64,000 bases of DNA from Cellulosilyticum sp. Its GTDB lineage: Bacteria; Bacillota; Clostridia; Lachnospirales; Cellulosilyticaceae. This document shows positions 1 through 64,000 of the stretch, in pieces (position 1 is the first letter of the stretch; each line of letters begins with the position of its first letter). The notes under the pieces were generated by a model that was given only the letters and a program-made list of their open reading frames with translations, did no database searches and was not told where the DNA came from. The stretch is taken from assembly GCA_015058045.1 (NCBI GenBank), contig SVDC01000003.1:1-64000 (forward strand), in the 5' to 3' direction. The translations under genes were made by a program, and so were the position numbers.

Positions 1-45
1 GAAACACTTTTTTCTCCCTTATGAGCTAGAATATGCCTAATTTTT

Positions 46-78
46 AAGGAGGTATCGCATTTCGCGACACCTCCTTTT
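46..78 (-). terminator. Rho-independent terminator downstream of ilvE
   Basis: Inverted repeat AAGGAGGT-ATCGC..GCG-ACACCTCCTT with T/A-run flanks. Confidence 0.75.
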
Positions 79-162
79 ATAATCCTTCTATATGTATACT
101 TAATTTTTATTTTACTAATAATGAGCGCTTTCATTTATACTAAATTTTATATGGCATATTTC

Positions 163-1188
163 TTATAAAATACGTTTAATCCATCCTTCTGGTGCTTCAA
201 TTTTACCCATTTGAATACCTGTCAGTGTGTCGTAAAGCTTTTGAATAACTGGCCCCATTTTTTCCATTCCACTTGGGAAGCATATTTCTTTACCATGATT
301 ATAGATTTTACCTACTGGTGAAATAACAGCAGCTGTACCACATAATCCACATTCTGCAAAATCTTTAACTTCTTCTAAAAGTACTTCTCTTTCTTCTACT
401 TCAAGTCCTAAGTATTCTTTTGCTACATAAATCAGTGAACGACGTGTAATAGAAGGTAAGATACTATCTGATTTTGGCGTAATCACTTTGTTATCTTTTG
501 TAACAAAGATAAAGTTTGCACCACCTGTTTCTTCTACTTTTGTTCTTGTAGCAGGATCTAAATACATATTTTCATCAAAGCCTTCTTCATGAGCAGTGAC
601 AATAGCATGTAAGCTCATAGCATAGTTAAGCCCTGCTTTAACATGACCTGTACCATTTGGTGCAGCACGATCGAAATCACTTACTTTGATCGTAATAGGT
701 TTAGCACCACCTTTAAAATATGGACCTACTGGTGTACAAAATGCACGGAATTGATATTCTTCTGCTGGTTTAACACCAATAACTGGACTACTACCAAACA
801 TATATGGACGAATATATAAAGAAGCACCTGTACCAAATGGTGGTACATAAGCTGCATTAGCCTTAACGACTTCACAAATAGCATCTACAAAACGTTCTAC
901 AGGAAAAACTGGCATTTCAAGCCTTTTTGCTGAATCCACCATTCTTTGTGCATTCAGTTCTGGACGGAATACAACAATATGACCATCTTCTGTTGTATAT
1001 GCTTTAAGCCCTTCAAAACATGTTTGTGCATATTGAAGGACACCTGCACACTCGCTCATAACTATTTTATCATCTTCTGTTAAACAGCCTTCATCCCATT
1101 TACCATCTTTATAGTTAGATACATATCTTTTATCAGTATGCATATAGCCAAACCCAATATTTGACCAATCAATATTCTTCTTTTCCAT
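163..1188 (-). CDS. ilvE: Branched-chain amino acid aminotransferase
   Basis: 341 aa; class IV aminotransferase features (SLYIRPYMFG, HVKAGLNYA, EETGGANFIFV). Confidence 0.95.
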   Translation of the reverse strand: MEKKNIDWSNIGFGYMHTDKRYVSNYKDGKWDEGCLTEDDKIVMSECAGVLQYAQTCFEGLKAYTTEDGHIVVFRPELNAQRMVDSAKRLEMPVFPVERFVDAICEVVKANAAYVPPFGTGASLYIRPYMFGSSPVIGVKPAEEYQFRAFCTPVGPYFKGGAKPITIKVSDFDRAAPNGTGHVKAGLNYAMSLHAIVTAHEEGFDENMYLDPATRTKVEETGGANFIFVTKDNKVITPKSDSILPSITRRSLIYVAKEYLGLEVEEREVLLEEVKDFAECGLCGTAAVISPVGKIYNHGKEICFPSGMEKMGPVIQKLYDTLTGIQMGKIEAPEGWIKRIL

Positions 1189-1431
1189 GTTAATCCCCTC
1201 TACTTCCTTTCCTTATTCTACGTTTATAAGAATGATACTCCGTCACTCCGTACAAACACCTTTTGTTTATGTTATCATATACCTTTTTTTATCATTTTAC
1301 AACTTTTGTTTTGTATATTCTAACTTTTCCATCATTTATCTATTAAATACTTATCAAATCTTGTCTCTCTCTAAATATATACTATAGTACTTCCTTCATT
1401 TTATCAGGAATAATGAGGCTAAACACATAGT

Positions 1432-1472
1432 AAAGAGGGTTAAAAAGTAAATCTACTTTTTAACCCTCTTTT
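1432..1472 (-). terminator. Terminator downstream of mnmA
   Basis: AAAGAGGGTTAAAAAGTA-aatc-TACTTTTTAACCCTCTTT near-perfect hairpin. Confidence 0.85.
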
Positions 1473-1481
1473 ATTGACACT

Positions 1482-2564
1482 TTATTTAACAATCGTGCCT
1501 CCACCAATTAATTCTTCGCCATTGTATAATACAAGTGCTTGTCCTGGTGTCACCGCACGTTGTGCTTCATCAAATTCGCAGACTAATGTCTCCTCATCCT
1601 TCATACGAATCGTACATGGTTCTGGTTTTTGATTATACCTAATTTTAGCACTACATTTCATTTCGCCTTCCAATTTTTCAAAAGGCATGAAGTTTAAAGT
1701 ATTAGCTATTACAGTTGTTTTAAATAAATCTTCATTATCTCCAACAACTACTTCATTTTTTGCAGCATCTAATTTTTGAACAAAAACAGGTTTTCCCATA
1801 GAAAGACCTAAGCCTTTTCTTTGACCAATAGTATAATGAATAATTCCTTTGTGTTTTCCTACTACTTTTCCGTTCTTATCCACAAAGTTACCTGGTTTAC
1901 ATGGTTTACCTGTTGCTTCTTCAATATAACCTGCATAGTTATCATCTGGTACAAAACAAATTTCTTGACTATCTGGCTTTGTCGCAACAGCAAGTCCAAT
2001 TTCTTTTGCAATGGCTCTTACTTCATCTTTTGTATAATCACCAAGTGGCATTAAAGTATGCTCCAATTGGTGTTGTGTTAAATTATAAAGTGCATAAGTT
2101 TGATCTTTTGCTAAAGATTTAGATTGTTTTAAGGCATAACGGCCTGTTTCTTCATCTTTTATTACACGAGCATAGTGTCCTGTCGCAATATAATCTGCTC
2201 CAATTTGTAATGCTTTTTGAAGCATAGATTCCCATTTTACATAGCGATTACAAGCAATACATGGATTTGGTGTACGTGCATTTTGATATTCATCTAAGAA
2301 ATAATCAATAACATATTTCTTAAAGTCATTTCTAAAGTTTACAACATAATGTGGAATACCAAGCTTTTGACAAACTCTTCTCGCATCATCTACTGCAGTC
2401 AGACCACAACAACCGCCACTATTATCATCCGGTGCATCTTCTTGCCAAATCTGCATTGTCATTCCGATTACTTCATACCCCTGCTCTTTAAGTAAATAGG
2501 CAGTCACGGAGCTATCAACGCCCCCTGACATACCTACTACTACACGTTTCGAAGAATTATCCAT
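1482..2564 (-). CDS. mnmA: tRNA-specific 2-thiouridylase MnmA
   Basis: PP-loop [36 protein letters not shown] motifs. Confidence 0.97.
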
Positions 2565-3025
2565 TAGTTTGCATCTTCCTCATCAAAATCATGAGCGTGG
2601 TCGTGATCATGAACATCTTCTACTGGTGGTTTAAGACCTTCGATTGTAATATTATTTTTTTGAGCATAATCCCAAAGCGCTGCATGAAGAGATTCTTCAG
2701 CTAATAATGAACAGTGCATTTTTACTGGTGGAAGTCCATCAAGTGCTTCTGCTACTGATTTATTTGTAATTTTAAGTGCTTCTTCAATTGTTTTACCAAT
2801 AACAAGTTCTGTTGCCATTGAGCTTGTTGCTACAGCAGCACCACAACCAAATGTTTTAAATTTAGCATCTTTAATGATGTTATCTTCAATTTGTAAATAA
2901 ACTTTCATGATGTCACCACATTTAGCATTCCCTACTGTACCAACACCACTTGCATCTTCAATTTCTCCAACATTTCTTGGATTCATAAAATGATCCATAA
3001 CTTTTTCACTATACATATATTTCAC
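2564..3025 (-). CDS. iscU: Fe-S cluster assembly scaffold IscU/NifU-like, with His/Asp-rich C-terminal tail
   Basis: [45 protein letters not shown] motifs; tail [17 protein letters not shown]. Confidence 0.93.
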
Positions 3026-3105
3026 CTCATATTTTTCTTAAATGTTTATCAATATTTTATGATACTTTTATACTTACTTCATTGTTTATAAAGTATCCGT
3101 ATTAA

Positions 3106-4284
3106 CTATTTATTATTTTTTACAACTTGTTCCCAAAGTGGAGACATATCTCTCATTCTTTGTACAACACCTGGCATTACTTCAAGTACTTTATCAATTT
3201 CTTCCTCTGTGTTTTGGCTACCTAATGTAAGACGAATAGAACCATGTGCTCTTTCATGAGGAACACCAATTGCAAGAAGAACATGTGATGGGTCTAAAGA
3301 ACCTGATGTACAAGCAGACCCACTTGAACCAGCAATACCGCTCATATCTAATAATAAAAGTAATGACTCACCCTCAACATATTCTACACCAATATTGCTA
3401 TTGTTTGCTAAGCGCATTGTTGGATGTCCATTAAGTTTTGTATACGGAATACTTTCTAATAAACCATTAATGAGTTTATCTCTAAGTTTTGTCATTTTTT
3501 CAATTTTTGCATCAAAGTCTTCATAAGCCAGTTCCATTGCTTTAGCAAGACCTACTATACCTGGCACATTTTCTGTTCCTGCACGACGTCCTCTTTCTTG
3601 AGCCCCACCGTGAATTAAGTTTTCGATTTTTAAGCCACGTCTAATGTAAAGAACACCCATTCCTTTTGGTCCATTAATTTTATGAGCTGATAAAGAAAGT
3701 AAATCGATATTTTGATCTTTTACATCAATTCTAACTTGACCTACTGCTTGAACTGCATCTGTATGGAAAGGAATTTTATGTGCTTTAGCAATAGCACCGA
3801 TTTCTTTAATTGGATTAATTGTACCAATTTCATTATTTGCATACATAATAGAAATTAAGATTGTTGTATCTTTAATTGCTTTTTCTACATCTTCTGGATT
3901 TACCATCCCAAACTCATCTACATCAAGATAAGTTACTTCAAAGCCATTTTTCGCTAAATATTCACATGTATGAAGTACTGCATGATGCTCTACTTTTGTT
4001 GTGATAATATGGTTACCTTTGGCTTTATGGGCATTTGCAATACCTTTAATTGCCCAGTTGTCTGCTTCTGAACCACCACTTGTGAAGAAAATTTCATTTG
4101 CTTGTGCACCGATTGCATTAGCAATTGTTTCTCTTGCATCATCTACAGCTTTTTTATTCATTTGTGCAATTTGATATACACTAGATGGATTACCAAAGCT
4201 TTCGGTAAAATAAGGTAACATTGCTTCTACTACTTCTTTACGTACAGGTGTAGTTGCCGCATTGTCTAAATAAATTTTTTCCAT
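3106..4284 (-). CDS. iscS: Cysteine desulfurase (NifS/IscS family)
   Basis: YLDNAATTPVR, SAHKINGPKGMGVLY, SSGSACTSGSLDPSHVL motifs. Confidence 0.95.
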   Translation of the reverse strand: MEKIYLDNAATTPVRKEVVEAMLPYFTESFGNPSSVYQIAQMNKKAVDDARETIANAIGAQANEIFFTSGGSEADNWAIKGIANAHKAKGNHIITTKVEHHAVLHTCEYLAKNGFEVTYLDVDEFGMVNPEDVEKAIKDTTILISIMYANNEIGTINPIKEIGAIAKAHKIPFHTDAVQAVGQVRIDVKDQNIDLLSLSAHKINGPKGMGVLYIRRGLKIENLIHGGAQERGRRAGTENVPGIVGLAKAMELAYEDFDAKIEKMTKLRDKLINGLLESIPYTKLNGHPTMRLANNSNIGVEYVEGESLLLLLDMSGIAGSSGSACTSGSLDPSHVLLAIGVPHERAHGSIRLTLGSQNTEEEIDKVLEVMPGVVQRMRDMSPLWEQVVKNNK

Positions 4285-4304
4285 GTTTCTACCTCCATAG
4301 GTTG

Positions 4305-4754
4305 TTATATATAATAAATTTGTGAAGTATTTTGATTTATTTTTTCATAGTCATCCATTAATTGGTCTAAAGTAATATTATCAACCACACGATCAATACT
4401 ATCTCTAATCTTTTCCCAAACGGTTTTAGTTACGCATTTTCCATCTAAAGCACAGTGTACAGTGTTTCCTTTGCATGTACAATCTGTCGGCGCAAGTGAA
4501 CCTTCTAATGCTCGTAAGATTTCTCCAATTGTAATTTCACTTGGCTCCTTAGCCAAGGCATAACCACCTTGTGCACCTCTTACACTGACGACTAAGTGAT
4601 TTTTCTTAAGTAGTGCCATAAGTTGTTCTAAGTAGTTCTCTGACATCGAAAGCCTCTCTGCTATGCTTTTTAGAGATATGTGCTTTTCTTTTGAGTAAAC
4701 CCCTAAGTCAACCATAGCTTGAAGACCATAACGTCCTTTTGTTGATAATCGCAT
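4305..4754 (-). CDS. iscR: Rrf2/IscR family transcriptional regulator
   Basis: MRLSTKGRYGLQAMVDL start is typical of Rrf2; Cys region CTCKGNTVHCALDGKC; the ORF-track start at 4829 is probably too long. Confidence 0.9.
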   Translation of the reverse strand: MRLSTKGRYGLQAMVDLGVYSKEKHISLKSIAERLSMSENYLEQLMALLKKNHLVVSVRGAQGGYALAKEPSEITIGEILRALEGSLAPTDCTCKGNTVHCALDGKCVTKTVWEKIRDSIDRVVDNITLDQLMDDYEKINQNTSQIYYI

Positions 4755-4795
4755 GTCTTCACCTCCAATTCCTACCTCAACGCTCGGAATTATAT

Positions 4796-4816
4796 TTCCT
4801 AGCTTATCACTAGGAA
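4796..4816. promoter_or_regulatory. Candidate operator upstream of iscR (perfect inverted repeat)
   Basis: TTCCTAG-CTTATCA-CTAGGAA; on minus strand it lies just after TTGACA (-35-like) and before the MRLSTKGRYG start. Confidence 0.5.
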
Positions 4817-4960
4817 TTAATTTTGTCAATAACTAGATGAGATATACTTATTTTTGTCAAAATCTCTCACTAAATCTTATGTTCAATCCTTGATAAATTC
4901 TATATTTTTCTTATTAAAATCTTTTTTCTTTTTATTAACTCGTCCGTTTCTATTGTACAA

Positions 4961-4990
4961 ATAAAGAGTTGTCTAAAGACAACTCTTTAT
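4961..4990 (-). terminator. Strong hairpin terminator between the structured RNA region and iscR
   Basis: ATAAAGAGTTGTC-taaa-GACAACTCTTTAT perfect 13-bp stem. Confidence 0.7.
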
Positions 4991-5118
4991 CTGCATTCTA
5001 TTTGTCATGTCACTATCAAAATGTTATTAGAACGTATTTATATATGAAGTAGGTATGCATAGTTTAATATAATTTAGCATATATTTAATAATAATTAATA
5101 TAAATATATTGGTAAATG

Positions 5119-5245
5119 AGCTTTAGACTTCATAATAATATATTCAGAAAATATACTACCATTAAGTGACTTCTACGTACCTTACCGGTTTCAAGTACGT
5201 TAGGGCAATCTTTTGTATAATTCAAAGTTGGGAAGTCCTAAGCTC
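5119..5245 (-). ncRNA. Candidate structured ncRNA, 6S-like rod (closing helix, large bubble, apical hairpin)
   Basis: Minus strand GAGCTTAGGACTTC pairs with GAAGTCTAAAGCTC about 110 nt away; internal hairpin ACGTACTT..AAGGTACGT; small TATATT..AATATA hairpin in the 3' arm of the bubble; no ORF. Confidence 0.4.
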
Positions 5246-5572
5246 ACTGTTTTAACTGAATAAATAAAAAAGGATTCTATCCTTCCCCAAAGGGGATACT
5301 ATACCATTTTAACTTCTTATGGTATATACTATGCACCTTCTAAAGCATATGTGCTACTTTTTTTATTTTTAGGATATTTTTATTTAATTTGGATTCATTC
5401 TCCTTTTTCACTATATATTATGCCACTCCCAACTTTCATGTTATTTTTTTACGAAATTTTTTTCATTTCTTTTTTTATCTTCATCCTGCACATTAAATAT
5501 TTTATAAATATGTTCGCTTTAACAATATCTTATTGCTATACTAAATAATACCTTATAACATTTAATTTTGAT

Positions 5573-5615
5573 AAAAAAGGAAGCGGACATATACCTTATA
5601 CCGCTTCCTTTTTTA
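5573..5615 (-). terminator. Terminator downstream of ADP-ribosylglycohydrolase gene
   Basis: AAAAAAGGAAGCGG..CCGCTTCCTTTTTT. Confidence 0.85.
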
Positions 5616-5651
5616 TGTGCCCACTTTTCTTTCTATATAAGCAAGCTTGTT

Positions 5652-6713
5652 TTACCAAGCAGGATACTTTGTCAGCCATGCTTCTCCATCTTGATAAAAT
5701 GTTAATAAATCTGTTGCTAATTCTTTAATTTCTTTATGAAGCTCAACCCTCTCTGCTAGATCTGTTGGTATTTTATGAATACCTAAATAACCGCCCAGAA
5801 TACATCCAGTAATTCCACCTACGCTATCACTAGCTCCACTGTGATTAATACCTAAAAGAACACCTTTTAAATAATCCTGTGGATAAGACAAAGCAGCGTA
5901 AATTGCCATTGCTAATACTTCATGGGCATCCAAACCTTTACCTATTTGTTCTATCTTTTCTCTACTAGGGTTACCTTCCTGAACTAACTTAATAGCCAAA
6001 TCTATTTTTTCGATGACATCTTTGCTATTTTCTTCTTGACTAAGCTTGTCTCTTGCTGAATAAACTGCTTTCTCAATTTCTTGATCTTCTATGATTTCAT
6101 GAATAATATAAGCTAGTGTACCTGCAGATAAGTATGCCGTTGGATTACCATGGGTAATAGCTGCTAATCGAATAGCTATATCAAATACCCTTTCACTTTC
6201 TTCTACTAACCCTACAGGAACCACACGCATGACACAACCACATCCTAAGTTCTCACTAATAGGCTGATTTAATGTTCCCATAACACCTTTTCCTAATGTG
6301 GTTAAACAGGTTACGCCCGGATCTCTATACGCATGCATGCGAGATACTTTTACAAGCCATCCATCATAATCTTTTTTACTCCATCTAGCTGTTTGTAAGC
6401 CTTGAGTATAAAGCCACCTTAAATAAGCTCTAAATACAGTAATAGCTATGCCTTGTAACGTACGCTCTTTATTTTTTCTATGTGCTCTTGTTGCACTGCG
6501 TATCAGCCCCTCTGCAGTAAATAGCATAAGTTGTGTATCATCTGTAACTAACGCATGTTTATGACCTGGTGGAATAATATAGTCTGTAACGCCTGTCTCT
6601 CCTAAAATACCCATTACTTGTTCAAATCGCATAAACTCTATAGGTGCGCCTAAAGCATCCCCAATTGCTCCACCTAATAACGCCCCATAGAAATAAGGAA
6701 ATGCATGCTTCAT
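5652..6713 (-). CDS. ADP-ribosylglycohydrolase family protein
   Basis: GALLGGAIGDALGAPIEF, TDDTQLMLFTAEGL, NHSGASDSVGGITGCILGGYLG motifs. Confidence 0.9.
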   Translation of the reverse strand: MKHAFPYFYGALLGGAIGDALGAPIEFMRFEQVMGILGETGVTDYIIPPGHKHALVTDDTQLMLFTAEGLIRSATRAHRKNKERTLQGIAITVFRAYLRWLYTQGLQTARWSKKDYDGWLVKVSRMHAYRDPGVTCLTTLGKGVMGTLNQPISENLGCGCVMRVVPVGLVEESERVFDIAIRLAAITHGNPTAYLSAGTLAYIIHEIIEDQEIEKAVYSARDKLSQEENSKDVIEKIDLAIKLVQEGNPSREKIEQIGKGLDAHEVLAMAIYAALSYPQDYLKGVLLGINHSGASDSVGGITGCILGGYLGIHKIPTDLAERVELHKEIKELATDLLTFYQDGEAWLTKYPAW

Positions 6714-6827
6714 AGTGGAAAACCTCCCTACCCCTTAAATTCATTTAATATTTAAGTCTATGCATTTTCTCCACTACTTATCCCATTATCCATTTTATTT
6801 TTCTTAAAATACTTTTCTCTATCTCTT

Positions 6828-7226
6828 TTACTTCATATCTCCTAATAGACCATGCTTTTCATAATTTGTAATGCGCTGTACGTGATTGTCATCATCTACA
6901 AAAACAACCTTTGGCAAATTTTCCTTTGCTTCTTCTGGTGTCATTTGGGCATAGGCCATAATAATCACTTTATCATTTACAGATACACACCGTGCAGCTG
7001 CTCCATTTAAACAAATCATGCCACTTTCAGCTTCTCCTGCAATAACATAAGTCTCAAAGCGATTCCCATTGTTAACATCTACAATCTGTACTTTTTCATA
7101 TTCTAAAATTCCAGCCGCTTCCAATAATGCCTCATCAATAGTGATACTTCCTACATAATCTAACTCTGCTTGTTTTACAGTCGCACGATGAATTTTTCCT
7201 TTTAACATTTCTAATTGCATACTCAT
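6828..7226 (-). CDS. panD: Aspartate 1-decarboxylase
   Basis: [25 protein letters not shown] contains the G-S self-cleavage site; next to panC/panB. Confidence 0.96.
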
Positions 7227-7230
7227 CCCC

Positions 7231-8073
7231 CTACTCCATCATAAAGTTATCAATTAATCTAGTTTTTCCAATGTACACAGCTATTGCTACTAAAATCGGG
7301 CCTTCTATATGCTCTATCTGTTGCATAGTAAGTCCATTTACACATTTAACATAATCAATTGTTGCTAGAGGCTCCTTATTAATCTCTTCTTGCATTCTGG
7401 CAATTACTTTCTCTGCATCTCTTTCACCAGCTTCTACTAAAGCTTGCCCCATTTTAATACTTCGAGATAGACATAATGCCGCTTTTCTTTCTTCCTGAGA
7501 TAAATATGTATTTCTAGAGCTCTTCGCTAGGCCATCTTCTTCTCTTACTATTGGACACCCTATAATTTGAATATCCATATTTAAATCTTCCACCATACGA
7601 CGTATAATGGCTAACTGTTGTGCATCCTTCTGACCAAAATAAGCTCTATCTGGTTTTACAATATTAAATAATTTATTTACTACTGTACATACACCTCTAA
7701 AATGAAGTGGACGGCTTAAACCACATAATTCCTTTGTTAATACATCCATATCTACATACGAGCAGAAATTTTTAGTATACATTTCTTCAGGCTCTGGATG
7801 GAAAATTAAATCCACGCCTAGGGACTTACAAAAAGCACTATCCTTTTCTAAATCTCTTGGATAACTAGCCAAATCTTCTGTTGGTCCAAATTGCATAGGG
7901 TTTACAAATATACTAACAATCACTTTATCATTATTTTGACGTGCATTTGTAATAAGGCTTCCATGTCCTTCATGTAAATACCCCATAGTTGGCACAAAAC
8001 CAATACTTAGTGCTTCTTTTTTCCAAGCTTTAACTTGCTCTCTTACTTCTTGAATAGTCGATACAACCCTCAT
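7231..8073 (-). CDS. panC: Pantothenate synthetase (pantoate-beta-alanine ligase)
   Basis: [44 protein letters not shown] motifs. Confidence 0.97.
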
Positions 8074-8135
8074 TTTTATAGCCTCTTTTCCTATTTCTAA
8101 ATAACTCTATCCTTCTTTACTTCAACATCATTATC

Positions 8136-8966
8136 TTAATACAATTTTTTTATAATACTTTCATCTATTTTATAGATGTGCTCTTCCGCTGGGAAACTCC
8201 CATTAGCAATCGCTGTTTTATATTCACGAAACGCCTCTTTCATTACCTCACCCACATTTGCAAATCGTCTGACAAATTTTGGTGTAAAATCAGAAAACAT
8301 CCCTAACATATCTTGATATACCAGTACTTGACCATCGCAACCTGCTCCTGCTCCAATACCAATAGTAGGAATATGAACATTCTTAGTAACTAACTGAGCT
8401 AACTGGGCAGGCACACATTCCATAACAATGGCAGATGCCCCTGCTGCTTCTACCATTTTGGCATCTTCTAATAGCTTTTTAGCTGCTGCTTCATCTCTAC
8501 CTTGTACTTTAAAACCACCAAAAGCATTAATAGATTGAGGGGTTAATCCTAGATGTGCACAAACTGGTATAGAGGCATCTACAATTGCTTTAATTTGTGG
8601 ACATACTGATGCACCTCCTTCTAGCTTAACCATTTGTGCACGTCCTTCTTTCATCAATCGCCCTGCATTAACCACAGCATCATAAACTGAGGTTTGATAC
8701 GACATAAATGGCATATCTGCTACTACTAGTGCATTTTTTGCACCTCTTGCTACTGCTACTGTATGATGAATCATATCTTCCATGGTCACAGAAATAGTAT
8801 CTTCATAGCCTAATACCACATTTCCTAAAGAATCTCCTACTAAAAGCATATTAATCCCTGCTTCATCCATAAGTTTCGCCATGGAATAATCGTAGCAAGT
8901 TAACATACTAATCTTTTCCCCGTTTTCTTTTTGCTGTTGAATAGTTGTTACTGTGTTCTTCATCAT
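8136..8966 (-). CDS. panB: 3-methyl-2-oxobutanoate hydroxymethyltransferase
   Basis: [50 protein letters not shown] motifs. Confidence 0.97.
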
Positions 8967-9814
8967 TCTAATACTCCCTCCATTTGATCATAGCTACGTT
9001 CTGGATTTTTCTTTTTTGCAATTGTAATGAGTGCTTTAGAAAGACACTTATAAATCTCTTTTTCATTTCCTGTTAAAACTCCTAAATGCTTTTCTACTGT
9101 ATTGATGTCACAGCGTTCTAATGGACCTGTTAATGCACACACACATCCTTCTGACACAATATGTTGCATATTGGACATAAGAATAGGGGCCAGTGCATCT
9201 CTAGCACTTTCCTCTGAAAAACCACAAGTTTGAAGCTGCCTTTCACAAATATGCACTAATGCTACCATCATATTACTTGCCATTGCTGCAGCCATATGAT
9301 ATCTAACCTTTTCTTGTTTTGGAATCATCTGAACACTATTGCCCATTTTACTAAATAACGTACTAAAATAAGATAGGTATTTTTCATTACCCTCAATTGT
9401 AAATAAACATTTGGAAAGCTCTTTATAGGAATTGAAACGATCATGAATTGCAAAGAGTGGATGGATAGAATAGGCGTATGCCTGGCATACGTCAATGTCC
9501 GAAAAGATATCTGATGTTAGTGCGCCGCTACAGTGGCACACTATTTTATTTTGAAGTGGATGCTGTTTGAGCTGTTCCCATACTTTTGAAATCATCGTAT
9601 CTGGGACAGTTACAAAAATAACTTCACTTTCTCCTACCATATGTTCTAGTTTTTCAAAAAACTTTGTATGTGTAAATTCTGCTGCTGCCTGCGCAGAATT
9701 TGGATTTTGACTATAGTAACCAGATACATCCATGTGATGTTCCTTAAAATAGCGGCCCAAAGAAAAACCTACTTTTCCTGCACCAATAAATCCAATTCTT
9801 TTTTTCATAGGCAC
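8963..9814 (-). CDS. Rossmann-like DUF2520 protein, candidate PanG-type ketopantoate reductase
   Basis: N-terminal [17 protein letters not shown] dinucleotide-binding motif; first gene of the pan operon; stop/start overlap with panB. Confidence 0.75.
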
Positions 9815-10119
9815 CCCACCTTTCTAGATAGGATGAGTCAAGTTTTATTCAGCATATAGTATAATCTATCTTTACGGTATAGTTTCTTTTCTGAATACCA
9901 TCCGTTACACTGTTTATTCTTATTTTATAAAATGCTTTATTTCATTCACATTTAATAAATTTAATTTTATTTATTTTATAAAATATTCAATAAACAAAAT
10001 AGATTATATCATATATAAAGTACCTGTTAAATAAATTTTTCAATTAGATTGCTTCAATGTAGAACGATAGAACGCTCCAAATGATTATTTTATGAAGTAA
10101 GAGGCACTTTTTAGACTAT

Positions 10120-10150
10120 AAAAAGAGCATGAGTTTTTGACTCATGCTCT
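10120..10150 (-). terminator. Terminator at end of ilv-leu operon
   Basis: AGAGCATGAGT-ttttg-ACTCATGCTCT with T-run on minus strand. Confidence 0.8.
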
Positions 10151-10174
10151 AAGTAAAACGATATTTATTGATTA

Positions 10175-11839
10175 CTATTCAAAAATCATATCACTAATTG
10201 CAGCTCCTGGTGCTACCATTGGTAATACTTTCTCATCCATTCCAATAAAACAATTTAAAACAGCTGGCTTTTTACGACTTAAGGCATCTGCTAAAGCCTC
10301 ATTAAATTCATCTTGGCTGTGAATTTCATATCCTTTAATACCATAAGCCTCTGCTAAAAGCTTAAAATCTGGCCCTCTATCTAATGTGGTTTGTGAATAA
10401 CGTTTTTCATAAAAAGCAGTTTGCCATTGGCGCACCATACCTAATGTGGTGTTATTCATCACGACAATCACAACGGGTACATCATAGTGAGCAATAGTTG
10501 AAAGCTCATTACAATTCATACGGAAAGAACCATCTCCTGCAATATGTACCACTTGTTTTTCTGGCTGAGCAATTTGTGCCCCAATACTTGCGCCTGTACC
10601 ATAGCCCATTGTACCTAGTCCACCTGAGCTAATATAAGTACGTGGTTTCGTATACTCAAAGAATTGTGCAGCCCACATTTGATGTTGACCGACTTCTGTT
10701 GTAATAATCGCCTTGCCCTCTGTTTGCTCATAAATGCCTCGCATAATGTACTGAGGACTTAAATGGTCACCACTTTGATAATCATATTTAAAGTCATTTT
10801 TCCATGCTTGAACTTGCGCTCTCCACTCAGGATGTGTTTCTTTTGGAATGAGTGGTAAAAGCTTATTTAAGATGGCTTTTACATCTCCAATAATACTTGC
10901 ATCTACAGATACATTTTTTCCAATCTCAGCAGGGTCTACATCAATATGTACAATCGTTGCATTTGGTGCAAATTCACTAACCTTACTAATAACGCGGTCG
11001 CTAAATCTCGCCCCAAGAGCAATAAGTACATCACATTCTGTAAAACCATAGTTAGAAGCTTTACTACCATGCATGCCTACAAGCCCTGTTGAAAGTGGAT
11101 GGGTTTCTGGGAATGCCCCTAATCCCATTAATGAAGTTGCTACAGGTGCGTCTAACTTTTCTGCTAAGTACAGCACTTCTTTATGTGCCCCACTAATAAT
11201 AACACCACCACCCGCATAAATCATCGGTCTTTTTGCATTACGCATTAATTCTGATACAACTTGAAGATCATGGTCACAAATGGTATCTACCTGTGGTGTG
11301 ATCATCTTTGGCATTTCATATTCATAATCCCATAGTGCAGCTGTTACATCTTTAGGTACATCTACAAGCACAGGACCTGGTCTACCACTTTGCGCAATAT
11401 AAAAGGCCTCTCTTAATGTTTTAGCTAAATCTTTTACATCTTTTACAATATAGTTGTGTTTTGTAATACACATCGTAATTCCTGTTATATCTACTTCTTG
11501 GAAACTATCCTTTCCAATGAGGCTATTAGGTACTTGCCCTGTAATGGCTACCATTGGTACAGAGTCCATATAAGCTGTAGCAATTCCTGTTACTAAATTG
11601 GTTGCCCCTGGACCAGAAGTTGCGATACAAACACCTACTTTTCCTGTGGCTCTAGCATAGCCATCTGCAGCATGAGACGCACCTTGTTCATGTGCTGTTA
11701 AAATATGATTTATACGATCACTATTTTTGTATAGTGCATCATAAATATTAAGTGCTTGCCCACCTGGATAACCAAATACGGTATCGACACCTTGTTCTAC
11801 TAAACATTCAATAATGATTTGAGAACCTGTTATTTTCAT
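10175..11839 (-). CDS. ilvB: Acetolactate synthase large subunit (copy 2)
   Basis: TPP-enzyme features: VFGYPGGQALNIYDALY, HEQGASHAADGYARATG, GDGSFRMNCNELST. Confidence 0.95.
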   Translation of the reverse strand: MKITGSQIIIECLVEQGVDTVFGYPGGQALNIYDALYKNSDRINHILTAHEQGASHAADGYARATGKVGVCIATSGPGATNLVTGIATAYMDSVPMVAITGQVPNSLIGKDSFQEVDITGITMCITKHNYIVKDVKDLAKTLREAFYIAQSGRPGPVLVDVPKDVTAALWDYEYEMPKMITPQVDTICDHDLQVVSELMRNAKRPMIYAGGGVIISGAHKEVLYLAEKLDAPVATSLMGLGAFPETHPLSTGLVGMHGSKASNYGFTECDVLIALGARFSDRVISKVSEFAPNATIVHIDVDPAEIGKNVSVDASIIGDVKAILNKLLPLIPKETHPEWRAQVQAWKNDFKYDYQSGDHLSPQYIMRGIYEQTEGKAIITTEVGQHQMWAAQFFEYTKPRTYISSGGLGTMGYGTGASIGAQIAQPEKQVVHIAGDGSFRMNCNELSTIAHYDVPVVIVVMNNTTLGMVRQWQTAFYEKRYSQTTLDRGPDFKLLAEAYGIKGYEIHSQDEFNEALADALSRKKPAVLNCFIGMDEKVLPMVAPGAAISDMIFE

Positions 11840-11850
11840 CTGAGTTCCTC

Positions 11851-13512
11851 CTATGCTCTAAAAATAGCACCTGTATTTGCAGAAGTTACAAGTTGTGCAT
11901 AACGTGCTAAATAACCTGTTTTTACTTTTGGCTCTGGCTTAACCCATGCTGCTCTTCTCTTAGCAAGGGTTTCTTCATCTACATTTAAAGTAATGGTACA
12001 TTGATTCATATCAATAGAAATAGAATCGCCATCTTCTACAAGTGCAATCAGACCACCTTCAGCAGCTTCTGGTGAAATATGTCCAATAGATGCACCTCTT
12101 GTTGCACCAGAGAAACGTCCATCAGTAATTAATGCGACATCTTTATCTAGTCCCATACCAGCTATACATGAAGTTGGTTCAAGCATCTCTCTCATACCTG
12201 GTCCACCCTTTGGACCTTCATAACGAATCACTACAATATCACCTTTTTGAATTTTGCCACCTAATATAGCAGCTGTTGCATCTTCTTCACAATCAAATAC
12301 TTTAGCAGTTCCAGTATTAGCAATCATTTCTGGTGCAACTGCTGAACGCTTAACCACACAACCATCTACTGCAAGGTTTCCTTTAAGTACAGCAATACCA
12401 CCTGTCTCAGAATATGGACTTTCAATTGGACGAATGATTTCTGGATTTTTATTAACCACTTTAACTAGATTTTCTTCAATCGTTTTACCTGTTACGGTCA
12501 TTAAAGAAGTATCTAATAGATTTTTCTTTGTTAATTCTTTCATAACGGCTGGTACACCACCTGCAAAGTGAAGGTCTTCCATATGTGTAGGGCCTGCTGG
12601 TGCTAGGTGACATAGATTAGGTGTACTTGCAGAAATCTCATTTGCCATATCTAAATTAATATGTACACCTGCTTCATGTGCAAGTGCTGGAAGGTGAAGC
12701 ATTGTATTGGTACTACATCCTAATGCCATATCTACTGTTAAAGCATTATGGAAGGCTTTTTCATTTAAGATATCACAAATTTTAATATCTTTTTCTAACA
12801 TATCCATAACTGCGATACCTGCATATTTTGCTAAACGAATACGATCTGCAAAAACAGCTGGTATTGCCCCATTACCTGGAAGGGCAATGCCTAACACTTC
12901 ACACATACAGCTCATACTATTGGCTGTGTACATTCCTGAACATGAACCACATCCTGGACAAGCATGATCTTCAAATTCTTTTAACTCTTCTTCTGTAATT
13001 TTACCTGCATTATAAGCCCCTACTGCTTCAAAGGTAACAGAAAGATTAGATTTTCTACCATTTACATTACCAGCTAGCATTGGGCCACCACTTACAAGTA
13101 CAGTAGGTAAATTCATACGTGCTGCACCCATTACCATTCCTGGTACAACTTTATCGCAGTTAGGTACTAGTACCATAGCATCAAAAGCATGGGCTATTGC
13201 CATACATTCAATAGAATCTGCAATCAATTCTCTTGTGACAAGAGAATATTTCATTCCCTTATGCCCCATGGCAATACCATCACATACCCCAATAGCTGGA
13301 ATTTCAATAGGTGTTCCCCCTGCAATACGAATTCCTGTTTTAACAGCCTCTGTAATTTTATCTAGGTGTGAATGTCCTGGAACAATCTCACTTTTTGCAG
13401 ATACGACTGCAACTAGTGGTTTTTCAATTTCTTCATCGATATACCCCATTGCTTTAAATAAAGAGCGATGAGGTGTTCTTCCTGCTCCAACTTTTACGCG
13501 ATCACTATTCAT
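11851..13512 (-). CDS. ilvD: Dihydroxy-acid dehydratase
   Basis: [50 protein letters not shown] motifs. Confidence 0.98.
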
Positions 13513-13565
13513 GATTTCTCCCTCTTTTCATCTATACTTATGTCTATTTTTCTTTCTGTTTAAAT

Positions 13566-14084
13566 TCACTTTAAAATGTTTTCATCCTTCTTAATCATCG
13601 CCATCGATATCATATCGAAATAATGACCATTTATTTTCATAGAATCTCTTAATATGCCTTCTTCTTCAAAACCTAGCTTTTTATATAAAGTAACTGCTCT
13701 ATCATTATCTTTGACTACTGTTAATTCTAATCGATGAAGTGTTGATTCGTTAAAAAAGGTTATCGCCTTATTCATTAGCATTTTTCCAACGCCTTTACCC
13801 CTATATGCTGCTCTAACAGATACCCCTATACTTGCACTATGTTTTAGGCGACTTAATGAATCTGGCCTAATATTTAAACACCCCACTATTATTTCACCTT
13901 CGATAGCTAACCAAGTTAGTGCATTTTCAGTACAGTGTATTTTTTCAATGCCTTGTACTTCTTCCTCTACACTACAGTTATACTCATCACCAGACCTAGA
14001 TAAAAACTCACTCTCACTATATACCTGCTTTTTATAATTTAAAAGTGCCTTGGCATCTTCTATTCTAGCTTCACGATACTCCAC
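13566..14084 (-). CDS. GNAT family N-acetyltransferase
   Basis: AAYRGKGVGKMLMNKAITF acetyl-CoA motif; C-terminal LGFEEEGILRDSMKINGHYFDMISMAMI. Confidence 0.85.
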   Translation of the reverse strand: MEYREARIEDAKALLNYKKQVYSESEFLSRSGDEYNCSVEEEVQGIEKIHCTENALTWLAIEGEIIVGCLNIRPDSLSRLKHSASIGVSVRAAYRGKGVGKMLMNKAITFFNESTLHRLELTVVKDNDRAVTLYKKLGFEEEGILRDSMKINGHYFDMISMAMIKKDENILK

Positions 14085-14111
14085 TTTATCACTTCCTAAC
14101 TAAATCTTTAC

Positions 14112-15194
14112 TTATCGAATAGCTGCAACCACTAAATCTCCCATTTCTACTGTACCAACTTGTTTCATACCTTCACTCATAATATCACCTGTGCGATAGC
14201 CTGCATCTAATACACTATTTACAGCATTCTCAATTGCCTGTGCTTCTTTTTCCAGGTTCATTGAATAACGAAGCATCATCGCTGCTGAAAGAATGGTTGC
14301 AAGTGGATTTGCTTTGTTTTGTCCTGCAATATCTGGTGCACTCCCATGACTTGGTTCATAAAGCCCAAGAGAATCTTCTCTAAGAGAAGCTGAAGACAGC
14401 ATTCCAATAGACCCTGTAATAATACTTGCTTCATCTGATAAAATATCACCAAAAATATTTGAAGTAATCATCACATCAAATTGTCTTGGATTAGCTACTA
14501 GCTGCATTGCTGCATTATCTACATACATAAATGAATATTCTACTTCTGGATAATCTGTTGCTACACGCTTTACAACTTCTCTCCAAAGTCTAGAGGACTC
14601 TAATACATTAGCTTTATCTACAACGCATACACGCTTATCACGTTTCATAGCTGCATTAAAGCCTACTCTTACAATACGTTCAATCTCACCTACTGTATAT
14701 TTTTCTTCGTCTGTTGCATAGGTTTCACTTGGATTAACTTCATCCACTACTTTATTTCTCTTGCCAAAGTAAATTCCACTTGTAAGTTCTCTAACAATTA
14801 AAATATCTAAGCCATCCCCTATAATCTCTTCTTTAAGAGGGGTAGCAAATTTAAGTTGCGGATATAAAATAGCTGGACGAAGGTTCGCAAAAAGACCTAA
14901 TGCACTTCTAATACCTAATAAACCTTTTTCTGGTCTATCTCCACCCGGTAGATTATCCCACTTAGGACCACCTACTGCACCAAGAAGAACTGCATCCGCT
15001 GACTTACAAGCATCAATGGTTTTTTGTGGAAGCGAGCATCCTGCATTGTCGATTGCAGAACCTCCTATAAATTCTTCATCATATGTAAATTGATGACCAT
15101 ATACATTGGCCACTTGATCTAATACTTTTACAGCTTCCTTGACAATATCTGGCCCAATCCCATCTCCAGGAAGCGTTACAATGTTATATTTCAT
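14112..15194 (-). CDS. leuB: 3-isopropylmalate dehydrogenase
   Basis: [46 protein letters not shown]. Confidence 0.98.
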
Positions 15195-15270
15195 AGCCTA
15201 TTCTCCTTATCTATTCCTTCTTCTCTATCTTAGATATTTCTAAGCTATAACCTACCTTTAAAGAATCATC

Positions 15271-15756
15271 TTAGTTATTTTTAATCTTATTAACCAATCC
15301 ACCTTGTTTAATAATCTCCTGCATAAATGGAGGAAAAGGTTGTGCTTTATAAGACTCCCCTTTGGTGATATTCGTGATAATACCTGTATCAAAGTTAATT
15401 TCTACTTTATCGCCTTTTTCAATACCATCAGCTGCTGCTTCACATTCTAAAATAGGTAAGCCTATGTTAATGGCATTACGATAGAAAATACGTGCAAACG
15501 TTCTTGCAATAACACAAGATACGCCTGCTTCTTTAATAGCAAGTGGAGCATGTTCCCTAGATGAACCACATCCAAAGTTTTTATCTGCCACAATGACATC
15601 ACCTTGCTTTACTTCTTTTACAAAGTTTGCATCAATATCTTCCATACAGTGCATGGCTAATTCTTTTCCATTTGGTGTATTTAAATAACGTGCTGGAATA
15701 ATAACATCTGTATCTACATTATCGCCATAGCGAAATACGGTTCCTTTTGCATTCAT
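15271..15756 (-). CDS. leuD: 3-isopropylmalate dehydratase small subunit
   Basis: [38 protein letters not shown]. Confidence 0.98.
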
Positions 15757-15758
15757 TT

Positions 15759-17033
15759 TTATTTCTCCTCCAATTTTTCAGGATTTGTAATATATCCAGT
15801 TACAGCAGAAGCAGCTGCAACTGCTGGACTAGCAAGATAAACTTCTGACTCTACATGCCCCATACGTCCGACAAAGTTACGGTTTGTTGTTGAAACAGCC
15901 CTTTCTCCTGCAGCTAATATTCCCATATGTCCCCCAAGACAAGGTCCACAAGTTGAAGTACTAAATACTGCCCCAGCTTCAATTAAGTCTGTTACAATAC
16001 CTTCTTTAATCGCATCTAAATAAATTTGTTGTGTACCTGGAAAAACAATACAACGTACACTTGAATCTACTTTTCTACCTTTTAAAATATCTCTTGCTAC
16101 CCTAAGATCTTCTAAACGACCATTTGTACAAGAACCAATTACCACTTGGTCAATTTTTACTTCTGTTTCACCAATTTCATCTACTGTTTTTGTATTTTCA
16201 GGAAGATGTGGGAAAGCAACAGTTGGACGAATCTTAGATAAGTCAATTTCATAGATCTTATCATACTCTGCATCTTCATCTGCTTCGTATACTGTATAAG
16301 GTTTTGTACTATGTTCTTTTACATAGTCAAGTGTTACATCATCTACAGCAAAAATACCATTTTTAGCACCTGCTTCAATAGCCATATTGGCCATAGCAAG
16401 CCTTGAATCCATAGAAAGATTTTTAACACCTTCTCCTACAAATTCCATAGATTTATATAACGCACCATCCACACCAATCATGCCAATAATATGCAAAATC
16501 ACGTCTTTTCCTGAAACAAATTGAGAAGGCTTACCTGTTAGGACAAATTTAAGCGCTGAAGGCACTTTAAACCATGCTTTACCTGTTGCCATACCTGCTG
16601 CCATATCGGTACTTCCAATACCTGTAGAAAAAGCACCAAGGGCACCATAAGTGCAAGTATGTGAATCTGCACCAATAATCACATCTCCTGGTACAGCTAA
16701 ACCTTTTTCAGGAATCAGTGCATGTTCAATCCCCATTTGACCAACTTCAAAATAGTTTGTAATTTCTTTGTCCTTTGCAAAGTTACGTACACATTTACAT
16801 TGCTCTGCCGCTTTAATATCTTTGTTAGGTGTAAAGTGATCTGGTACTAGTGCAATTTTATCTTTATCAAATACACAATCACATCCAATTTTATTAAATT
16901 CATTAATAGCAACTGGTGATGTAATATCATTTCCTAATACCAGATCTAAGTTTGCTTCAATCAGTTGTCCTGCTACTACCTCTTTAAGCCCCGCATGTGC
17001 AGCAAGTATCTTTTGTGTCATGGTCATACCCAT
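15759..17033 (-). CDS. leuC: 3-isopropylmalate dehydratase large subunit
   Basis: [59 protein letters not shown]. Confidence 0.98.
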
Positions 17034-17193
17034 TATTCATCATCTCCCTAACTTTATACTCTATTACGTTTTAACTTTTACTATTTCTCTTTATGAGTGG
17101 CTATATCATGCCAACTGTTTCCATGTCCACTTCCATTTGCATTGCCACAGATAATAATCTTCTTAGATTTGGTTAGGCACATATAAATTATTC

Positions 17194-18726
17194 TTAGTGC
17201 CTTCCATTTTCATCTTCATCATATATCATGCTGTTAATAGCTGAAATATAAGCTAAAATACTAGCTTCTACAATATCCATACTTACACCATGGCCATTGT
17301 AAACTCTATCTTTATTTTTAATTTTTACATTTACTTCACCTTGAGCATCTGTTCCTCCTGTTACAGAATTAATTACAAAATCCTCTAACATAAACTTCTT
17401 ACCAACCAAACGATCAATTGCTTTATAAGAGGCATCGATTGGTCCATCATAGGAAGAAACCACTTCTTCTAAAATATGCCCAGTCTTTGTTAATAAACGC
17501 ATAGATGAAGTTGTTGTAATGGTGTTCCCTGCATTAATCACAAAACGGTCTAACTTATACGCTTCTGGAATACTGACAACTTTTCTGCAAACTAATGCTT
17601 CTAAGTCACGATCTGTAATTTCCTTTTTCTTATCTGCCAATACTTTAAATTCTTCAAATGCTTTGTTTAATCCTGCTTCATCTAATTCATAGCCCATAGA
17701 TTGAATTTTATCTTCAAAAGCATGACGGCCTGAGTGCTTACCAAGTACTAATTTATTTTCTGTAAGTCCAATAGACTCTGGTGTCATAATCTCATAAGTT
17801 TCTTTGTTAGCAAGCATACCGTGTTGGTGAATCCCTGATTCATGAGCAAAAGCATTTTCACCAACAATAGCCTTATTAGGTTGTACTCTTACACCTGTAA
17901 TACTACTTAAGAGCTTACTCGTTTTATAAATTTCTTTAGTGTTAATACGTGTATCTACACCATAAAGATCTTTTCTTGTTTTAAGATTCATTACAATTTC
18001 CTCTAAAGCAGCATTTCCTGCACGTTCACCAATACCATTTACTGTACATTCTATTTGCATCGCACCATTTTTAAGAGCAGCAAGAGAGTTAGCCACGCCA
18101 AGGCCTAAATCATTATGACAATGTACAGAAATAATAGCTTTATCAATAGATGGCACATGTTCTTTAATACCCCTAATCAGGGCACCAAATTCATCTGGTG
18201 CGGAATAACCTACTGTATCTGGAATATTGACAGTTGTTGCCCCTGCCTGAATAACCGCCTCAAGTACACGATATAAAAATTCAGGGTTAGTTCTTGATGC
18301 ATCTTCTGCTGAAAATTCTATATCTCCACAATATTTTTTTGCATATTTCACCATTGCTACAGCTTGCTCAAGAACTTGTTCTGGTGTCATCTTTAACTTA
18401 TAAGCCATATGAATATCCGAAGTTGCTATAAAGGTATGAATCCTAGGAAATTTTGCTTCTTTTAAAGCTTCTGCAGCTGCATCAATGTCTTTTGTAAGGG
18501 CACGTGCAAGGCTGGCTACACAGCTATTTTTCATACCTTTTGCAATTGTTTTAACGGATGCAAAATCTCCAGGTGAAGCAATGGCAAACCCTGCCTCCAT
18601 AATATCTACACCTAGCCTATCCAGTTGATGTGCCATCTCTAATTTTTCTTTTAAGTTCATGCTACATCCTGGTGATTGCTCTCCGTCTCTAAGTGTCGTA
18701 TCAAAAATTCTAACAAAGTTTGACAT
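17194..18726 (-). CDS. leuA: 2-isopropylmalate synthase
   Basis: IFDTTLRDGEQSPGCSMN, SVHCHNDLGLGVANSLAA, C-terminal regulatory domain. Confidence 0.98.
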   Translation of the reverse strand: MSNFVRIFDTTLRDGEQSPGCSMNLKEKLEMAHQLDRLGVDIMEAGFAIASPGDFASVKTIAKGMKNSCVASLARALTKDIDAAAEALKEAKFPRIHTFIATSDIHMAYKLKMTPEQVLEQAVAMVKYAKKYCGDIEFSAEDASRTNPEFLYRVLEAVIQAGATTVNIPDTVGYSAPDEFGALIRGIKEHVPSIDKAIISVHCHNDLGLGVANSLAALKNGAMQIECTVNGIGERAGNAALEEIVMNLKTRKDLYGVDTRINTKEIYKTSKLLSSITGVRVQPNKAIVGENAFAHESGIHQHGMLANKETYEIMTPESIGLTENKLVLGKHSGRHAFEDKIQSMGYELDEAGLNKAFEEFKVLADKKKEITDRDLEALVCRKVVSIPEAYKLDRFVINAGNTITTTSSMRLLTKTGHILEEVVSSYDGPIDASYKAIDRLVGKKFMLEDFVINSVTGGTDAQGEVNVKIKNKDRVYNGHGVSMDIVEASILAYISAINSMIYDEDENGRH

Positions 18727-18809
18727 ATTAATCCCCCTTTTTTATTCTTATCATCCTAATAAATTCTTTTTATTGATCCTCACTTTAATGAGGTCATCCT
18801 AAAAACTCA

Positions 18810-19304
18810 CTAATTTTTAAGCTCTTTTTCTCCTCTTTCCAGCGCTGTTAAACCTGTACGAATCACTTCTTTAATACCATATGGCATCAGCATATTACTA
18901 AGTGCACTAATTTTACCTTGATCTCCAGTTGCTTCAATAACAATAGATTCATTAGCTACATCTACAATATGAGCTCTAAAAATATTAGCAATCTCAATGA
19001 TTTCTGCGCGATTTTCCTTACTTGCTGCAATCTTTATAAGTGCAAGCTCTCTATAGATAGCACATTCTTCTTTAAGTTCTATAATTTTAATCACATCTAC
19101 TAGCTTATTAAGTTGTTTTTTGATTTGCTCTAAAGTATATTCATCTGCATCAGCTACTATAGTCATACGTGAGATTTTAGGATCTTCTGTTTCTCCTACA
19201 GATAAGCTATCAATATTATAACCACGTCTACTAAATAATCCTGATACACGACTTAATACTCCTGAATGATTTTCTACAAGTACAGATAATACATGTTTTT
19301 TCAT
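18810..19304 (-). CDS. ilvN: Acetolactate synthase small (regulatory) subunit
   Basis: LSVLVENHSGVLSRVSGLFSRRGYNIDSLSVG ACT domain. Confidence 0.97.
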   Translation of the reverse strand: MKKHVLSVLVENHSGVLSRVSGLFSRRGYNIDSLSVGETEDPKISRMTIVADADEYTLEQIKKQLNKLVDVIKIIELKEECAIYRELALIKIAASKENRAEIIEIANIFRAHIVDVANESIVIEATGDQGKISALSNMLMPYGIKEVIRTGLTALERGEKELKN

Positions 19305-19349
19305 GTTCTCCCTCTTTTCTCCTAATCATTTTCCTAAGTTTTATATATT

Positions 19350-20957
19350 TTATAATGTAGATTCTTTATCACTTACAATAAACTCTATAAAGTAAGGTGC
19401 ATCCTCACTAAGCGCTTCTTTTAATACTGCTTCTACATCCTCACCATTATCTACTCGCTTGGTTCTTATACCGTAAGCTGCTACAAGTTGGGTGAAATTT
19501 GGATTGCCATTTAATGCAACGCCATGTTCCTTTAAATCTACTTTCCTTTGTAATTCTCTTACCATTCCTAGGCCACTGTTATTAAATAGAATAATTAAAG
19601 GATGAACTTGCTCTTGAACTAAAGTCCCTAATTCAAATAAGCTCATCTGGAAGCTTCCATCTCCCATGATGCTGACTACTTTTTTCTGCTTATTACCTAT
19701 AGCTGCACCAATAGCTGCTGGTAATGAATAGCCCATGGTACCAAAACCGCCTGAACAAATTAACTTTCTCTCCGCTTTCAGCTCCATATTTCTAATTGTC
19801 CAAAATTGATTTTGGCCTACATCTGCTACCATTATGGCATCATCATTTAAAAGCTCTGATAGTTTTCTTACAACTAATTTAGGATTTACAGTCCCTTCAG
19901 GATGGACTTCTACTTTTTCCTTCTTATGCTTATTAATTTGCTCTCTCCAGTCATCTGTATCAAGTTTTGTAATGAGTGGAATCATTTCTTCTAATACCCT
20001 TTTTGCATCACCAACAACTGGGATCGTTGCTGATGTAATCTTTCCAATTTCTGCAGGGTCTACATCTATATGTATAATATTGGCATTTTCATCTAAAATT
20101 CCTACGTTCGCTACTGCGCGGTCTGCAATACGTGCTCCAATAAATAAAATAGTATCTGCATTTTTTAGTGCCCAGTTAGAATGTGCATAGCCATGACTTC
20201 CTATCATCCCTTCATTATAAAAATGACAAGTAGGAAGTGCCCCTACCCCCATTAATGTATGCACCATTGGAATATGAGAGGTTTCAATAAAGCTTCTTAA
20301 TTCTTCTTCTGCTTTTGCTAAAACCACCCCTCCTCCCACACATACAAGAGGACGCTGACTATTTTTTAGTAATTTAATAGCTTTTTTAATTTGTCCTATA
20401 TGTCCTTCAATAGTTGGTTTATAGCCTCTAATCTCCACTTTCTTAGCAGGCGTATACTCAATTTGTTTGGCTTGATAATCCATAGGGATATCAATAAGTA
20501 CTGGCCCTGGTCTTCCTGTTTTAGCAATATAAAATGCCTCTCTTACAATACGTGGAAATTCTTTTGGGTCTTTAATTAAGTAACTATGTTTGATAAAAGG
20601 CTCTGTGGCACCCGTAATATCTACTTCTTGAAATACATCTCTTCCAATTAAATTAGATTTTACTTGACCAGTAAAGATAACAATCGGAATGGAATCCATA
20701 TAGGCTGTTGCAATACCTGTAATAAGATTGGTTGCTCCAGGCCCTGATGTTGCTAAGCATACTCCTACTTTTCCAGTTGTTCTTGCATAGCCACTGGCAC
20801 AGTGAACAGCTGCTTGCTCCTGTCGCACTAGCACATGATGAATAGATGATGCTCTTAGTGATTCATAAATATCAATTACAGCTGCACCAGGATATCCAAA
20901 AATTGTATCCACTTGCTCCTCTTGCAAGCATCGGATCATTACATCAGACAATTTCAT
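19350..20957 (-). CDS. ilvB: Acetolactate synthase large subunit (copy 1)
   Basis: TIFGYPGAAVIDIYESL, RQEQAAVHCASGYARTTGKVGVCLATSGPGATNL, MGDGSFQMSLFELGTL. Confidence 0.96.
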   Translation of the reverse strand: MKLSDVMIRCLQEEQVDTIFGYPGAAVIDIYESLRASSIHHVLVRQEQAAVHCASGYARTTGKVGVCLATSGPGATNLITGIATAYMDSIPIVIFTGQVKSNLIGRDVFQEVDITGATEPFIKHSYLIKDPKEFPRIVREAFYIAKTGRPGPVLIDIPMDYQAKQIEYTPAKKVEIRGYKPTIEGHIGQIKKAIKLLKNSQRPLVCVGGGVVLAKAEEELRSFIETSHIPMVHTLMGVGALPTCHFYNEGMIGSHGYAHSNWALKNADTILFIGARIADRAVANVGILDENANIIHIDVDPAEIGKITSATIPVVGDAKRVLEEMIPLITKLDTDDWREQINKHKKEKVEVHPEGTVNPKLVVRKLSELLNDDAIMVADVGQNQFWTIRNMELKAERKLICSGGFGTMGYSLPAAIGAAIGNKQKKVVSIMGDGSFQMSLFELGTLVQEQVHPLIILFNNSGLGMVRELQRKVDLKEHGVALNGNPNFTQLVAAYGIRTKRVDNGEDVEAVLKEALSEDAPYFIEFIVSDKESTL

Positions 20958-21011
20958 GTAGAATCCCCCTTTTCAATATGTTCATTATACTTTGAACTTA
21001 TTTTTTGATAT

Positions 21012-21280
21012 AAAAAAACCTCATCCCGTTAACGGGACGAGGAATATTCCACGTGTTACCACCCATCTTGCTAAATTTACACAAATGTAAATTTAACCAC
21101 TCGCTAGGTTCTATCAAACCCTTGCCTATAACGGGGCTTCCGGATATTTCCTACGTAGTCATAAGGTGACCGTTCAGAAATTCTGCTCTAGAGCGAGCCG
21201 CTTTTGACCACAATGTTAGTTCTCAGCACCACTAACTCTCTGAAATTGCTACCGCAAAAGCTCTTCTCCTTCACTGCATT
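21012..21280 (-). promoter_or_regulatory. T-box leader (tRNA-sensing) upstream of ilvB-ilvN-leu operon
   Basis: Minus strand: AGAGAG Stem-I element, T-box ATGGGTGGTAACACG (21052..21066), terminator CCTCGTCCCGTTAACGGGATGAGG + T7 (21019..21042). Confidence 0.92.
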
Positions 21281-21469
21281 TTTTAATCATTTTTAATTTA
21301 TTAGTATTTTAACAACAATAATATCCAGTGTCAACATTTATGTTCTAATTTTATATTTAATTTTACATTTTTCTGTCTATTCTAATTTGTATATAGTGTT
21401 ATTTTATTTAACAAATAACTATTTAGAACCTCTTTTTAATAAAAATAAACTTAAGATAATCAATATACA

Positions 21470-21519
21470 AAAAGACACCCCAAATATTAGGCTTCTTTCT
21501 AATATCTAGGGTGTCTTTT
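21470..21519 (-). terminator. Terminator downstream of typA
   Basis: AAAGACACCC..GGGTGTCTTT with nested ATATTAG..CTAATAT. Confidence 0.8.
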
Positions 21520-21550
21520 ATTTATTTAATTTTATTATGCTTTATATCTA

Positions 21551-23362
21551 CTACTTTTTAGATGCTCTTCTTCTTTCACCTTCATCAAGGATCTTTTTAC
21601 GAAGTCTGATTGCATCTGGTGTTACTTCTACTAATTCATCATCTTCGATGAACTCTAAAGCTTCTTCAAGTGTGAAGATTCTTGGTGGTGATAAACGGAT
21701 TGCATCATCAGCACCTGATGAACGAGTATTTGTTAATTTTTTATTTTTACATGGGTTAACTGTCATATCTTCTTTACGGTTATTTTGACCAATAATCATA
21801 CCTGGATATACATCAGTACCTGGTTTTACGAATAATGTTCCACGATCTTCAAGTGAGTTAAGTGCATACCCCATTGTTGTACCTGATTCTTGAGCAATAA
21901 GGGCACCATTTCCTCTTCTTGGAAGTTCCCCTACATAATCTGTGTAACCTTCGATTCTTCTTACCATTGTAGCTTCACCTCTTGTATCAGTGATCAGCTC
22001 ACTTCTGAATCCAAGAAGGGCACGTGTTGTACAGTGGTATTCGATACGAATGTGACCATTTTCTGGTTCCATACTTTGCATCATACCTTTACGAAGGTTT
22101 AATTTATTAATAACTGTACCAGAGTATTCTTCTGGACATGAAATGATTACACATTCAACTGGCTCTTGAAGTGTACCATTTTCATCACGGTGCATAATAA
22201 CCTCTGGTTTAGATACACCAAGTTCGTATCCTTCACGTCTCATATTTTCAATAAGAACTGATAAGTGAAGTTCTCCACGACCAGATACTCTGTATCCATC
22301 TGTTGTGTCCATTGGTTCAACGCGAAGACCAACGTTGATTTCTGTTTCTTTTTCAAGACGGTCTTTAATATGTCTTGTTGTAACAAATTTACCACTTTGA
22401 CCTGCAAATGGTGAGTTGTTTACAAGGAAGTTCATAGAAAGTGTTGGTTCTTCAATTGTGATTGGTGTCATTGGGTCTACTTGACCTACTTCACCAACTG
22501 TTTCACCGATAGAAATATCTGGAACACCAGCGATTACAACGATATCGCCACTTGTTGCTTCTGGAACAGCAATTTGTTTAAGGCCTTCATATACCATTAC
22601 TTTACTGATTTTAGCATTTCTTGACTTACCATCATTGTCTACGATTTCTACAGTTTGTCCTTCTTTAACTTTACCTTTGTAAATACGTCCAATACCAAGA
22701 CGACCTACGAAGTTATCGTATGATAATGCACTGATTTGTAATTGAAGTGGTGCTTCATCATCTTTTGGATATTCTCCAACTTGTTTAACAATTGTTTCAA
22801 GAAGTGGAATGATGTCTTTACCTTCATCATCTAATTCATATTGCATAATCCCTTGTTTACCAATTCCGTAAAGGATTGGGAAGTCAAGTTGTTCATCGTT
22901 TGCTTGAAGATCAACGAATAAGTCAAATGTCATATCCACTACTTCTTCAGCTCTATGATTTGGTTTATCAATTTTATTAATAACTAAGATTGGTTTTAAA
23001 CCAAGTTCTAATGATTTTTGAAGAACGAAACGTGTTTGTGGCATTGGTCCTTCAATTGAGTCTACTAAAAGAATTACTGTATCTACAGTACGGATAACAC
23101 GTTCTACCTCTGATGAGAAGTCACTATGCCCTGGAGTATCTACAATGTTAATTTTGTAATCTCCATATTTAATAGAACAGTTTTTAGAATAAATTGTAAT
23201 ACCTCTTTCTCTTTCAAGGTCATTACTATCCATAATACAGTCTACATGTTCCTCATTAGCTCTAAAGACACCACTTTGATTTAAAAAGGCATCTACAAGT
23301 GTAGATTTACCAGCATCAACGTGGGCAATAACAGCTATATTTATAATTTTCATATCGCTCAT
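21551..23362 (-). CDS. typA: Translational GTPase TypA/BipA
   Basis: [51 protein letters not shown]; probable start MSDMKI rather than ORF-track start 23410. Confidence 0.97.
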
Positions 23363-23706
23363 GTTTCGATCTCTCTTTCCGTAATTTATCACAATTAAGT
23401 ATTTTAACACATTTAATAGGAGGACTCAACATCTTATTATTTTTATATCTACTATTTATATAGTATGTGTTTTACATTTCTACTAAATACCTTTATCAAA
23501 TTGGTATCATTTCTCACATTTTTGTTCTTTATAGACATTTTCCTTTATTGATTATATCCTTATCTTTCCTATTATTTTTCTTTTTTATATGAAAACCTTC
23601 TATATTAATAGTTCCTTATATAATATGTATTAAAAATTTATTTTTTAATCTTTATTTTCAGTTTTTATGATAATATATAAACAATAAATAATCATAGGAG
23701 GCCTCT

Positions 23707-24537
23707 ATGGAACTTGAAATTTTGTACATATGCGAAAAAGAATACACTAAGCTCAATGAAAGTTTTACACAATCTGTGCTTCACACCCATGATCATCCTG
23801 AAATTTCTATTGTCTTTTCAGGAATGGCCCAATATTTTATCAACAATAAAACCTATACCCTGAAGGCAGGCGAACTCATTATTTTAGCTCCTGGTATTGT
23901 TCATAGTGTTACTATTCCCAAACAAAATCACTACAGAGATTTACATTTAGGTCTAAGTCACTTAGAGGGGCATCTTGCTGAATGCTGCACTCATTTTACA
24001 GATAACTTCCTAATTATTAATTTTACTGAAACTGAAAAATGTATCACAGAAATTTGCAATGCACTTGTCGAAGAATCTAATAAGCGACTACCAGATTATC
24101 AAATGATGCTTCAATCTCTTATCATGAGACTCCTTGTATGTTTATCTAGACGCCTAGATCATAGTAATACCTCTAAGATTCAGCATGTCTCTTCTCTTAT
24201 TTATCCTGATAAACGTGCTGTTGTTGAATGGATTACAGACTATATCCAGCAAAATTATATGAAAGAAATCTCACTAGAAATGTTTGCAAAAGATATGTAT
24301 TTGAGCCAGGTATATATTTCAAAAATATTTAAAGAGGAAACAGGACATTCTCCTATTCATTTTTTAATTCAAACCCGCCTGTCCATTGCTAAAAACTTGT
24401 TAGAAAACTATCCTATTCCTATCAAAGAAGTTTCTAGAAGGGTTGGTTATGAAGATGCTTATCATTTCAGTAAACTCTTTAAAAAATACTATGGTTATCC
24501 ACCTTCTGAAGTTAAAAAGTCTCCTCATAAGGCATAA
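23707..24537 (+). CDS. AraC family transcriptional regulator with cupin-like N-terminal domain
   Basis: N-terminal HDHPEISIVFSG..GELIILAPGIVHS; C-terminal AraC HTH MYLSQVYISKIFKEETGHSPIHFLIQTRLSIAKNLL..YHFSKLFKKYYGYPPSEVK. Confidence 0.93.
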   Translation: MELEILYICEKEYTKLNESFTQSVLHTHDHPEISIVFSGMAQYFINNKTYTLKAGELIILAPGIVHSVTIPKQNHYRDLHLGLSHLEGHLAECCTHFTDNFLIINFTETEKCITEICNALVEESNKRLPDYQMMLQSLIMRLLVCLSRRLDHSNTSKIQHVSSLIYPDKRAVVEWITDYIQQNYMKEISLEMFAKDMYLSQVYISKIFKEETGHSPIHFLIQTRLSIAKNLLENYPIPIKEVSRRVGYEDAYHFSKLFKKYYGYPPSEVKKSPHKA

Positions 24538-24568
24538 AAAAAACAGGCTCTTTATAAGCCTGTTTTTT
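24538..24568 (+). terminator. Terminator between convergent araC-type gene and ferredoxin
   Basis: AAAACAGGCT-ctttata-AGCCTGTTTTTT. Confidence 0.85.
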
Positions 24569-24583
24569 CACAATCTATTATGA

Positions 24584-24757
24584 TTAATTTTCTGGATTTG
24601 GTGCACCTACTGGACATACAGCTTGACATGTACCACAATCAATACATTGATCTCCATCGATTACATGTTTGCTATCCCCTTCAGAAATACATCCAATTGG
24701 GCAATCAGCAGCGCAAGCACCACAGTTAATACAATCATCATTAATTATGTATGCCAT
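24584..24757 (-). CDS. 2[4Fe-4S] ferredoxin
   Basis: Two CxxCxxxCP motifs: CINCGACAADCP and CIDCGTCQAVCP; start taken at MAYIINDDC. Confidence 0.95.
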   Translation of the reverse strand: MAYIINDDCINCGACAADCPIGCISEGDSKHVIDGDQCIDCGTCQAVCPVGAPNPEN

Positions 24758-24995
24758 TATACTTCCCTCCATTTACATTACATATTTTTACTTCACAATT
24801 AATGATACTATCATTAATTTTACCTGTCAAGAAAGTTACCTGTAAGTAACCCTTTTCTTTTTTACTATGCCCTCAACTAACTCTGTAGTGGACTTTCTCA
24901 TGAAATTTTAATCTTCACCTCACTTTGTCCTCATCAACTTCTATAGACTTTATGCTATACTATATACTATAAATTATTGATAAAGGAGTTATGCT

Positions 24996-25214
24996 ATGCT
25001 AAGTGCCCTATTTCATCTTATTTTATTGCCTTTTAAGCTCATATGGACGCTTGTGGGACTTGTATTTTCTTTATTAGGCAACCTTATGACGGCAGGAATC
25101 GGATTAATCCTACTCCTAGTAGGTATTATCCTTTGTTTCACTATTATTGCATTACCACTTGGTGTTATTTTTATCATCTTTGGTATCTTACTTTGTCTAA
25201 AAGGAATTTTTTAG
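24996..25214 (+). CDS. Small hydrophobic membrane protein
   Basis: 72 aa, two predicted hydrophobic segments, preceded by AAAGGAG, followed by strong terminator. Confidence 0.65.
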   Translation: MLSALFHLILLPFKLIWTLVGLVFSLLGNLMTAGIGLILLLVGIILCFTIIALPLGVIFIIFGILLCLKGIF

Positions 25215-25250
25215 ATGCTAGTTGCTCTTTAATTCATCCCATGCAATAAA

Positions 25251-25288
25251 GCCCCTCTAAAAGTAATAAACGCTACTTTTAGAGGGGC
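25251..25288 (+). terminator. Terminator
   Basis: GCCCCTCTAAAAGTA-N8-TACTTTTAGAGGGGC perfect 15-bp stem. Confidence 0.85.
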
Positions 25289-25367
25289 TTCTTCATAACT
25301 ATATTTCGTTTCTGCATGGGGCCTTTTCTATTTTTCCACTATCTTCTTCCGCCATGCAATACTCAAC

Positions 25368-26516
25368 TTATTCTTTTTTATCTTTAACTTCATTCAATAC
25401 ATTGATTTTTTCATTAAGATAATTCATACTTTCTTTAACATCTGTTAGTGTATCTAACATTTGTTCTTCTAAATGTTTAATTTCTTTTGCTATAATAGAA
25501 ATTTCATCTTCACCTTCTAATAACTCATGGGGTACTGAATCCTGAAATTCATTTTCTATGCTATCTTCTAAATAATGAGCAATATGCAACATACGTTTAG
25601 CAACAGATGTTGCAATAATATATATAAGTAATATTCCAATAACAATAGCCAGAATAATCCCTATTAGTATATCCCTTTTAAAGTTTATTAAATCAAGTTC
25701 TTTTTGTCCTTTATGACTTACGACACCTAAAATCCATCCATTCTCACTAACAAGTCCATAATGTAAATCAGATAACACGTGGGTATAAGGATTCTCTATC
25801 TCCAAACAATATTCCTCCCCAAATTGTAGATTCTCCCCAAAAAGGACATCTACGTCGGAATCATTTTCAATCCCACCACTTTCTTTGATTTGCATTTCTT
25901 CAACCACACTGTAGAAAACTTGTCCATCTTCATTGGCCAAAAAGTAAATCTTCCCATCACTTAAATTTTTAATATCCTCAAAAACATCTCTTATTTTGTA
26001 TATACCAACTATAATTGCTTGTACTTGATCTAGTTCATCTCTAATGGATTTCCCAAAGATCATGTACTCTTCATCTTTATAGTTAACAAGTTCTAATTTT
26101 CCCTCCAATGTTTCTATTAGCTCCTCATTAGGATCCCATTGGAATGTCAAACCATTTATACTTCTCCCTTGACCATTAACATCTAAAAGCATCATGTCTT
26201 GAAAATATGTGTTATACCTTCTTATTAAGTCAACTCGCTCTTCTAATCCCAACTTATCATTTGAGATATTATCTATTCGCGCAATGTTGCCTAAAGTTGT
26301 TTCTATACTAGAAACCAGTAACCTAACGTGATTAATGGATGCATTTGTAATAATTTCCGACTTATCTTGTTCCTTAGTATCTATCATATTAGTATAAATA
26401 CATAGAACCAATACATAATAGAATACGCATACACCCACTAAAATAGCGCCAAAGTCCATAATAAGCCTATACTTAACACTCTTTTTTCTTCTGTTTAATA
26501 TCTTTAGCATATACAT
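25368..26516 (-). CDS. Membrane sensor protein, Cache-like extracellular region plus HAMP-like region, no recognisable output domain
   Basis: N-terminal TM, about 230-aa extracytoplasmic region, second TM (ILIGIILAIVIGILLIYIIATS), then HAMP-like/coiled-coil ending ILNEVKDKKE. Confidence 0.65.
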   Translation of the reverse strand: MYMLKILNRRKKSVKYRLIMDFGAILVGVCVFYYVLVLCIYTNMIDTKEQDKSEIITNASINHVRLLVSSIETTLGNIARIDNISNDKLGLEERVDLIRRYNTYFQDMMLLDVNGQGRSINGLTFQWDPNEELIETLEGKLELVNYKDEEYMIFGKSIRDELDQVQAIIVGIYKIRDVFEDIKNLSDGKIYFLANEDGQVFYSVVEEMQIKESGGIENDSDVDVLFGENLQFGEEYCLEIENPYTHVLSDLHYGLVSENGWILGVVSHKGQKELDLINFKRDILIGIILAIVIGILLIYIIATSVAKRMLHIAHYLEDSIENEFQDSVPHELLEGEDEISIIAKEIKHLEEQMLDTLTDVKESMNYLNEKINVLNEVKDKKE

Positions 26517-26615
26517 ACTCCGTCTTTCTATTGTCTCATCAATATACTATCACAAAGTATGTTCACTTTCCATATTTTACATATTTTTTCACATTGCAGC
26601 ATAATTATTTATTCT

Positions 26616-28775
26616 TTATATAAACTCCATTCTCCAAGTAAAATAACCTGTTTGCTCATTTTTTTCATAAAATAAATAGGCTGCAAAGGTCGTTCCTTTT
26701 TTACTCTTAAGATTCTTAAATCCTACTTTTCCATTCTTAAGTAAAAGTTCTACCATTGGTCTTGTAACTTCCTTCCCCAGTGCTGCAATATACTTATCCC
26801 CTTTCCAAATTGTATACTTACAACCACTTTTCCAGTTACTACACCCAAAGGCACGTTCTGTTTCAATAATGTCATGACCACAAAGTGGACATTTACCTAC
26901 ACTCTCTTTTGAAAAGGTTGGTCTTCCAAAGCCACTTGAATCTTCTTTTATGGTCCCTACTGCTTCAGAGGTAAAATCCTTAATCATATTAAGGAACGTA
27001 TCCTTTTGGAACTTTCCTCTTTCTATATCAGATAAAGTTTTTTCTAGACGCCCTGTATATTCTAAGTCAAATAGTTCTTTAACGGGGAAATGCTCAACTA
27101 GGCTTTTTCCTAACTCTGTACAAGTTAAACTCTTCCCTTTAGCCATAATATAGCCTGTATCTTTCAGCTTCTTAATAGTCTCTGCTCTTGTAGCTGGTGT
27201 ACCAATACTAAAACCACTTAAAATAGATGCCATCATTTCCTCTGAATCTTCTTCCCCCTTAAAGGCTTTTCCACAAGTCTCCATAATTTTTAACAAGGTC
27301 TTTTCTGTATGCAGCTTTGGTGGTTTTCTTGTAACTGCATTAATACTGCTTTTTGCCAAAGCAACTTGTTCGTTTTGTACAACATAAGGAAGTACTGTAT
27401 CCTTACTATCTGGCTTCTCGATGACTTGCCATCCTTCTACAAGCTGTACTTTTCCTTTTGCAATAAAATCCCCTTTTACTTCTGGCTCTTCTATTTTAAC
27501 TGTAAGCTTTGTTTCTTCAAATTCTGCTATCGGTAAAAACTGCATTAAAAAACGATTTTTAATGGCCTCATAAACAATATTTTCATCTGCTGTTAGTCCT
27601 TTTGGCTTCATATAAGTTGGACAGATGGCACTATGGCTTTCTACCTTAGCATTATCAAAAATACGTTTATGCGTAGCAAATTTTAGCTGATTCTCATAAG
27701 GCAAACCAACCTTTAAAGTATCTAATACTTTCTTGGTACGATCCTTTAAACTTTCCTCTAAGGCCATACTTCCTGTTCTTGGGTAAGTAATATATTTCTT
27801 TTCATAAAGAGATTGTGCAACCTTTAAGACTTTATCTGAAGTCCATCCCTTATATTTACTAGTAACATACCCTTGTAAATTAGATAAGTTAAATAAGAGT
27901 GGTGCATATTCTTTTTTCTGCTCCACTTGCTTCTCTATAACTTTTCCAGACTTCCCTTTAATTAATCCTTGAATTTTTTCTAGTACAGCCTTATCTTCAA
28001 ACTTCTCATTAGGCTTATCTTCTTCATTCTTTTCATAATAAGTGGTCTCAAAAAACTCCCCTTTTTCTGTCTTAAAATGAGCTAGTAATTTATGATAAGT
28101 AGAACTTTGGAATTCAGCGATTTCTTTATCTCTATCATAAACAATCTTTAAGGTAGGCAGTAAGACACGCCCTATATTTAAAAGTCTTTTTTCACCTGTT
28201 CCATATTTTACAGTGGCTGCTGAAGTTAAATTAATCCCAATAATCCAATCTGCCCATTGTCTACCCATTCCTGCGTCTTGTAAAGACTGCATCTCTTCAT
28301 TAGGTTTTAAACGTTCCATTCCTTTTTTAACTTCTTCTGGTGTCCATTCATTTAATAAAATACGATAAATAGGTTTGCCTTGCCTTAAATAAAGAAAAAT
28401 TTCATCCGCAATGACCTGTCCTTCACGATCATAGTCTGTTGCCGAAATGATGCCATCTACATCTTCTCTCCCTATAAGTGTCTTGATAATTTGTATCTGT
28501 TTCTGTGCTCCAGGATCTACAGCTGCTTTATTCTTAGAGTCTGATTTTACCTTATACTTAAATGTCTCTGGAATAAAAGGGAATTTCTCGAGCTCCCATT
28601 TCTTCATGCGCTCATCATAATCTTTTGCATCATACAACTGAAGTAAATGCCCAAAAGCCCAGGTAATTAAATATTGCTCTCCTTCAAAATATCCATCTTT
28701 TCTGATTTTAATATTAAATGCGTCCGCAATATTTTTGGCTACTGAAGGTTTTTCTGCAATAACGACTTTCTTCAT
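26616..28775 (-). CDS. topB: DNA topoisomerase III
   Basis: VIAEKPSVAKNIADAF, TDYDREGQVIADEI, KYITYPRTGSMAL, SIGTPATRAETI; C-terminal CPLCG zinc-like motif. Confidence 0.95.
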   Translation of the reverse strand: MKKVVIAEKPSVAKNIADAFNIKIRKDGYFEGEQYLITWAFGHLLQLYDAKDYDERMKKWELEKFPFIPETFKYKVKSDSKNKAAVDPGAQKQIQIIKTLIGREDVDGIISATDYDREGQVIADEIFLYLRQGKPIYRILLNEWTPEEVKKGMERLKPNEEMQSLQDAGMGRQWADWIIGINLTSAATVKYGTGEKRLLNIGRVLLPTLKIVYDRDKEIAEFQSSTYHKLLAHFKTEKGEFFETTYYEKNEEDKPNEKFEDKAVLEKIQGLIKGKSGKVIEKQVEQKKEYAPLLFNLSNLQGYVTSKYKGWTSDKVLKVAQSLYEKKYITYPRTGSMALEESLKDRTKKVLDTLKVGLPYENQLKFATHKRIFDNAKVESHSAICPTYMKPKGLTADENIVYEAIKNRFLMQFLPIAEFEETKLTVKIEEPEVKGDFIAKGKVQLVEGWQVIEKPDSKDTVLPYVVQNEQVALAKSSINAVTRKPPKLHTEKTLLKIMETCGKAFKGEEDSEEMMASILSGFSIGTPATRAETIKKLKDTGYIMAKGKSLTCTELGKSLVEHFPVKELFDLEYTGRLEKTLSDIERGKFQKDTFLNMIKDFTSEAVGTIKEDSSGFGRPTFSKESVGKCPLCGHDIIETERAFGCSNWKSGCKYTIWKGDKYIAALGKEVTRPMVELLLKNGKVGFKNLKSKKGTTFAAYLFYEKNEQTGYFTWRMEFI

Positions 28776-28880
28776 CCACTGTCCCTCCTACTTCCCTTTC
28801 ATTCTTTTTAGGATCTTCTAGTACCTATACTCATTCATTGATTCTGCTCTTAATACAATACCTATGAATCACGAAATAAA

Positions 28881-28910
28881 ACAGACACAACGCCTTTCAT
28901 TGTGTCTGTA
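28881..28910 (-). terminator. Hairpin, possible terminator
   Basis: ACAGACACAA-N8-TTGTGTCTGT followed by TTTTATTT on minus strand. Confidence 0.55.
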
Positions 28911-28958
28911 GCTATTGTCCTATTTTTTTTTATATTATAGCATAAATACCCAAAAAAA

Positions 28959-28996
28959 TATACAGGTAGGTTACGCCAAGTAACACCCCTGTATAT
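28959..28996 (-). terminator. Terminator downstream of the acidic membrane protein gene
   Basis: TATACAGGggtGTTACttggcGTAACctaCCTGTATA followed by T-run on minus strand. Confidence 0.75.
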
Positions 28997-29004
28997 TTTA
29001 TGAA

Positions 29005-29367
29005 TTATGCTTCTGTGTTTTCAGTTTTTACTTCTTCTTGTTCTTCTTCTACTGCTTCTTCATCATTGATAAAATCATTGATTTTAACATATTCAACTTG
29101 ATCTTCTTCATCATCATAAATGCTATCATCAAAGTGATCAAAGTCCCCATCTAATTCATCAAAGTCTTCGAAATCCTCATCAATATATTCATAATGTTCT
29201 TCTAATTCTTTCTCTCTTTTCTTAGCAATCCAAATGATGACACCCACTAATACAGCGATAACACTAACACCTACAGCAATCCATGTGACACGTTTAGCTT
29301 CTTCTTTCTTCATTAATCTTCTTACTTCTTCTACTGTAAGAGGTAAATCTCTTAATCTGTCTCTCAT
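29005..29367 (-). CDS. Small single-pass membrane protein with very acidic C-terminal tail
   Basis: TM VTWIAVGVSVIAVLVGVIIWIA then Asp/Glu-rich tail. Confidence 0.65.
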   Translation of the reverse strand: MRDRLRDLPLTVEEVRRLMKKEEAKRVTWIAVGVSVIAVLVGVIIWIAKKREKELEEHYEYIDEDFEDFDELDGDFDHFDDSIYDDEEDQVEYVKINDFINDEEAVEEEQEEVKTENTEA

Positions 29368-29672
29368 CTATACTTCACTCCTTTATATTTATATTCATAT
29401 ATTTGATTATTAACTGGGTTAGGCCACTTTATCCTAATTTTATTGTATCGCATTTACCTTAAAATATACGATGAGTGTCCCTAAATGTTTTAATCATTTA
29501 CTATGTATTTTATACCATTGTATATCACTTGTTATCTACTATCAACTAAATATTATCAGAGATATGTTCTATTTTACTTGGTATATTCTTTATACTCATG
29601 ATTATTATAAACTTTAAAAATGTTGAAATTATGTTGCTTCTTATATTTTTTCTGAGCCTATTTACACCAGAA

Positions 29673-30131
29673 TTATTTTTCACTTAGGTAGTTATATAAA
29701 ATGACCTTTCCTTTATGTGATACTAATACATTTATTTTTTTCTTCTCACATTCTAACTTAATGACATTGGTCTTATTTTGCTCCTCTTTATTCGTAATAA
29801 ATGTTTTTGATTTTTTAAGATGCTCCCCGTTAATAATCAGCTCTTCATCTCCTTCAAAGCAGATTAATTGACTGATACTTGCATAACATAGGGATCCCAT
29901 TAAAATAGGCATTGCCAAGTTACTGCTACTACCACCTATAAAACATACCGCATTTGTACTCATAACAAATAAAAATAGTAGTATACCTATTTTCCCTGAT
30001 ACATGCCCAATATTTAGATAGCGATATTGTTTCACCCATTTCCAGTAAATAAAACGCGCTAAAAGTATAACATAAAAAATCACTTCCATAATGCCTGCCA
30101 TTATAATCAATATATTTACAACCTCTGCCAT
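29673..30131 (-). CDS. Hypothetical membrane protein
   Basis: 152 aa with several hydrophobic segments; no known family recognised. Confidence 0.55.
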   Translation of the reverse strand: MAEVVNILIIMAGIMEVIFYVILLARFIYWKWVKQYRYLNIGHVSGKIGILLFLFVMSTNAVCFIGGSSSNLAMPILMGSLCYASISQLICFEGDEELIINGEHLKKSKTFITNKEEQNKTNVIKLECEKKKINVLVSHKGKVILYNYLSEK

Positions 30132-30203
30132 CTTTTTACTCCTTTATCTTTTATCCTATGATACAACTCCTCTATCTCATTTTATTAACCTAGCCTAATG
30201 TTT

Positions 30204-30437
30204 CTATATTTTTCCTTGATTTGCAAATGCTTTTACTGTATCTACTGATCGCTTGTAAGGACTTGATAACACTGCATCTATTCTTTTGTCCGCTAAAAAT
30301 TGTGTCACAAAATGCCTATCGGCTAATCCTTTTTGAGTTAGTTCCCTTGCTCGGTCCTCATGATTCTCATAATTTGGTTGTGCATGTCTTACAAAATAAA
30401 TAGTTGGCATTGTTTTATCCCCCATATCACTTTTCAA
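30204..30437 (-). pseudogene. Truncated histidine phosphatase (phosphoglycerate mutase-like) N-terminal fragment
   Basis: IYFVRHAQPNYENHE..LTQKGLADR..SSPYKRSVDTVKAFA is the N-terminal third of the family, then stop after NQGKI. Confidence 0.65.
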
Positions 30438-30443
30438 TAAATA

Positions 30444-31187
30444 CTAATCATTTAGCAAGTAATCTAGCATTTTCTGTGGATGTTCTAAAAACTGTTTGGT
30501 TATAATATAATGCTCTGTTTCCTCATAAGGCGTTAGCTTAATATCTTCCTCTGTTAGCTCATATATTTCGGCGTTAGGATAAGCAAGTAATATAGGCGAA
30601 TGTGTGGCAATAATAAACTGACTATTTCTTTTTTCTAATTGGTGCATCTGTGCAATTAATGCCATTTGTCTAGAGGGTGATAATGCAGCTTCTGGCTCAT
30701 CTAATAAATAAATGCCATTTCCTCCAAAACGATTTAAAATAAGATTAAAAAAACTCTCACCATGAGATTGCTGATGTAATGACTTTCCACCATAGCTACC
30801 TAATAAAGGAAATATTTCATCCAAGCGATCAATTTCAGTTGCTACATTATAGAAACTTTCTGCACGAAGAAAAAAGCCATCCTTTGGATATTTTCTCTTT
30901 GAAATTTTGAGCTTGCCTGCTAAATTAGAATGGGTTTGCTTTGTATGAAAGGAAAAATTCTTTGTCCCCCCTTCTGCATTAAAACCATATGCAACAGCAA
31001 TCGCCTCTAATAAAGTAGATTTACCTGTTCCATTCTCTCCTACAAAAAATGAAATATTCTTATTAAATTTCAATTCGCCTTTAAGCATTAAATTTTTAAC
31101 TACTGGTAATCGACATACATAGGGCTCAATCTCTAATAAATCCTCAATCCGAATTGCATGAATATATTCTCCCAAATCCTTTCCCAC
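30444..31187 (-). CDS. AAA/ABC-like ATPase (predicted ATP-binding protein)
   Basis: Walker A FFVGENGTGKSTLLEAIA, SHGESFFNLI signature-like, Walker B GIYLLDEPEAALS, H-loop ATHSPIL. Confidence 0.88.
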   Translation of the reverse strand: MGKDLGEYIHAIRIEDLLEIEPYVCRLPVVKNLMLKGELKFNKNISFFVGENGTGKSTLLEAIAVAYGFNAEGGTKNFSFHTKQTHSNLAGKLKISKRKYPKDGFFLRAESFYNVATEIDRLDEIFPLLGSYGGKSLHQQSHGESFFNLILNRFGGNGIYLLDEPEAALSPSRQMALIAQMHQLEKRNSQFIIATHSPILLAYPNAEIYELTEEDIKLTPYEETEHYIITKQFLEHPQKMLDYLLND

Positions 31188-31199
31188 CTTACTACGTAT

Positions 31200-31829
31200 T
31201 TAAATAGATTCTAGTTGTCTCACATTCCCTTCCATAATAGCAGGTAAATAAGCTTTTACCTTCGCCGCTTCCCAATTCCACCACTGAATTTCTAGCAATC
31301 GCTCAATTGTGTCTGCATCAAATCTTTTCTTAATCAATTTTGCAGGTACGCCACCTACCACACCATAAGGTGGTACATCTTTTGTAACCACTGCTCTTGT
31401 CCCTATAATGGCACCATCACCAATCGTTACACCTTGCATAATGATTGCTTCATACCCAATCCATACATCATTTCCTATAACAATATCCCCTTTGTTATCC
31501 CAAGCCCTTGTGATTTCTTCTCCTTTTAATCCCCACTCTTCAAAAAAGATTGGAAATGGATAGTTCGATAAAGATTGCTTACTATGATTAGCTGAGGTAA
31601 AAATAAACTTAGCCCCACACGCAATAGAACAATACTTACCAATAATGAGTTTATCCTGATTCACTGGATAATGATACAGTACATTATTCTTTTCAAAATC
31701 ACATGGATTATTAAAGAAATCATTATACATAGTGTACTCCCCAACCTGAATATTCTCCCTTGTAATAACCTGATTTAAATAAACCGTTTGGTTATCACCA
31801 CTTCTTGGATAAATCTTTTTATGATTCAT
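31200..31829 (-). CDS. Left-handed beta-helix xenobiotic O-acetyltransferase (Vat/CatB-like)
   Basis: [74 protein letters not shown]. Confidence 0.88.
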
Positions 31830-31896
31830 CTGCCTTCCCCCTATTAACTCTTAATTCTCTTTCATAATCTCTTATTTTAATGAACTAATCCACTTC

Positions 31897-32355
31897 TTAC
31901 TTCGCTAACTGCTTCTCCATACAAATAGACTCAGGCATATCAACATATTGTCCATAATTTACTATTCTTTCAAAACCTATACTCTTATATAAATGAATTG
32001 CACCTTTTAAGGCCGCTCCTGTTTCTAAAATCAAAGTATCATATCCTTTTTCTTTAGCCTGCTTTTCAAGTGCCTCCATGATTCTTTTAGCAACACCTTG
32101 CTTTCTATATGCCTCCTTTACAAAAACGCGCTTAACTTCTGCCACATGGTCATCATACTGTTTAAAGCTCCCAGTTCCTATTACCACCCCATCGTCTATA
32201 GCCAGTACAACATCATGAATTTCTTCAAGCGTATTAAATGCCACATATTGCTCTTGCTGTTTTTCTACCCCAACTGCTTCATTTAAATAATCATCCAGTT
32301 CTGCACATAACTTAATAAATCTTTCATCTGTTCCATTTGTCATCTCAATTTTCAT
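31897..32355 (-). CDS. GNAT family N-acetyltransferase
   Basis: VKRVFVKEAYRKQGVAKRIMEALEKQAKEKG acetyl-CoA motif, LYKSIGFERI. Confidence 0.88.
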   Translation of the reverse strand: MKIEMTNGTDERFIKLCAELDDYLNEAVGVEKQQEQYVAFNTLEEIHDVVLAIDDGVVIGTGSFKQYDDHVAEVKRVFVKEAYRKQGVAKRIMEALEKQAKEKGYDTLILETGAALKGAIHLYKSIGFERIVNYGQYVDMPESICMEKQLAK

Positions 32356-32409
32356 TATGATTACCTAATCTCCTTTCTTGCCTGTTCTCTAAAAGTTTGA
32401 TATCCCCTT

Positions 32410-32724
32410 CTATAATTCAAAAGATAACATTTTCATTTTCTTTCCACTTGGAACCATGGCTTTATGCTTATGTTCTACTCCACCTGATATAAAGACAATA
32501 TCCCCTTCTTTAAAATGTTCCCTATGATTTTCAAACTCTACATGAAACTCACCTTCAAGAATAACGCCTATATGACCATGGGTACACCATTCTAACTCCT
32601 TATACTGATCTGTTAATTCCATCAAGCGTAAAACTTTACCATCTCTTTCAAATTTCTTATAGCGCATACCCTCACATGCATTTACCCATTCAATTGTTTC
32701 AAACTCTACTAAATGTTTATCCAT
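32410..32724 (-). CDS. Cupin domain protein
   Basis: 104 aa; HGHIGVILEGEFHVEFENHREHFKEGDIVFISGGVEHKHKA. Confidence 0.85.
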   Translation of the reverse strand: MDKHLVEFETIEWVNACEGMRYKKFERDGKVLRLMELTDQYKELEWCTHGHIGVILEGEFHVEFENHREHFKEGDIVFISGGVEHKHKAMVPSGKKMKMLSFEL

Positions 32725-32885
32725 CCTAATTCTCCTTAATAAAATTCACTCCTTAAATATATGTAATCTTATGCTTTATCCGCTTATTCTTCGCCATATA
32801 TGATTTCATTTTATATATCGTTTATAAAAAAATCAATATAATTAATATATTCTAACTTTATATCAAAAAATAAGTTTTAATATAA

Positions 32886-32918
32886 AAAAAGCCAACAAAG
32901 TTTTCCTTGGTTAGCTTC
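32886..32918 (-). terminator. Terminator downstream of thiD
   Basis: AGCTAACCAAGG-aaaac-TTTGTTGGCT then T7 on minus strand. Confidence 0.7.
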
Positions 32919-32954
32919 TTAAATTTCCTATATTGATTTTAGAAATACACTACT

Positions 32955-33737
32955 TTATAACTGATATACATGGCAAAGTGGCCCTGCACCTTTTCCTAGG
33001 TCAAAGTCAACGGCTAATGCACCTATTAAATATTGTTTAGCGTTTTTAATGCTCTCATCTAGACCATACCCTGCTGCAAGATTACAAGCAATAGCAGAAG
33101 AAAGGGTACATCCTGTACCATGAGTATTTGTACTTTGAATACGTTCTGCTTTATACCAGTATTTTGTTTTATTGACATATAGTAAATCTGTGGCATCATT
33201 TACAAGATGACCACCCTTAACAAGCACTGCCCCTTCTAAGTAATCAGCAATTTTTATTGCAGCCTCAATCATTCCCTCTTCATTTTCAATGACTAAACCG
33301 CTTAAAATTTCTGCTTCTGGGATATTAGGTGTAATGACTGTTGCTATAGGTAACAGCTTTTTAATAAGGGTTTCTCTTGCATCATCTAATAATAATTTTC
33401 CCCCACTTGTTGCTACCATCACTGGGTCAACAACAATATTTTTAGCTTGATATTGTTTTAATTTATCTGCAATCACTTCTATAATCTTACGATTAGAAAC
33501 CATTCCTATTTTCACTGCATCTGGCACAATATCATTAAAAATACAATCTAGTTGATTTGCAACAAACTCCGGTGTTGCCTCCATAATACCATAAACACCT
33601 GTTGTATTTTGTGCTGTAAGTGCTGTAATCACACTCATTGCATACATTTTATGTACGGTAATTGTTTTTATATCCGCCTGTATACCAGCCCCACCACTAC
33701 AATCTGAACCTGCAATCGTTAGTACTTTTTTAATCAT
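32955..33737 (-). CDS. thiD: Hydroxymethylpyrimidine/phosphomethylpyrimidine kinase
   Basis: TIAGSDCSGGAGIQADIKT, DPVMVATSG, VLVKGGH, THGTGCTLSSAIA. Confidence 0.97.
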   Translation of the reverse strand: MIKKVLTIAGSDCSGGAGIQADIKTITVHKMYAMSVITALTAQNTTGVYGIMEATPEFVANQLDCIFNDIVPDAVKIGMVSNRKIIEVIADKLKQYQAKNIVVDPVMVATSGGKLLLDDARETLIKKLLPIATVITPNIPEAEILSGLVIENEEGMIEAAIKIADYLEGAVLVKGGHLVNDATDLLYVNKTKYWYKAERIQSTNTHGTGCTLSSAIACNLAAGYGLDESIKNAKQYLIGALAVDFDLGKGAGPLCHVYQL

Positions 33738-33763
33738 AATGATTCCTGCTTTCTACGTATACT

Positions 33764-34408
33764 CTATTTATAACTTACCATCTCTTGAGATAACTTCTTA
33801 AGCTGCCTACATTGCTCCTTAATGTGTTTACTTCCAAAAATAGCAGATACAAGAGCAACCCCATCTACCCCTGAACCTTTAAGTTCTAAAATATTTCCCT
33901 CATGTATGCCACCTATTGCCACAACAGGTATCTTTACAGACTTGCAAATATCTTTTAAAGTCCCATAGCTTACAGCATTGGCATCCAACTTTGTACTTGT
34001 AGAAAATACAGCACCTACCCCAAGATAATCTGCCCCATTTTTTTCAGCTAAAATAGCCTGTTCTACTGTTTGTACAGAGACACCTAATATTTTTTCATCT
34101 CCAATTTTGGCACGCACATCTTCTGCTGACATATCTTTCTGCCCTACATGTATCCCATCTGCATCACAGCGAAGTGCAATCTCCACATTATCATTAATGA
34201 TTAATGGCACATGATACTTTTCACAGATCACCTTCATTTCAATAGCTTCTAATAAAAATGTTTCCTTAGCTAGCTCTTTTTCTCGAAGCTGAACGCATGT
34301 GACACCACCTTCTAGTGCTTCTTCTACTTGCTGAAAAAGTGTCTTTTCCTTCGTCCATGTCCTATCTGTTACGGCATAAAGTAACATTGTTTCCTTATCG
34401 CATTTCAT
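33764..34408 (-). CDS. thiE: Thiamine-phosphate synthase
   Basis: [55 protein letters not shown]. Confidence 0.96.
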   Translation of the reverse strand: MKCDKETMLLYAVTDRTWTKEKTLFQQVEEALEGGVTCVQLREKELAKETFLLEAIEMKVICEKYHVPLIINDNVEIALRCDADGIHVGQKDMSAEDVRAKIGDEKILGVSVQTVEQAILAEKNGADYLGVGAVFSTSTKLDANAVSYGTLKDICKSVKIPVVAIGGIHEGNILELKGSGVDGVALVSAIFGSKHIKEQCRQLKKLSQEMVSYK

Positions 34409-35225
34409 ACTTTGCCCCCTCTTCTAGGCTTTCTCCTGTAAGATGGAAGATTTCATCTATTATATAATTTCTATAAGTTGCATTCCCATCTTGTTTAGTT
34501 AATCTATTAAAAGCCTTTTCACCACAAAGTCCCATTGCACATAGAGACGCAATAGTAGCTTCTAATGGTGTACTAGAATTGGCAGTAATATATGCTCCAG
34601 TCATTGCACTTAACATACAACCAGTTCCTGTAATTTGGCTCATCATTGGATTTCCATTGTAAATGACATAAGCTTGTTCTTTGCTCGTTACAATATCTAT
34701 TGCTCCTGTAATGGCTATAACTGCTCCTGTTTCTTTGGCGAATGCTTTCGCAAATGTAATGGTTTGATCTAGTGTTTGATCTGTTACTGTATCTGCCACA
34801 TCTGCATCTACCCCTCTAGAGGTTCCACTCCCAAGAGCAAGTTGCTTAATCTCCGAAATGTTCCCTCTAATCACAGTAAATTTAACTTCCTTTAACAATT
34901 GACTGGCTACTTCGTTACGGTATTTTGATGCGCCTACACCTACTGGATCCAGTATGACAGGATGCCCTAATTCATTAGCTTTTTTACCTGCTAAAAGCAT
35001 GGCTGGTACAGTATTTTGATTCAGTGTTCCCATATTGATGTTTAAGCCCCCACAAATAGATGTAATATCTTCTACCTCATTTATATCATCAGACATAATA
35101 GGTGAAGCACCGCATGCCAATAAAATATTGGCACAATCATTTACTGTCACGTAGTTTGTAATATTATGTATTAGTGGCCTATTCTTTCTTACATGATTAA
35201 GTTGTTCTCTAAGTATTTCTTTCAT
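34395..35225 (-). CDS. thiM: Hydroxyethylthiazole kinase
   Basis: LIHNITNYVTVNDCANILLACGASPIM, LDPVGVGAS, ITGTGCMLSA. Confidence 0.97.
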   Translation of the reverse strand: MKEILREQLNHVRKNRPLIHNITNYVTVNDCANILLACGASPIMSDDINEVEDITSICGGLNINMGTLNQNTVPAMLLAGKKANELGHPVILDPVGVGASKYRNEVASQLLKEVKFTVIRGNISEIKQLALGSGTSRGVDADVADTVTDQTLDQTITFAKAFAKETGAVIAITGAIDIVTSKEQAYVIYNGNPMMSQITGTGCMLSAMTGAYITANSSTPLEATIASLCAMGLCGEKAFNRLTKQDGNATYRNYIIDEIFHLTGESLEEGAKYEMR

Positions 35226-35260
35226 ATAATCCTACTTTCCTGACAGGAGAAAAAGAATTA

Positions 35261-35296
35261 AAAAAGCGAAGAAACCCAAAATAAGTTTCTTCGCTT
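35261..35296 (-). terminator. Riboswitch expression-platform terminator
   Basis: AAGCGAAGAAAC-ttattttg-GGTTTCTTCGCTT then T6 on minus strand, between riboswitch and thiM. Confidence 0.88.
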
Positions 35297-35297
35297 A

Positions 35298-35398
35298 CAC
35301 AGTCGTCGATTACTTCCTACGTTGGCATTACCCAAATCAGGTTAAAGGGTCGAAGTTAGATGACTTCCTCTCAGCCTGCTTCACAAGCTCCCCTGTCA
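35298..35398 (-). promoter_or_regulatory. TPP (THI element) riboswitch upstream of thiMED
   Basis: Minus strand contains GGGGAGC..GCTGAGAGGAAG..GACCCTTTAACCTGATTTGGGTAATGCCAACGTAGGAAGT, close to the THI-box consensus. Confidence 0.96.
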
Positions 35399-35548
35399 TA
35401 TTTTTTATTTATAATATAATAACCAAAACAATTTGTCAATTATTTCTGAAAACTACTTACTTACCCTTACATCTATATTATCAAAACGTTAACCCCTAAT
35501 ATAAATCATGAAATTTAAACCAATCTCATAATAAACTTTATTCGTACG

Positions 35549-36127
35549 CTATTCCTTAGCTTCTTTTAATTTACTATATTGCTTTCTTGTCTGATTCAAT
35601 ATAATTAAAAAATAAATATTGATTCCAAAAGTTATAATCGCCAACACAATAACTATTATTGGAACAATCTGTGCAATCTTTTGAATAATTATAACAACAT
35701 AAGTAGCCAGTGTTAAAATGACATCTACCTTCCAAATACTATATAGGGATTCTGAATCTAAATATCCATGATATTTTTCCTCTATATCAGCTACCCCCTT
35801 AATCATATCATAAATCATAGCTAATTCTATCACTGCAAATACTACACTTATGCCAACAGAAAAGAATCCACTAAGTAGATCATTTAAACCAAATACTTCC
35901 ATCCCATACCTAATCAAGGAATAGGTGATTAGGATCTGTATGTAAGACTTAACCTTTATAAAATAGTCACTCTCTTCTAAAAGTTTTACTGCTCCTCTTA
36001 AAATAAAAATATAGCCTATAAAGTCAGGCAGTAGCATGATCTTTAACTCCGCAAAGCTTATATTTAATTGGATAAAACATAATAGAAATCCTAAAAATAT
36101 ATTATTCATCTGATTATTACTCCCCAT
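35549..36127 (-). CDS. Hypothetical membrane protein
   Basis: 192 aa, multiple TM segments. Confidence 0.65.
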   Translation of the reverse strand: MGSNNQMNNIFLGFLLCFIQLNISFAELKIMLLPDFIGYIFILRGAVKLLEESDYFIKVKSYIQILITYSLIRYGMEVFGLNDLLSGFFSVGISVVFAVIELAMIYDMIKGVADIEEKYHGYLDSESLYSIWKVDVILTLATYVVIIIQKIAQIVPIIVIVLAIITFGINIYFLIILNQTRKQYSKLKEAKE

Positions 36128-36140
36128 CCTATAAAAAAGC

Positions 36141-36420
36141 TTATCTAACTTTTATTTCCTTGTGAATGACAAACCCAAGTTGTCTATAGAGCCCAATGGC
36201 TTTTTCATTCCATTTTGCAACATGTAATATAATAGGTAGAGCATTTTGTTTCCTTATATGATGGATACCCCAAAGCAAAAGCTCTTTGCCATACCCTTTA
36301 CCCTGCTCATCATTTTTCACAATCAAATCATCTATCTCATTACCATAGCAGGAAACTGCACCAATAATGGTATCTTCCTTAATCAAAAGATAAATGTCTT
36401 TTGCCTTATCCTTCAGCTAC
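36141..36420 (-). pseudogene. N-terminally truncated GNAT acetyltransferase remnant
   Basis: ORF covers only the C-terminal half (NDEQGKGYGKELLLWGIHHI..LYRQLGFVIH); reading frame continues upstream as LKDKAKDIYLLIKED.. until an in-frame TAG. Confidence 0.65.
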
Positions 36421-36438
36421 TCAAACTTTGAATAAAAT

Positions 36439-37074
36439 TTAATAACGTATCCCTTCAATCACCCTATTTACAATATATATCGCTAACCATAGGATAAATA
36501 TAATTACAAATATACTCGAAATGATTTTACTTTTTCTATCCCTAGTTTTTAGCGCAATGATACTAAATATACATAAACCTAAAACTGGAATACCTAATAT
36601 CATGAATATAAGTAATGCAGCAAAAGCAAAATAAGCAAAGGTAACTCGTGCCTCTTCTAAATTTGCCTCTTCTACTAAAATACTATATCCAAACACAAAA
36701 AACACGTTACATAATATAACTAGAAAAACACCTAAAAGCCCTACCCCAATTAATCCATAAAGAATCTTTTTATGTTCTTTCTTTTTCTGCACCTTAGCTT
36801 CCTCAACAACTTGTGTAACTATATATTCTTTACTTTGTTCTACTTTATGTTCTTCATCTTCAGTTTCTCTTTTTCCTCTTATAAGTTCCGTTATAGAAAT
36901 ATCCAAGATACTAGCTAAGTTATCAAGTAATGTAATATCCGGAAAACTATTTCCATTTTCCCATCTTGATACAGCTTTATTAGTTACATTTAATTTATTA
37001 GCCAATTCTTGTTGTGTATATCCTTTTTTTACTCTTAATTGTTTAATCAAATTTCCGGTTTTCTCTTTATCCAT
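36439..37074 (-). CDS. XRE-family helix-turn-helix regulator with C-terminal TM segments
   Basis: LIKQLRVKKGYTQQELANKLNVTNKAVSRWENGNSFPDITLLDNLASIL HTH; two TM segments. Confidence 0.92.
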   Translation of the reverse strand: MDKEKTGNLIKQLRVKKGYTQQELANKLNVTNKAVSRWENGNSFPDITLLDNLASILDISITELIRGKRETEDEEHKVEQSKEYIVTQVVEEAKVQKKKEHKKILYGLIGVGLLGVFLVILCNVFFVFGYSILVEEANLEEARVTFAYFAFAALLIFMILGIPVLGLCIFSIIALKTRDRKSKIISSIFVIIFILWLAIYIVNRVIEGIRY

Positions 37075-37284
37075 CTTTTCCCCTCCTTATAAAAATCTTA
37101 TATAACTCAGGCAAAAAATACAATCTATCAGTAAGAGAATCCCCAAATATCGTACCATTTTACACTTAAATAGGCTCTATGTACTTCATTTCATATCCCC
37201 ATATGAATTTTTTACTATTAACTGCTTCTATTATTCTATGTATCTTTTCTAGTAGACCATTGAAGTTGATTCATTTTGATTCTC

Positions 37285-37677
37285 CTATGTCTGAGCAAAT
37301 CTCAGTAAATACCCATCTGGATCTTGAAGTAAAATTTCTTTTTGATAGATTATTTCCCCATTACATTCATATTGACTCTCCATAATATCCCTAAATAATG
37401 GTATTTGGTGTTTCTTCATCTGATCTGCTATCTGCTTCACATCTTTGACTTTAATTTGAAAATTGATACCCTTTCCAAAAGGGTATTCTAATTTTCCAGT
37501 GCTCCAATATCCATTGATTTCTTCTAGCATTATTTGTGCTTCACCTAAAGATAGAAATACAAACTTATCCTCTGTTCTTTCATACTCAACATTAAATCCT
37601 AGTATCTGAGTATAAAACTTCTTTGATACCTCGATACTTGATACTGATAATTCTGGTATTAATCCATTAAATTTCAT
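37285..37677 (-). CDS. VOC/glyoxalase-bleomycin resistance superfamily protein
   Basis: MKFNGLIPELSVSSIEVSKKFYTQILGFNVEYE..EILLQDPDGYLLRF. Confidence 0.9.
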   Translation of the reverse strand: MKFNGLIPELSVSSIEVSKKFYTQILGFNVEYERTEDKFVFLSLGEAQIMLEEINGYWSTGKLEYPFGKGINFQIKVKDVKQIADQMKKHQIPLFRDIMESQYECNGEIIYQKEILLQDPDGYLLRFAQT

Positions 37678-37694
37678 ATTTATCCCCCTTAAGT

Positions 37695-38573
37695 CTACAT
37701 TGTGTGTTTTAATTCTGGTAACCTTTTAGTAATAGCCGCTGCTACTGCACCTGCTCCTATATGACAGGCTACACTTAATGGAAGTGGTGCCGCTTCAATG
37801 TGAAACTGTGGAAAGGTTTCTTTCAGTTCGTCTACCCATCTAGCCGCCTCTTCTTCATTACAGGTGTATGCTGCTTGAACCCGAACTTCTTCCGGTGTAT
37901 AGACTTCCATTCGCTTCATAGAATCTTTTAAAGCATTTATAATACACTGCTTTGCTTTTTTGCTCCCTCTCACTTTTGCATAAGCATCCAATTTTTCTCC
38001 ATGAATCTGTAAAATAGGTCTAATGTTTAAAATAGTTCCTATAGTTGCCACAGCAGGCGTAATTCTTCCACCTTTTTTAAGATACTTTAAATCTTCTACT
38101 GAAATATAAATATCTGAATTCAATCGATCACGTTCTAGAATTTGTTTAACCTCTTCACTGGTTTTCCCCATCCTAACTAATGCAATAGCATCTTCTACTG
38201 AGGACTTTTGTGGTACAGATATACGTTGATTATCAATCACATATACTTTTCCATCATACTCTTGTGCCATACTCATAGCACTTTCACATGATGAAGAAAG
38301 TCCACTAGACATAGGAATATAAATCACTTCATCATAAGATGCTAATAGTTGGTCCCACCTTTGCTTAACCTCTCCTAAGGCTGGCATAGACGTATAAATT
38401 TCTGCACCTTCTTCTTGCTCTTTAAAGAATGCCTCCCTTGAAAGATTAATACCTTCTTTATAATGTTTTTCATTGATTGTAAATGGCATAGCAAGAACAC
38501 TAACTCCCATTTGCCTTCCTTTTTCTTCTGTGATTCCGCTATTAGTATCTGTCATAATAGCTATCTTCTTCAT
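37695..38573 (-). CDS. DegV family fatty-acid-binding protein
   Basis: IAIMTDTNSGI, TSMPALGEV, IPMSSGLSSSCESA, HIGAGAVAAAI. Confidence 0.92.
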   Translation of the reverse strand: MKKIAIMTDTNSGITEEKGRQMGVSVLAMPFTINEKHYKEGINLSREAFFKEQEEGAEIYTSMPALGEVKQRWDQLLASYDEVIYIPMSSGLSSSCESAMSMAQEYDGKVYVIDNQRISVPQKSSVEDAIALVRMGKTSEEVKQILERDRLNSDIYISVEDLKYLKKGGRITPAVATIGTILNIRPILQIHGEKLDAYAKVRGSKKAKQCIINALKDSMKRMEVYTPEEVRVQAAYTCNEEEAARWVDELKETFPQFHIEAAPLPLSVACHIGAGAVAAAITKRLPELKHTM

Positions 38574-38770
38574 GTCTTGTACTCCTTTATGTCATTTAAA
38601 TACTTTAAACTAACCTCAATTATATTTTAACATCTTAAAAATATTATGAATTATTTTCACAAAATCTTTATTTATTAATTCTTTACTTAATGATACTTTT
38701 TTATTCTTATAAATAAACACTAGAATACTACTGAGTATCCTCTTTTAACAGCAGCTCCTTCCTCCTACTA

Positions 38771-38806
38771 CAAAAACTCCTAACTATAATCGTTAAGAGT
38801 TTTTTG
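38771..38806 (-). terminator. Hairpin, probable terminator downstream of the serine hydrolase gene
   Basis: CAAAAACTCcTAACtataatcGTTAaGAGTTTTTTG. Confidence 0.6.
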
Positions 38807-38872
38807 TATCACACTAAGTCAGCTATGACTTAATCATTCTTTATTCTTATCATTTTTGAAAGAAATACTAGA

Positions 38873-40369
38873 TTAGATTTTTTTTCCAGAGAACACTCCA
38901 TCATATTCATTAAAAAGACTTTCTTCGATTTTCCTAAATAAAACGGTTACGTAATCTTCATAGAAACTAAATCCCATAAATAAATTCCCGATAGCCGAAT
39001 CAATAATCTGAAGCTTAATAAGGAAATAATGATCCATTCTCCAAGCAGCTGATGCTGCATATTTTAAATGATAGTCCGGAAAGTCTCCTATAGCATTATC
39101 ACCTATAAGAAAATTAATGCTATGTGTTCCCGTATGATTCTCATAAACGAATTGGCCTCTTGTCTCATCTTCAAAATGTAAAGAAATATTTTTTACACCA
39201 CATGGATTGACATCACAAATATATGTTTTATGATTAATTTCCTTGACTATTGGCGATGTTGTATCTCCAGATAACGCTAATAATCTACGACTATTCATAA
39301 AGTTTTCTAAGTCTTTAGGGAGTATTTCCTTGGAAATGCTCTGTACATTGTCCATATCACATCCTGTAGGTATTTTATCGTATACCTCCTGCCAAAAAGC
39401 ATCATATATAAGCTGTACACCACCTTGGCGTCCTTGGGCATCGGCAGTTGTAATCATATAAATATCTTTTTCAGGGACATATAGCGCTAGCTGTCCACCC
39501 ATCCCAAACATAACGTATCCACCATGAGTGGTCTGCCACAGCTGATAACCATACCCCTGAATCTCTTCTAACGTAGTCTGCTTTGCTATAGGGTCTGCAT
39601 GACGAAGCTTTGCAGTTTTTACATACTCCTTAGGCAAGTACTGTTTATCATTTAACTTACCATCATTGACAATGAGCATCATCATAATCAATATATCTCT
39701 TGGCGTTGCACACATTCCTGAGCCGCCCATACTAATACCAGTAGGATCTGTAAGACAGTATGCCTCTTTAGAAAAACCTAGTTCATCCAATCCCTTACTT
39801 CTTAAATAATCTAGGAAATTCATCCCAGATAATTTCTCCACAAGTGCACCTAGAACATGGGTTGAGGAAGTATCATAAGAAAAATTAGTCCCTGGTACAT
39901 TTGTAGGCGGTGTTCTGAAAAACGACTCTACCCAATCTGTTATATCCTTTGTCTTATATGTCGTTTTTTCATGACATGTCCTCATCGTTAACATCTGTCT
40001 GATGGTAAGCATTGCAGTATAAGGATAAGGCCCTTCTTCTGGCTGTTTTTCAGGAAAGTAGTCTACAATATGATCATCTAAAGAAAGTTTACCCTCTTCT
40101 TCTAAAAGCCCAATAGCCATAGATACAAAACTTTTACTTATTGAAAACATTCTATGCAGAGAATCCTGATTATACGGCTCATAATAGGCTTCCATACAAA
40201 TTTTGTTATGACGCATAATGATGACACTGTGAAGTGGTAATAATTGATTTTCTAACCTTGTAAGAAAATTGATAAGATAACCTGAATCAATCCCCACTTC
40301 TTCTGGCACGCAAGTTGTAAAATTCATCGTATTAAACCCCTTTATAACGTATGTAATAAATCTTAACAC
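38873..40369 (-). CDS. Serine hydrolase (beta-lactamase/class C-like)
   Basis: MFSISKSFVSMAIGLLEEEGKLSLDD (SxxK), SYDTSSTHVLGALVEKLSG (YxS/N-like), HGGYVMFGMGG. Confidence 0.88.
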   Translation of the reverse strand: MLRFITYVIKGFNTMNFTTCVPEEVGIDSGYLINFLTRLENQLLPLHSVIIMRHNKICMEAYYEPYNQDSLHRMFSISKSFVSMAIGLLEEEGKLSLDDHIVDYFPEKQPEEGPYPYTAMLTIRQMLTMRTCHEKTTYKTKDITDWVESFFRTPPTNVPGTNFSYDTSSTHVLGALVEKLSGMNFLDYLRSKGLDELGFSKEAYCLTDPTGISMGGSGMCATPRDILIMMMLIVNDGKLNDKQYLPKEYVKTAKLRHADPIAKQTTLEEIQGYGYQLWQTTHGGYVMFGMGGQLALYVPEKDIYMITTADAQGRQGGVQLIYDAFWQEVYDKIPTGCDMDNVQSISKEILPKDLENFMNSRRLLALSGDTTSPIVKEINHKTYICDVNPCGVKNISLHFEDETRGQFVYENHTGTHSINFLIGDNAIGDFPDYHLKYAASAAWRMDHYFLIKLQIIDSAIGNLFMGFSFYEDYVTVLFRKIEESLFNEYDGVFSGKKI

Positions 40370-40460
40370 AATTATATCTTACAATTATGAATAATTCTAT
40401 TATATTACGTAAAATCCTCTCCGTAAGTTAACTACACAAAATACAAGCAAATGCTCTTAT

Positions 40461-41336
40461 CTATAGCCACCAGAAAGAATAATGCTCTTGTTTTTCAAAT
40501 CCAAGATTATAATAAAATGGTTGATCAGATATCACATAAGCTTCTTTAGCACCTAATAATCTACAGCGATTCAATGCTTCATATACAATAGCCTTCCCTA
40601 ATCCTTCCTTTCGATACTCAGGAATAGTACAGACAGGTTCAATATAGGCATAGTCAGTTTCTTCTGCAATCCAGCAATTACAGTGTGCAATGAAATTTCC
40701 ATTTTTATCTGCAACTACTAAGCAAAGGTCACTTCTAAAATGTGGTCGTTTTACTTCTTCATAAATCAACTGATCTTCAAATTCTTTTTTATCATTACCA
40801 TGGTCAAATCCCTGCCATAATACCCATTGATACTGATAGACATCGTCTTTTAAGTTAATTTCCTTTATTGTATGCTCTTTTGGAATAGAATATTGTAATA
40901 TCTCCTCTAGCCTTATTTTTAAAATAGTTTCATCTTGTTTAGCTTTATGAAATCCTTTCTCTAATAATACTTTTTGCAATTCTTTATTGCTATCATTTAC
41001 AGCAATCCCTAGCCCTGAATCATCTTTTAGATTTTCACAGGCATAATCAATAATTTCCGATAAAATTTCCTGCCACTCCGATAAACATCCGCAAAAGGCT
41101 TCTCCAAAATACTGATCATAGATTGCAGCACCTACGATAGTCTGCTCATGCCACCATAGTCCAATGTGGTGCATGAGAGTTTTATCAAAGTCAGTATGAT
41201 AATACATCCATTCCCATCTAGCCCAGTTCCAATTTATATGCTCCTTATTTTTTTTGTTAAGCTCTATCAGAAAGTTACATACATCTTTATAATTTTCATC
41301 TTTATAATTTGTAAATCTGATTTTTCTTTCAGTCAT
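40461..41336 (-). CDS. GNAT family acetyltransferase (double-domain length)
   Basis: EPVCTIPEYRKEGLGKAIVYEALNRCRLLGAKEAYVIS. Confidence 0.85.
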   Translation of the reverse strand: MTERKIRFTNYKDENYKDVCNFLIELNKKNKEHINWNWARWEWMYYHTDFDKTLMHHIGLWWHEQTIVGAAIYDQYFGEAFCGCLSEWQEILSEIIDYACENLKDDSGLGIAVNDSNKELQKVLLEKGFHKAKQDETILKIRLEEILQYSIPKEHTIKEINLKDDVYQYQWVLWQGFDHGNDKKEFEDQLIYEEVKRPHFRSDLCLVVADKNGNFIAHCNCWIAEETDYAYIEPVCTIPEYRKEGLGKAIVYEALNRCRLLGAKEAYVISDQPFYYNLGFEKQEHYSFWWL

Positions 41337-41420
41337 ATTTCCTCTTTCCTCCTATGTACATTTCTGTGTAAGTCTGCCTTAATTAAATTTGCATCAACTT
41401 ATCTCTATTATCATCACGAA

Positions 41421-41786
41421 TTATCTTCCGCCTAAAGTAATCATATCTAAAAAGGAAAAAATACTCATATTAAAGAAATCTACAAACATATGAGAAATAA
41501 CGCACAACCATAAATTCTTTGTTTTAATATAAATTGTTCCCCACAAGCATCCCATAATCAATAATGATACAATCATAGCTGGCTCTCGTAATGTATGTGA
41601 AAATACACCCCACATAAACGGATGACTTAATGTAAACATAATGGTAGTAAATAATACTGCCATTTTAGGCGATGTATCTAACCCCTCAATCATAAGCCTA
41701 TTAAAATGATTAGAAAAGGAGCAATAATATATCTCGTTCTTTTCATAAAATTCCTCCACATAAAATACTTTAATCATTTCTAACAT
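41421..41786 (-). pseudogene. C-terminal fragment of CPBP-family intramembrane protease
   Basis: Retains FTLSHPFMW and SHMFVDFFN motifs, but the N-terminal TM region and a canonical EExxxR motif are missing. Confidence 0.5.
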
Positions 41787-41954
41787 AAAAACTTAATTTA
41801 TTTTTAATATCGCTAATTATAAATTATTTTAACATAAATATATCAAAAAACAAAAAATTTCAAAACCTACTATATCTAAGTAAAAAATATTTTAACTTTG
41901 TTAGAGCCAATATTTAAAGAATATTTCTTGAACAACTTTTTCTACTCTTTAAAT

Positions 41955-41985
41955 AAAAAACAGCCTAGAACTTATGTCCTAGACT
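41955..41985 (-). terminator. Terminator downstream of metA
   Basis: AGTCTAGGAC-ataa-GTTCTAGGCT then GTTTTTTATTT on minus strand. Confidence 0.75.
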
Positions 41986-42044
41986 ATTCATCTTATTCTA
42001 TTAAAAGTAGTATGACACTACAGCCTAATACTCCAAGTCTTCTA

Positions 42045-42956
42045 CTACATTTTTTCCAAATCATAAGGTGTAACTTGATATACATAGTAATTAAGCCAAT
42101 TTGAAAAAATAGCATACATATGAGAGCGCCAACGTACCGTTACGCCTTCTTCCATATGGTCATTTTTATAATAATGTTTTGGCATTTGAATAGATAATCC
42201 TTTTCCTAAATCTCTTTTATACTCTTGATCTAGAGTCATTGGATCATATTCTCCATGTCCTGTCATAAAAACTTTCTTGCCATCTTCTGAAATAACTAGA
42301 CCTACACCTGATTCCTCAGAATGTAATAATAGTTTTAAACTATTACATTTTTCAACATCTTCCCTTTGAATGGTGCTATGTCTAGAATGTGGTATATTCA
42401 CATAATCATCTAACCCCTGTAAGAGTTTCTCATCTTGTATTTTTGTATGTTCAAATATCCCAAACATCTTTTCTGACAACTGATATTTAGGTATACCATA
42501 ATGATAATAAAGTCCTGCCTGTGCCCCCCAGCAAATATGAAAAGTAGAAGTCACATGAGTATTACTCCATTCCATTATTTCTTTTAGTTCATTCCAGTAG
42601 TTTACTTCTTCAAATTCCATTTGTTCTACTGGCGCACCTGTTATAATTAAACCATCAAAGTTCTGATGTGCTATTTCTTGAAATGTTTTATAAAATGTTT
42701 CTAAGTATATACTAGATGTATTTTTGGAGTCATGTGATAAAGGTCTTACAAGGGTAATATCCATCTGTAATGGCGTATTACTTAATAATCTTAAAAGCTG
42801 CACTTCTGTTTCTTGTTTAACTGGCATCAAATTTAAAATGGCTATTTTTAACTCTCTAATATCTTGAGTTACAGCCCTCGTTTCATCCATAACAAATATA
42901 TCTTCTTTTTGTAAAATTTCAATTGCAGGTAATGTATTCGGCACTCTGATTGGCAA
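42045..42956 (-). CDS. metA: Homoserine O-acyltransferase (MetA family)
   Basis: [71 protein letters not shown]. Confidence 0.97.
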
Positions 42957-42987
42957 TTTTACTCGTCTCCCCTCTTGTAACTTTAAT

Positions 42988-43776
42988 CTATCTTCCTGTT
43001 AGACTCCTGCTAAATTCCTTCATCTTAGCCATATCGCCCTCTTCCCATAAGGCCCAAAAAATCTCATAAATCTCATTCATATCTTTTTTATCTTTAGTTG
43101 CATTTAATGATTGTATTGAAGTAAAAATTTCTGCAATCAAATTAGATTCTTCTTGGAAAGATTCTTGACATTTTAGAACTTCTTCTCTAATCTCTGCCAT
43201 TTCTTGATCTAATAAAAAGGCTGCTTCAGCTGCTTTATTTAACCTCTCTTGAATATTCTTAGGCATATTCTGTTTATATTTATAGCGCAATGAATGCTCA
43301 ATAGTTGCCCAAAAATTCATAGCTAGAGTTCTAATTTGAATTTCTGCAAAAATCCATTTTTCTCCATGTCCTGTTTGTACAGGATATTTAATAATCATAT
43401 GATAACTTCTATAGCCACTGATTTTCATATTTGTAATATAGTCACGCTCTTCGATCACTACCAAATCTTTACGATCTCTAGCTCTTATAATATCAATGAC
43501 TTTATAAATGTCCTCCACAAATTGGCACATAATACGAATACCAGCAATATCTTCTATCTTTTCTTCGATTTCATCAAGCGGAATGCTTTTCTTTTCAGCC
43601 TTCTCTAAAATACTAGATATCTTTTTTACACGCCCCGTTACAAACTCAATTGGAGAATACTCATCTAACGCAATAAATTCTTTTCGAATGCTTTTAAACT
43701 TTACTTTGAGTTCCTCTACCGCTTGTGTATACGGTAGGAGCATACGTTTCCAATCCTTTTGTTGCTGCATTTCCAC
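42988..43776 (-). CDS. Small alarmone synthetase-like GTP pyrophosphokinase (RelA/SpoT domain)
   Basis: [79 protein letters not shown]. Confidence 0.92.
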
Positions 43777-43962
43777 CAGTAACTCACCTCCACTTAAAAT
43801 CCCCTATACTATTATATATAAATTCAGTTTTTTACTCAACGTAAAACCTATATTCTTCTATATTAAATATTGTTCTCATATTTTCGTAACTCGTCTCATA
43901 AATTGTACTAGTTATCATTCTATACACTCCATCTTTGAAACACATCATGAAAGGAGCTTTCT

Positions 43963-45495
43963 ATGAGCAAAAAATCATTAATCGCTGGTACACTTATTTT
44001 AACAATTGCTAGTTTTATTACACGTTTATTAGGCTTTGGCTTTCGTATTTATCAATCACAGGTTATGGGAGCAGAAGGTATGGGGCTCTATCAACTTCTT
44101 TTCCCCATTTATATGCTTCTTTGGGCTACTTCCTCTGCCGGTATCGCCTTAGCCATTGCTAAAATGATTGCCGCAGAAGTCTCCAAGGGCGAAGAAGGAA
44201 ATGCCGTACATATTTTGAAAGTTTCTCTACTTATCTCATTACCACTTAGCTTTATACTTTCTATTCTACTCTTTCTCTTTGCTCCTTTTATTGCACGTTA
44301 CTATATTCATGAGCCTGTAACAGAACTTTCGCTAAGAATCCTCGCTTTTTGTGTTCCCTTCATGTCCACAGCTTGTTGCTTAAGAGGCTATTTCCAAGGT
44401 CACCAAGAAATGTCTATTACTGCTTTAGCTCAAATTGTTGAGCAAGTGGCTCGCATGACCGCCATTTATCTCCTTGCCCATATTTTAATCCCTATGGGTA
44501 CTAAATATGTGTGTGCTCTAGGCGTTATTGGAATGTGTACCGGCGAAGTTTTTTCTTTTATTATGTCTTTTATTGCTTATCAACTAAAAAAGAGAAAAGT
44601 GACTTTAGGACCCGTTACCCTAAAACATTCTCAGACCTTTAATCAACTTTTGGCTTTATCGATTCCTATTACTGCCAATCGTTTTTTAACTTCTGGTCTT
44701 TCCTCTTTTGAAAACATTTTAATTCCAATTAATCTTGAGAAGTTTGGACTAACTTCTCATGAAGCATTAGCCCTATACGGAAAATTTAGTGGTATGGCCC
44801 TGCCTCTTTTACTTTTTCCTTCTATGGTAACTTCCTCCTTAGCAACAGCACTTGTTCCCGCTATCTCTGAAGCAGTAGCTATGAAAAAACAAGCAGTCCT
44901 ACAAAACACAATTGGACGTGCTATTCAGTTCTCCGCTCTAATCGGTATTGGTGCAACCTCACTTTTTCTTTCTTTCTCTGAGGATATTGCCATGGCTTGT
45001 TATCATATTAAAGATGTAGGCTATCTCCTTAAATGGCTTGCTGTTATTTGCCCCTTCATATACTTGCAAAACATCTTAACCGGTACGATGAATGGACTAG
45101 GCATGCAAAAGCGTACATTCCAAACCAATATTATTGGCTCTTTATTTTGCATTGGCACCATTCTACTCGTTGTACCTCTTAAAGGAATTATTGGCTTTGT
45201 ACTTGCTATGCTCTTTCAATCAGGTTTTGTTTGCTGTAGACTTTTAATATATGTGCTTGAATTTGTTGATCTTAAGGTAGATTTAAATCATTGGATTTTA
45301 AAACCTTCCATTGCTGCTATCATTTCTGCTTTTATTTCAATTACTTTTAAGCATTATTTATTTAGTCCCTATTTGGGCTTAGTTCTAAGTACTACTTTTT
45401 CACTACTCACTTTAGCTGGCACTTACCTTATTTGTTTAATTTTAGTTGGTTCTCTTTCTATTAAAGATATAAAAGCCTATATCGGTACTCGCTAA
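43963..45495 (+). CDS. spoVB: Polysaccharide biosynthesis/MOP-type flippase, SpoVB-like
   Basis: LIAGTLILTIASFITRLLGFGFRIYQSQVMGAEGMGLYQLLFPIYML; 12-14 TM pattern. Confidence 0.85.
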   Translation: MSKKSLIAGTLILTIASFITRLLGFGFRIYQSQVMGAEGMGLYQLLFPIYMLLWATSSAGIALAIAKMIAAEVSKGEEGNAVHILKVSLLISLPLSFILSILLFLFAPFIARYYIHEPVTELSLRILAFCVPFMSTACCLRGYFQGHQEMSITALAQIVEQVARMTAIYLLAHILIPMGTKYVCALGVIGMCTGEVFSFIMSFIAYQLKKRKVTLGPVTLKHSQTFNQLLALSIPITANRFLTSGLSSFENILIPINLEKFGLTSHEALALYGKFSGMALPLLLFPSMVTSSLATALVPAISEAVAMKKQAVLQNTIGRAIQFSALIGIGATSLFLSFSEDIAMACYHIKDVGYLLKWLAVICPFIYLQNILTGTMNGLGMQKRTFQTNIIGSLFCIGTILLVVPLKGIIGFVLAMLFQSGFVCCRLLIYVLEFVDLKVDLNHWILKPSIAAIISAFISITFKHYLFSPYLGLVLSTTFSLLTLAGTYLICLILVGSLSIKDIKAYIGTR

Positions 45496-45510
45496 AGGAG
45501 TACCTTTTTT
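45484..45510 (+). terminator. Terminator overlapping the stop codon of the SpoVB-like gene
   Basis: GGTACTC-gctaaag-GAGTACC-TTTTTTT. Confidence 0.85.
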
Positions 45511-46838
45511 TATGCCTTATGGTCTTCCTTTAAAAATTGCATATGCTCACCGACTTTAGCTTCATATCCTTCTTTCGTTACTTCATAATAAACCGTTCCA
45601 ACAAGCTCATCAGGTAAATATTGTTGTTTTACATAATGATTTGGATAATCATGGGCATACTTGTAACCTTGGCCATGTTCTAATGCTTTTGCTCCACTAT
45701 AATGAGAGTCTCGTAAATGATTAGGCACACTTCCAATTTCCCTATGTGCTACGTCTCCTAGTGCTTTATTAATGGCATTATAACTGGCATTACTTTTGGG
45801 TGCTGTTGCCACATAAATCGCTGCTTGACTTAAGATAATGCGTCCTTCTGGTATCCCAATACGTTCCACAGCTAGCATAGCATTAGTCGCCACTACTAAA
45901 GCCTGTGGATCTGCATTACCAACATCCTCACTAGCACATATTGTAATACGTCTTGCAATAAACTTAGGATCTTCCCCAGCTTCAATCATTCGTGCTAAAT
46001 AATGCACAGCAGCATCCGGATCACTGCCTCGCATACTTTTTATAAAAGCTGAAATCACATCATAATGATTATCACCTTTCTTATCATATACCAATGCTTT
46101 CTTTTGCATACACTCTTCTAAAACAGCTACCGTAAGATAGGTTGTCCCATCTTCTGCTTTTGGTGTAGTCATAACAGCAAGTTCTATAGCATTTAATGCA
46201 TTTCTTGCATCTCCACAAGTGCGCATTGCTAAATACTCTAGTGCCTCATCATCAATTTGTGCACCATAAACCCCTAATCCTCTTTCTTTATTATGAACAG
46301 CTTCCCTTATAATACTTTTTATATCTTCATTGTTTAATGGTTTTAGCTCAAAAACGAGTGAACGTGAAATAAGCGCACGATTCACCTCAAAGTATGGATT
46401 TTCCGTAGTGGCTCCAATTAATACTAGGGTGCCATCTTCTGTATAAGGAAGCAAGGCATCTTGTTGCGCTTTATTAAAACGATGAATTTCATCAATAAAA
46501 ATAATAGTCTTTTTACCCGTCATACCACGTGCTGTCTTTGCCTCTTCTACTGCCTTAACAATATCCGCTTTACCACAAGTTGTGGCATTTAAGGTAATAA
46601 AATTGGCTTTAGTTGTATGTGCAATAACCTTTGCAATGGTTGTTTTTCCCGTTCCTGGAGGTCCATAAAATATTAAGGATTGTAACTTATCAGCCTTAAT
46701 AGCACGATATAATAATTTATCTTCTCCCAAAATATGCTTTTGCCCAACAATCTCACTAAGTTTGGTGGGACGCATACGAGAAGCAAGTGGTGATTCCTGT
46801 TGGCTTTTCTTTTCACCTATATATTCAAATAAGTCCAT
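45510..46838 (-). CDS. rarA: Replication-associated recombination protein RarA (MgsA)
   Basis: LASRMRPTKLSEIVGQKHILG, FYGPPGTGKTTIAKVIA, FIDEIHRFNKAQQDALLP, IGATTENPYFEVN. Confidence 0.95.
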   Translation of the reverse strand: MDLFEYIGEKKSQQESPLASRMRPTKLSEIVGQKHILGEDKLLYRAIKADKLQSLIFYGPPGTGKTTIAKVIAHTTKANFITLNATTCGKADIVKAVEEAKTARGMTGKKTIIFIDEIHRFNKAQQDALLPYTEDGTLVLIGATTENPYFEVNRALISRSLVFELKPLNNEDIKSIIREAVHNKERGLGVYGAQIDDEALEYLAMRTCGDARNALNAIELAVMTTPKAEDGTTYLTVAVLEECMQKKALVYDKKGDNHYDVISAFIKSMRGSDPDAAVHYLARMIEAGEDPKFIARRITICASEDVGNADPQALVVATNAMLAVERIGIPEGRIILSQAAIYVATAPKSNASYNAINKALGDVAHREIGSVPNHLRDSHYSGAKALEHGQGYKYAHDYPNHYVKQQYLPDELVGTVYYEVTKEGYEAKVGEHMQFLKEDHKA

Positions 46839-46916
46839 AAAATCTCATTTCCCTTTCTTCCAATTATTTCATCCTTTTTATTATACCACATAACCCTCCT
46901 AAAATAATCCATAGCA

Positions 46917-46952
46917 AAATAGCTTGAGTAAATTCTTACCCAAGCTATTTTA
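46917..46952 (-). terminator. Terminator
   Basis: AAAATAGCTTGaGTAA..TTACcCAAGCTATTTT. Confidence 0.8.
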
Positions 46953-46964
46953 GTGTATATTCAC

Positions 46965-48281
46965 TTAAATCTTATCCCTTTTAACTATATGAAAATCAGG
47001 CAATATCTCACTAATGCGATTAAGCATCTTTAAATGTTGTATGATATCTTCCTGATACCTCTCATCTAATTTTCTATTTTCTAAAACCAATGCATTTTTT
47101 ATGGCATCTTTAATCTCTACTGTTAAATCTTCCATTTGCTCATTCATATAATCTGTACAGTGTTTTATGGTGCTTAGCATCTCTTGTATTTCTAATTTCA
47201 TCGTTCTTATGGCTCTTGCCAGATCACCAATCTCATCTTTTTGTTCAATTAATGACTTTGGTACTGGTTTCTCTAAGTCTCCACTTGCCATATCCTCCAT
47301 ACAAGATACTAACTCGCTCATTTGATTTGCAAAAGATTTAGCGATACTGTGTACAATTACAATAGCCACTACTATGAGTATCATCATAATCCCTATTAAT
47401 TTAATATTAAAATGAATAAACGTACTAAACATTATATCACTTCTATCACTTACAAGTGCAAGGGACCATCCCATCCCAGTTGGTGCATAACCTACATAAT
47501 TTTTGCCTTTAGTTTTTATGCCTTTACATAAACGTGTGCCTTGCTTACCTTCACTCATCGTTTTAAATAAGTCATAAGCTTCATTATATTCCTCTTGATT
47601 TGCAATCTGCTCCATATGTACCAAGATATTAGAAGTTTCTCTAGCAGAATGTGCAATGATCGTTCCATTTACATCTAAAAGTACGTACTCATCTGCACAT
47701 TCTATGTTATTTAAAACACTATCAAAGTCCTGCATAAAGTCAAGACCTATGAGCATTCCTATTAATTCTTCTTCTTGCACTACTGGAATACAAATTGAAA
47801 GCATGGGTTCTTCTTCCACTTGTACGACTTCTATAAAAGCTTGTTTTATATCTGAAACCACCTTAAACGCTTGAGAATCTGATATATTTTCTTTACTCGC
47901 ATTTGTACTATATTTGTTGCCTTCTAAATCTACAAAAGCAATTTCTTCAAAGGCAGCAATATTACTTAGATACTTTAATACGGTAAGTTTTTCTTCTATA
48001 GTTGATTTTGAACTATTAATCTCTTGTAATTGTGCAATTTGTTCTAAATCTTGTTTTTTTTGTTCTAAAATCATGTTGACTTGATTAGATGTACTTGATA
48101 CTGCTTTTTCTAAATACTTCACAGTATCTGATTCCATAATTGATTGACAAAGTTTATTAGCTGCTATTGCAATCACAAGAAAACTAACACCCAAAATAAT
48201 TCCGAAATAAGATACAAGCTTATTTTTTATACTTGATTTAATGTCCATCCTCTGTCTCCATAGATTTATACTTTTAAGCAT
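46965..48281 (-). CDS. Cache-HAMP membrane sensor protein without recognisable output domain
   Basis: N-terminal TM, extracellular Cache-like domain (EIAFVDLEGNKYSTNA..VLLDVNGTIIAHS..YAPTGMGWSLALVSDRSD), TM, HAMP-like MASGDLEKPVPKSLIEQKDEIGDLARAIRTM, short coiled coil then stop. Confidence 0.78.
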   Translation of the reverse strand: MLKSINLWRQRMDIKSSIKNKLVSYFGIILGVSFLVIAIAANKLCQSIMESDTVKYLEKAVSSTSNQVNMILEQKKQDLEQIAQLQEINSSKSTIEEKLTVLKYLSNIAAFEEIAFVDLEGNKYSTNASKENISDSQAFKVVSDIKQAFIEVVQVEEEPMLSICIPVVQEEELIGMLIGLDFMQDFDSVLNNIECADEYVLLDVNGTIIAHSARETSNILVHMEQIANQEEYNEAYDLFKTMSEGKQGTRLCKGIKTKGKNYVGYAPTGMGWSLALVSDRSDIMFSTFIHFNIKLIGIMMILIVVAIVIVHSIAKSFANQMSELVSCMEDMASGDLEKPVPKSLIEQKDEIGDLARAIRTMKLEIQEMLSTIKHCTDYMNEQMEDLTVEIKDAIKNALVLENRKLDERYQEDIIQHLKMLNRISEILPDFHIVKRDKI

Positions 48282-48515
48282 TTTCTTGTTATCATATTAA
48301 CATATTTTTCCTATCAAATAAAAGCCTTATCTCCTCTTTCAAAATCATCTTTTATTTTTAAATTATTCAAATTTAAAATTTCTCACCCCATGTCAACCTA
48401 TTATTCATACAATATGGTAATAATAATATTTCGCTTTTAAAAAATCAGAATATTGTTGACTCATTTACCACTTTACTTTATAGTAGTACTAAATAACACT
48501 ACTAAGGATGATTGG

Positions 48516-49205
48516 ATGAATTTTAATAACACACTACACAAATTAGGCTTCACGCCTATTGAGTCCACTGTTTTCATTACACTTTGTAAACATGGAGCAC
48601 TCTCTGGCTACGAAGTTGCCAAACTAACTGGTATATCACGTTCTAATGTCTATGCAGCTTTGTATAGTCTTCAAGAAAAAGGAAAATGCTATGTATCTGA
48701 AAGTGAAACCACCAAATATATTGCGATTTCAAAAAATGAACTTTTACTTTCTGTCCAACGAGAACTGACGCAAACCTTATCAGAAATCGATCAGCTATTT
48801 CCTAAGCCTATTGAAACACATGAACCTTATGTTACGATAAGAGGCTACACTAATGTGCTTAATAAAATAAAAAATAGCATCTTACTTTGTAAATCTCATC
48901 TTTATCTTCTATGTTCTACCCAATATATTGATTTACTTGAGGAAGAACTATTATCCATATGTTCTAGTAGGCGTATTACCATTATCTGCGATGGTCCTAT
49001 CTCTTTAAATGATCAAATTACTATTTATAATCGTCAAAAGGATGCACAAGGAATTCATATCATTATTGATACCCAATCTGTCATCACAGGTGACTTAGAT
49101 TTAGAGCATGCTCAATGTCTTTTCTCTCGTAATGAGTCTTTAGTTCGTCTTATGAGAGAGTCCTTTGTAACAGAATTAGATAGGATTGCACTTAAAAAGC
49201 ATTAA
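48516..49205 (+). CDS. TrmB family transcriptional regulator
   Basis: LHKLGFTPIESTVFITLCKHGALSGYEVAKLTGISRSNVYAALYSLQEKG; TrmB-like C-terminal domain; start at internal M. Confidence 0.85.
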   Translation: MNFNNTLHKLGFTPIESTVFITLCKHGALSGYEVAKLTGISRSNVYAALYSLQEKGKCYVSESETTKYIAISKNELLLSVQRELTQTLSEIDQLFPKPIETHEPYVTIRGYTNVLNKIKNSILLCKSHLYLLCSTQYIDLLEEELLSICSSRRITIICDGPISLNDQITIYNRQKDAQGIHIIIDTQSVITGDLDLEHAQCLFSRNESLVRLMRESFVTELDRIALKKH

Positions 49206-49216
49206 GGAGGAAATAT

Positions 49217-50470
49217 ATGTTTACTTTACACGGTACTTTTACTAAAGAAACCAATTTTTTTAAAGAAAATAATGTCTATGATTTAAAAGAGCAATATGGA
49301 AGCCCACTCTATATTTATAATGAAGATTTATTAAGAGCACGTTGCAAAGAAATGAAAAATCTAGTAACCTATAAAAATTTTGTGCCACATTACTCTATTA
49401 AAGCCAACACAAATATTCACCTATTAAAAATAGTTCACGAAGAAGGTTTACATGCAGACGTTATGAGTCCTGGTGAAATCTATCTTGCCCTTGAAAGTGG
49501 TTTTAAACCAGAAGAACTCTTCTTCATTCCAAATAATGTTGTACCTGAAGATATGCAATATGCTATTGACCACAACATCACAACAAGTGTAGATTCTTTA
49601 GACCAACTTAAACTCTATGGTGAGCTTAATCCAGGTGGCAAAGTTGCTATTCGCTTTAATCCAGGAGTAGGTGCAGGACATCATGAAAAAGTTGTAACAG
49701 GCGGTAAAAAAACAAAATTTGGTGTTAATCCCGAGTATATTCCGGAAGTAAAACGCATCCTTGAAACTTATAACCTTACTGTAGTTGGTATTAACCAACA
49801 TATTGGTTCTTTATTTATGGACTCTAAACCCTATATTGATAGTCTTTCTTCCATCTTAAATATTGCAAGACAATTTGACGATTTAGAATTTATTGATCTT
49901 GGTGGTGGTTTTGGTATTCCCTATCATAAACAAGATGGCGAGATGCGATTAGATATCAAGGCACTTGGAACAGCTTTAGATCCAGTACTTCAATCTTTTT
50001 CTGAGGAATATGGAAAAGAAATTCAGTTCCAAATTGAACCTGGGCGCTATATTCCGTGTGAATCTTGCCTACTACTTGGTCAAATTACCGCTACCAAAAC
50101 CAATGCAGATCATCAATATCTTGGATGTGATATTGGATTTAATGCACTTCAAAGACCTATTATGTATGATTCCCATCATGATATCGAAATCTATTCAAAA
50201 GAGCAAAAAGAAGCTTCTTTAGTTCCACTTACAGTAGTAGGTAATATCTGTGAAAGTGGTGACATCTTAGCTAAAGACCGTATGCTCCCTAAATCTGCCT
50301 GCCGTGGGGATTTAATTGCCATGATGGATGCAGGTGCTTATGGCTATAGTATGGCATCTTGCTATAATCAACGTTTCAGGCCGGCTGAAATCTTAATTTG
50401 CTCAGATGGAAGCGTCAAACAAATTAGAAAACGTGATACCTTTGAAGATTTAATTCGTAATATGCTTTAA
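49217..50470 (+). CDS. lysA: Diaminopimelate decarboxylase-type PLP enzyme
   Basis: YGSPLYIYNEDLLRARC, YSIKANTN, NQHIGS, LDLGGGFGIPY-like, EPGRYIPCE, CESGDILAKDR, DAGAYGYSM. Confidence 0.85.
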   Translation: MFTLHGTFTKETNFFKENNVYDLKEQYGSPLYIYNEDLLRARCKEMKNLVTYKNFVPHYSIKANTNIHLLKIVHEEGLHADVMSPGEIYLALESGFKPEELFFIPNNVVPEDMQYAIDHNITTSVDSLDQLKLYGELNPGGKVAIRFNPGVGAGHHEKVVTGGKKTKFGVNPEYIPEVKRILETYNLTVVGINQHIGSLFMDSKPYIDSLSSILNIARQFDDLEFIDLGGGFGIPYHKQDGEMRLDIKALGTALDPVLQSFSEEYGKEIQFQIEPGRYIPCESCLLLGQITATKTNADHQYLGCDIGFNALQRPIMYDSHHDIEIYSKEQKEASLVPLTVVGNICESGDILAKDRMLPKSACRGDLIAMMDAGAYGYSMASCYNQRFRPAEILICSDGSVKQIRKRDTFEDLIRNML

Positions 50471-50475
50471 TCCAT

Positions 50476-50516
50476 AAAGAATGAGAAAATCATTACTAGA
50501 TTATCTCATTCTTTTT
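50476..50516 (+). terminator. Terminator downstream of lysA
   Basis: AAAGAATGAGA..TCTCATTCTTTTT. Confidence 0.8.
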
Positions 50517-50629
50517 CTATTACTTATGTAAATTCTTAATCCTATTTCTATTGGAACTATTTTTATGTATTATCTAATTTAATAGGTCTATACTCAACAA
50601 ATTATTTCTATTTAGTGTAAATAAAGTGA

Positions 50630-50660
50630 AAAGGCAGGCCCTTGGGGTATGGCCTGCCTT
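50630..50660. other. GC-rich perfect hairpin in intergenic region
   Basis: AAGGCAGGCC-cttggggtat-GGCCTGCCTT. Confidence 0.6.
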
Positions 50661-50839
50661 CTCGTTCCGTTCATATTTTATAAACAGGAAAATAGATATA
50701 TTATGGGGAGATTTTGTAAGCAAAAGTTTTATCTCTTGCTTGATATTTATATTACACCATATTTATTAATAAAATATGAATTACAATTTAACATTTTATG
50801 TTGCCTTTATTCTAGTTCCCACTTCTATCTTAAAATAAT

Positions 50840-50884
50840 AAAAAGAGATATAAAATCCATTACTAGGATTTATACCTCTTTTTA
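50840..50884 (-). terminator. Terminator downstream of yajC
   Basis: AAAAAGAGaTATAAAaTCC..GGAtTTATAcCTCTTTTT. Confidence 0.8.
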
Positions 50885-50895
50885 TTCATAGAAAA

Positions 50896-51318
50896 TTATT
50901 TATCTTTTTTTACTTCCCCAATTTCGTTTCCGTTTTCGTCTACTTCAACTTCTACTTCTACGTATTCGTATTCTACACCATTTTCATCTACAAGGTCAGC
51001 TTTTTTACCAACTGTTAAGTTTGGTTCTGCTGCACGTGCTACAGTAGATTTTAAAACTGGGATACGAACACTTTTATTTAAACCAAATTCAACGATTAAT
51101 GTATCACCAATAACATCCATTACTTTACCATACATTCCTGAGTTAAGAAGAACAGAATCTCCTACTTTAATGCTATTTTGCATTTCTTCCACTTGTTTTT
51201 GTTGTTTCTTTTGAGGTCTGATTAAGATAAACCACATAAGACCAATGATTACAGCGTAAATAACAATCATACTTACTAAGCCACCACCAGCACCTGCTGT
51301 TAATAATACAGTATTCAT
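50896..51318 (-). CDS. yajC: Preprotein translocase subunit YajC
   Basis: VIIGLMWFILIRPQKKQQKQVEEMQNSIKVGDSVLLNSGMYGKV. Confidence 0.95.
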   Translation of the reverse strand: MNTVLLTAGAGGGLVSMIVIYAVIIGLMWFILIRPQKKQQKQVEEMQNSIKVGDSVLLNSGMYGKVMDVIGDTLIVEFGLNKSVRIPVLKSTVARAAEPNLTVGKKADLVDENGVEYEYVEVEVEVDENGNEIGEVKKDK

Positions 51319-51332
51319 TTGAATTCCTCCAT

Positions 51333-52463
51333 TTATTTATTGTTTTTATATCCTTCTAGACGCATTTTTTTATAGTTAGCAAATTCGCCTTTATCTAATG
51401 CATCTCGAATTTCTGTCATTAAGTTATTAAAGTAGTGAAGGTTATGCATAACGCATAAGCGCATACCTAACATTTCTTTTGCCTTTAATAAGTGTCTAAT
51501 ATAAGCTTTACTATATTTTTGACATGTTGGACAATTACAGTCTTCTGCAATTGGGCTCATATCTTTTTCATGCTTTTGATTGAATAAATTAAGTTTACCT
51601 TGGTTTGTATAAACATGTCCATGTCGACCATTACGTGCTGGAAGTACACAGTCAAAGAAATCAATACCACGATCTACTGCTTCTAAGATATTTTCTGGTG
51701 TTCCTACCCCCATAAGGTAAGTTGGTTTATTTTGAGGTAAATATGGTACAACCGCTTCTAATACATTGTACATTTCTTCATGAGATTCACCCACAGCAAG
51801 TCCACCTACAGCATAACCTGGTAAATCAAATTCTCTAATAATCTTAGCGTGTTCAATACGAAGGTCTGGCATAATACCACCTTGGTTAATCCCAAAGAGC
51901 ATTTGCTGTTTATTAATGGTATCCTCTAAACTATTTAAACGATCCATTTCTACCATACAACGTTTTAACCATCTTGTTGTACGTTCTACAGATGGAATAA
52001 TATAATTACGATCTGCTAATGCAGGTGGACATTCATCAAATGCCATTGCAATAGTTGAACCTAAGTTAGATTGTATTTGCATACTTTCTTCTGGTCCCAT
52101 GAAAATCTTACGACCATCAATGTGCGAAGAAAAATATACCCCTTCTTCTTTAATCTTACGCATGGCTGCAAGAGAAAATACTTGGAAACCGCCTGAATCT
52201 GTCAGAATTGGTTTGTTACAATTCATAAATTTATGAAGCCCACCTAATTCCTTAATCAGCTTATCTCCTGGTCGTACATGTAAATGATACGTATTAGAAA
52301 GTACCACTTGTGTACTAATGTTTTCTAAATCCTCTGTAGATAAGGCCCCTTTAATAGCCGCTACTGTTGCTACATTCATAAATACCGGTGTTTCAATGAC
52401 ACCATGAGGTGTGTGAAAACGTCCTCTTTTGGCACGCCCTTCTACTTTTAGTAATTCATACAT
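51333..52463 (-). CDS. tgt: tRNA-guanine transglycosylase
   Basis: RGRFHTPHGVIETPVFMNVAT, LTDSGGFQVFSL, GGLAVGE, DCNCPTCQKYSKAYIRHL zinc site. Confidence 0.98.
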   Translation of the reverse strand: MYELLKVEGRAKRGRFHTPHGVIETPVFMNVATVAAIKGALSTEDLENISTQVVLSNTYHLHVRPGDKLIKELGGLHKFMNCNKPILTDSGGFQVFSLAAMRKIKEEGVYFSSHIDGRKIFMGPEESMQIQSNLGSTIAMAFDECPPALADRNYIIPSVERTTRWLKRCMVEMDRLNSLEDTINKQQMLFGINQGGIMPDLRIEHAKIIREFDLPGYAVGGLAVGESHEEMYNVLEAVVPYLPQNKPTYLMGVGTPENILEAVDRGIDFFDCVLPARNGRHGHVYTNQGKLNLFNQKHEKDMSPIAEDCNCPTCQKYSKAYIRHLLKAKEMLGMRLCVMHNLHYFNNLMTEIRDALDKGEFANYKKMRLEGYKNNK

Positions 52464-52645
52464 CTGATGTCTCCTATCTAAATTTCATACTAGTTAATAG
52501 TGTACCGTAAAATGACTTTATTTTCAATAAGTCTTCCCTTATTTTTATGAGTTTAATCATGGTTTCTATCTACTTGGGTTGATGTTTTCCTTCATTGTAT
52601 GATAAAATTAAACTTATTTAGATAATTTACAAAGGGGGCATCATA

Positions 52646-53743
52646 ATGTCTGGCTCAATATTTGGTAAAATGTTTCGCATCTCTACCTTTGGGGAATCTC
52701 ATGGGACTGCCCTTGGTGTGGTAGTAGATGGTTGCCCTTCTAATATACCTATTACATTAGAAGATATTATGAAGAATATGAATAGACGAAAGCCTGGTAA
52801 TGGGCAGATTGGTACCACCAGAAAAGAAGCTGATGAAGTCGAAATTTTATCTGGTATTTTTGAAGGAAAAACTACCGGTACACCTATCGCCTTACTCATT
52901 CGCAATACCAATCAACGTTCTGGTGACTATGGAAAAATCAAAGAGGTATATCGCCCTTCTCATGCAGATTATACCTTTGATCAAAAGTACGGTATTCGTG
53001 ACTATCGTGGAGGTGGACGTTCTTCTGGTCGTGAAACAGCAGCTAGAGTTGCTGCCGGCTCTATTGCTAAACTCTTTTTAGACCAATTAGGCATTAAAGT
53101 AACAGCTTATACCCGCTCTATTGGTTCTGTAAGAGTAAATGATGAGGACTTTAACTTATTTGAAACCTCTCAAAATCCAGTCACTATGCCTAGTAATGAA
53201 ACAGCACAAAAAGCTCTAGAGCTTATAGCCAAAGCGAGACAAGCTAAAGACTCTATTGGGGGTACTATCGAATGCATGGTAACAGGTCTTAAGCCAGGTA
53301 TCGGAGAAACGGTTTTTGATAAGTTAGACGCCTCTTTAGCTTATGCTGTTATGGGAATTGGAGGCGTTAAAGCTTTTGAAATTGGTGAAGGGATTCATGC
53401 CTCTACTATGTACGGCTCTGAGTATAATGACGGATTTACTATGAAAGATGGTAAAGTGACTAAAACGAGTAATCATTCTGGTGGTATTTTAGGTGGGATG
53501 TCTGATGGAAGTGACATTCTCATTAAAGCCCACTTTAAACCTACACCATCTATTGCTAGAACGCAGCAAACTATTACAACTACTCTTGAAGATACAACTA
53601 TTGAAATTACAGGTCGTCATGACCCTGTAATTGTTCCTCGCGCTGTTGTCGTCGTAGAATCTATGGTTGCCCTGACTCTTGCTGATTTAATTTTATGTGA
53701 CTTAGGGGCTAATATAGAAAATATAAAAAAACTCTACCATTAA
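52646..53743 (+). CDS. aroC: Chorismate synthase
   Basis: GESHGTALGVVVDGCPSNIP, RPSHADYTFDQKYGIRDYRGGGRSSGRETAARVAAG, RHDPVIVPRA. Confidence 0.98.
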   Translation: MSGSIFGKMFRISTFGESHGTALGVVVDGCPSNIPITLEDIMKNMNRRKPGNGQIGTTRKEADEVEILSGIFEGKTTGTPIALLIRNTNQRSGDYGKIKEVYRPSHADYTFDQKYGIRDYRGGGRSSGRETAARVAAGSIAKLFLDQLGIKVTAYTRSIGSVRVNDEDFNLFETSQNPVTMPSNETAQKALELIAKARQAKDSIGGTIECMVTGLKPGIGETVFDKLDASLAYAVMGIGGVKAFEIGEGIHASTMYGSEYNDGFTMKDGKVTKTSNHSGGILGGMSDGSDILIKAHFKPTPSIARTQQTITTTLEDTTIEITGRHDPVIVPRAVVVVESMVALTLADLILCDLGANIENIKKLYH

Positions 53744-53769
53744 TTTACCTCATCCTTTTAGACTAAACA

Positions 53770-53816
53770 ATAGACCAGTAAAATAAAAGAGCTTCCCTTC
53801 TATTTTACTGGTCTAT
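53770..53816. terminator. Bidirectional terminator between aroC and the Cys-repeat protein gene
   Basis: ATAGACCAGTAAAATA-N15-TATTTTACTGGTCTAT perfect 16-bp stem. Confidence 0.85.
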
Positions 53817-53833
53817 TTATCGTTATTCGTTTC

Positions 53834-54550
53834 CTATAAACGGCATTCCTTTTTCTTAGGCCATACCTCAAGAACCGCTTGAATATTTACTTTATAACAC
53901 TGTTGTTCTATCCTTTGATAATTACAATGACAAACTTTTAGCTTATAATAACATGCGCTTTTTCTTTCAATATTTTTATATGTCTGTTTAATGTAATCTG
54001 TATAACATTTTCTTTGTCCCAACTCATTACAATATAACAAACTATACTCATACTGAACGTCTAAATAATCTTCATTTTTTACAGAGTACCAGCTTAATGC
54101 ACATTGGGTAGGATGGATTTCATATATACAATGAGCATTAGATAATTTAACTACTTTACACCCTTTGTCTAATCTAATCTCTTCTAATGACTTTCCTATT
54201 TCATTTTCTAGCTCTACAGTTTTTACCTCTTCTTTTTCCTGTTCTATATGCTCACAAGATAATTGATTTTTTAAAATACATGGAGGTTTATGATTTAATA
54301 TTGATTTTTTTACCCCTACTCTACATAAATCACATGGATAACATGATTCACATGGATAACATGGTTCACATGGATAACATGGTTCACATGGATAACACGG
54401 CTCACATGGATAACACGGCTCACATGGTGTTGATTTGGATAGAATATTAATAATGCAATCATTACTTTTAGTCTTTAAATTGATGTGCATTTGATTATGA
54501 TGATACTCACCCGTTACATACGCTGTATTGATTAGGAATGGACAGTCCAT
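53834..54550 (-). CDS. Cys-rich protein with (PCEPCY)n repeat, function unknown
   Basis: 238 aa, about 26 Cys; upstream AAAGGAG; 27 nt after the DUF11 gene stop. Confidence 0.85.
   Translation of the reverse strand: MDCPFLINTAYVTGEYHHNQMHINLKTKSNDCIINILSKSTPCEPCYPCEPCYPCEPCYPCEPCYPCESCYPCDLCRVGVKKSILNHKPPCILKNQLSCEHIEQEKEEVKTVELENEIGKSLEEIRLDKGCKVVKLSNAHCIYEIHPTQCALSWYSVKNEDYLDVQYEYSLLYCNELGQRKCYTDYIKQTYKNIERKSACYYKLKVCHCNYQRIEQQCYKVNIQAVLEVWPKKKECRL
54331..54428. repeat. 18-bp coding tandem repeat (about 5.5 units)
   Basis: CACATGGATAACATGGTT unit repeated from 54331, with AT/GG and CGGCT variants. Confidence 0.95.
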
Positions 54551-54577
54551 AAACTAGTACTCCTTTACTCATTTTAC

Positions 54578-57500
54578 TTAAAAATTAACATTTACACTAA
54601 ACCGTACCGTAGCTGTAGAATTAACAGGAACTCTTCCTACTAAAATACCACCTGTAGATGGCTCTGGACTTTTGTTAGTAGGACCAACACTTCCAACATA
54701 AGTTGAATTTGGTCTATATGTGGTTCTCTCTGGCAATATATCCGTAACAATAACATTCGTTAAATCAACATTACCTGTATTTCTAACGTAAACAGTGTAT
54801 TCTATAATTTTACTTGTTCCATCATTAACAATAATGGTTGTACTTGCATATTTCTCTACGATTAACTCTGGTTTAATAATTTCTACATTGGCAACATCAG
54901 ATGGTACATCTGTTTCTCTAACGATTGTTTGACCATTAAAATACGAGTAATCTACTAATGCTTGATTGCTTATTGTATCTGGTGCTGTACTTAAAACTGT
55001 TCCATTAAATGTAATAATACCAACTGCTCCAACCCCTAATGTTCCTAAACTAATGCCTGTAGCTAATGTAGGCTGAGGCGTTACTAAAACATTGTTCACC
55101 CTAATATTTGAAATAGACATATAACTTAGATCTGCACTCGTATCTCTTACCACTACATTTTCAATAGGCTCCGTTGAAAGATTGGTCACTGCAATACTAT
55201 ATTGTACTGTATCCCCTATGGCTGCATTAGTTGGTGTAACAACTTTATTAAACTGCACATTAATATCCTGAACATCAGTTGTTACTGTTGCTTTTTCTGG
55301 TGTTCCATTATATACAACACCATTAACATCTGTATAGGTATAACTTGCCAAATTGGCTGTATTTACTACATTTCCACTTACATCTTGCTTAATAGTAGCT
55401 GTAAATGTAAGCGTATATACATTATTAGGTGCACTATCCTTACTTGGAATGGTTCCAATACTATATCCTGTTGATAATGTAGCATAAGGTATAGGATTAG
55501 TACTATCATATGTTGTCTTAGAATCGATGATATCTTGAAGTACAACATTATCAATTGGAAGACTTGAGTTATTTCTAATCGTAACAGTATAGGTGAGTTG
55601 TTGCCCTTCAATGGCTTGTGAAAGATTTACTGTTTTGGTCAATAACACATCTATGACATCTGTTACGGCAGGGTCACTTGTATCACTAATGTTTCTTACA
55701 TCATCTGGATTAACTGTATATTGTGCCGTTCCTTTAGCCGTATTTTCAAAAGCGGCCCAAAGAATATTATTAATTGAAGCTCTAAATGTTATCATACTAC
55801 TTTCTCCTTCATTAATTTGTGAGATTAAAATACCGCTTGCTATAGAGCCTACAGGTGGCTGCCCATCTACCAAAACACTAGATTCATCTACTGTTAAACC
55901 CGGCGAAATATTGATATCATAAACATGAATATTGGTAAGTGGTATATCTCCTGTATTAGTCACTGTTATGGCATAGTTAATCAAATCGTTAGCTGTAACC
56001 ACAGCTGGTGTTGCAGATTTTTCGACAAGTATACCTGGTGTAACGGGCGTAACCGTAACAATATTACTTTGTTCTGTATAGGGAATAGGTTGTAAAAAAT
56101 ACGTGTAGGTTACTGCCCCTCTATCTTGGTAATTTGTAATCCCTGAAGTAGATGTCACTCTTAACCTAAACGTAACAACTATTGGCGTTGTACTAGAAGC
56201 TAAGGTTCCAAGCGATACACCTGTTACAATAGACGCACTAGTATCGGCAACTCCATCAATTGTGACACTACCTACAACAAATTCCATCCCTATTGGAATA
56301 GAATCTGTAACCACAACGTCTTCTGCTGCTGCCGTTCCCGTATTTATTATATTCAAAGTATAAAGTACCTCATCACCCAATACAGCCTGACTCACCGCAC
56401 TGCTTTTTACAATTTCTAAATTAGGTTCATTGGTATCAATTACAATCGCAGCTGCATTTAGCAAAACGCTTTCACTTGTGCTGGCTACACGCAAAGTTGC
56501 ACTTGTTTGTAGCGGATCTAAATGACTTGGTGGAATTTGAATATTAGTAATATCCCAACCTTGTCTTGCTGCACTTGTGCCTATATATGCAGTTCCTGAA
56601 GAGTTAAGCAAATGATTTCTATTACTAAATGTTCCAGTTGTTGTATTGAGTAATCCTTCATCATTATTAATTTGAGAAGCAAAAAAATTGCCTGCTAAGT
56701 TATTAGGCCCTGATAAAGGCTCTGTCAAATTAGCATTTCCCGTTGTAGCAAAAAAGACTTGGTCTCCTACTAGTGAATAATCCCCCTCAAATGCACTTAA
56801 TAGTAGTCGTGCCTCAATATCTGGGCTATTTGGCGTCACAAAATCAGTTAGTGTTTCTTCTGCAAAGGAAACATCAGATATTATAGGTACACCACCTACA
56901 TAGAGCGTTACACTTCTTAGTGGCTCTGTATTTCCTGTTAAATACCGATACACAACAGCTAAAGTCCATCCAGAACCTGCAAACCCATAGGCTTCATTAA
57001 TATCATTTGCGCTTAATATTGCAGGTACTCTACCCACAGTATAGCTACCACTACCTGCTTGAGCTACGTAATCTGTTACAATAGCTGACCTGGTATAAGC
57101 ATAAATTCCTAGATCATCTGACATACTATATTGCCCTTTTGTAGCCTCTATAGGTGTTATCTCTATAGGTATTTGCATCAAAGGTGTTTGAAATGTTATT
57201 GGATTATCTAGTCGATCTTCAATCGAGTTGTTCCCATATCTATAAGAACCACCCCATATGAGTTCAGCATAAACAACTTCTGTATCATTAGGTAAATTCA
57301 AAACAGCTTCTGAATTACTTGGAATATACATTGTATCTAGTGGTAAGTCACATGTTGTTCCATAGGGAAATGTTGTTCCACATCTACTTGTGGTATCAGT
57401 CGTAACAAAGGCTCCTCCTATATCAAATGTTCCAGCTACACGTTGGCCCGTTTGAAAAAAGTTATTTATCCTTCTAGATAGTGTTAAAACATTTCCAATA

Positions 57501-57613
57501 AAAGTGATATTTCCATAAAGCCGATCCGAATACTGCTCTACCAAAGGCATAAAATATGCCACCCTTTTTAGAAATCTACCATATCTTATGCTTCCTTTTG
57601 ATATTAAGTTCAT
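54578..57613 (-). CDS. Large DUF11-repeat (conserved repeat domain) protein
   Basis: 1011 aa; unique N-terminal ~400 aa then about five repeats of the type LEIVKS..GDEVLYTLNIINTGTAAAEDVVVTDSIP; RBS GGGAG. Confidence 0.88.
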   Translation of the reverse strand: MNLISKGSIRYGRFLKRVAYFMPLVEQYSDRLYGNITFIGNVLTLSRRINNFFQTGQRVAGTFDIGGAFVTTDTTSRCGTTFPYGTTCDLPLDTMYIPSNSEAVLNLPNDTEVVYAELIWGGSYRYGNNSIEDRLDNPITFQTPLMQIPIEITPIEATKGQYSMSDDLGIYAYTRSAIVTDYVAQAGSGSYTVGRVPAILSANDINEAYGFAGSGWTLAVVYRYLTGNTEPLRSVTLYVGGVPIISDVSFAEETLTDFVTPNSPDIEARLLLSAFEGDYSLVGDQVFFATTGNANLTEPLSGPNNLAGNFFASQINNDEGLLNTTTGTFSNRNHLLNSSGTAYIGTSAARQGWDITNIQIPPSHLDPLQTSATLRVASTSESVLLNAAAIVIDTNEPNLEIVKSSAVSQAVLGDEVLYTLNIINTGTAAAEDVVVTDSIPIGMEFVVGSVTIDGVADTSASIVTGVSLGTLASSTTPIVVTFRLRVTSTSGITNYQDRGAVTYTYFLQPIPYTEQSNIVTVTPVTPGILVEKSATPAVVTANDLINYAITVTNTGDIPLTNIHVYDINISPGLTVDESSVLVDGQPPVGSIASGILISQINEGESSMITFRASINNILWAAFENTAKGTAQYTVNPDDVRNISDTSDPAVTDVIDVLLTKTVNLSQAIEGQQLTYTVTIRNNSSLPIDNVVLQDIIDSKTTYDSTNPIPYATLSTGYSIGTIPSKDSAPNNVYTLTFTATIKQDVSGNVVNTANLASYTYTDVNGVVYNGTPEKATVTTDVQDINVQFNKVVTPTNAAIGDTVQYSIAVTNLSTEPIENVVVRDTSADLSYMSISNIRVNNVLVTPQPTLATGISLGTLGVGAVGIITFNGTVLSTAPDTISNQALVDYSYFNGQTIVRETDVPSDVANVEIIKPELIVEKYASTTIIVNDGTSKIIEYTVYVRNTGNVDLTNVIVTDILPERTTYRPNSTYVGSVGPTNKSPEPSTGGILVGRVPVNSTATVRFSVNVNF

Positions 57614-57666
57614 TCAATCTCCCAATTGTACTTTGTATTTACAATAATTTTATTTTTACCAAACAA

Positions 57667-57705
57667 AAAAAGATAGATAGTGCATTTAATACACCACCTA
57701 TCTTT
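57667..57705 (-). terminator. Terminator downstream of the FliB-partner gene
   Basis: AAAGATAGaTAGTG..CACcACCTATCTTT followed by T-run on minus strand. Confidence 0.7.
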
Positions 57706-57743
57706 CTTCAACGGTTTATCTTTATTGAATCTTATGAAATCTA

Positions 57744-58343
57744 TTAGATTGCCTTGATGATTAATCGTTTATTTTCCTCTACCACTTTAATACGGAAGTT
57801 TTTGCGAATCCCTTCCATACTACGAAGCTGATTAATGAGTCTTAAATTTTGTGTATCTACAATACGCTTAATCATCGGCATAATATCTTCTTTTTCTTTA
57901 GCAGATAACTTATTTCTTAAACAGTACGTATTAATGGTTTTTAAAGTTTCTATAACACTGCTTTCATTTAAGCGTGTTAAGTCTACTAAGGCATAAGTAT
58001 ACGCCTTAGTTTTTACTTGATTTGCAAATGTCTGTTTATAAAAACGTATAAAAGTATTTTCCTCACCTTTTGTAGGTGCTGCAAATTTACCTAGATTGTT
58101 TCTTAATTCATTTTTTAAATAGACCATGGTATTAACTTTAATATCTTGTCCAAGTGCCTCAATTTGTTTTTCTATCCATTCATAAACCTTTTTTACTTCG
58201 GCTTCTTGCATCCCATCTTTTGCAAGTTTACGAATGCTTGCTATATAGTCTAATATGTTTTTCTTTGTAGTAAGTGGTTTGGCTTCAAGTGCCTCAAAAA
58301 TTTCTTCTGCAGAATAACCTGCATATAATGTTTCGTTTGCCAT
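57744..58343 (-). CDS. Hypothetical protein, helical, co-transcribed with FliB-like gene
   Basis: 199 aa; 13 nt downstream of the FliB-like ORF. Confidence 0.8.
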   Translation of the reverse strand: MANETLYAGYSAEEIFEALEAKPLTTKKNILDYIASIRKLAKDGMQEAEVKKVYEWIEKQIEALGQDIKVNTMVYLKNELRNNLGKFAAPTKGEENTFIRFYKQTFANQVKTKAYTYALVDLTRLNESSVIETLKTINTYCLRNKLSAKEKEDIMPMIKRIVDTQNLRLINQLRSMEGIRKNFRIKVVEENKRLIIKAI

Positions 58344-58356
58344 TTGTACTTCCTTT

Positions 58357-59526
58357 CTACTTACCTGCTAATTGTTTTTTTATTTGCTGTATATACAATA
58401 CATTATGGTCAAAGACTCTTGTAAATCCCTGAATAAGTTTTACAATATCTATTTCTACTAAACTTTCTTTATGCGCTGCTTGTCCTATAAGATGTAAACG
58501 AATCAGTGCATAATATAAATACATTTCTTCTAAACTTTCTAATGGTGAACTTTGGTTAATAGGAACCAGTCTCTCATAGATATAGTTTACAAAATAATTT
58601 TCTAAAATATAAGGGTACGTCTCTAAAAGTGTACTTTGATAAATCGTTTCACCTTTTTTGTACTGATCTTTATCACAAGCTTCCCCTAAACCTTCTAACA
58701 TAGACATATAACATGCTTCATAGATAGCTGATGGCCATTTCTTCTGACTTCTCATCCCAGTTAAACAAGCCAGTAACTTTTTTGCCATCTCTTCACTTGT
58801 ATAGTACTCTAATAAAGCTGATTTTTTCGGACTACGTAGGTATTGCTCTTTACACCCTTTATCTTGCATTTCTTTTAAGAAAAGTGAAAGCTTTTTAAAA
58901 TCTTGACGTGATTGACACGCATGAAACTTCATCATAACCTGTTCAAAAGCTTGCCATTTGTCTTGGATATTATAGCACTTTTCTTGCCATATATCACATA
59001 AAACCTCTCTCATTTTCAATAAGTAATCTTCAAAATGCTTTGGCTGTGTAAGTTGTAACTTTAAAGAGGCCCCTACAACTGGCAAACTAGAACACTCTTG
59101 CATCTCAAAACTAATAGATTGCTTACTAAGTAAAACCTGACGTGCTGCTTCTGGGCAAGATAATGCAAGAGATAATTCCACTTGCTCCCCTAATGCATTG
59201 GTATTGCGTGGATACATCGTACATGTTTCGCTTAAATACTGTTCACCTAAATTTTTATAGATATCACATAAGTTTCCCTTATCTAAGAAAGCGCAACGAT
59301 TATTTTTTAATTTAATCTTTGCCGCACATTCCGTACTATTTCCTTTCTTTACAACCAATTCTTTATCTAAGCGCTTTTTCATATCAGGATTTTTTACTTT
59401 TTTGTATTTTTTATAAGTTGCTTCATCAACGGCAATATACCATCCCGCGCAACAAGTCTCTTCACACTCTCCTGCAATACATTTAAAGTTTGCCATATAA
59501 CTTGGCACCATCATCCTTTGTTTCAT
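58357..59526 (-). CDS. Flagellin lysine-N-methylase (FliB)-like Cys-rich protein
   Basis: MVPSYMANFKCIAGECEETCCAGWYIAVDEATY, NRCAFLDKGNLCDIYKNLGEQYLSETCTMYPR. Confidence 0.85.
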   Translation of the reverse strand: MKQRMMVPSYMANFKCIAGECEETCCAGWYIAVDEATYKKYKKVKNPDMKKRLDKELVVKKGNSTECAAKIKLKNNRCAFLDKGNLCDIYKNLGEQYLSETCTMYPRNTNALGEQVELSLALSCPEAARQVLLSKQSISFEMQECSSLPVVGASLKLQLTQPKHFEDYLLKMREVLCDIWQEKCYNIQDKWQAFEQVMMKFHACQSRQDFKKLSLFLKEMQDKGCKEQYLRSPKKSALLEYYTSEEMAKKLLACLTGMRSQKKWPSAIYEACYMSMLEGLGEACDKDQYKKGETIYQSTLLETYPYILENYFVNYIYERLVPINQSSPLESLEEMYLYYALIRLHLIGQAAHKESLVEIDIVKLIQGFTRVFDHNVLYIQQIKKQLAGK

Positions 59527-59621
59527 GTTCTATTCCTTCCTATCCAATCTTATATCCACTCATTTTATCTCTAGAAATTTTATTTCTTATTTTTTCTTTA
59601 CTACCAATGGTTGAACTATAC

Positions 59622-60059
59622 TTATAGACTTTTTTCAATTAAGTCCTTTAAACTTTTTTCAAAAGCTATATCTTGATCTTTACTTCTTTTTTTTGGGCCT
59701 TTTATTCGCCCGCCTCTTCTTCTTGCCTCTCTTCCTAAATGTCTTCTAAATAATAGTTGGTCAATATTCCCCTCTGTATAAATAAATCCACTTTGATGAA
59801 TTGGTTTTGCTTTCTTAGCAAGTGCCACTGCTGCTAAACCATAATCTTGCGTCACCACAATATCATTTACTTTAATATCATTTAGAATTTTAAAATCTAC
59901 TGCATCACTTCCCATGGAAACATTGATTACCTCAATGCCCTCACGCTCAATAAAATGCGCCATATCACAGAAAATAATAACTTCTATCCCATAGTTTTTT
60001 GCAATTTCTATTGTTATATCAATAACTGGACAAGCATCCCCATCGATTAATATCCTCAT
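59622..60059 (-). CDS. YaiI/YqxD (DUF188) family protein
   Basis: MRILIDGDACPVIDITIEIAKNYG, VTQDYGLAAVALAKKA, RRGGRIKGPKKR. Confidence 0.92.
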   Translation of the reverse strand: MRILIDGDACPVIDITIEIAKNYGIEVIIFCDMAHFIEREGIEVINVSMGSDAVDFKILNDIKVNDIVVTQDYGLAAVALAKKAKPIHQSGFIYTEGNIDQLLFRRHLGREARRRGGRIKGPKKRSKDQDIAFEKSLKDLIEKSL

Positions 60060-60212
60060 CTATACACCTACTTTCTCTCTGCTACTCTATATTATCATCA
60101 ACTACTTACATAATAAACTACATTCTTATTCACCACACTTCTATCCCTTAGTGTTAAAATAATGAATTTGACACAAACTAAGCCCAGTAACTGATTTGAT
60201 AGGAGGGCCCTT

Positions 60213-61037
60213 TTGAAATCTAAATCATTCATCTTTCTTTTTTTTATAACTATTTGTATAAGCTATAGCATCATTCTTGTATATCTATATATGACGCCTC
60301 ACTATACACCTAAAGTTCATCCTATTAATCTCAGTTCTATGTTAGAAAAACAATCTTTTACTTCATTTGATTATGAGCTTTTATTTAAACAAACAGGCCT
60401 TACTCAACCTATTATAGATGAACTTCATTCTGATCCAGAATTCAAAACTCAAGTACTTGCTTTCCAGCAAGATTATTTAAAAGAAGTGACCATTAAAAAT
60501 GTTTATCTGGCACCTACTACCTTTTGCCAATTTGTGATTGATCCATCTACTAAGCAAAACAAAAAAGCTTTTACTCTAGCTCCTTACCACAATGGTTATT
60601 TATTATTCACAAATGCTACACAAACTTTAGGTTGGCGTCACGGACATGTGGGACTGGTTGTAGATGAAATTCGTGGCTTAACACTAGAAGCACTCCGTCC
60701 TGGAACGGTTAGTTGCCTACAAAATATACACAAGTGGGAATACTACCCCACATTTAAAATGATGCGCCTAAAAAATGTTTCAATGGATGATTTAAATTAT
60801 ATTTCACAATATGCCCTAGCACAATTAAGTGGACTCCCTTATAATATTCTAGGTGCTAAAAATCAAAGTACTTTGCAAGATACCCATTGTTCTTTACTGA
60901 TTTGGCAAGCCTTTTATCATTTTGGCTATGATTTAGACTCAAATGGTGGTTTTTTTGTGACACCTAAAGATCTTACCTGTAGTCCTCTTTTAGAACTACT
61001 ACAAACTTATGGATTTAACCCTAACAAGGATTGGTAA
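60213..61037 (+). CDS. Membrane-anchored permuted NlpC/P60 (YiiX/YebB-like) protein, putative
   Basis: N-terminal TM; GWRHGHVGLVVDEIRGLTLEAL and THCSLLIWQAFYHFGYDLDSNGG resemble catalytic His and Cys regions. Confidence 0.65.
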   Translation: MKSKSFIFLFFITICISYSIILVYLYMTPHYTPKVHPINLSSMLEKQSFTSFDYELLFKQTGLTQPIIDELHSDPEFKTQVLAFQQDYLKEVTIKNVYLAPTTFCQFVIDPSTKQNKKAFTLAPYHNGYLLFTNATQTLGWRHGHVGLVVDEIRGLTLEALRPGTVSCLQNIHKWEYYPTFKMMRLKNVSMDDLNYISQYALAQLSGLPYNILGAKNQSTLQDTHCSLLIWQAFYHFGYDLDSNGGFFVTPKDLTCSPLLELLQTYGFNPNKDW

Positions 61038-61038
61038 T

Positions 61039-62091
61039 ATGAAAAGAATACTTTTATTTATAGGTAGCATTTGTCTGCTGCTTATTGGCTTTTTAATATG
61101 TTTTAACCCTATTGCTGCCAGCACACCTGTCATGCAAACCCTAAAAGGCACTACCTTAATTGATCGATTAACAGAGGATTCCTTTAAGATAGAGCTATTT
61201 TATAGCGATTTGAGCTTATCTCAAATTGAATCATATGAAGTGACTGCTTCTCACATAGAGCCTTGTTCTACACCCTACACAAGTTTTACAGAAGGCTTTA
61301 TCTCATCTGATAAGCATGCTATCCTTTTGGATGCTGTTAATAAATATCGTCACTTCCAAGGCTTAACGCCTATTACTTATTATCATAATTATATGGAGAT
61401 AGATAACTATGGATTCCTATCATTAACAGAAGGTCTTGGTACGCTTTATATTATTAATTTATCTACCTATGAAATAACTACCCCTTCTTTTGACTCTGAA
61501 TATGCCTTAGAAAGTCAATATGTCTATCATATTGTAGAAGGAGCAGACGTTTACTACATTCTAACAGCCCAAGCTAATAGCTATAAAGCTTTTTGGTATG
61601 CTCTAAGTAAAGATACTTTTGAGTTAAAAGCTTCTCGTAAGCTTTCTCCTCCAACTAAAGCTCTACAATCTAATCAATATGCTTTAGACCGTAATGGTAG
61701 TGCATACTTTATCGGTAGCAATAGTTTACTGGTTATTACACCAGAGGAAACCATTAATATTCCTTTAACCTTTGACCCAGATACAGTTTATTACGCAGAT
61801 GGACAAATTTATACGTTATCACTGTCTGAACTCTTCCTAAACTATGCCGTTTATAATGAAGATGTAGGCCTTTCTCAATGGGGACAAGTTAACTTACCCA
61901 ATAAATTTGCATCACTTGTAAGCTGCACGATCAAAAATAATATTTTATATACCGTCACATATGATGAAAATCATCCTTTATACCGTAACTATCTCACACT
62001 TTACAGTTTAGAGAATAATAATATTATTTATTGCTTGGCACTTAAATCACATAGTGGTCTACTGGCTCTTCAAAATGCACATTTTCATTAA
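61039..62091 (+). CDS. Hypothetical exported/membrane-anchored protein
   Basis: N-terminal hydrophobic MKRILLFIGSICLLLIGFLICF; start 1 nt after previous stop; long beta-rich extracellular region. Confidence 0.75.
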   Translation: MKRILLFIGSICLLLIGFLICFNPIAASTPVMQTLKGTTLIDRLTEDSFKIELFYSDLSLSQIESYEVTASHIEPCSTPYTSFTEGFISSDKHAILLDAVNKYRHFQGLTPITYYHNYMEIDNYGFLSLTEGLGTLYIINLSTYEITTPSFDSEYALESQYVYHIVEGADVYYILTAQANSYKAFWYALSKDTFELKASRKLSPPTKALQSNQYALDRNGSAYFIGSNSLLVITPEETINIPLTFDPDTVYYADGQIYTLSLSELFLNYAVYNEDVGLSQWGQVNLPNKFASLVSCTIKNNILYTVTYDENHPLYRNYLTLYSLENNNIIYCLALKSHSGLLALQNAHFH

Positions 62092-62110
62092 AATATTTAT
62101 TATACCTTAA

Positions 62111-62158
62111 TCAAAAAGCGATTAAACTAAATTTCAACTTAGTTTAATCGCTTTTTGA
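62111..62158. terminator. Bidirectional terminator between convergent genes
   Basis: TCAAAAAGCGATTAAACTAA-N8-TTAGTTTAATCGCTTTTTGA perfect 20-bp stem. Confidence 0.9.
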
Positions 62159-62222
62159 TTATATCTTGTTTTTGAATCAGTGTCTCTTGATTGTGTCTTT
62201 TGGGGACATTCTCTGTTATCTG

Positions 62223-62987
62223 TTAATCCATGCATCTTAATTTTAGCCTTGAAGCAAAATAGTTTATATTCCCATCTATGCTACTTCCATAAATCATATA
62301 CTCTTTTGATTCATTCTGAATTAATAGGACATCTACTTCTGTTCCACAGGTGATTGCTGTATTATAGTTCACCTCTAAACTACTTATTTCGTGTGTCTTT
62401 AGCCATTCAATTGGTAATACGTCCACAATCCATCTAATATAATGTGCATTGTTCATATGCTCATTTAAATCCATTTCTGAATAAAAGGCTTTGCGTCTTT
62501 CTACTTTTATGACTTGTAAATCATTTAGCTCTTCCTTAGATGGTATCCTTAGTTTTTCTAGACATTCTCCTTCATATGGGAAATCTAAGAAAGCAAGTGT
62601 ACCTGTTGCTCCTTTAATACGAGCTGGACGTTTTTTTACAGCATCCATCAGAATGTAATCTCCTATAATGTAACCAATCTTTTGATCCTCTTGATTATAG
62701 AAATCAAATAATCTTACAGCAAAAAGCTTATCATATCCACCAGGATAAGTCTCCACCTTAACTTCATCTTCCCATCTTGGATAAGTTTCTATGACATACT
62801 TCACTCTAGATAAAATCCAATAATATTCTGGTGTATCACTATTTTTATAGTAATTAAATCCAAGCAGAGAGGCATGATTTGCAGCAATCATTTGCATATA
62901 ACTACATAGTCCATTAATACTTATCTTTCCATTAAAATCAATGCGATCAAACTCTACCTTATAGTTCTCTCTTAATTTTAAAGACAT
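62223..62987 (-). CDS. Acyl-ACP thioesterase (FatA/FatB family)
   Basis: SLKLRENYKVEFDRIDFNGKISINGLCSYMQMIAANHASLLG; DLNEHMNNAHYIRWIVDVLP. Confidence 0.88.
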   Translation of the reverse strand: MSLKLRENYKVEFDRIDFNGKISINGLCSYMQMIAANHASLLGFNYYKNSDTPEYYWILSRVKYVIETYPRWEDEVKVETYPGGYDKLFAVRLFDFYNQEDQKIGYIIGDYILMDAVKKRPARIKGATGTLAFLDFPYEGECLEKLRIPSKEELNDLQVIKVERRKAFYSEMDLNEHMNNAHYIRWIVDVLPIEWLKTHEISSLEVNYNTAITCGTEVDVLLIQNESKEYMIYGSSIDGNINYFASRLKLRCMD

Positions 62988-63041
62988 TGTAATTCCCCTT
63001 TTCTCTTGAGTTCAGAAAAAATGATTATCAAATCCACTCAT

Positions 63042-64000
63042 TTACTGAATAAACATTGCATCTCCAAAGCTAAAGAAACGATAACCTTCTTTTACTGCTT
63101 CATTGTAAGCTGCTAAAGTATGCTCTTTTCCTGCTAAAGCACTCACTAACATAATCAGAGTAGACTCTGGTAAGTGGAAATTTGTAATCAGTGCATCAAT
63201 ACACTTAAACTCATAACCTGGATAAATAAAGATCTTTGTCCATCCACTACGTGCACATACCATGCCATTTTCATCTGCATTAGATTCTAAAGTTCTTGTA
63301 CTAGTCGTTCCTACTGGGATAATACGTCCTCCAGCTTTTTTCACTTCATTAATAATAGCAGCATTTTCTTCATCAATTTGATAAAACTCAGAGTGCATAT
63401 CGTGTTCTAGGACATCTTCTACCTTAACCGGTCTAAAAGTACCTAATCCTACATGTAGTGTTACATAAGCAACTTTAACCCCTTTTTCTTTGATCTTTTC
63501 TAAAAGCTCTGTTGTAAAATGGAGTCCTGCTGTAGGTGCTGCTGCACTTCCCTCGTGTTTAGAATAAACTGTTTGATAGCGTTCTCTATCTTCTAATTTC
63601 TCATGAATATAAGGAGGAAGTGGCATTTCTCCAAGTTGGTCTAATACCTCTTCAAAAATTCCATTGTACTCAAAGCTCACAATACGATTACCATCTTCAA
63701 TAACTTCTTCTACTTTAGCTTTTAAGATACCATCACCAAAAATAATTTCATCCCCAACTCTTGCTTTTTTACCTGGTTTTACTAACACTTCCCAACGCTT
63801 TTCATCTTTACGTGTGAGTAAAAGAAATTCTACTTTCCCACCAGATGGTCTTGCTCCAAAAAGTCTAGCTGGAATAACTCTTGTGTTATTTAAAACAAGG
63901 CAGTCCCCTTCTTTTAAATACTCTAGTATATCATAAAAATGTTGATGTTTTGTTTCACCTGTTTCTTTATCCAATACCATTAAACGTGAACTTGTACGGT
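63042..64000 (-). CDS. queA: S-adenosylmethionine:tRNA ribosyltransferase-isomerase (5' end outside window)
   Basis: [51 protein letters not shown]; frame continues to the edge as [15 protein letters not shown]. Confidence 0.97.

Follow-up and report, generated by a model that had tools for sequence, protein, structure and literature searches.

Two adjacent reverse-strand genes in a 64,000-nt stretch of Cellulosilyticum sp. DNA (“the window”) encode a long protein with DUF11 repeats (P1) and a short one rich in cysteine (P2), neither with a hydrophobic N-terminal stretch. The question they raise is what two such proteins could make together, and what could join them. A sequence-only reading treated them as a two-gene module without visible signal peptides, which they are, and missed the feature considered here, a DUF11 unit interrupted by the gene boundary. 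On balance, we favor the view that the pair would form a two-protein spore-surface structure, in which the N-terminus of P2 completes the last domain of P1 and the P2 cysteines provide an anchor.

The open reading frames as listed are 54578–57613 (1011 aa) and 53834–54550 (238 aa). These and the 27-nt gap between them were verified, and terminator-like hairpins are indeed present on both sides; the T-run of the upstream one is kept in a second Cellulosilyticum species. Gene-level features, in window coordinates, are:

57666–57708, reverse strand: terminator-like hairpin upstream of the pair, a 20-pair stem and then a T-rich tail
57582–57610, reverse strand: sigma-K-type promoter match AACT-N16-CATAAGATA, an exact match to the consensus (consensus only, usage not implied)
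57559–57569, reverse strand: AAAAAGGGTGG, probable ribosome-binding site for M22, kept in the second species
54578–57550, reverse strand: P1 gene, 990 aa counted from M22, the likely start (the frame as listed reaches 57613)
54560–54566, reverse strand: likely ribosome-binding site of P2, AAAGGAG, 10 nt from the ATG, as also in locus L019
53834–54550, reverse strand: P2 gene, 238 aa with 26 Cys, with a 40% identical neighbor in the second species
53772–53814, reverse strand: terminator-like hairpin downstream of the pair, a 20-pair stem

The most likely start of P1 is M22, at 57550 (MPLVEQYS..., giving 990 aa), because a 1-nt indel in the second species separates the upstream ATG from M22, because a good ribosome-binding site precedes M22 in both species, and because most homologues begin at or near the same place with an MPLV...-like sequence. 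The upstream ATG falls inside the sigma-K-type promoter match.

The sigma-K consensus is the one used in PMC5749712, and about four matches to it are expected by chance in the whole window, both strands included. The second species keeps the match upstream of its P1 as CACT-N16-CATAAGATA. Across 80 homologous loci, five have a complete match upstream of P1, with 1.0 expected; the evidence for a candidate sigma-K promoter is local to Cellulosilyticum, not general. Of the sigma-E and sigma-K promoters whose presence had been proposed as a check, a putative sigma-K site stands in each of the two Cellulosilyticum species that carry the pair, where it may control expression, and the sigma-E consensus was found upstream of no P1 when the homologous loci were searched.

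P1 matches PF01345 (DUF11; 137.8 bits, cut-off 24.6) and B_ant_repeat TIGR01451 (162 bits, cut-off 24) five times each, far over the cut-offs. With a 131-position profile built from complete internal DUF11 units, what had been read as about five repeats resolves into four complete units and one incomplete one, preceded by a head domain; there are only two Cys in the whole protein.

56426–57550, reverse strand: N-terminal all-beta head domain, 375 aa (355 related loci; AF2 model)
56033–56419, reverse strand: DUF11 unit 1, complete (Pfam DUF11; segmentation)
55649–56032, reverse strand: DUF11 unit 2, complete (profile positions 1–129 of 131)
55259–55648, reverse strand: DUF11 unit 3, complete (profile positions 1–131)
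54866–55258, reverse strand: DUF11 unit 4, complete (profile positions 1–131; strands in the AF2 model)
54581–54865, reverse strand: DUF11 unit 5, incomplete, without the last 3–4 strands, the putative acceptor (profile positions 3–88 of 131; Pfam; AF2)

The N-terminal ~400 aa had been described as unique, a description that does not hold: a head-domain search over one-per-species genomes returned 355 related loci, of which the best 80 were kept. The head domain has no Pfam match of its own, and comparison with PDB by sequence gave nothing useful. Its AF2 model is confident (pLDDT 84.8, pTM 0.90); the Foldseek hits to it were limited to local resemblance to jelly rolls, at TM 0.25 or less, and we therefore name no relative by fold.

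The Cys count of P2 is exactly 26 in 238 aa, in agreement with the earlier estimate, and the protein can be divided as follows:

54440–54535, reverse strand: residues 6–37, candidate missing end of a DUF11 unit, the putative donor segment (match to profile 97–125)
54323–54424, reverse strand: residues 43–76, (PCEPCY)n Cys-rich repeat (tandem array and Cys positions)
53837–54199, reverse strand: C-terminal Cys-containing region, residues ~118–238 (relatives only within the genus)

The (PCEPCY)n part is encoded by tandem copies of an 18-bp unit at 54330–54427 (5.4 copies, 96% matches). Comparison of P2 with Pfam, NCBIfam and PDB gave no convincing match, and no relative of the C-terminal region is detectable beyond the genus Cellulosilyticum; a SPOCS/SipL coat-assembly domain was considered for this region and rejected (hhalign probability below 3%). 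The nearest relative of the pair, in Cellulosilyticum sp. RGIG8824, is 75% identical in P1 and 40% in P2, with the same neighbors, tgt and aroC. Its Cys repeat is CKPC/CTLCKPRP vs. CEPCYP in the window, so the repeat evolves fast. P2 is carried by two of seven sampled genomes of the genus, and the head domain is rare in sampled relatives at order, class, and phylum level; the distribution is therefore patchy.

The position of the gene boundary is shared by many genomes. In 59 of 60 two-gene loci the last P1 unit stops at profile position 87–90 of 131, with 0–3 residues remaining after it in nearly all, and in 58 of the 60 the second protein, over its first ~60 residues, matches the profile from position 87–97 onward. 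The 60 are not independent, consisting mainly of Paenibacillus, a Clostridia MAG group and a Cellulosilyticum/Anaerosporobacter group. The Pfam DUF11 model, which was not built here, places the break similarly: the last P1 unit ends at 85 of 114 and the other units at 93–109. In an AF2 model of P1 units 4–5 (pLDDT 93.4; Ig-like by Foldseek, with low TM-scores), unit-5 strands end at 215–224. The unit finishes after the strand equivalent to 79–88 of unit 4, and the 3–4 strands that follow in a complete unit (95–98, 101–108, 111–119, 123–128) are absent. In the solved structure 9ifr, a DUF11-like domain can be aligned to profile positions 2–103 and therefore contains the strand that follows the break.

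For the window itself, the P2 head matches profile 97–125 at a low score, 4.6 bits; none of 2000 shuffles did as well with the own-group model, and nine of 2000 did with the Paenibacillus model. With the P2 head joined to it, the P1 tail scores 75.9 bits instead of 66.1 (+9.8) and its match grows from 3–88 to 3–126; 100 shuffled heads joined to the same tail all scored lower (maximum 70.7). When P0002 is compared with the second protein of a G178 paralogue locus, residues 6–37 are the only sizeable part that can be aligned. The Anaerosporobacter P2 head does not match the unit profile.

Loci without a second gene end otherwise: in other domains, or with a complete last unit (L075, L094, and L095, ending at 127–128). 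In a Priestia protein, the sequence past the break, RNKSFITFSCGKITFSNQVLTVICKSCSGSNCICD, reads by eye as the missing strands followed by a Cys tail, CKSCSGSNCICD, with the profile match ending at 105 of 131.

These observations suggest a coupling of P1 to P2 by strand donation, as far as sequence patterns and single-chain structure models can indicate it. Ig-like domains that lack their last strand or strands, completed by the N-terminal extension of a neighbor, are the basis of chaperone-usher pilins. P1 resembles these in having an Ig-like unit without its C-terminal strands (profile end 88 of 131, AF2 strands), and P2, by sequence match only, in carrying the complementing segment at its N-terminus; unlike them, P1 and P2 have no secretion signal and belong to another Ig-like family, and no chaperone or usher was seen. 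Expression would take place in the mother cell at a late stage of sporulation. P1 would be an elongated rod made up of the 375-aa all-beta head and five Ig-like DUF11 units, the fifth of them open for want of its final strands; into this one the N-terminal strands of P2 would insert. From these donor strands P2 would run into the (PCEPCY)n linker and then its Cys-containing end domain, with the cysteines crosslinking it into the coat or exosporium. The outcome would be a P1 fiber or adhesin on a disulfide-fixed P2 anchor, probably with the head outward.

The same coupling could be widespread. With a little less confidence than for the window pair, and at somewhat under even chances, we suggest that a DUF11 domain split over adjacent genes may be a general way of coupling spore fibers to varied second proteins in Bacilli and Clostridia, with assembly from the cytoplasm of the mother cell and no signal, chaperone, or usher. 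The second proteins would include Cys-rich anchors, DUF11 rods, and possibly self-polymerizing subunits.

A spore-surface pair could also work with no exchange of strands. The last unit of P1 would then be stable alone and P2 a co-expressed Cys-rich crosslinker, with its N-terminal strands forming a separate hairpin or docked on P2 itself, and the gene boundary a leftover of gene fission. The weak similarity of the P2 head, its absence in Anaerosporobacter, the high AF2 confidence (93.4) for the incomplete unit with no partner present, and a leader between P2 start and donor segment that differs between species are all in keeping with this. Against it, 59 of 60 loci, drawn from both Bacilli and Clostridia, have the break at the same point of the profile despite very different second proteins, and single-gene relatives retain the end of the unit, where relaxed leftovers would be expected to drift. 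We consider this explanation unlikely, at perhaps one chance among several.

About ten Clostridia MAG loci raise a different possibility. Their second proteins (~252 aa) start with the missing end of a unit, continue with a full unit, and are themselves incomplete at the end (profile 85–89): donor, full unit, and acceptor in one. Such a protein could conceivably polymerize by itself, the N-terminus of the next copy completing the last unit, with the second protein as shaft and P1 as tip or base. The window P2 has a donor segment and no DUF11 acceptor, which excludes such a polymer for the window pair. For the MAG branch the idea may be right; as an account of the system overall we rate it improbable.

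Strand donation from P2 to P1 as part of a spore structure, the reading we prefer, also depends on the spore context. The best 80 of the 355 loci come from Paenibacillus (most of them), Priestia, one Bacillus sp., Anaerosporobacter, and Cellulosilyticum, and from Clostridia MAGs besides; the named carriers belong to spore-forming genera. Outside the genus, the head domain is found together with DUF11 units in Anaerosporobacter, a Eubacteriaceae MAG, small-genome Clostridia MAGs, Priestia, and many Paenibacillus. SpoIVA was found in all seven carrier genomes tested, two of them of 0.9 Mb, which is weak evidence alone because 70 of 97 genomes in the class have it. A signal-like (strongly hydrophobic) N-terminus is absent from all 76 P1s of spore formers that were examined. 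Secretion signals in homologues from non-sporulating bacteria, which would have spoken against a spore role, were found only at a distance, in a remote Thermus thermophilus HB8 homologue that starts with a typical signal. A vegetative cell-surface adhesin pair, exported non-classically and unrelated to spores, would fit the presence of the head domain in the signal-bearing Thermus protein and the common occurrence of DUF11 at cell surfaces, and it is made quite improbable by the 76 signal-less P1s, the lack of an anchor, the sigma-K-type match kept in two species, and the nature of the carriers, which are named spore formers or have SpoIVA.

The earlier proposals of a spore-surface role and of conserved linkage both survive in part. 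Carriers, signal-less P1s, the sigma-K match, and the S-Ena neighbors of one relative support a spore context, and the intracellularly assembled, crosslinked layer would be a further step. The two-gene arrangement is conserved; a Cys-rich partner was found only in the two Cellulosilyticum species and Anaerosporobacter, and elsewhere the second gene encodes another DUF11 protein.

Several known spore systems invite comparison. The appendages of C. taeniosporum contain DUF11-repeat proteins, according to the available text of PMC5749712: like P1, the ribbon-appendage proteins P29a/b and CRD1/2 combine DUF11 repeats with proposed sigma-K promoters, and they are located in or near the appendages. 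The cluster as described there has nine genes, including a collagen-like GP85, and that text mentions no Cys-rich partner; the comparison is by description. By eye, no ORF at 50000–62000 of the window has a collagen-like frame.

F-Anchor-3 of the Clostridium aceticum F-ENA contains DUF11 plus a CsxA-like domain (PMC11952670). As P1 is proposed to do, its DUF11 units take part in a proposed link, here between the spore fiber and the CsxA exosporium lattice; it differs in that a single covalent chain also carries DUF4183 and CsxA-like domains, and P1 and P2 have no DUF4183. By analogy, it could be seen as a covalent version of the logic proposed for P1 and P2 (PMC11952670).

CsxA, ExsY, and CotY are Cys-rich exosporium lattice proteins (PMC7333573). 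P2, with 26 Cys in 238 aa and no signal-like stretch, resembles them in composition and in a proposed disulfide-based assembly (PMC7333573), and Pfam, NCBIfam, and PDB comparisons revealed no convincing sequence relation. S-ENA are disulfide-locked spore fibers (PMC8619143); P1 and P2 are not Ena proteins, neither having a PF13157 match, and genes for S-Ena (PF13157) or DUF4183 proteins are absent from the window genome.

DUF11 spore-surface proteins are therefore already known, and coupling through a shared domain would be the new part, with about even odds of being so. No description of a DUF11 domain split between neighboring spore-former genes was found in the open-access literature searched, where DUF11 occurred together with donor strand only in the F-ENA preprint, with the latter term just in a reference title. 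If the proposal is correct, the coupling of giant surface proteins to partner proteins through one shared folded domain is found in many spore formers, and there would be an answer, open to testing, to how DUF11 proteins that lack a signal are held in place in or near spore appendages. P1 and P2 would be ready-made complementary halves for spore display. Annotation is affected as well: the second genes are listed as separate proteins, yet the first domain of each would be shared with its neighbor.

Two groups of relatives deserve separate mention. On a Priestia megaterium plasmid, a 485-aa P1 relative sits among three S-Ena endospore-appendage genes, and a partial second copy of this cluster is found on another plasmid. 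Another Priestia plasmid has a “tandem-95” relative with a CotX-family gene about 1 kb off. A search around the remaining fused relatives found S-Ena genes in Priestia taiwanensis alone, about 0.8 Mb away. In four Paenibacillus species there is no P2 start codon; ahead of the P1 stop they share a conserved C7 run, and the repeat goes on in the -1 frame, so that a frame change at this run would join both halves. At most other Paenibacillus loci, the first and second genes overlap by 4 nt (ATGA).

In four Paenibacillus loci (L024, L026, L028 and L040, from assamensis, arenosi, SC116 and agilis), a conserved CTCCCCCCC run lies immediately 5' of the stop codon of P1, the DUF11-repeat protein gene. 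The second frame at this stop has no start codon, and the DUF11 repeat carries on in the -1 frame; the CTCCCCCCC junction is a candidate for programmed frameshifting or slippage, or for a phase-variable junction.

Relatives elsewhere include the following:

L015:4946-5704 (-), a ~252-aa second protein, in the position of the Cys-rich P2

L006:5353-7247, contig C220, a second locus of the P1/P2 kind in same-genus genome G178

L101:2228-5215, pTT27, a secreted DUF11 protein of Thermus thermophilus HB8

L100:7607-10896, Priestia megaterium plasmid pPmC-142-6, an S-Ena (endospore appendage) locus with a protein of head domain, one DUF11 unit and Cys tail

The L015 protein and its equivalents, likewise of ~252 aa (second genes in L044, L066, L071 and L086-L098), consist of a unit end, a full DUF11 unit and a unit start; this is a circularly permuted two-unit protein, which could polymerize head to tail. 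In the G178 locus, possibly a truncated or decayed paralogue, the head domain is missing ~145 residues at its N-terminal end, and a different protein, of 182 aa, takes the second place. The P1 head has a relative in the N-terminal part of the Thermus protein; that part also gives a weak match to DUF3344 (PF11824), which suggests a family for the head. Three S-Ena genes surround the Priestia gene, IS4 transposases adjoin the cluster, and a second, partial copy is on plasmid pPmC-129-9 (L121).

In the window are:

57744-59526 (-), two genes (199 and 389 aa) 5' of the P1-P2 pair

5325-5352 and 5414-5441 (-), two additional matches to the sigma-K consensus, which lie 5' of a gene for an Rrf2-family regulator (4305-4829)

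21030-21283 and 35297-35404 (-), a T-box leader and a TPP riboswitch, respectively (Rfam, gathering thresholds)

Chance alone would give about four sigma-K matches across the window. The 199- and 389-aa products have no Pfam matches; their genes hold the same position in the second species (Cellulosilyticum sp. RGIG8824), and the N-terminus of the 389-aa protein is Cys-rich.
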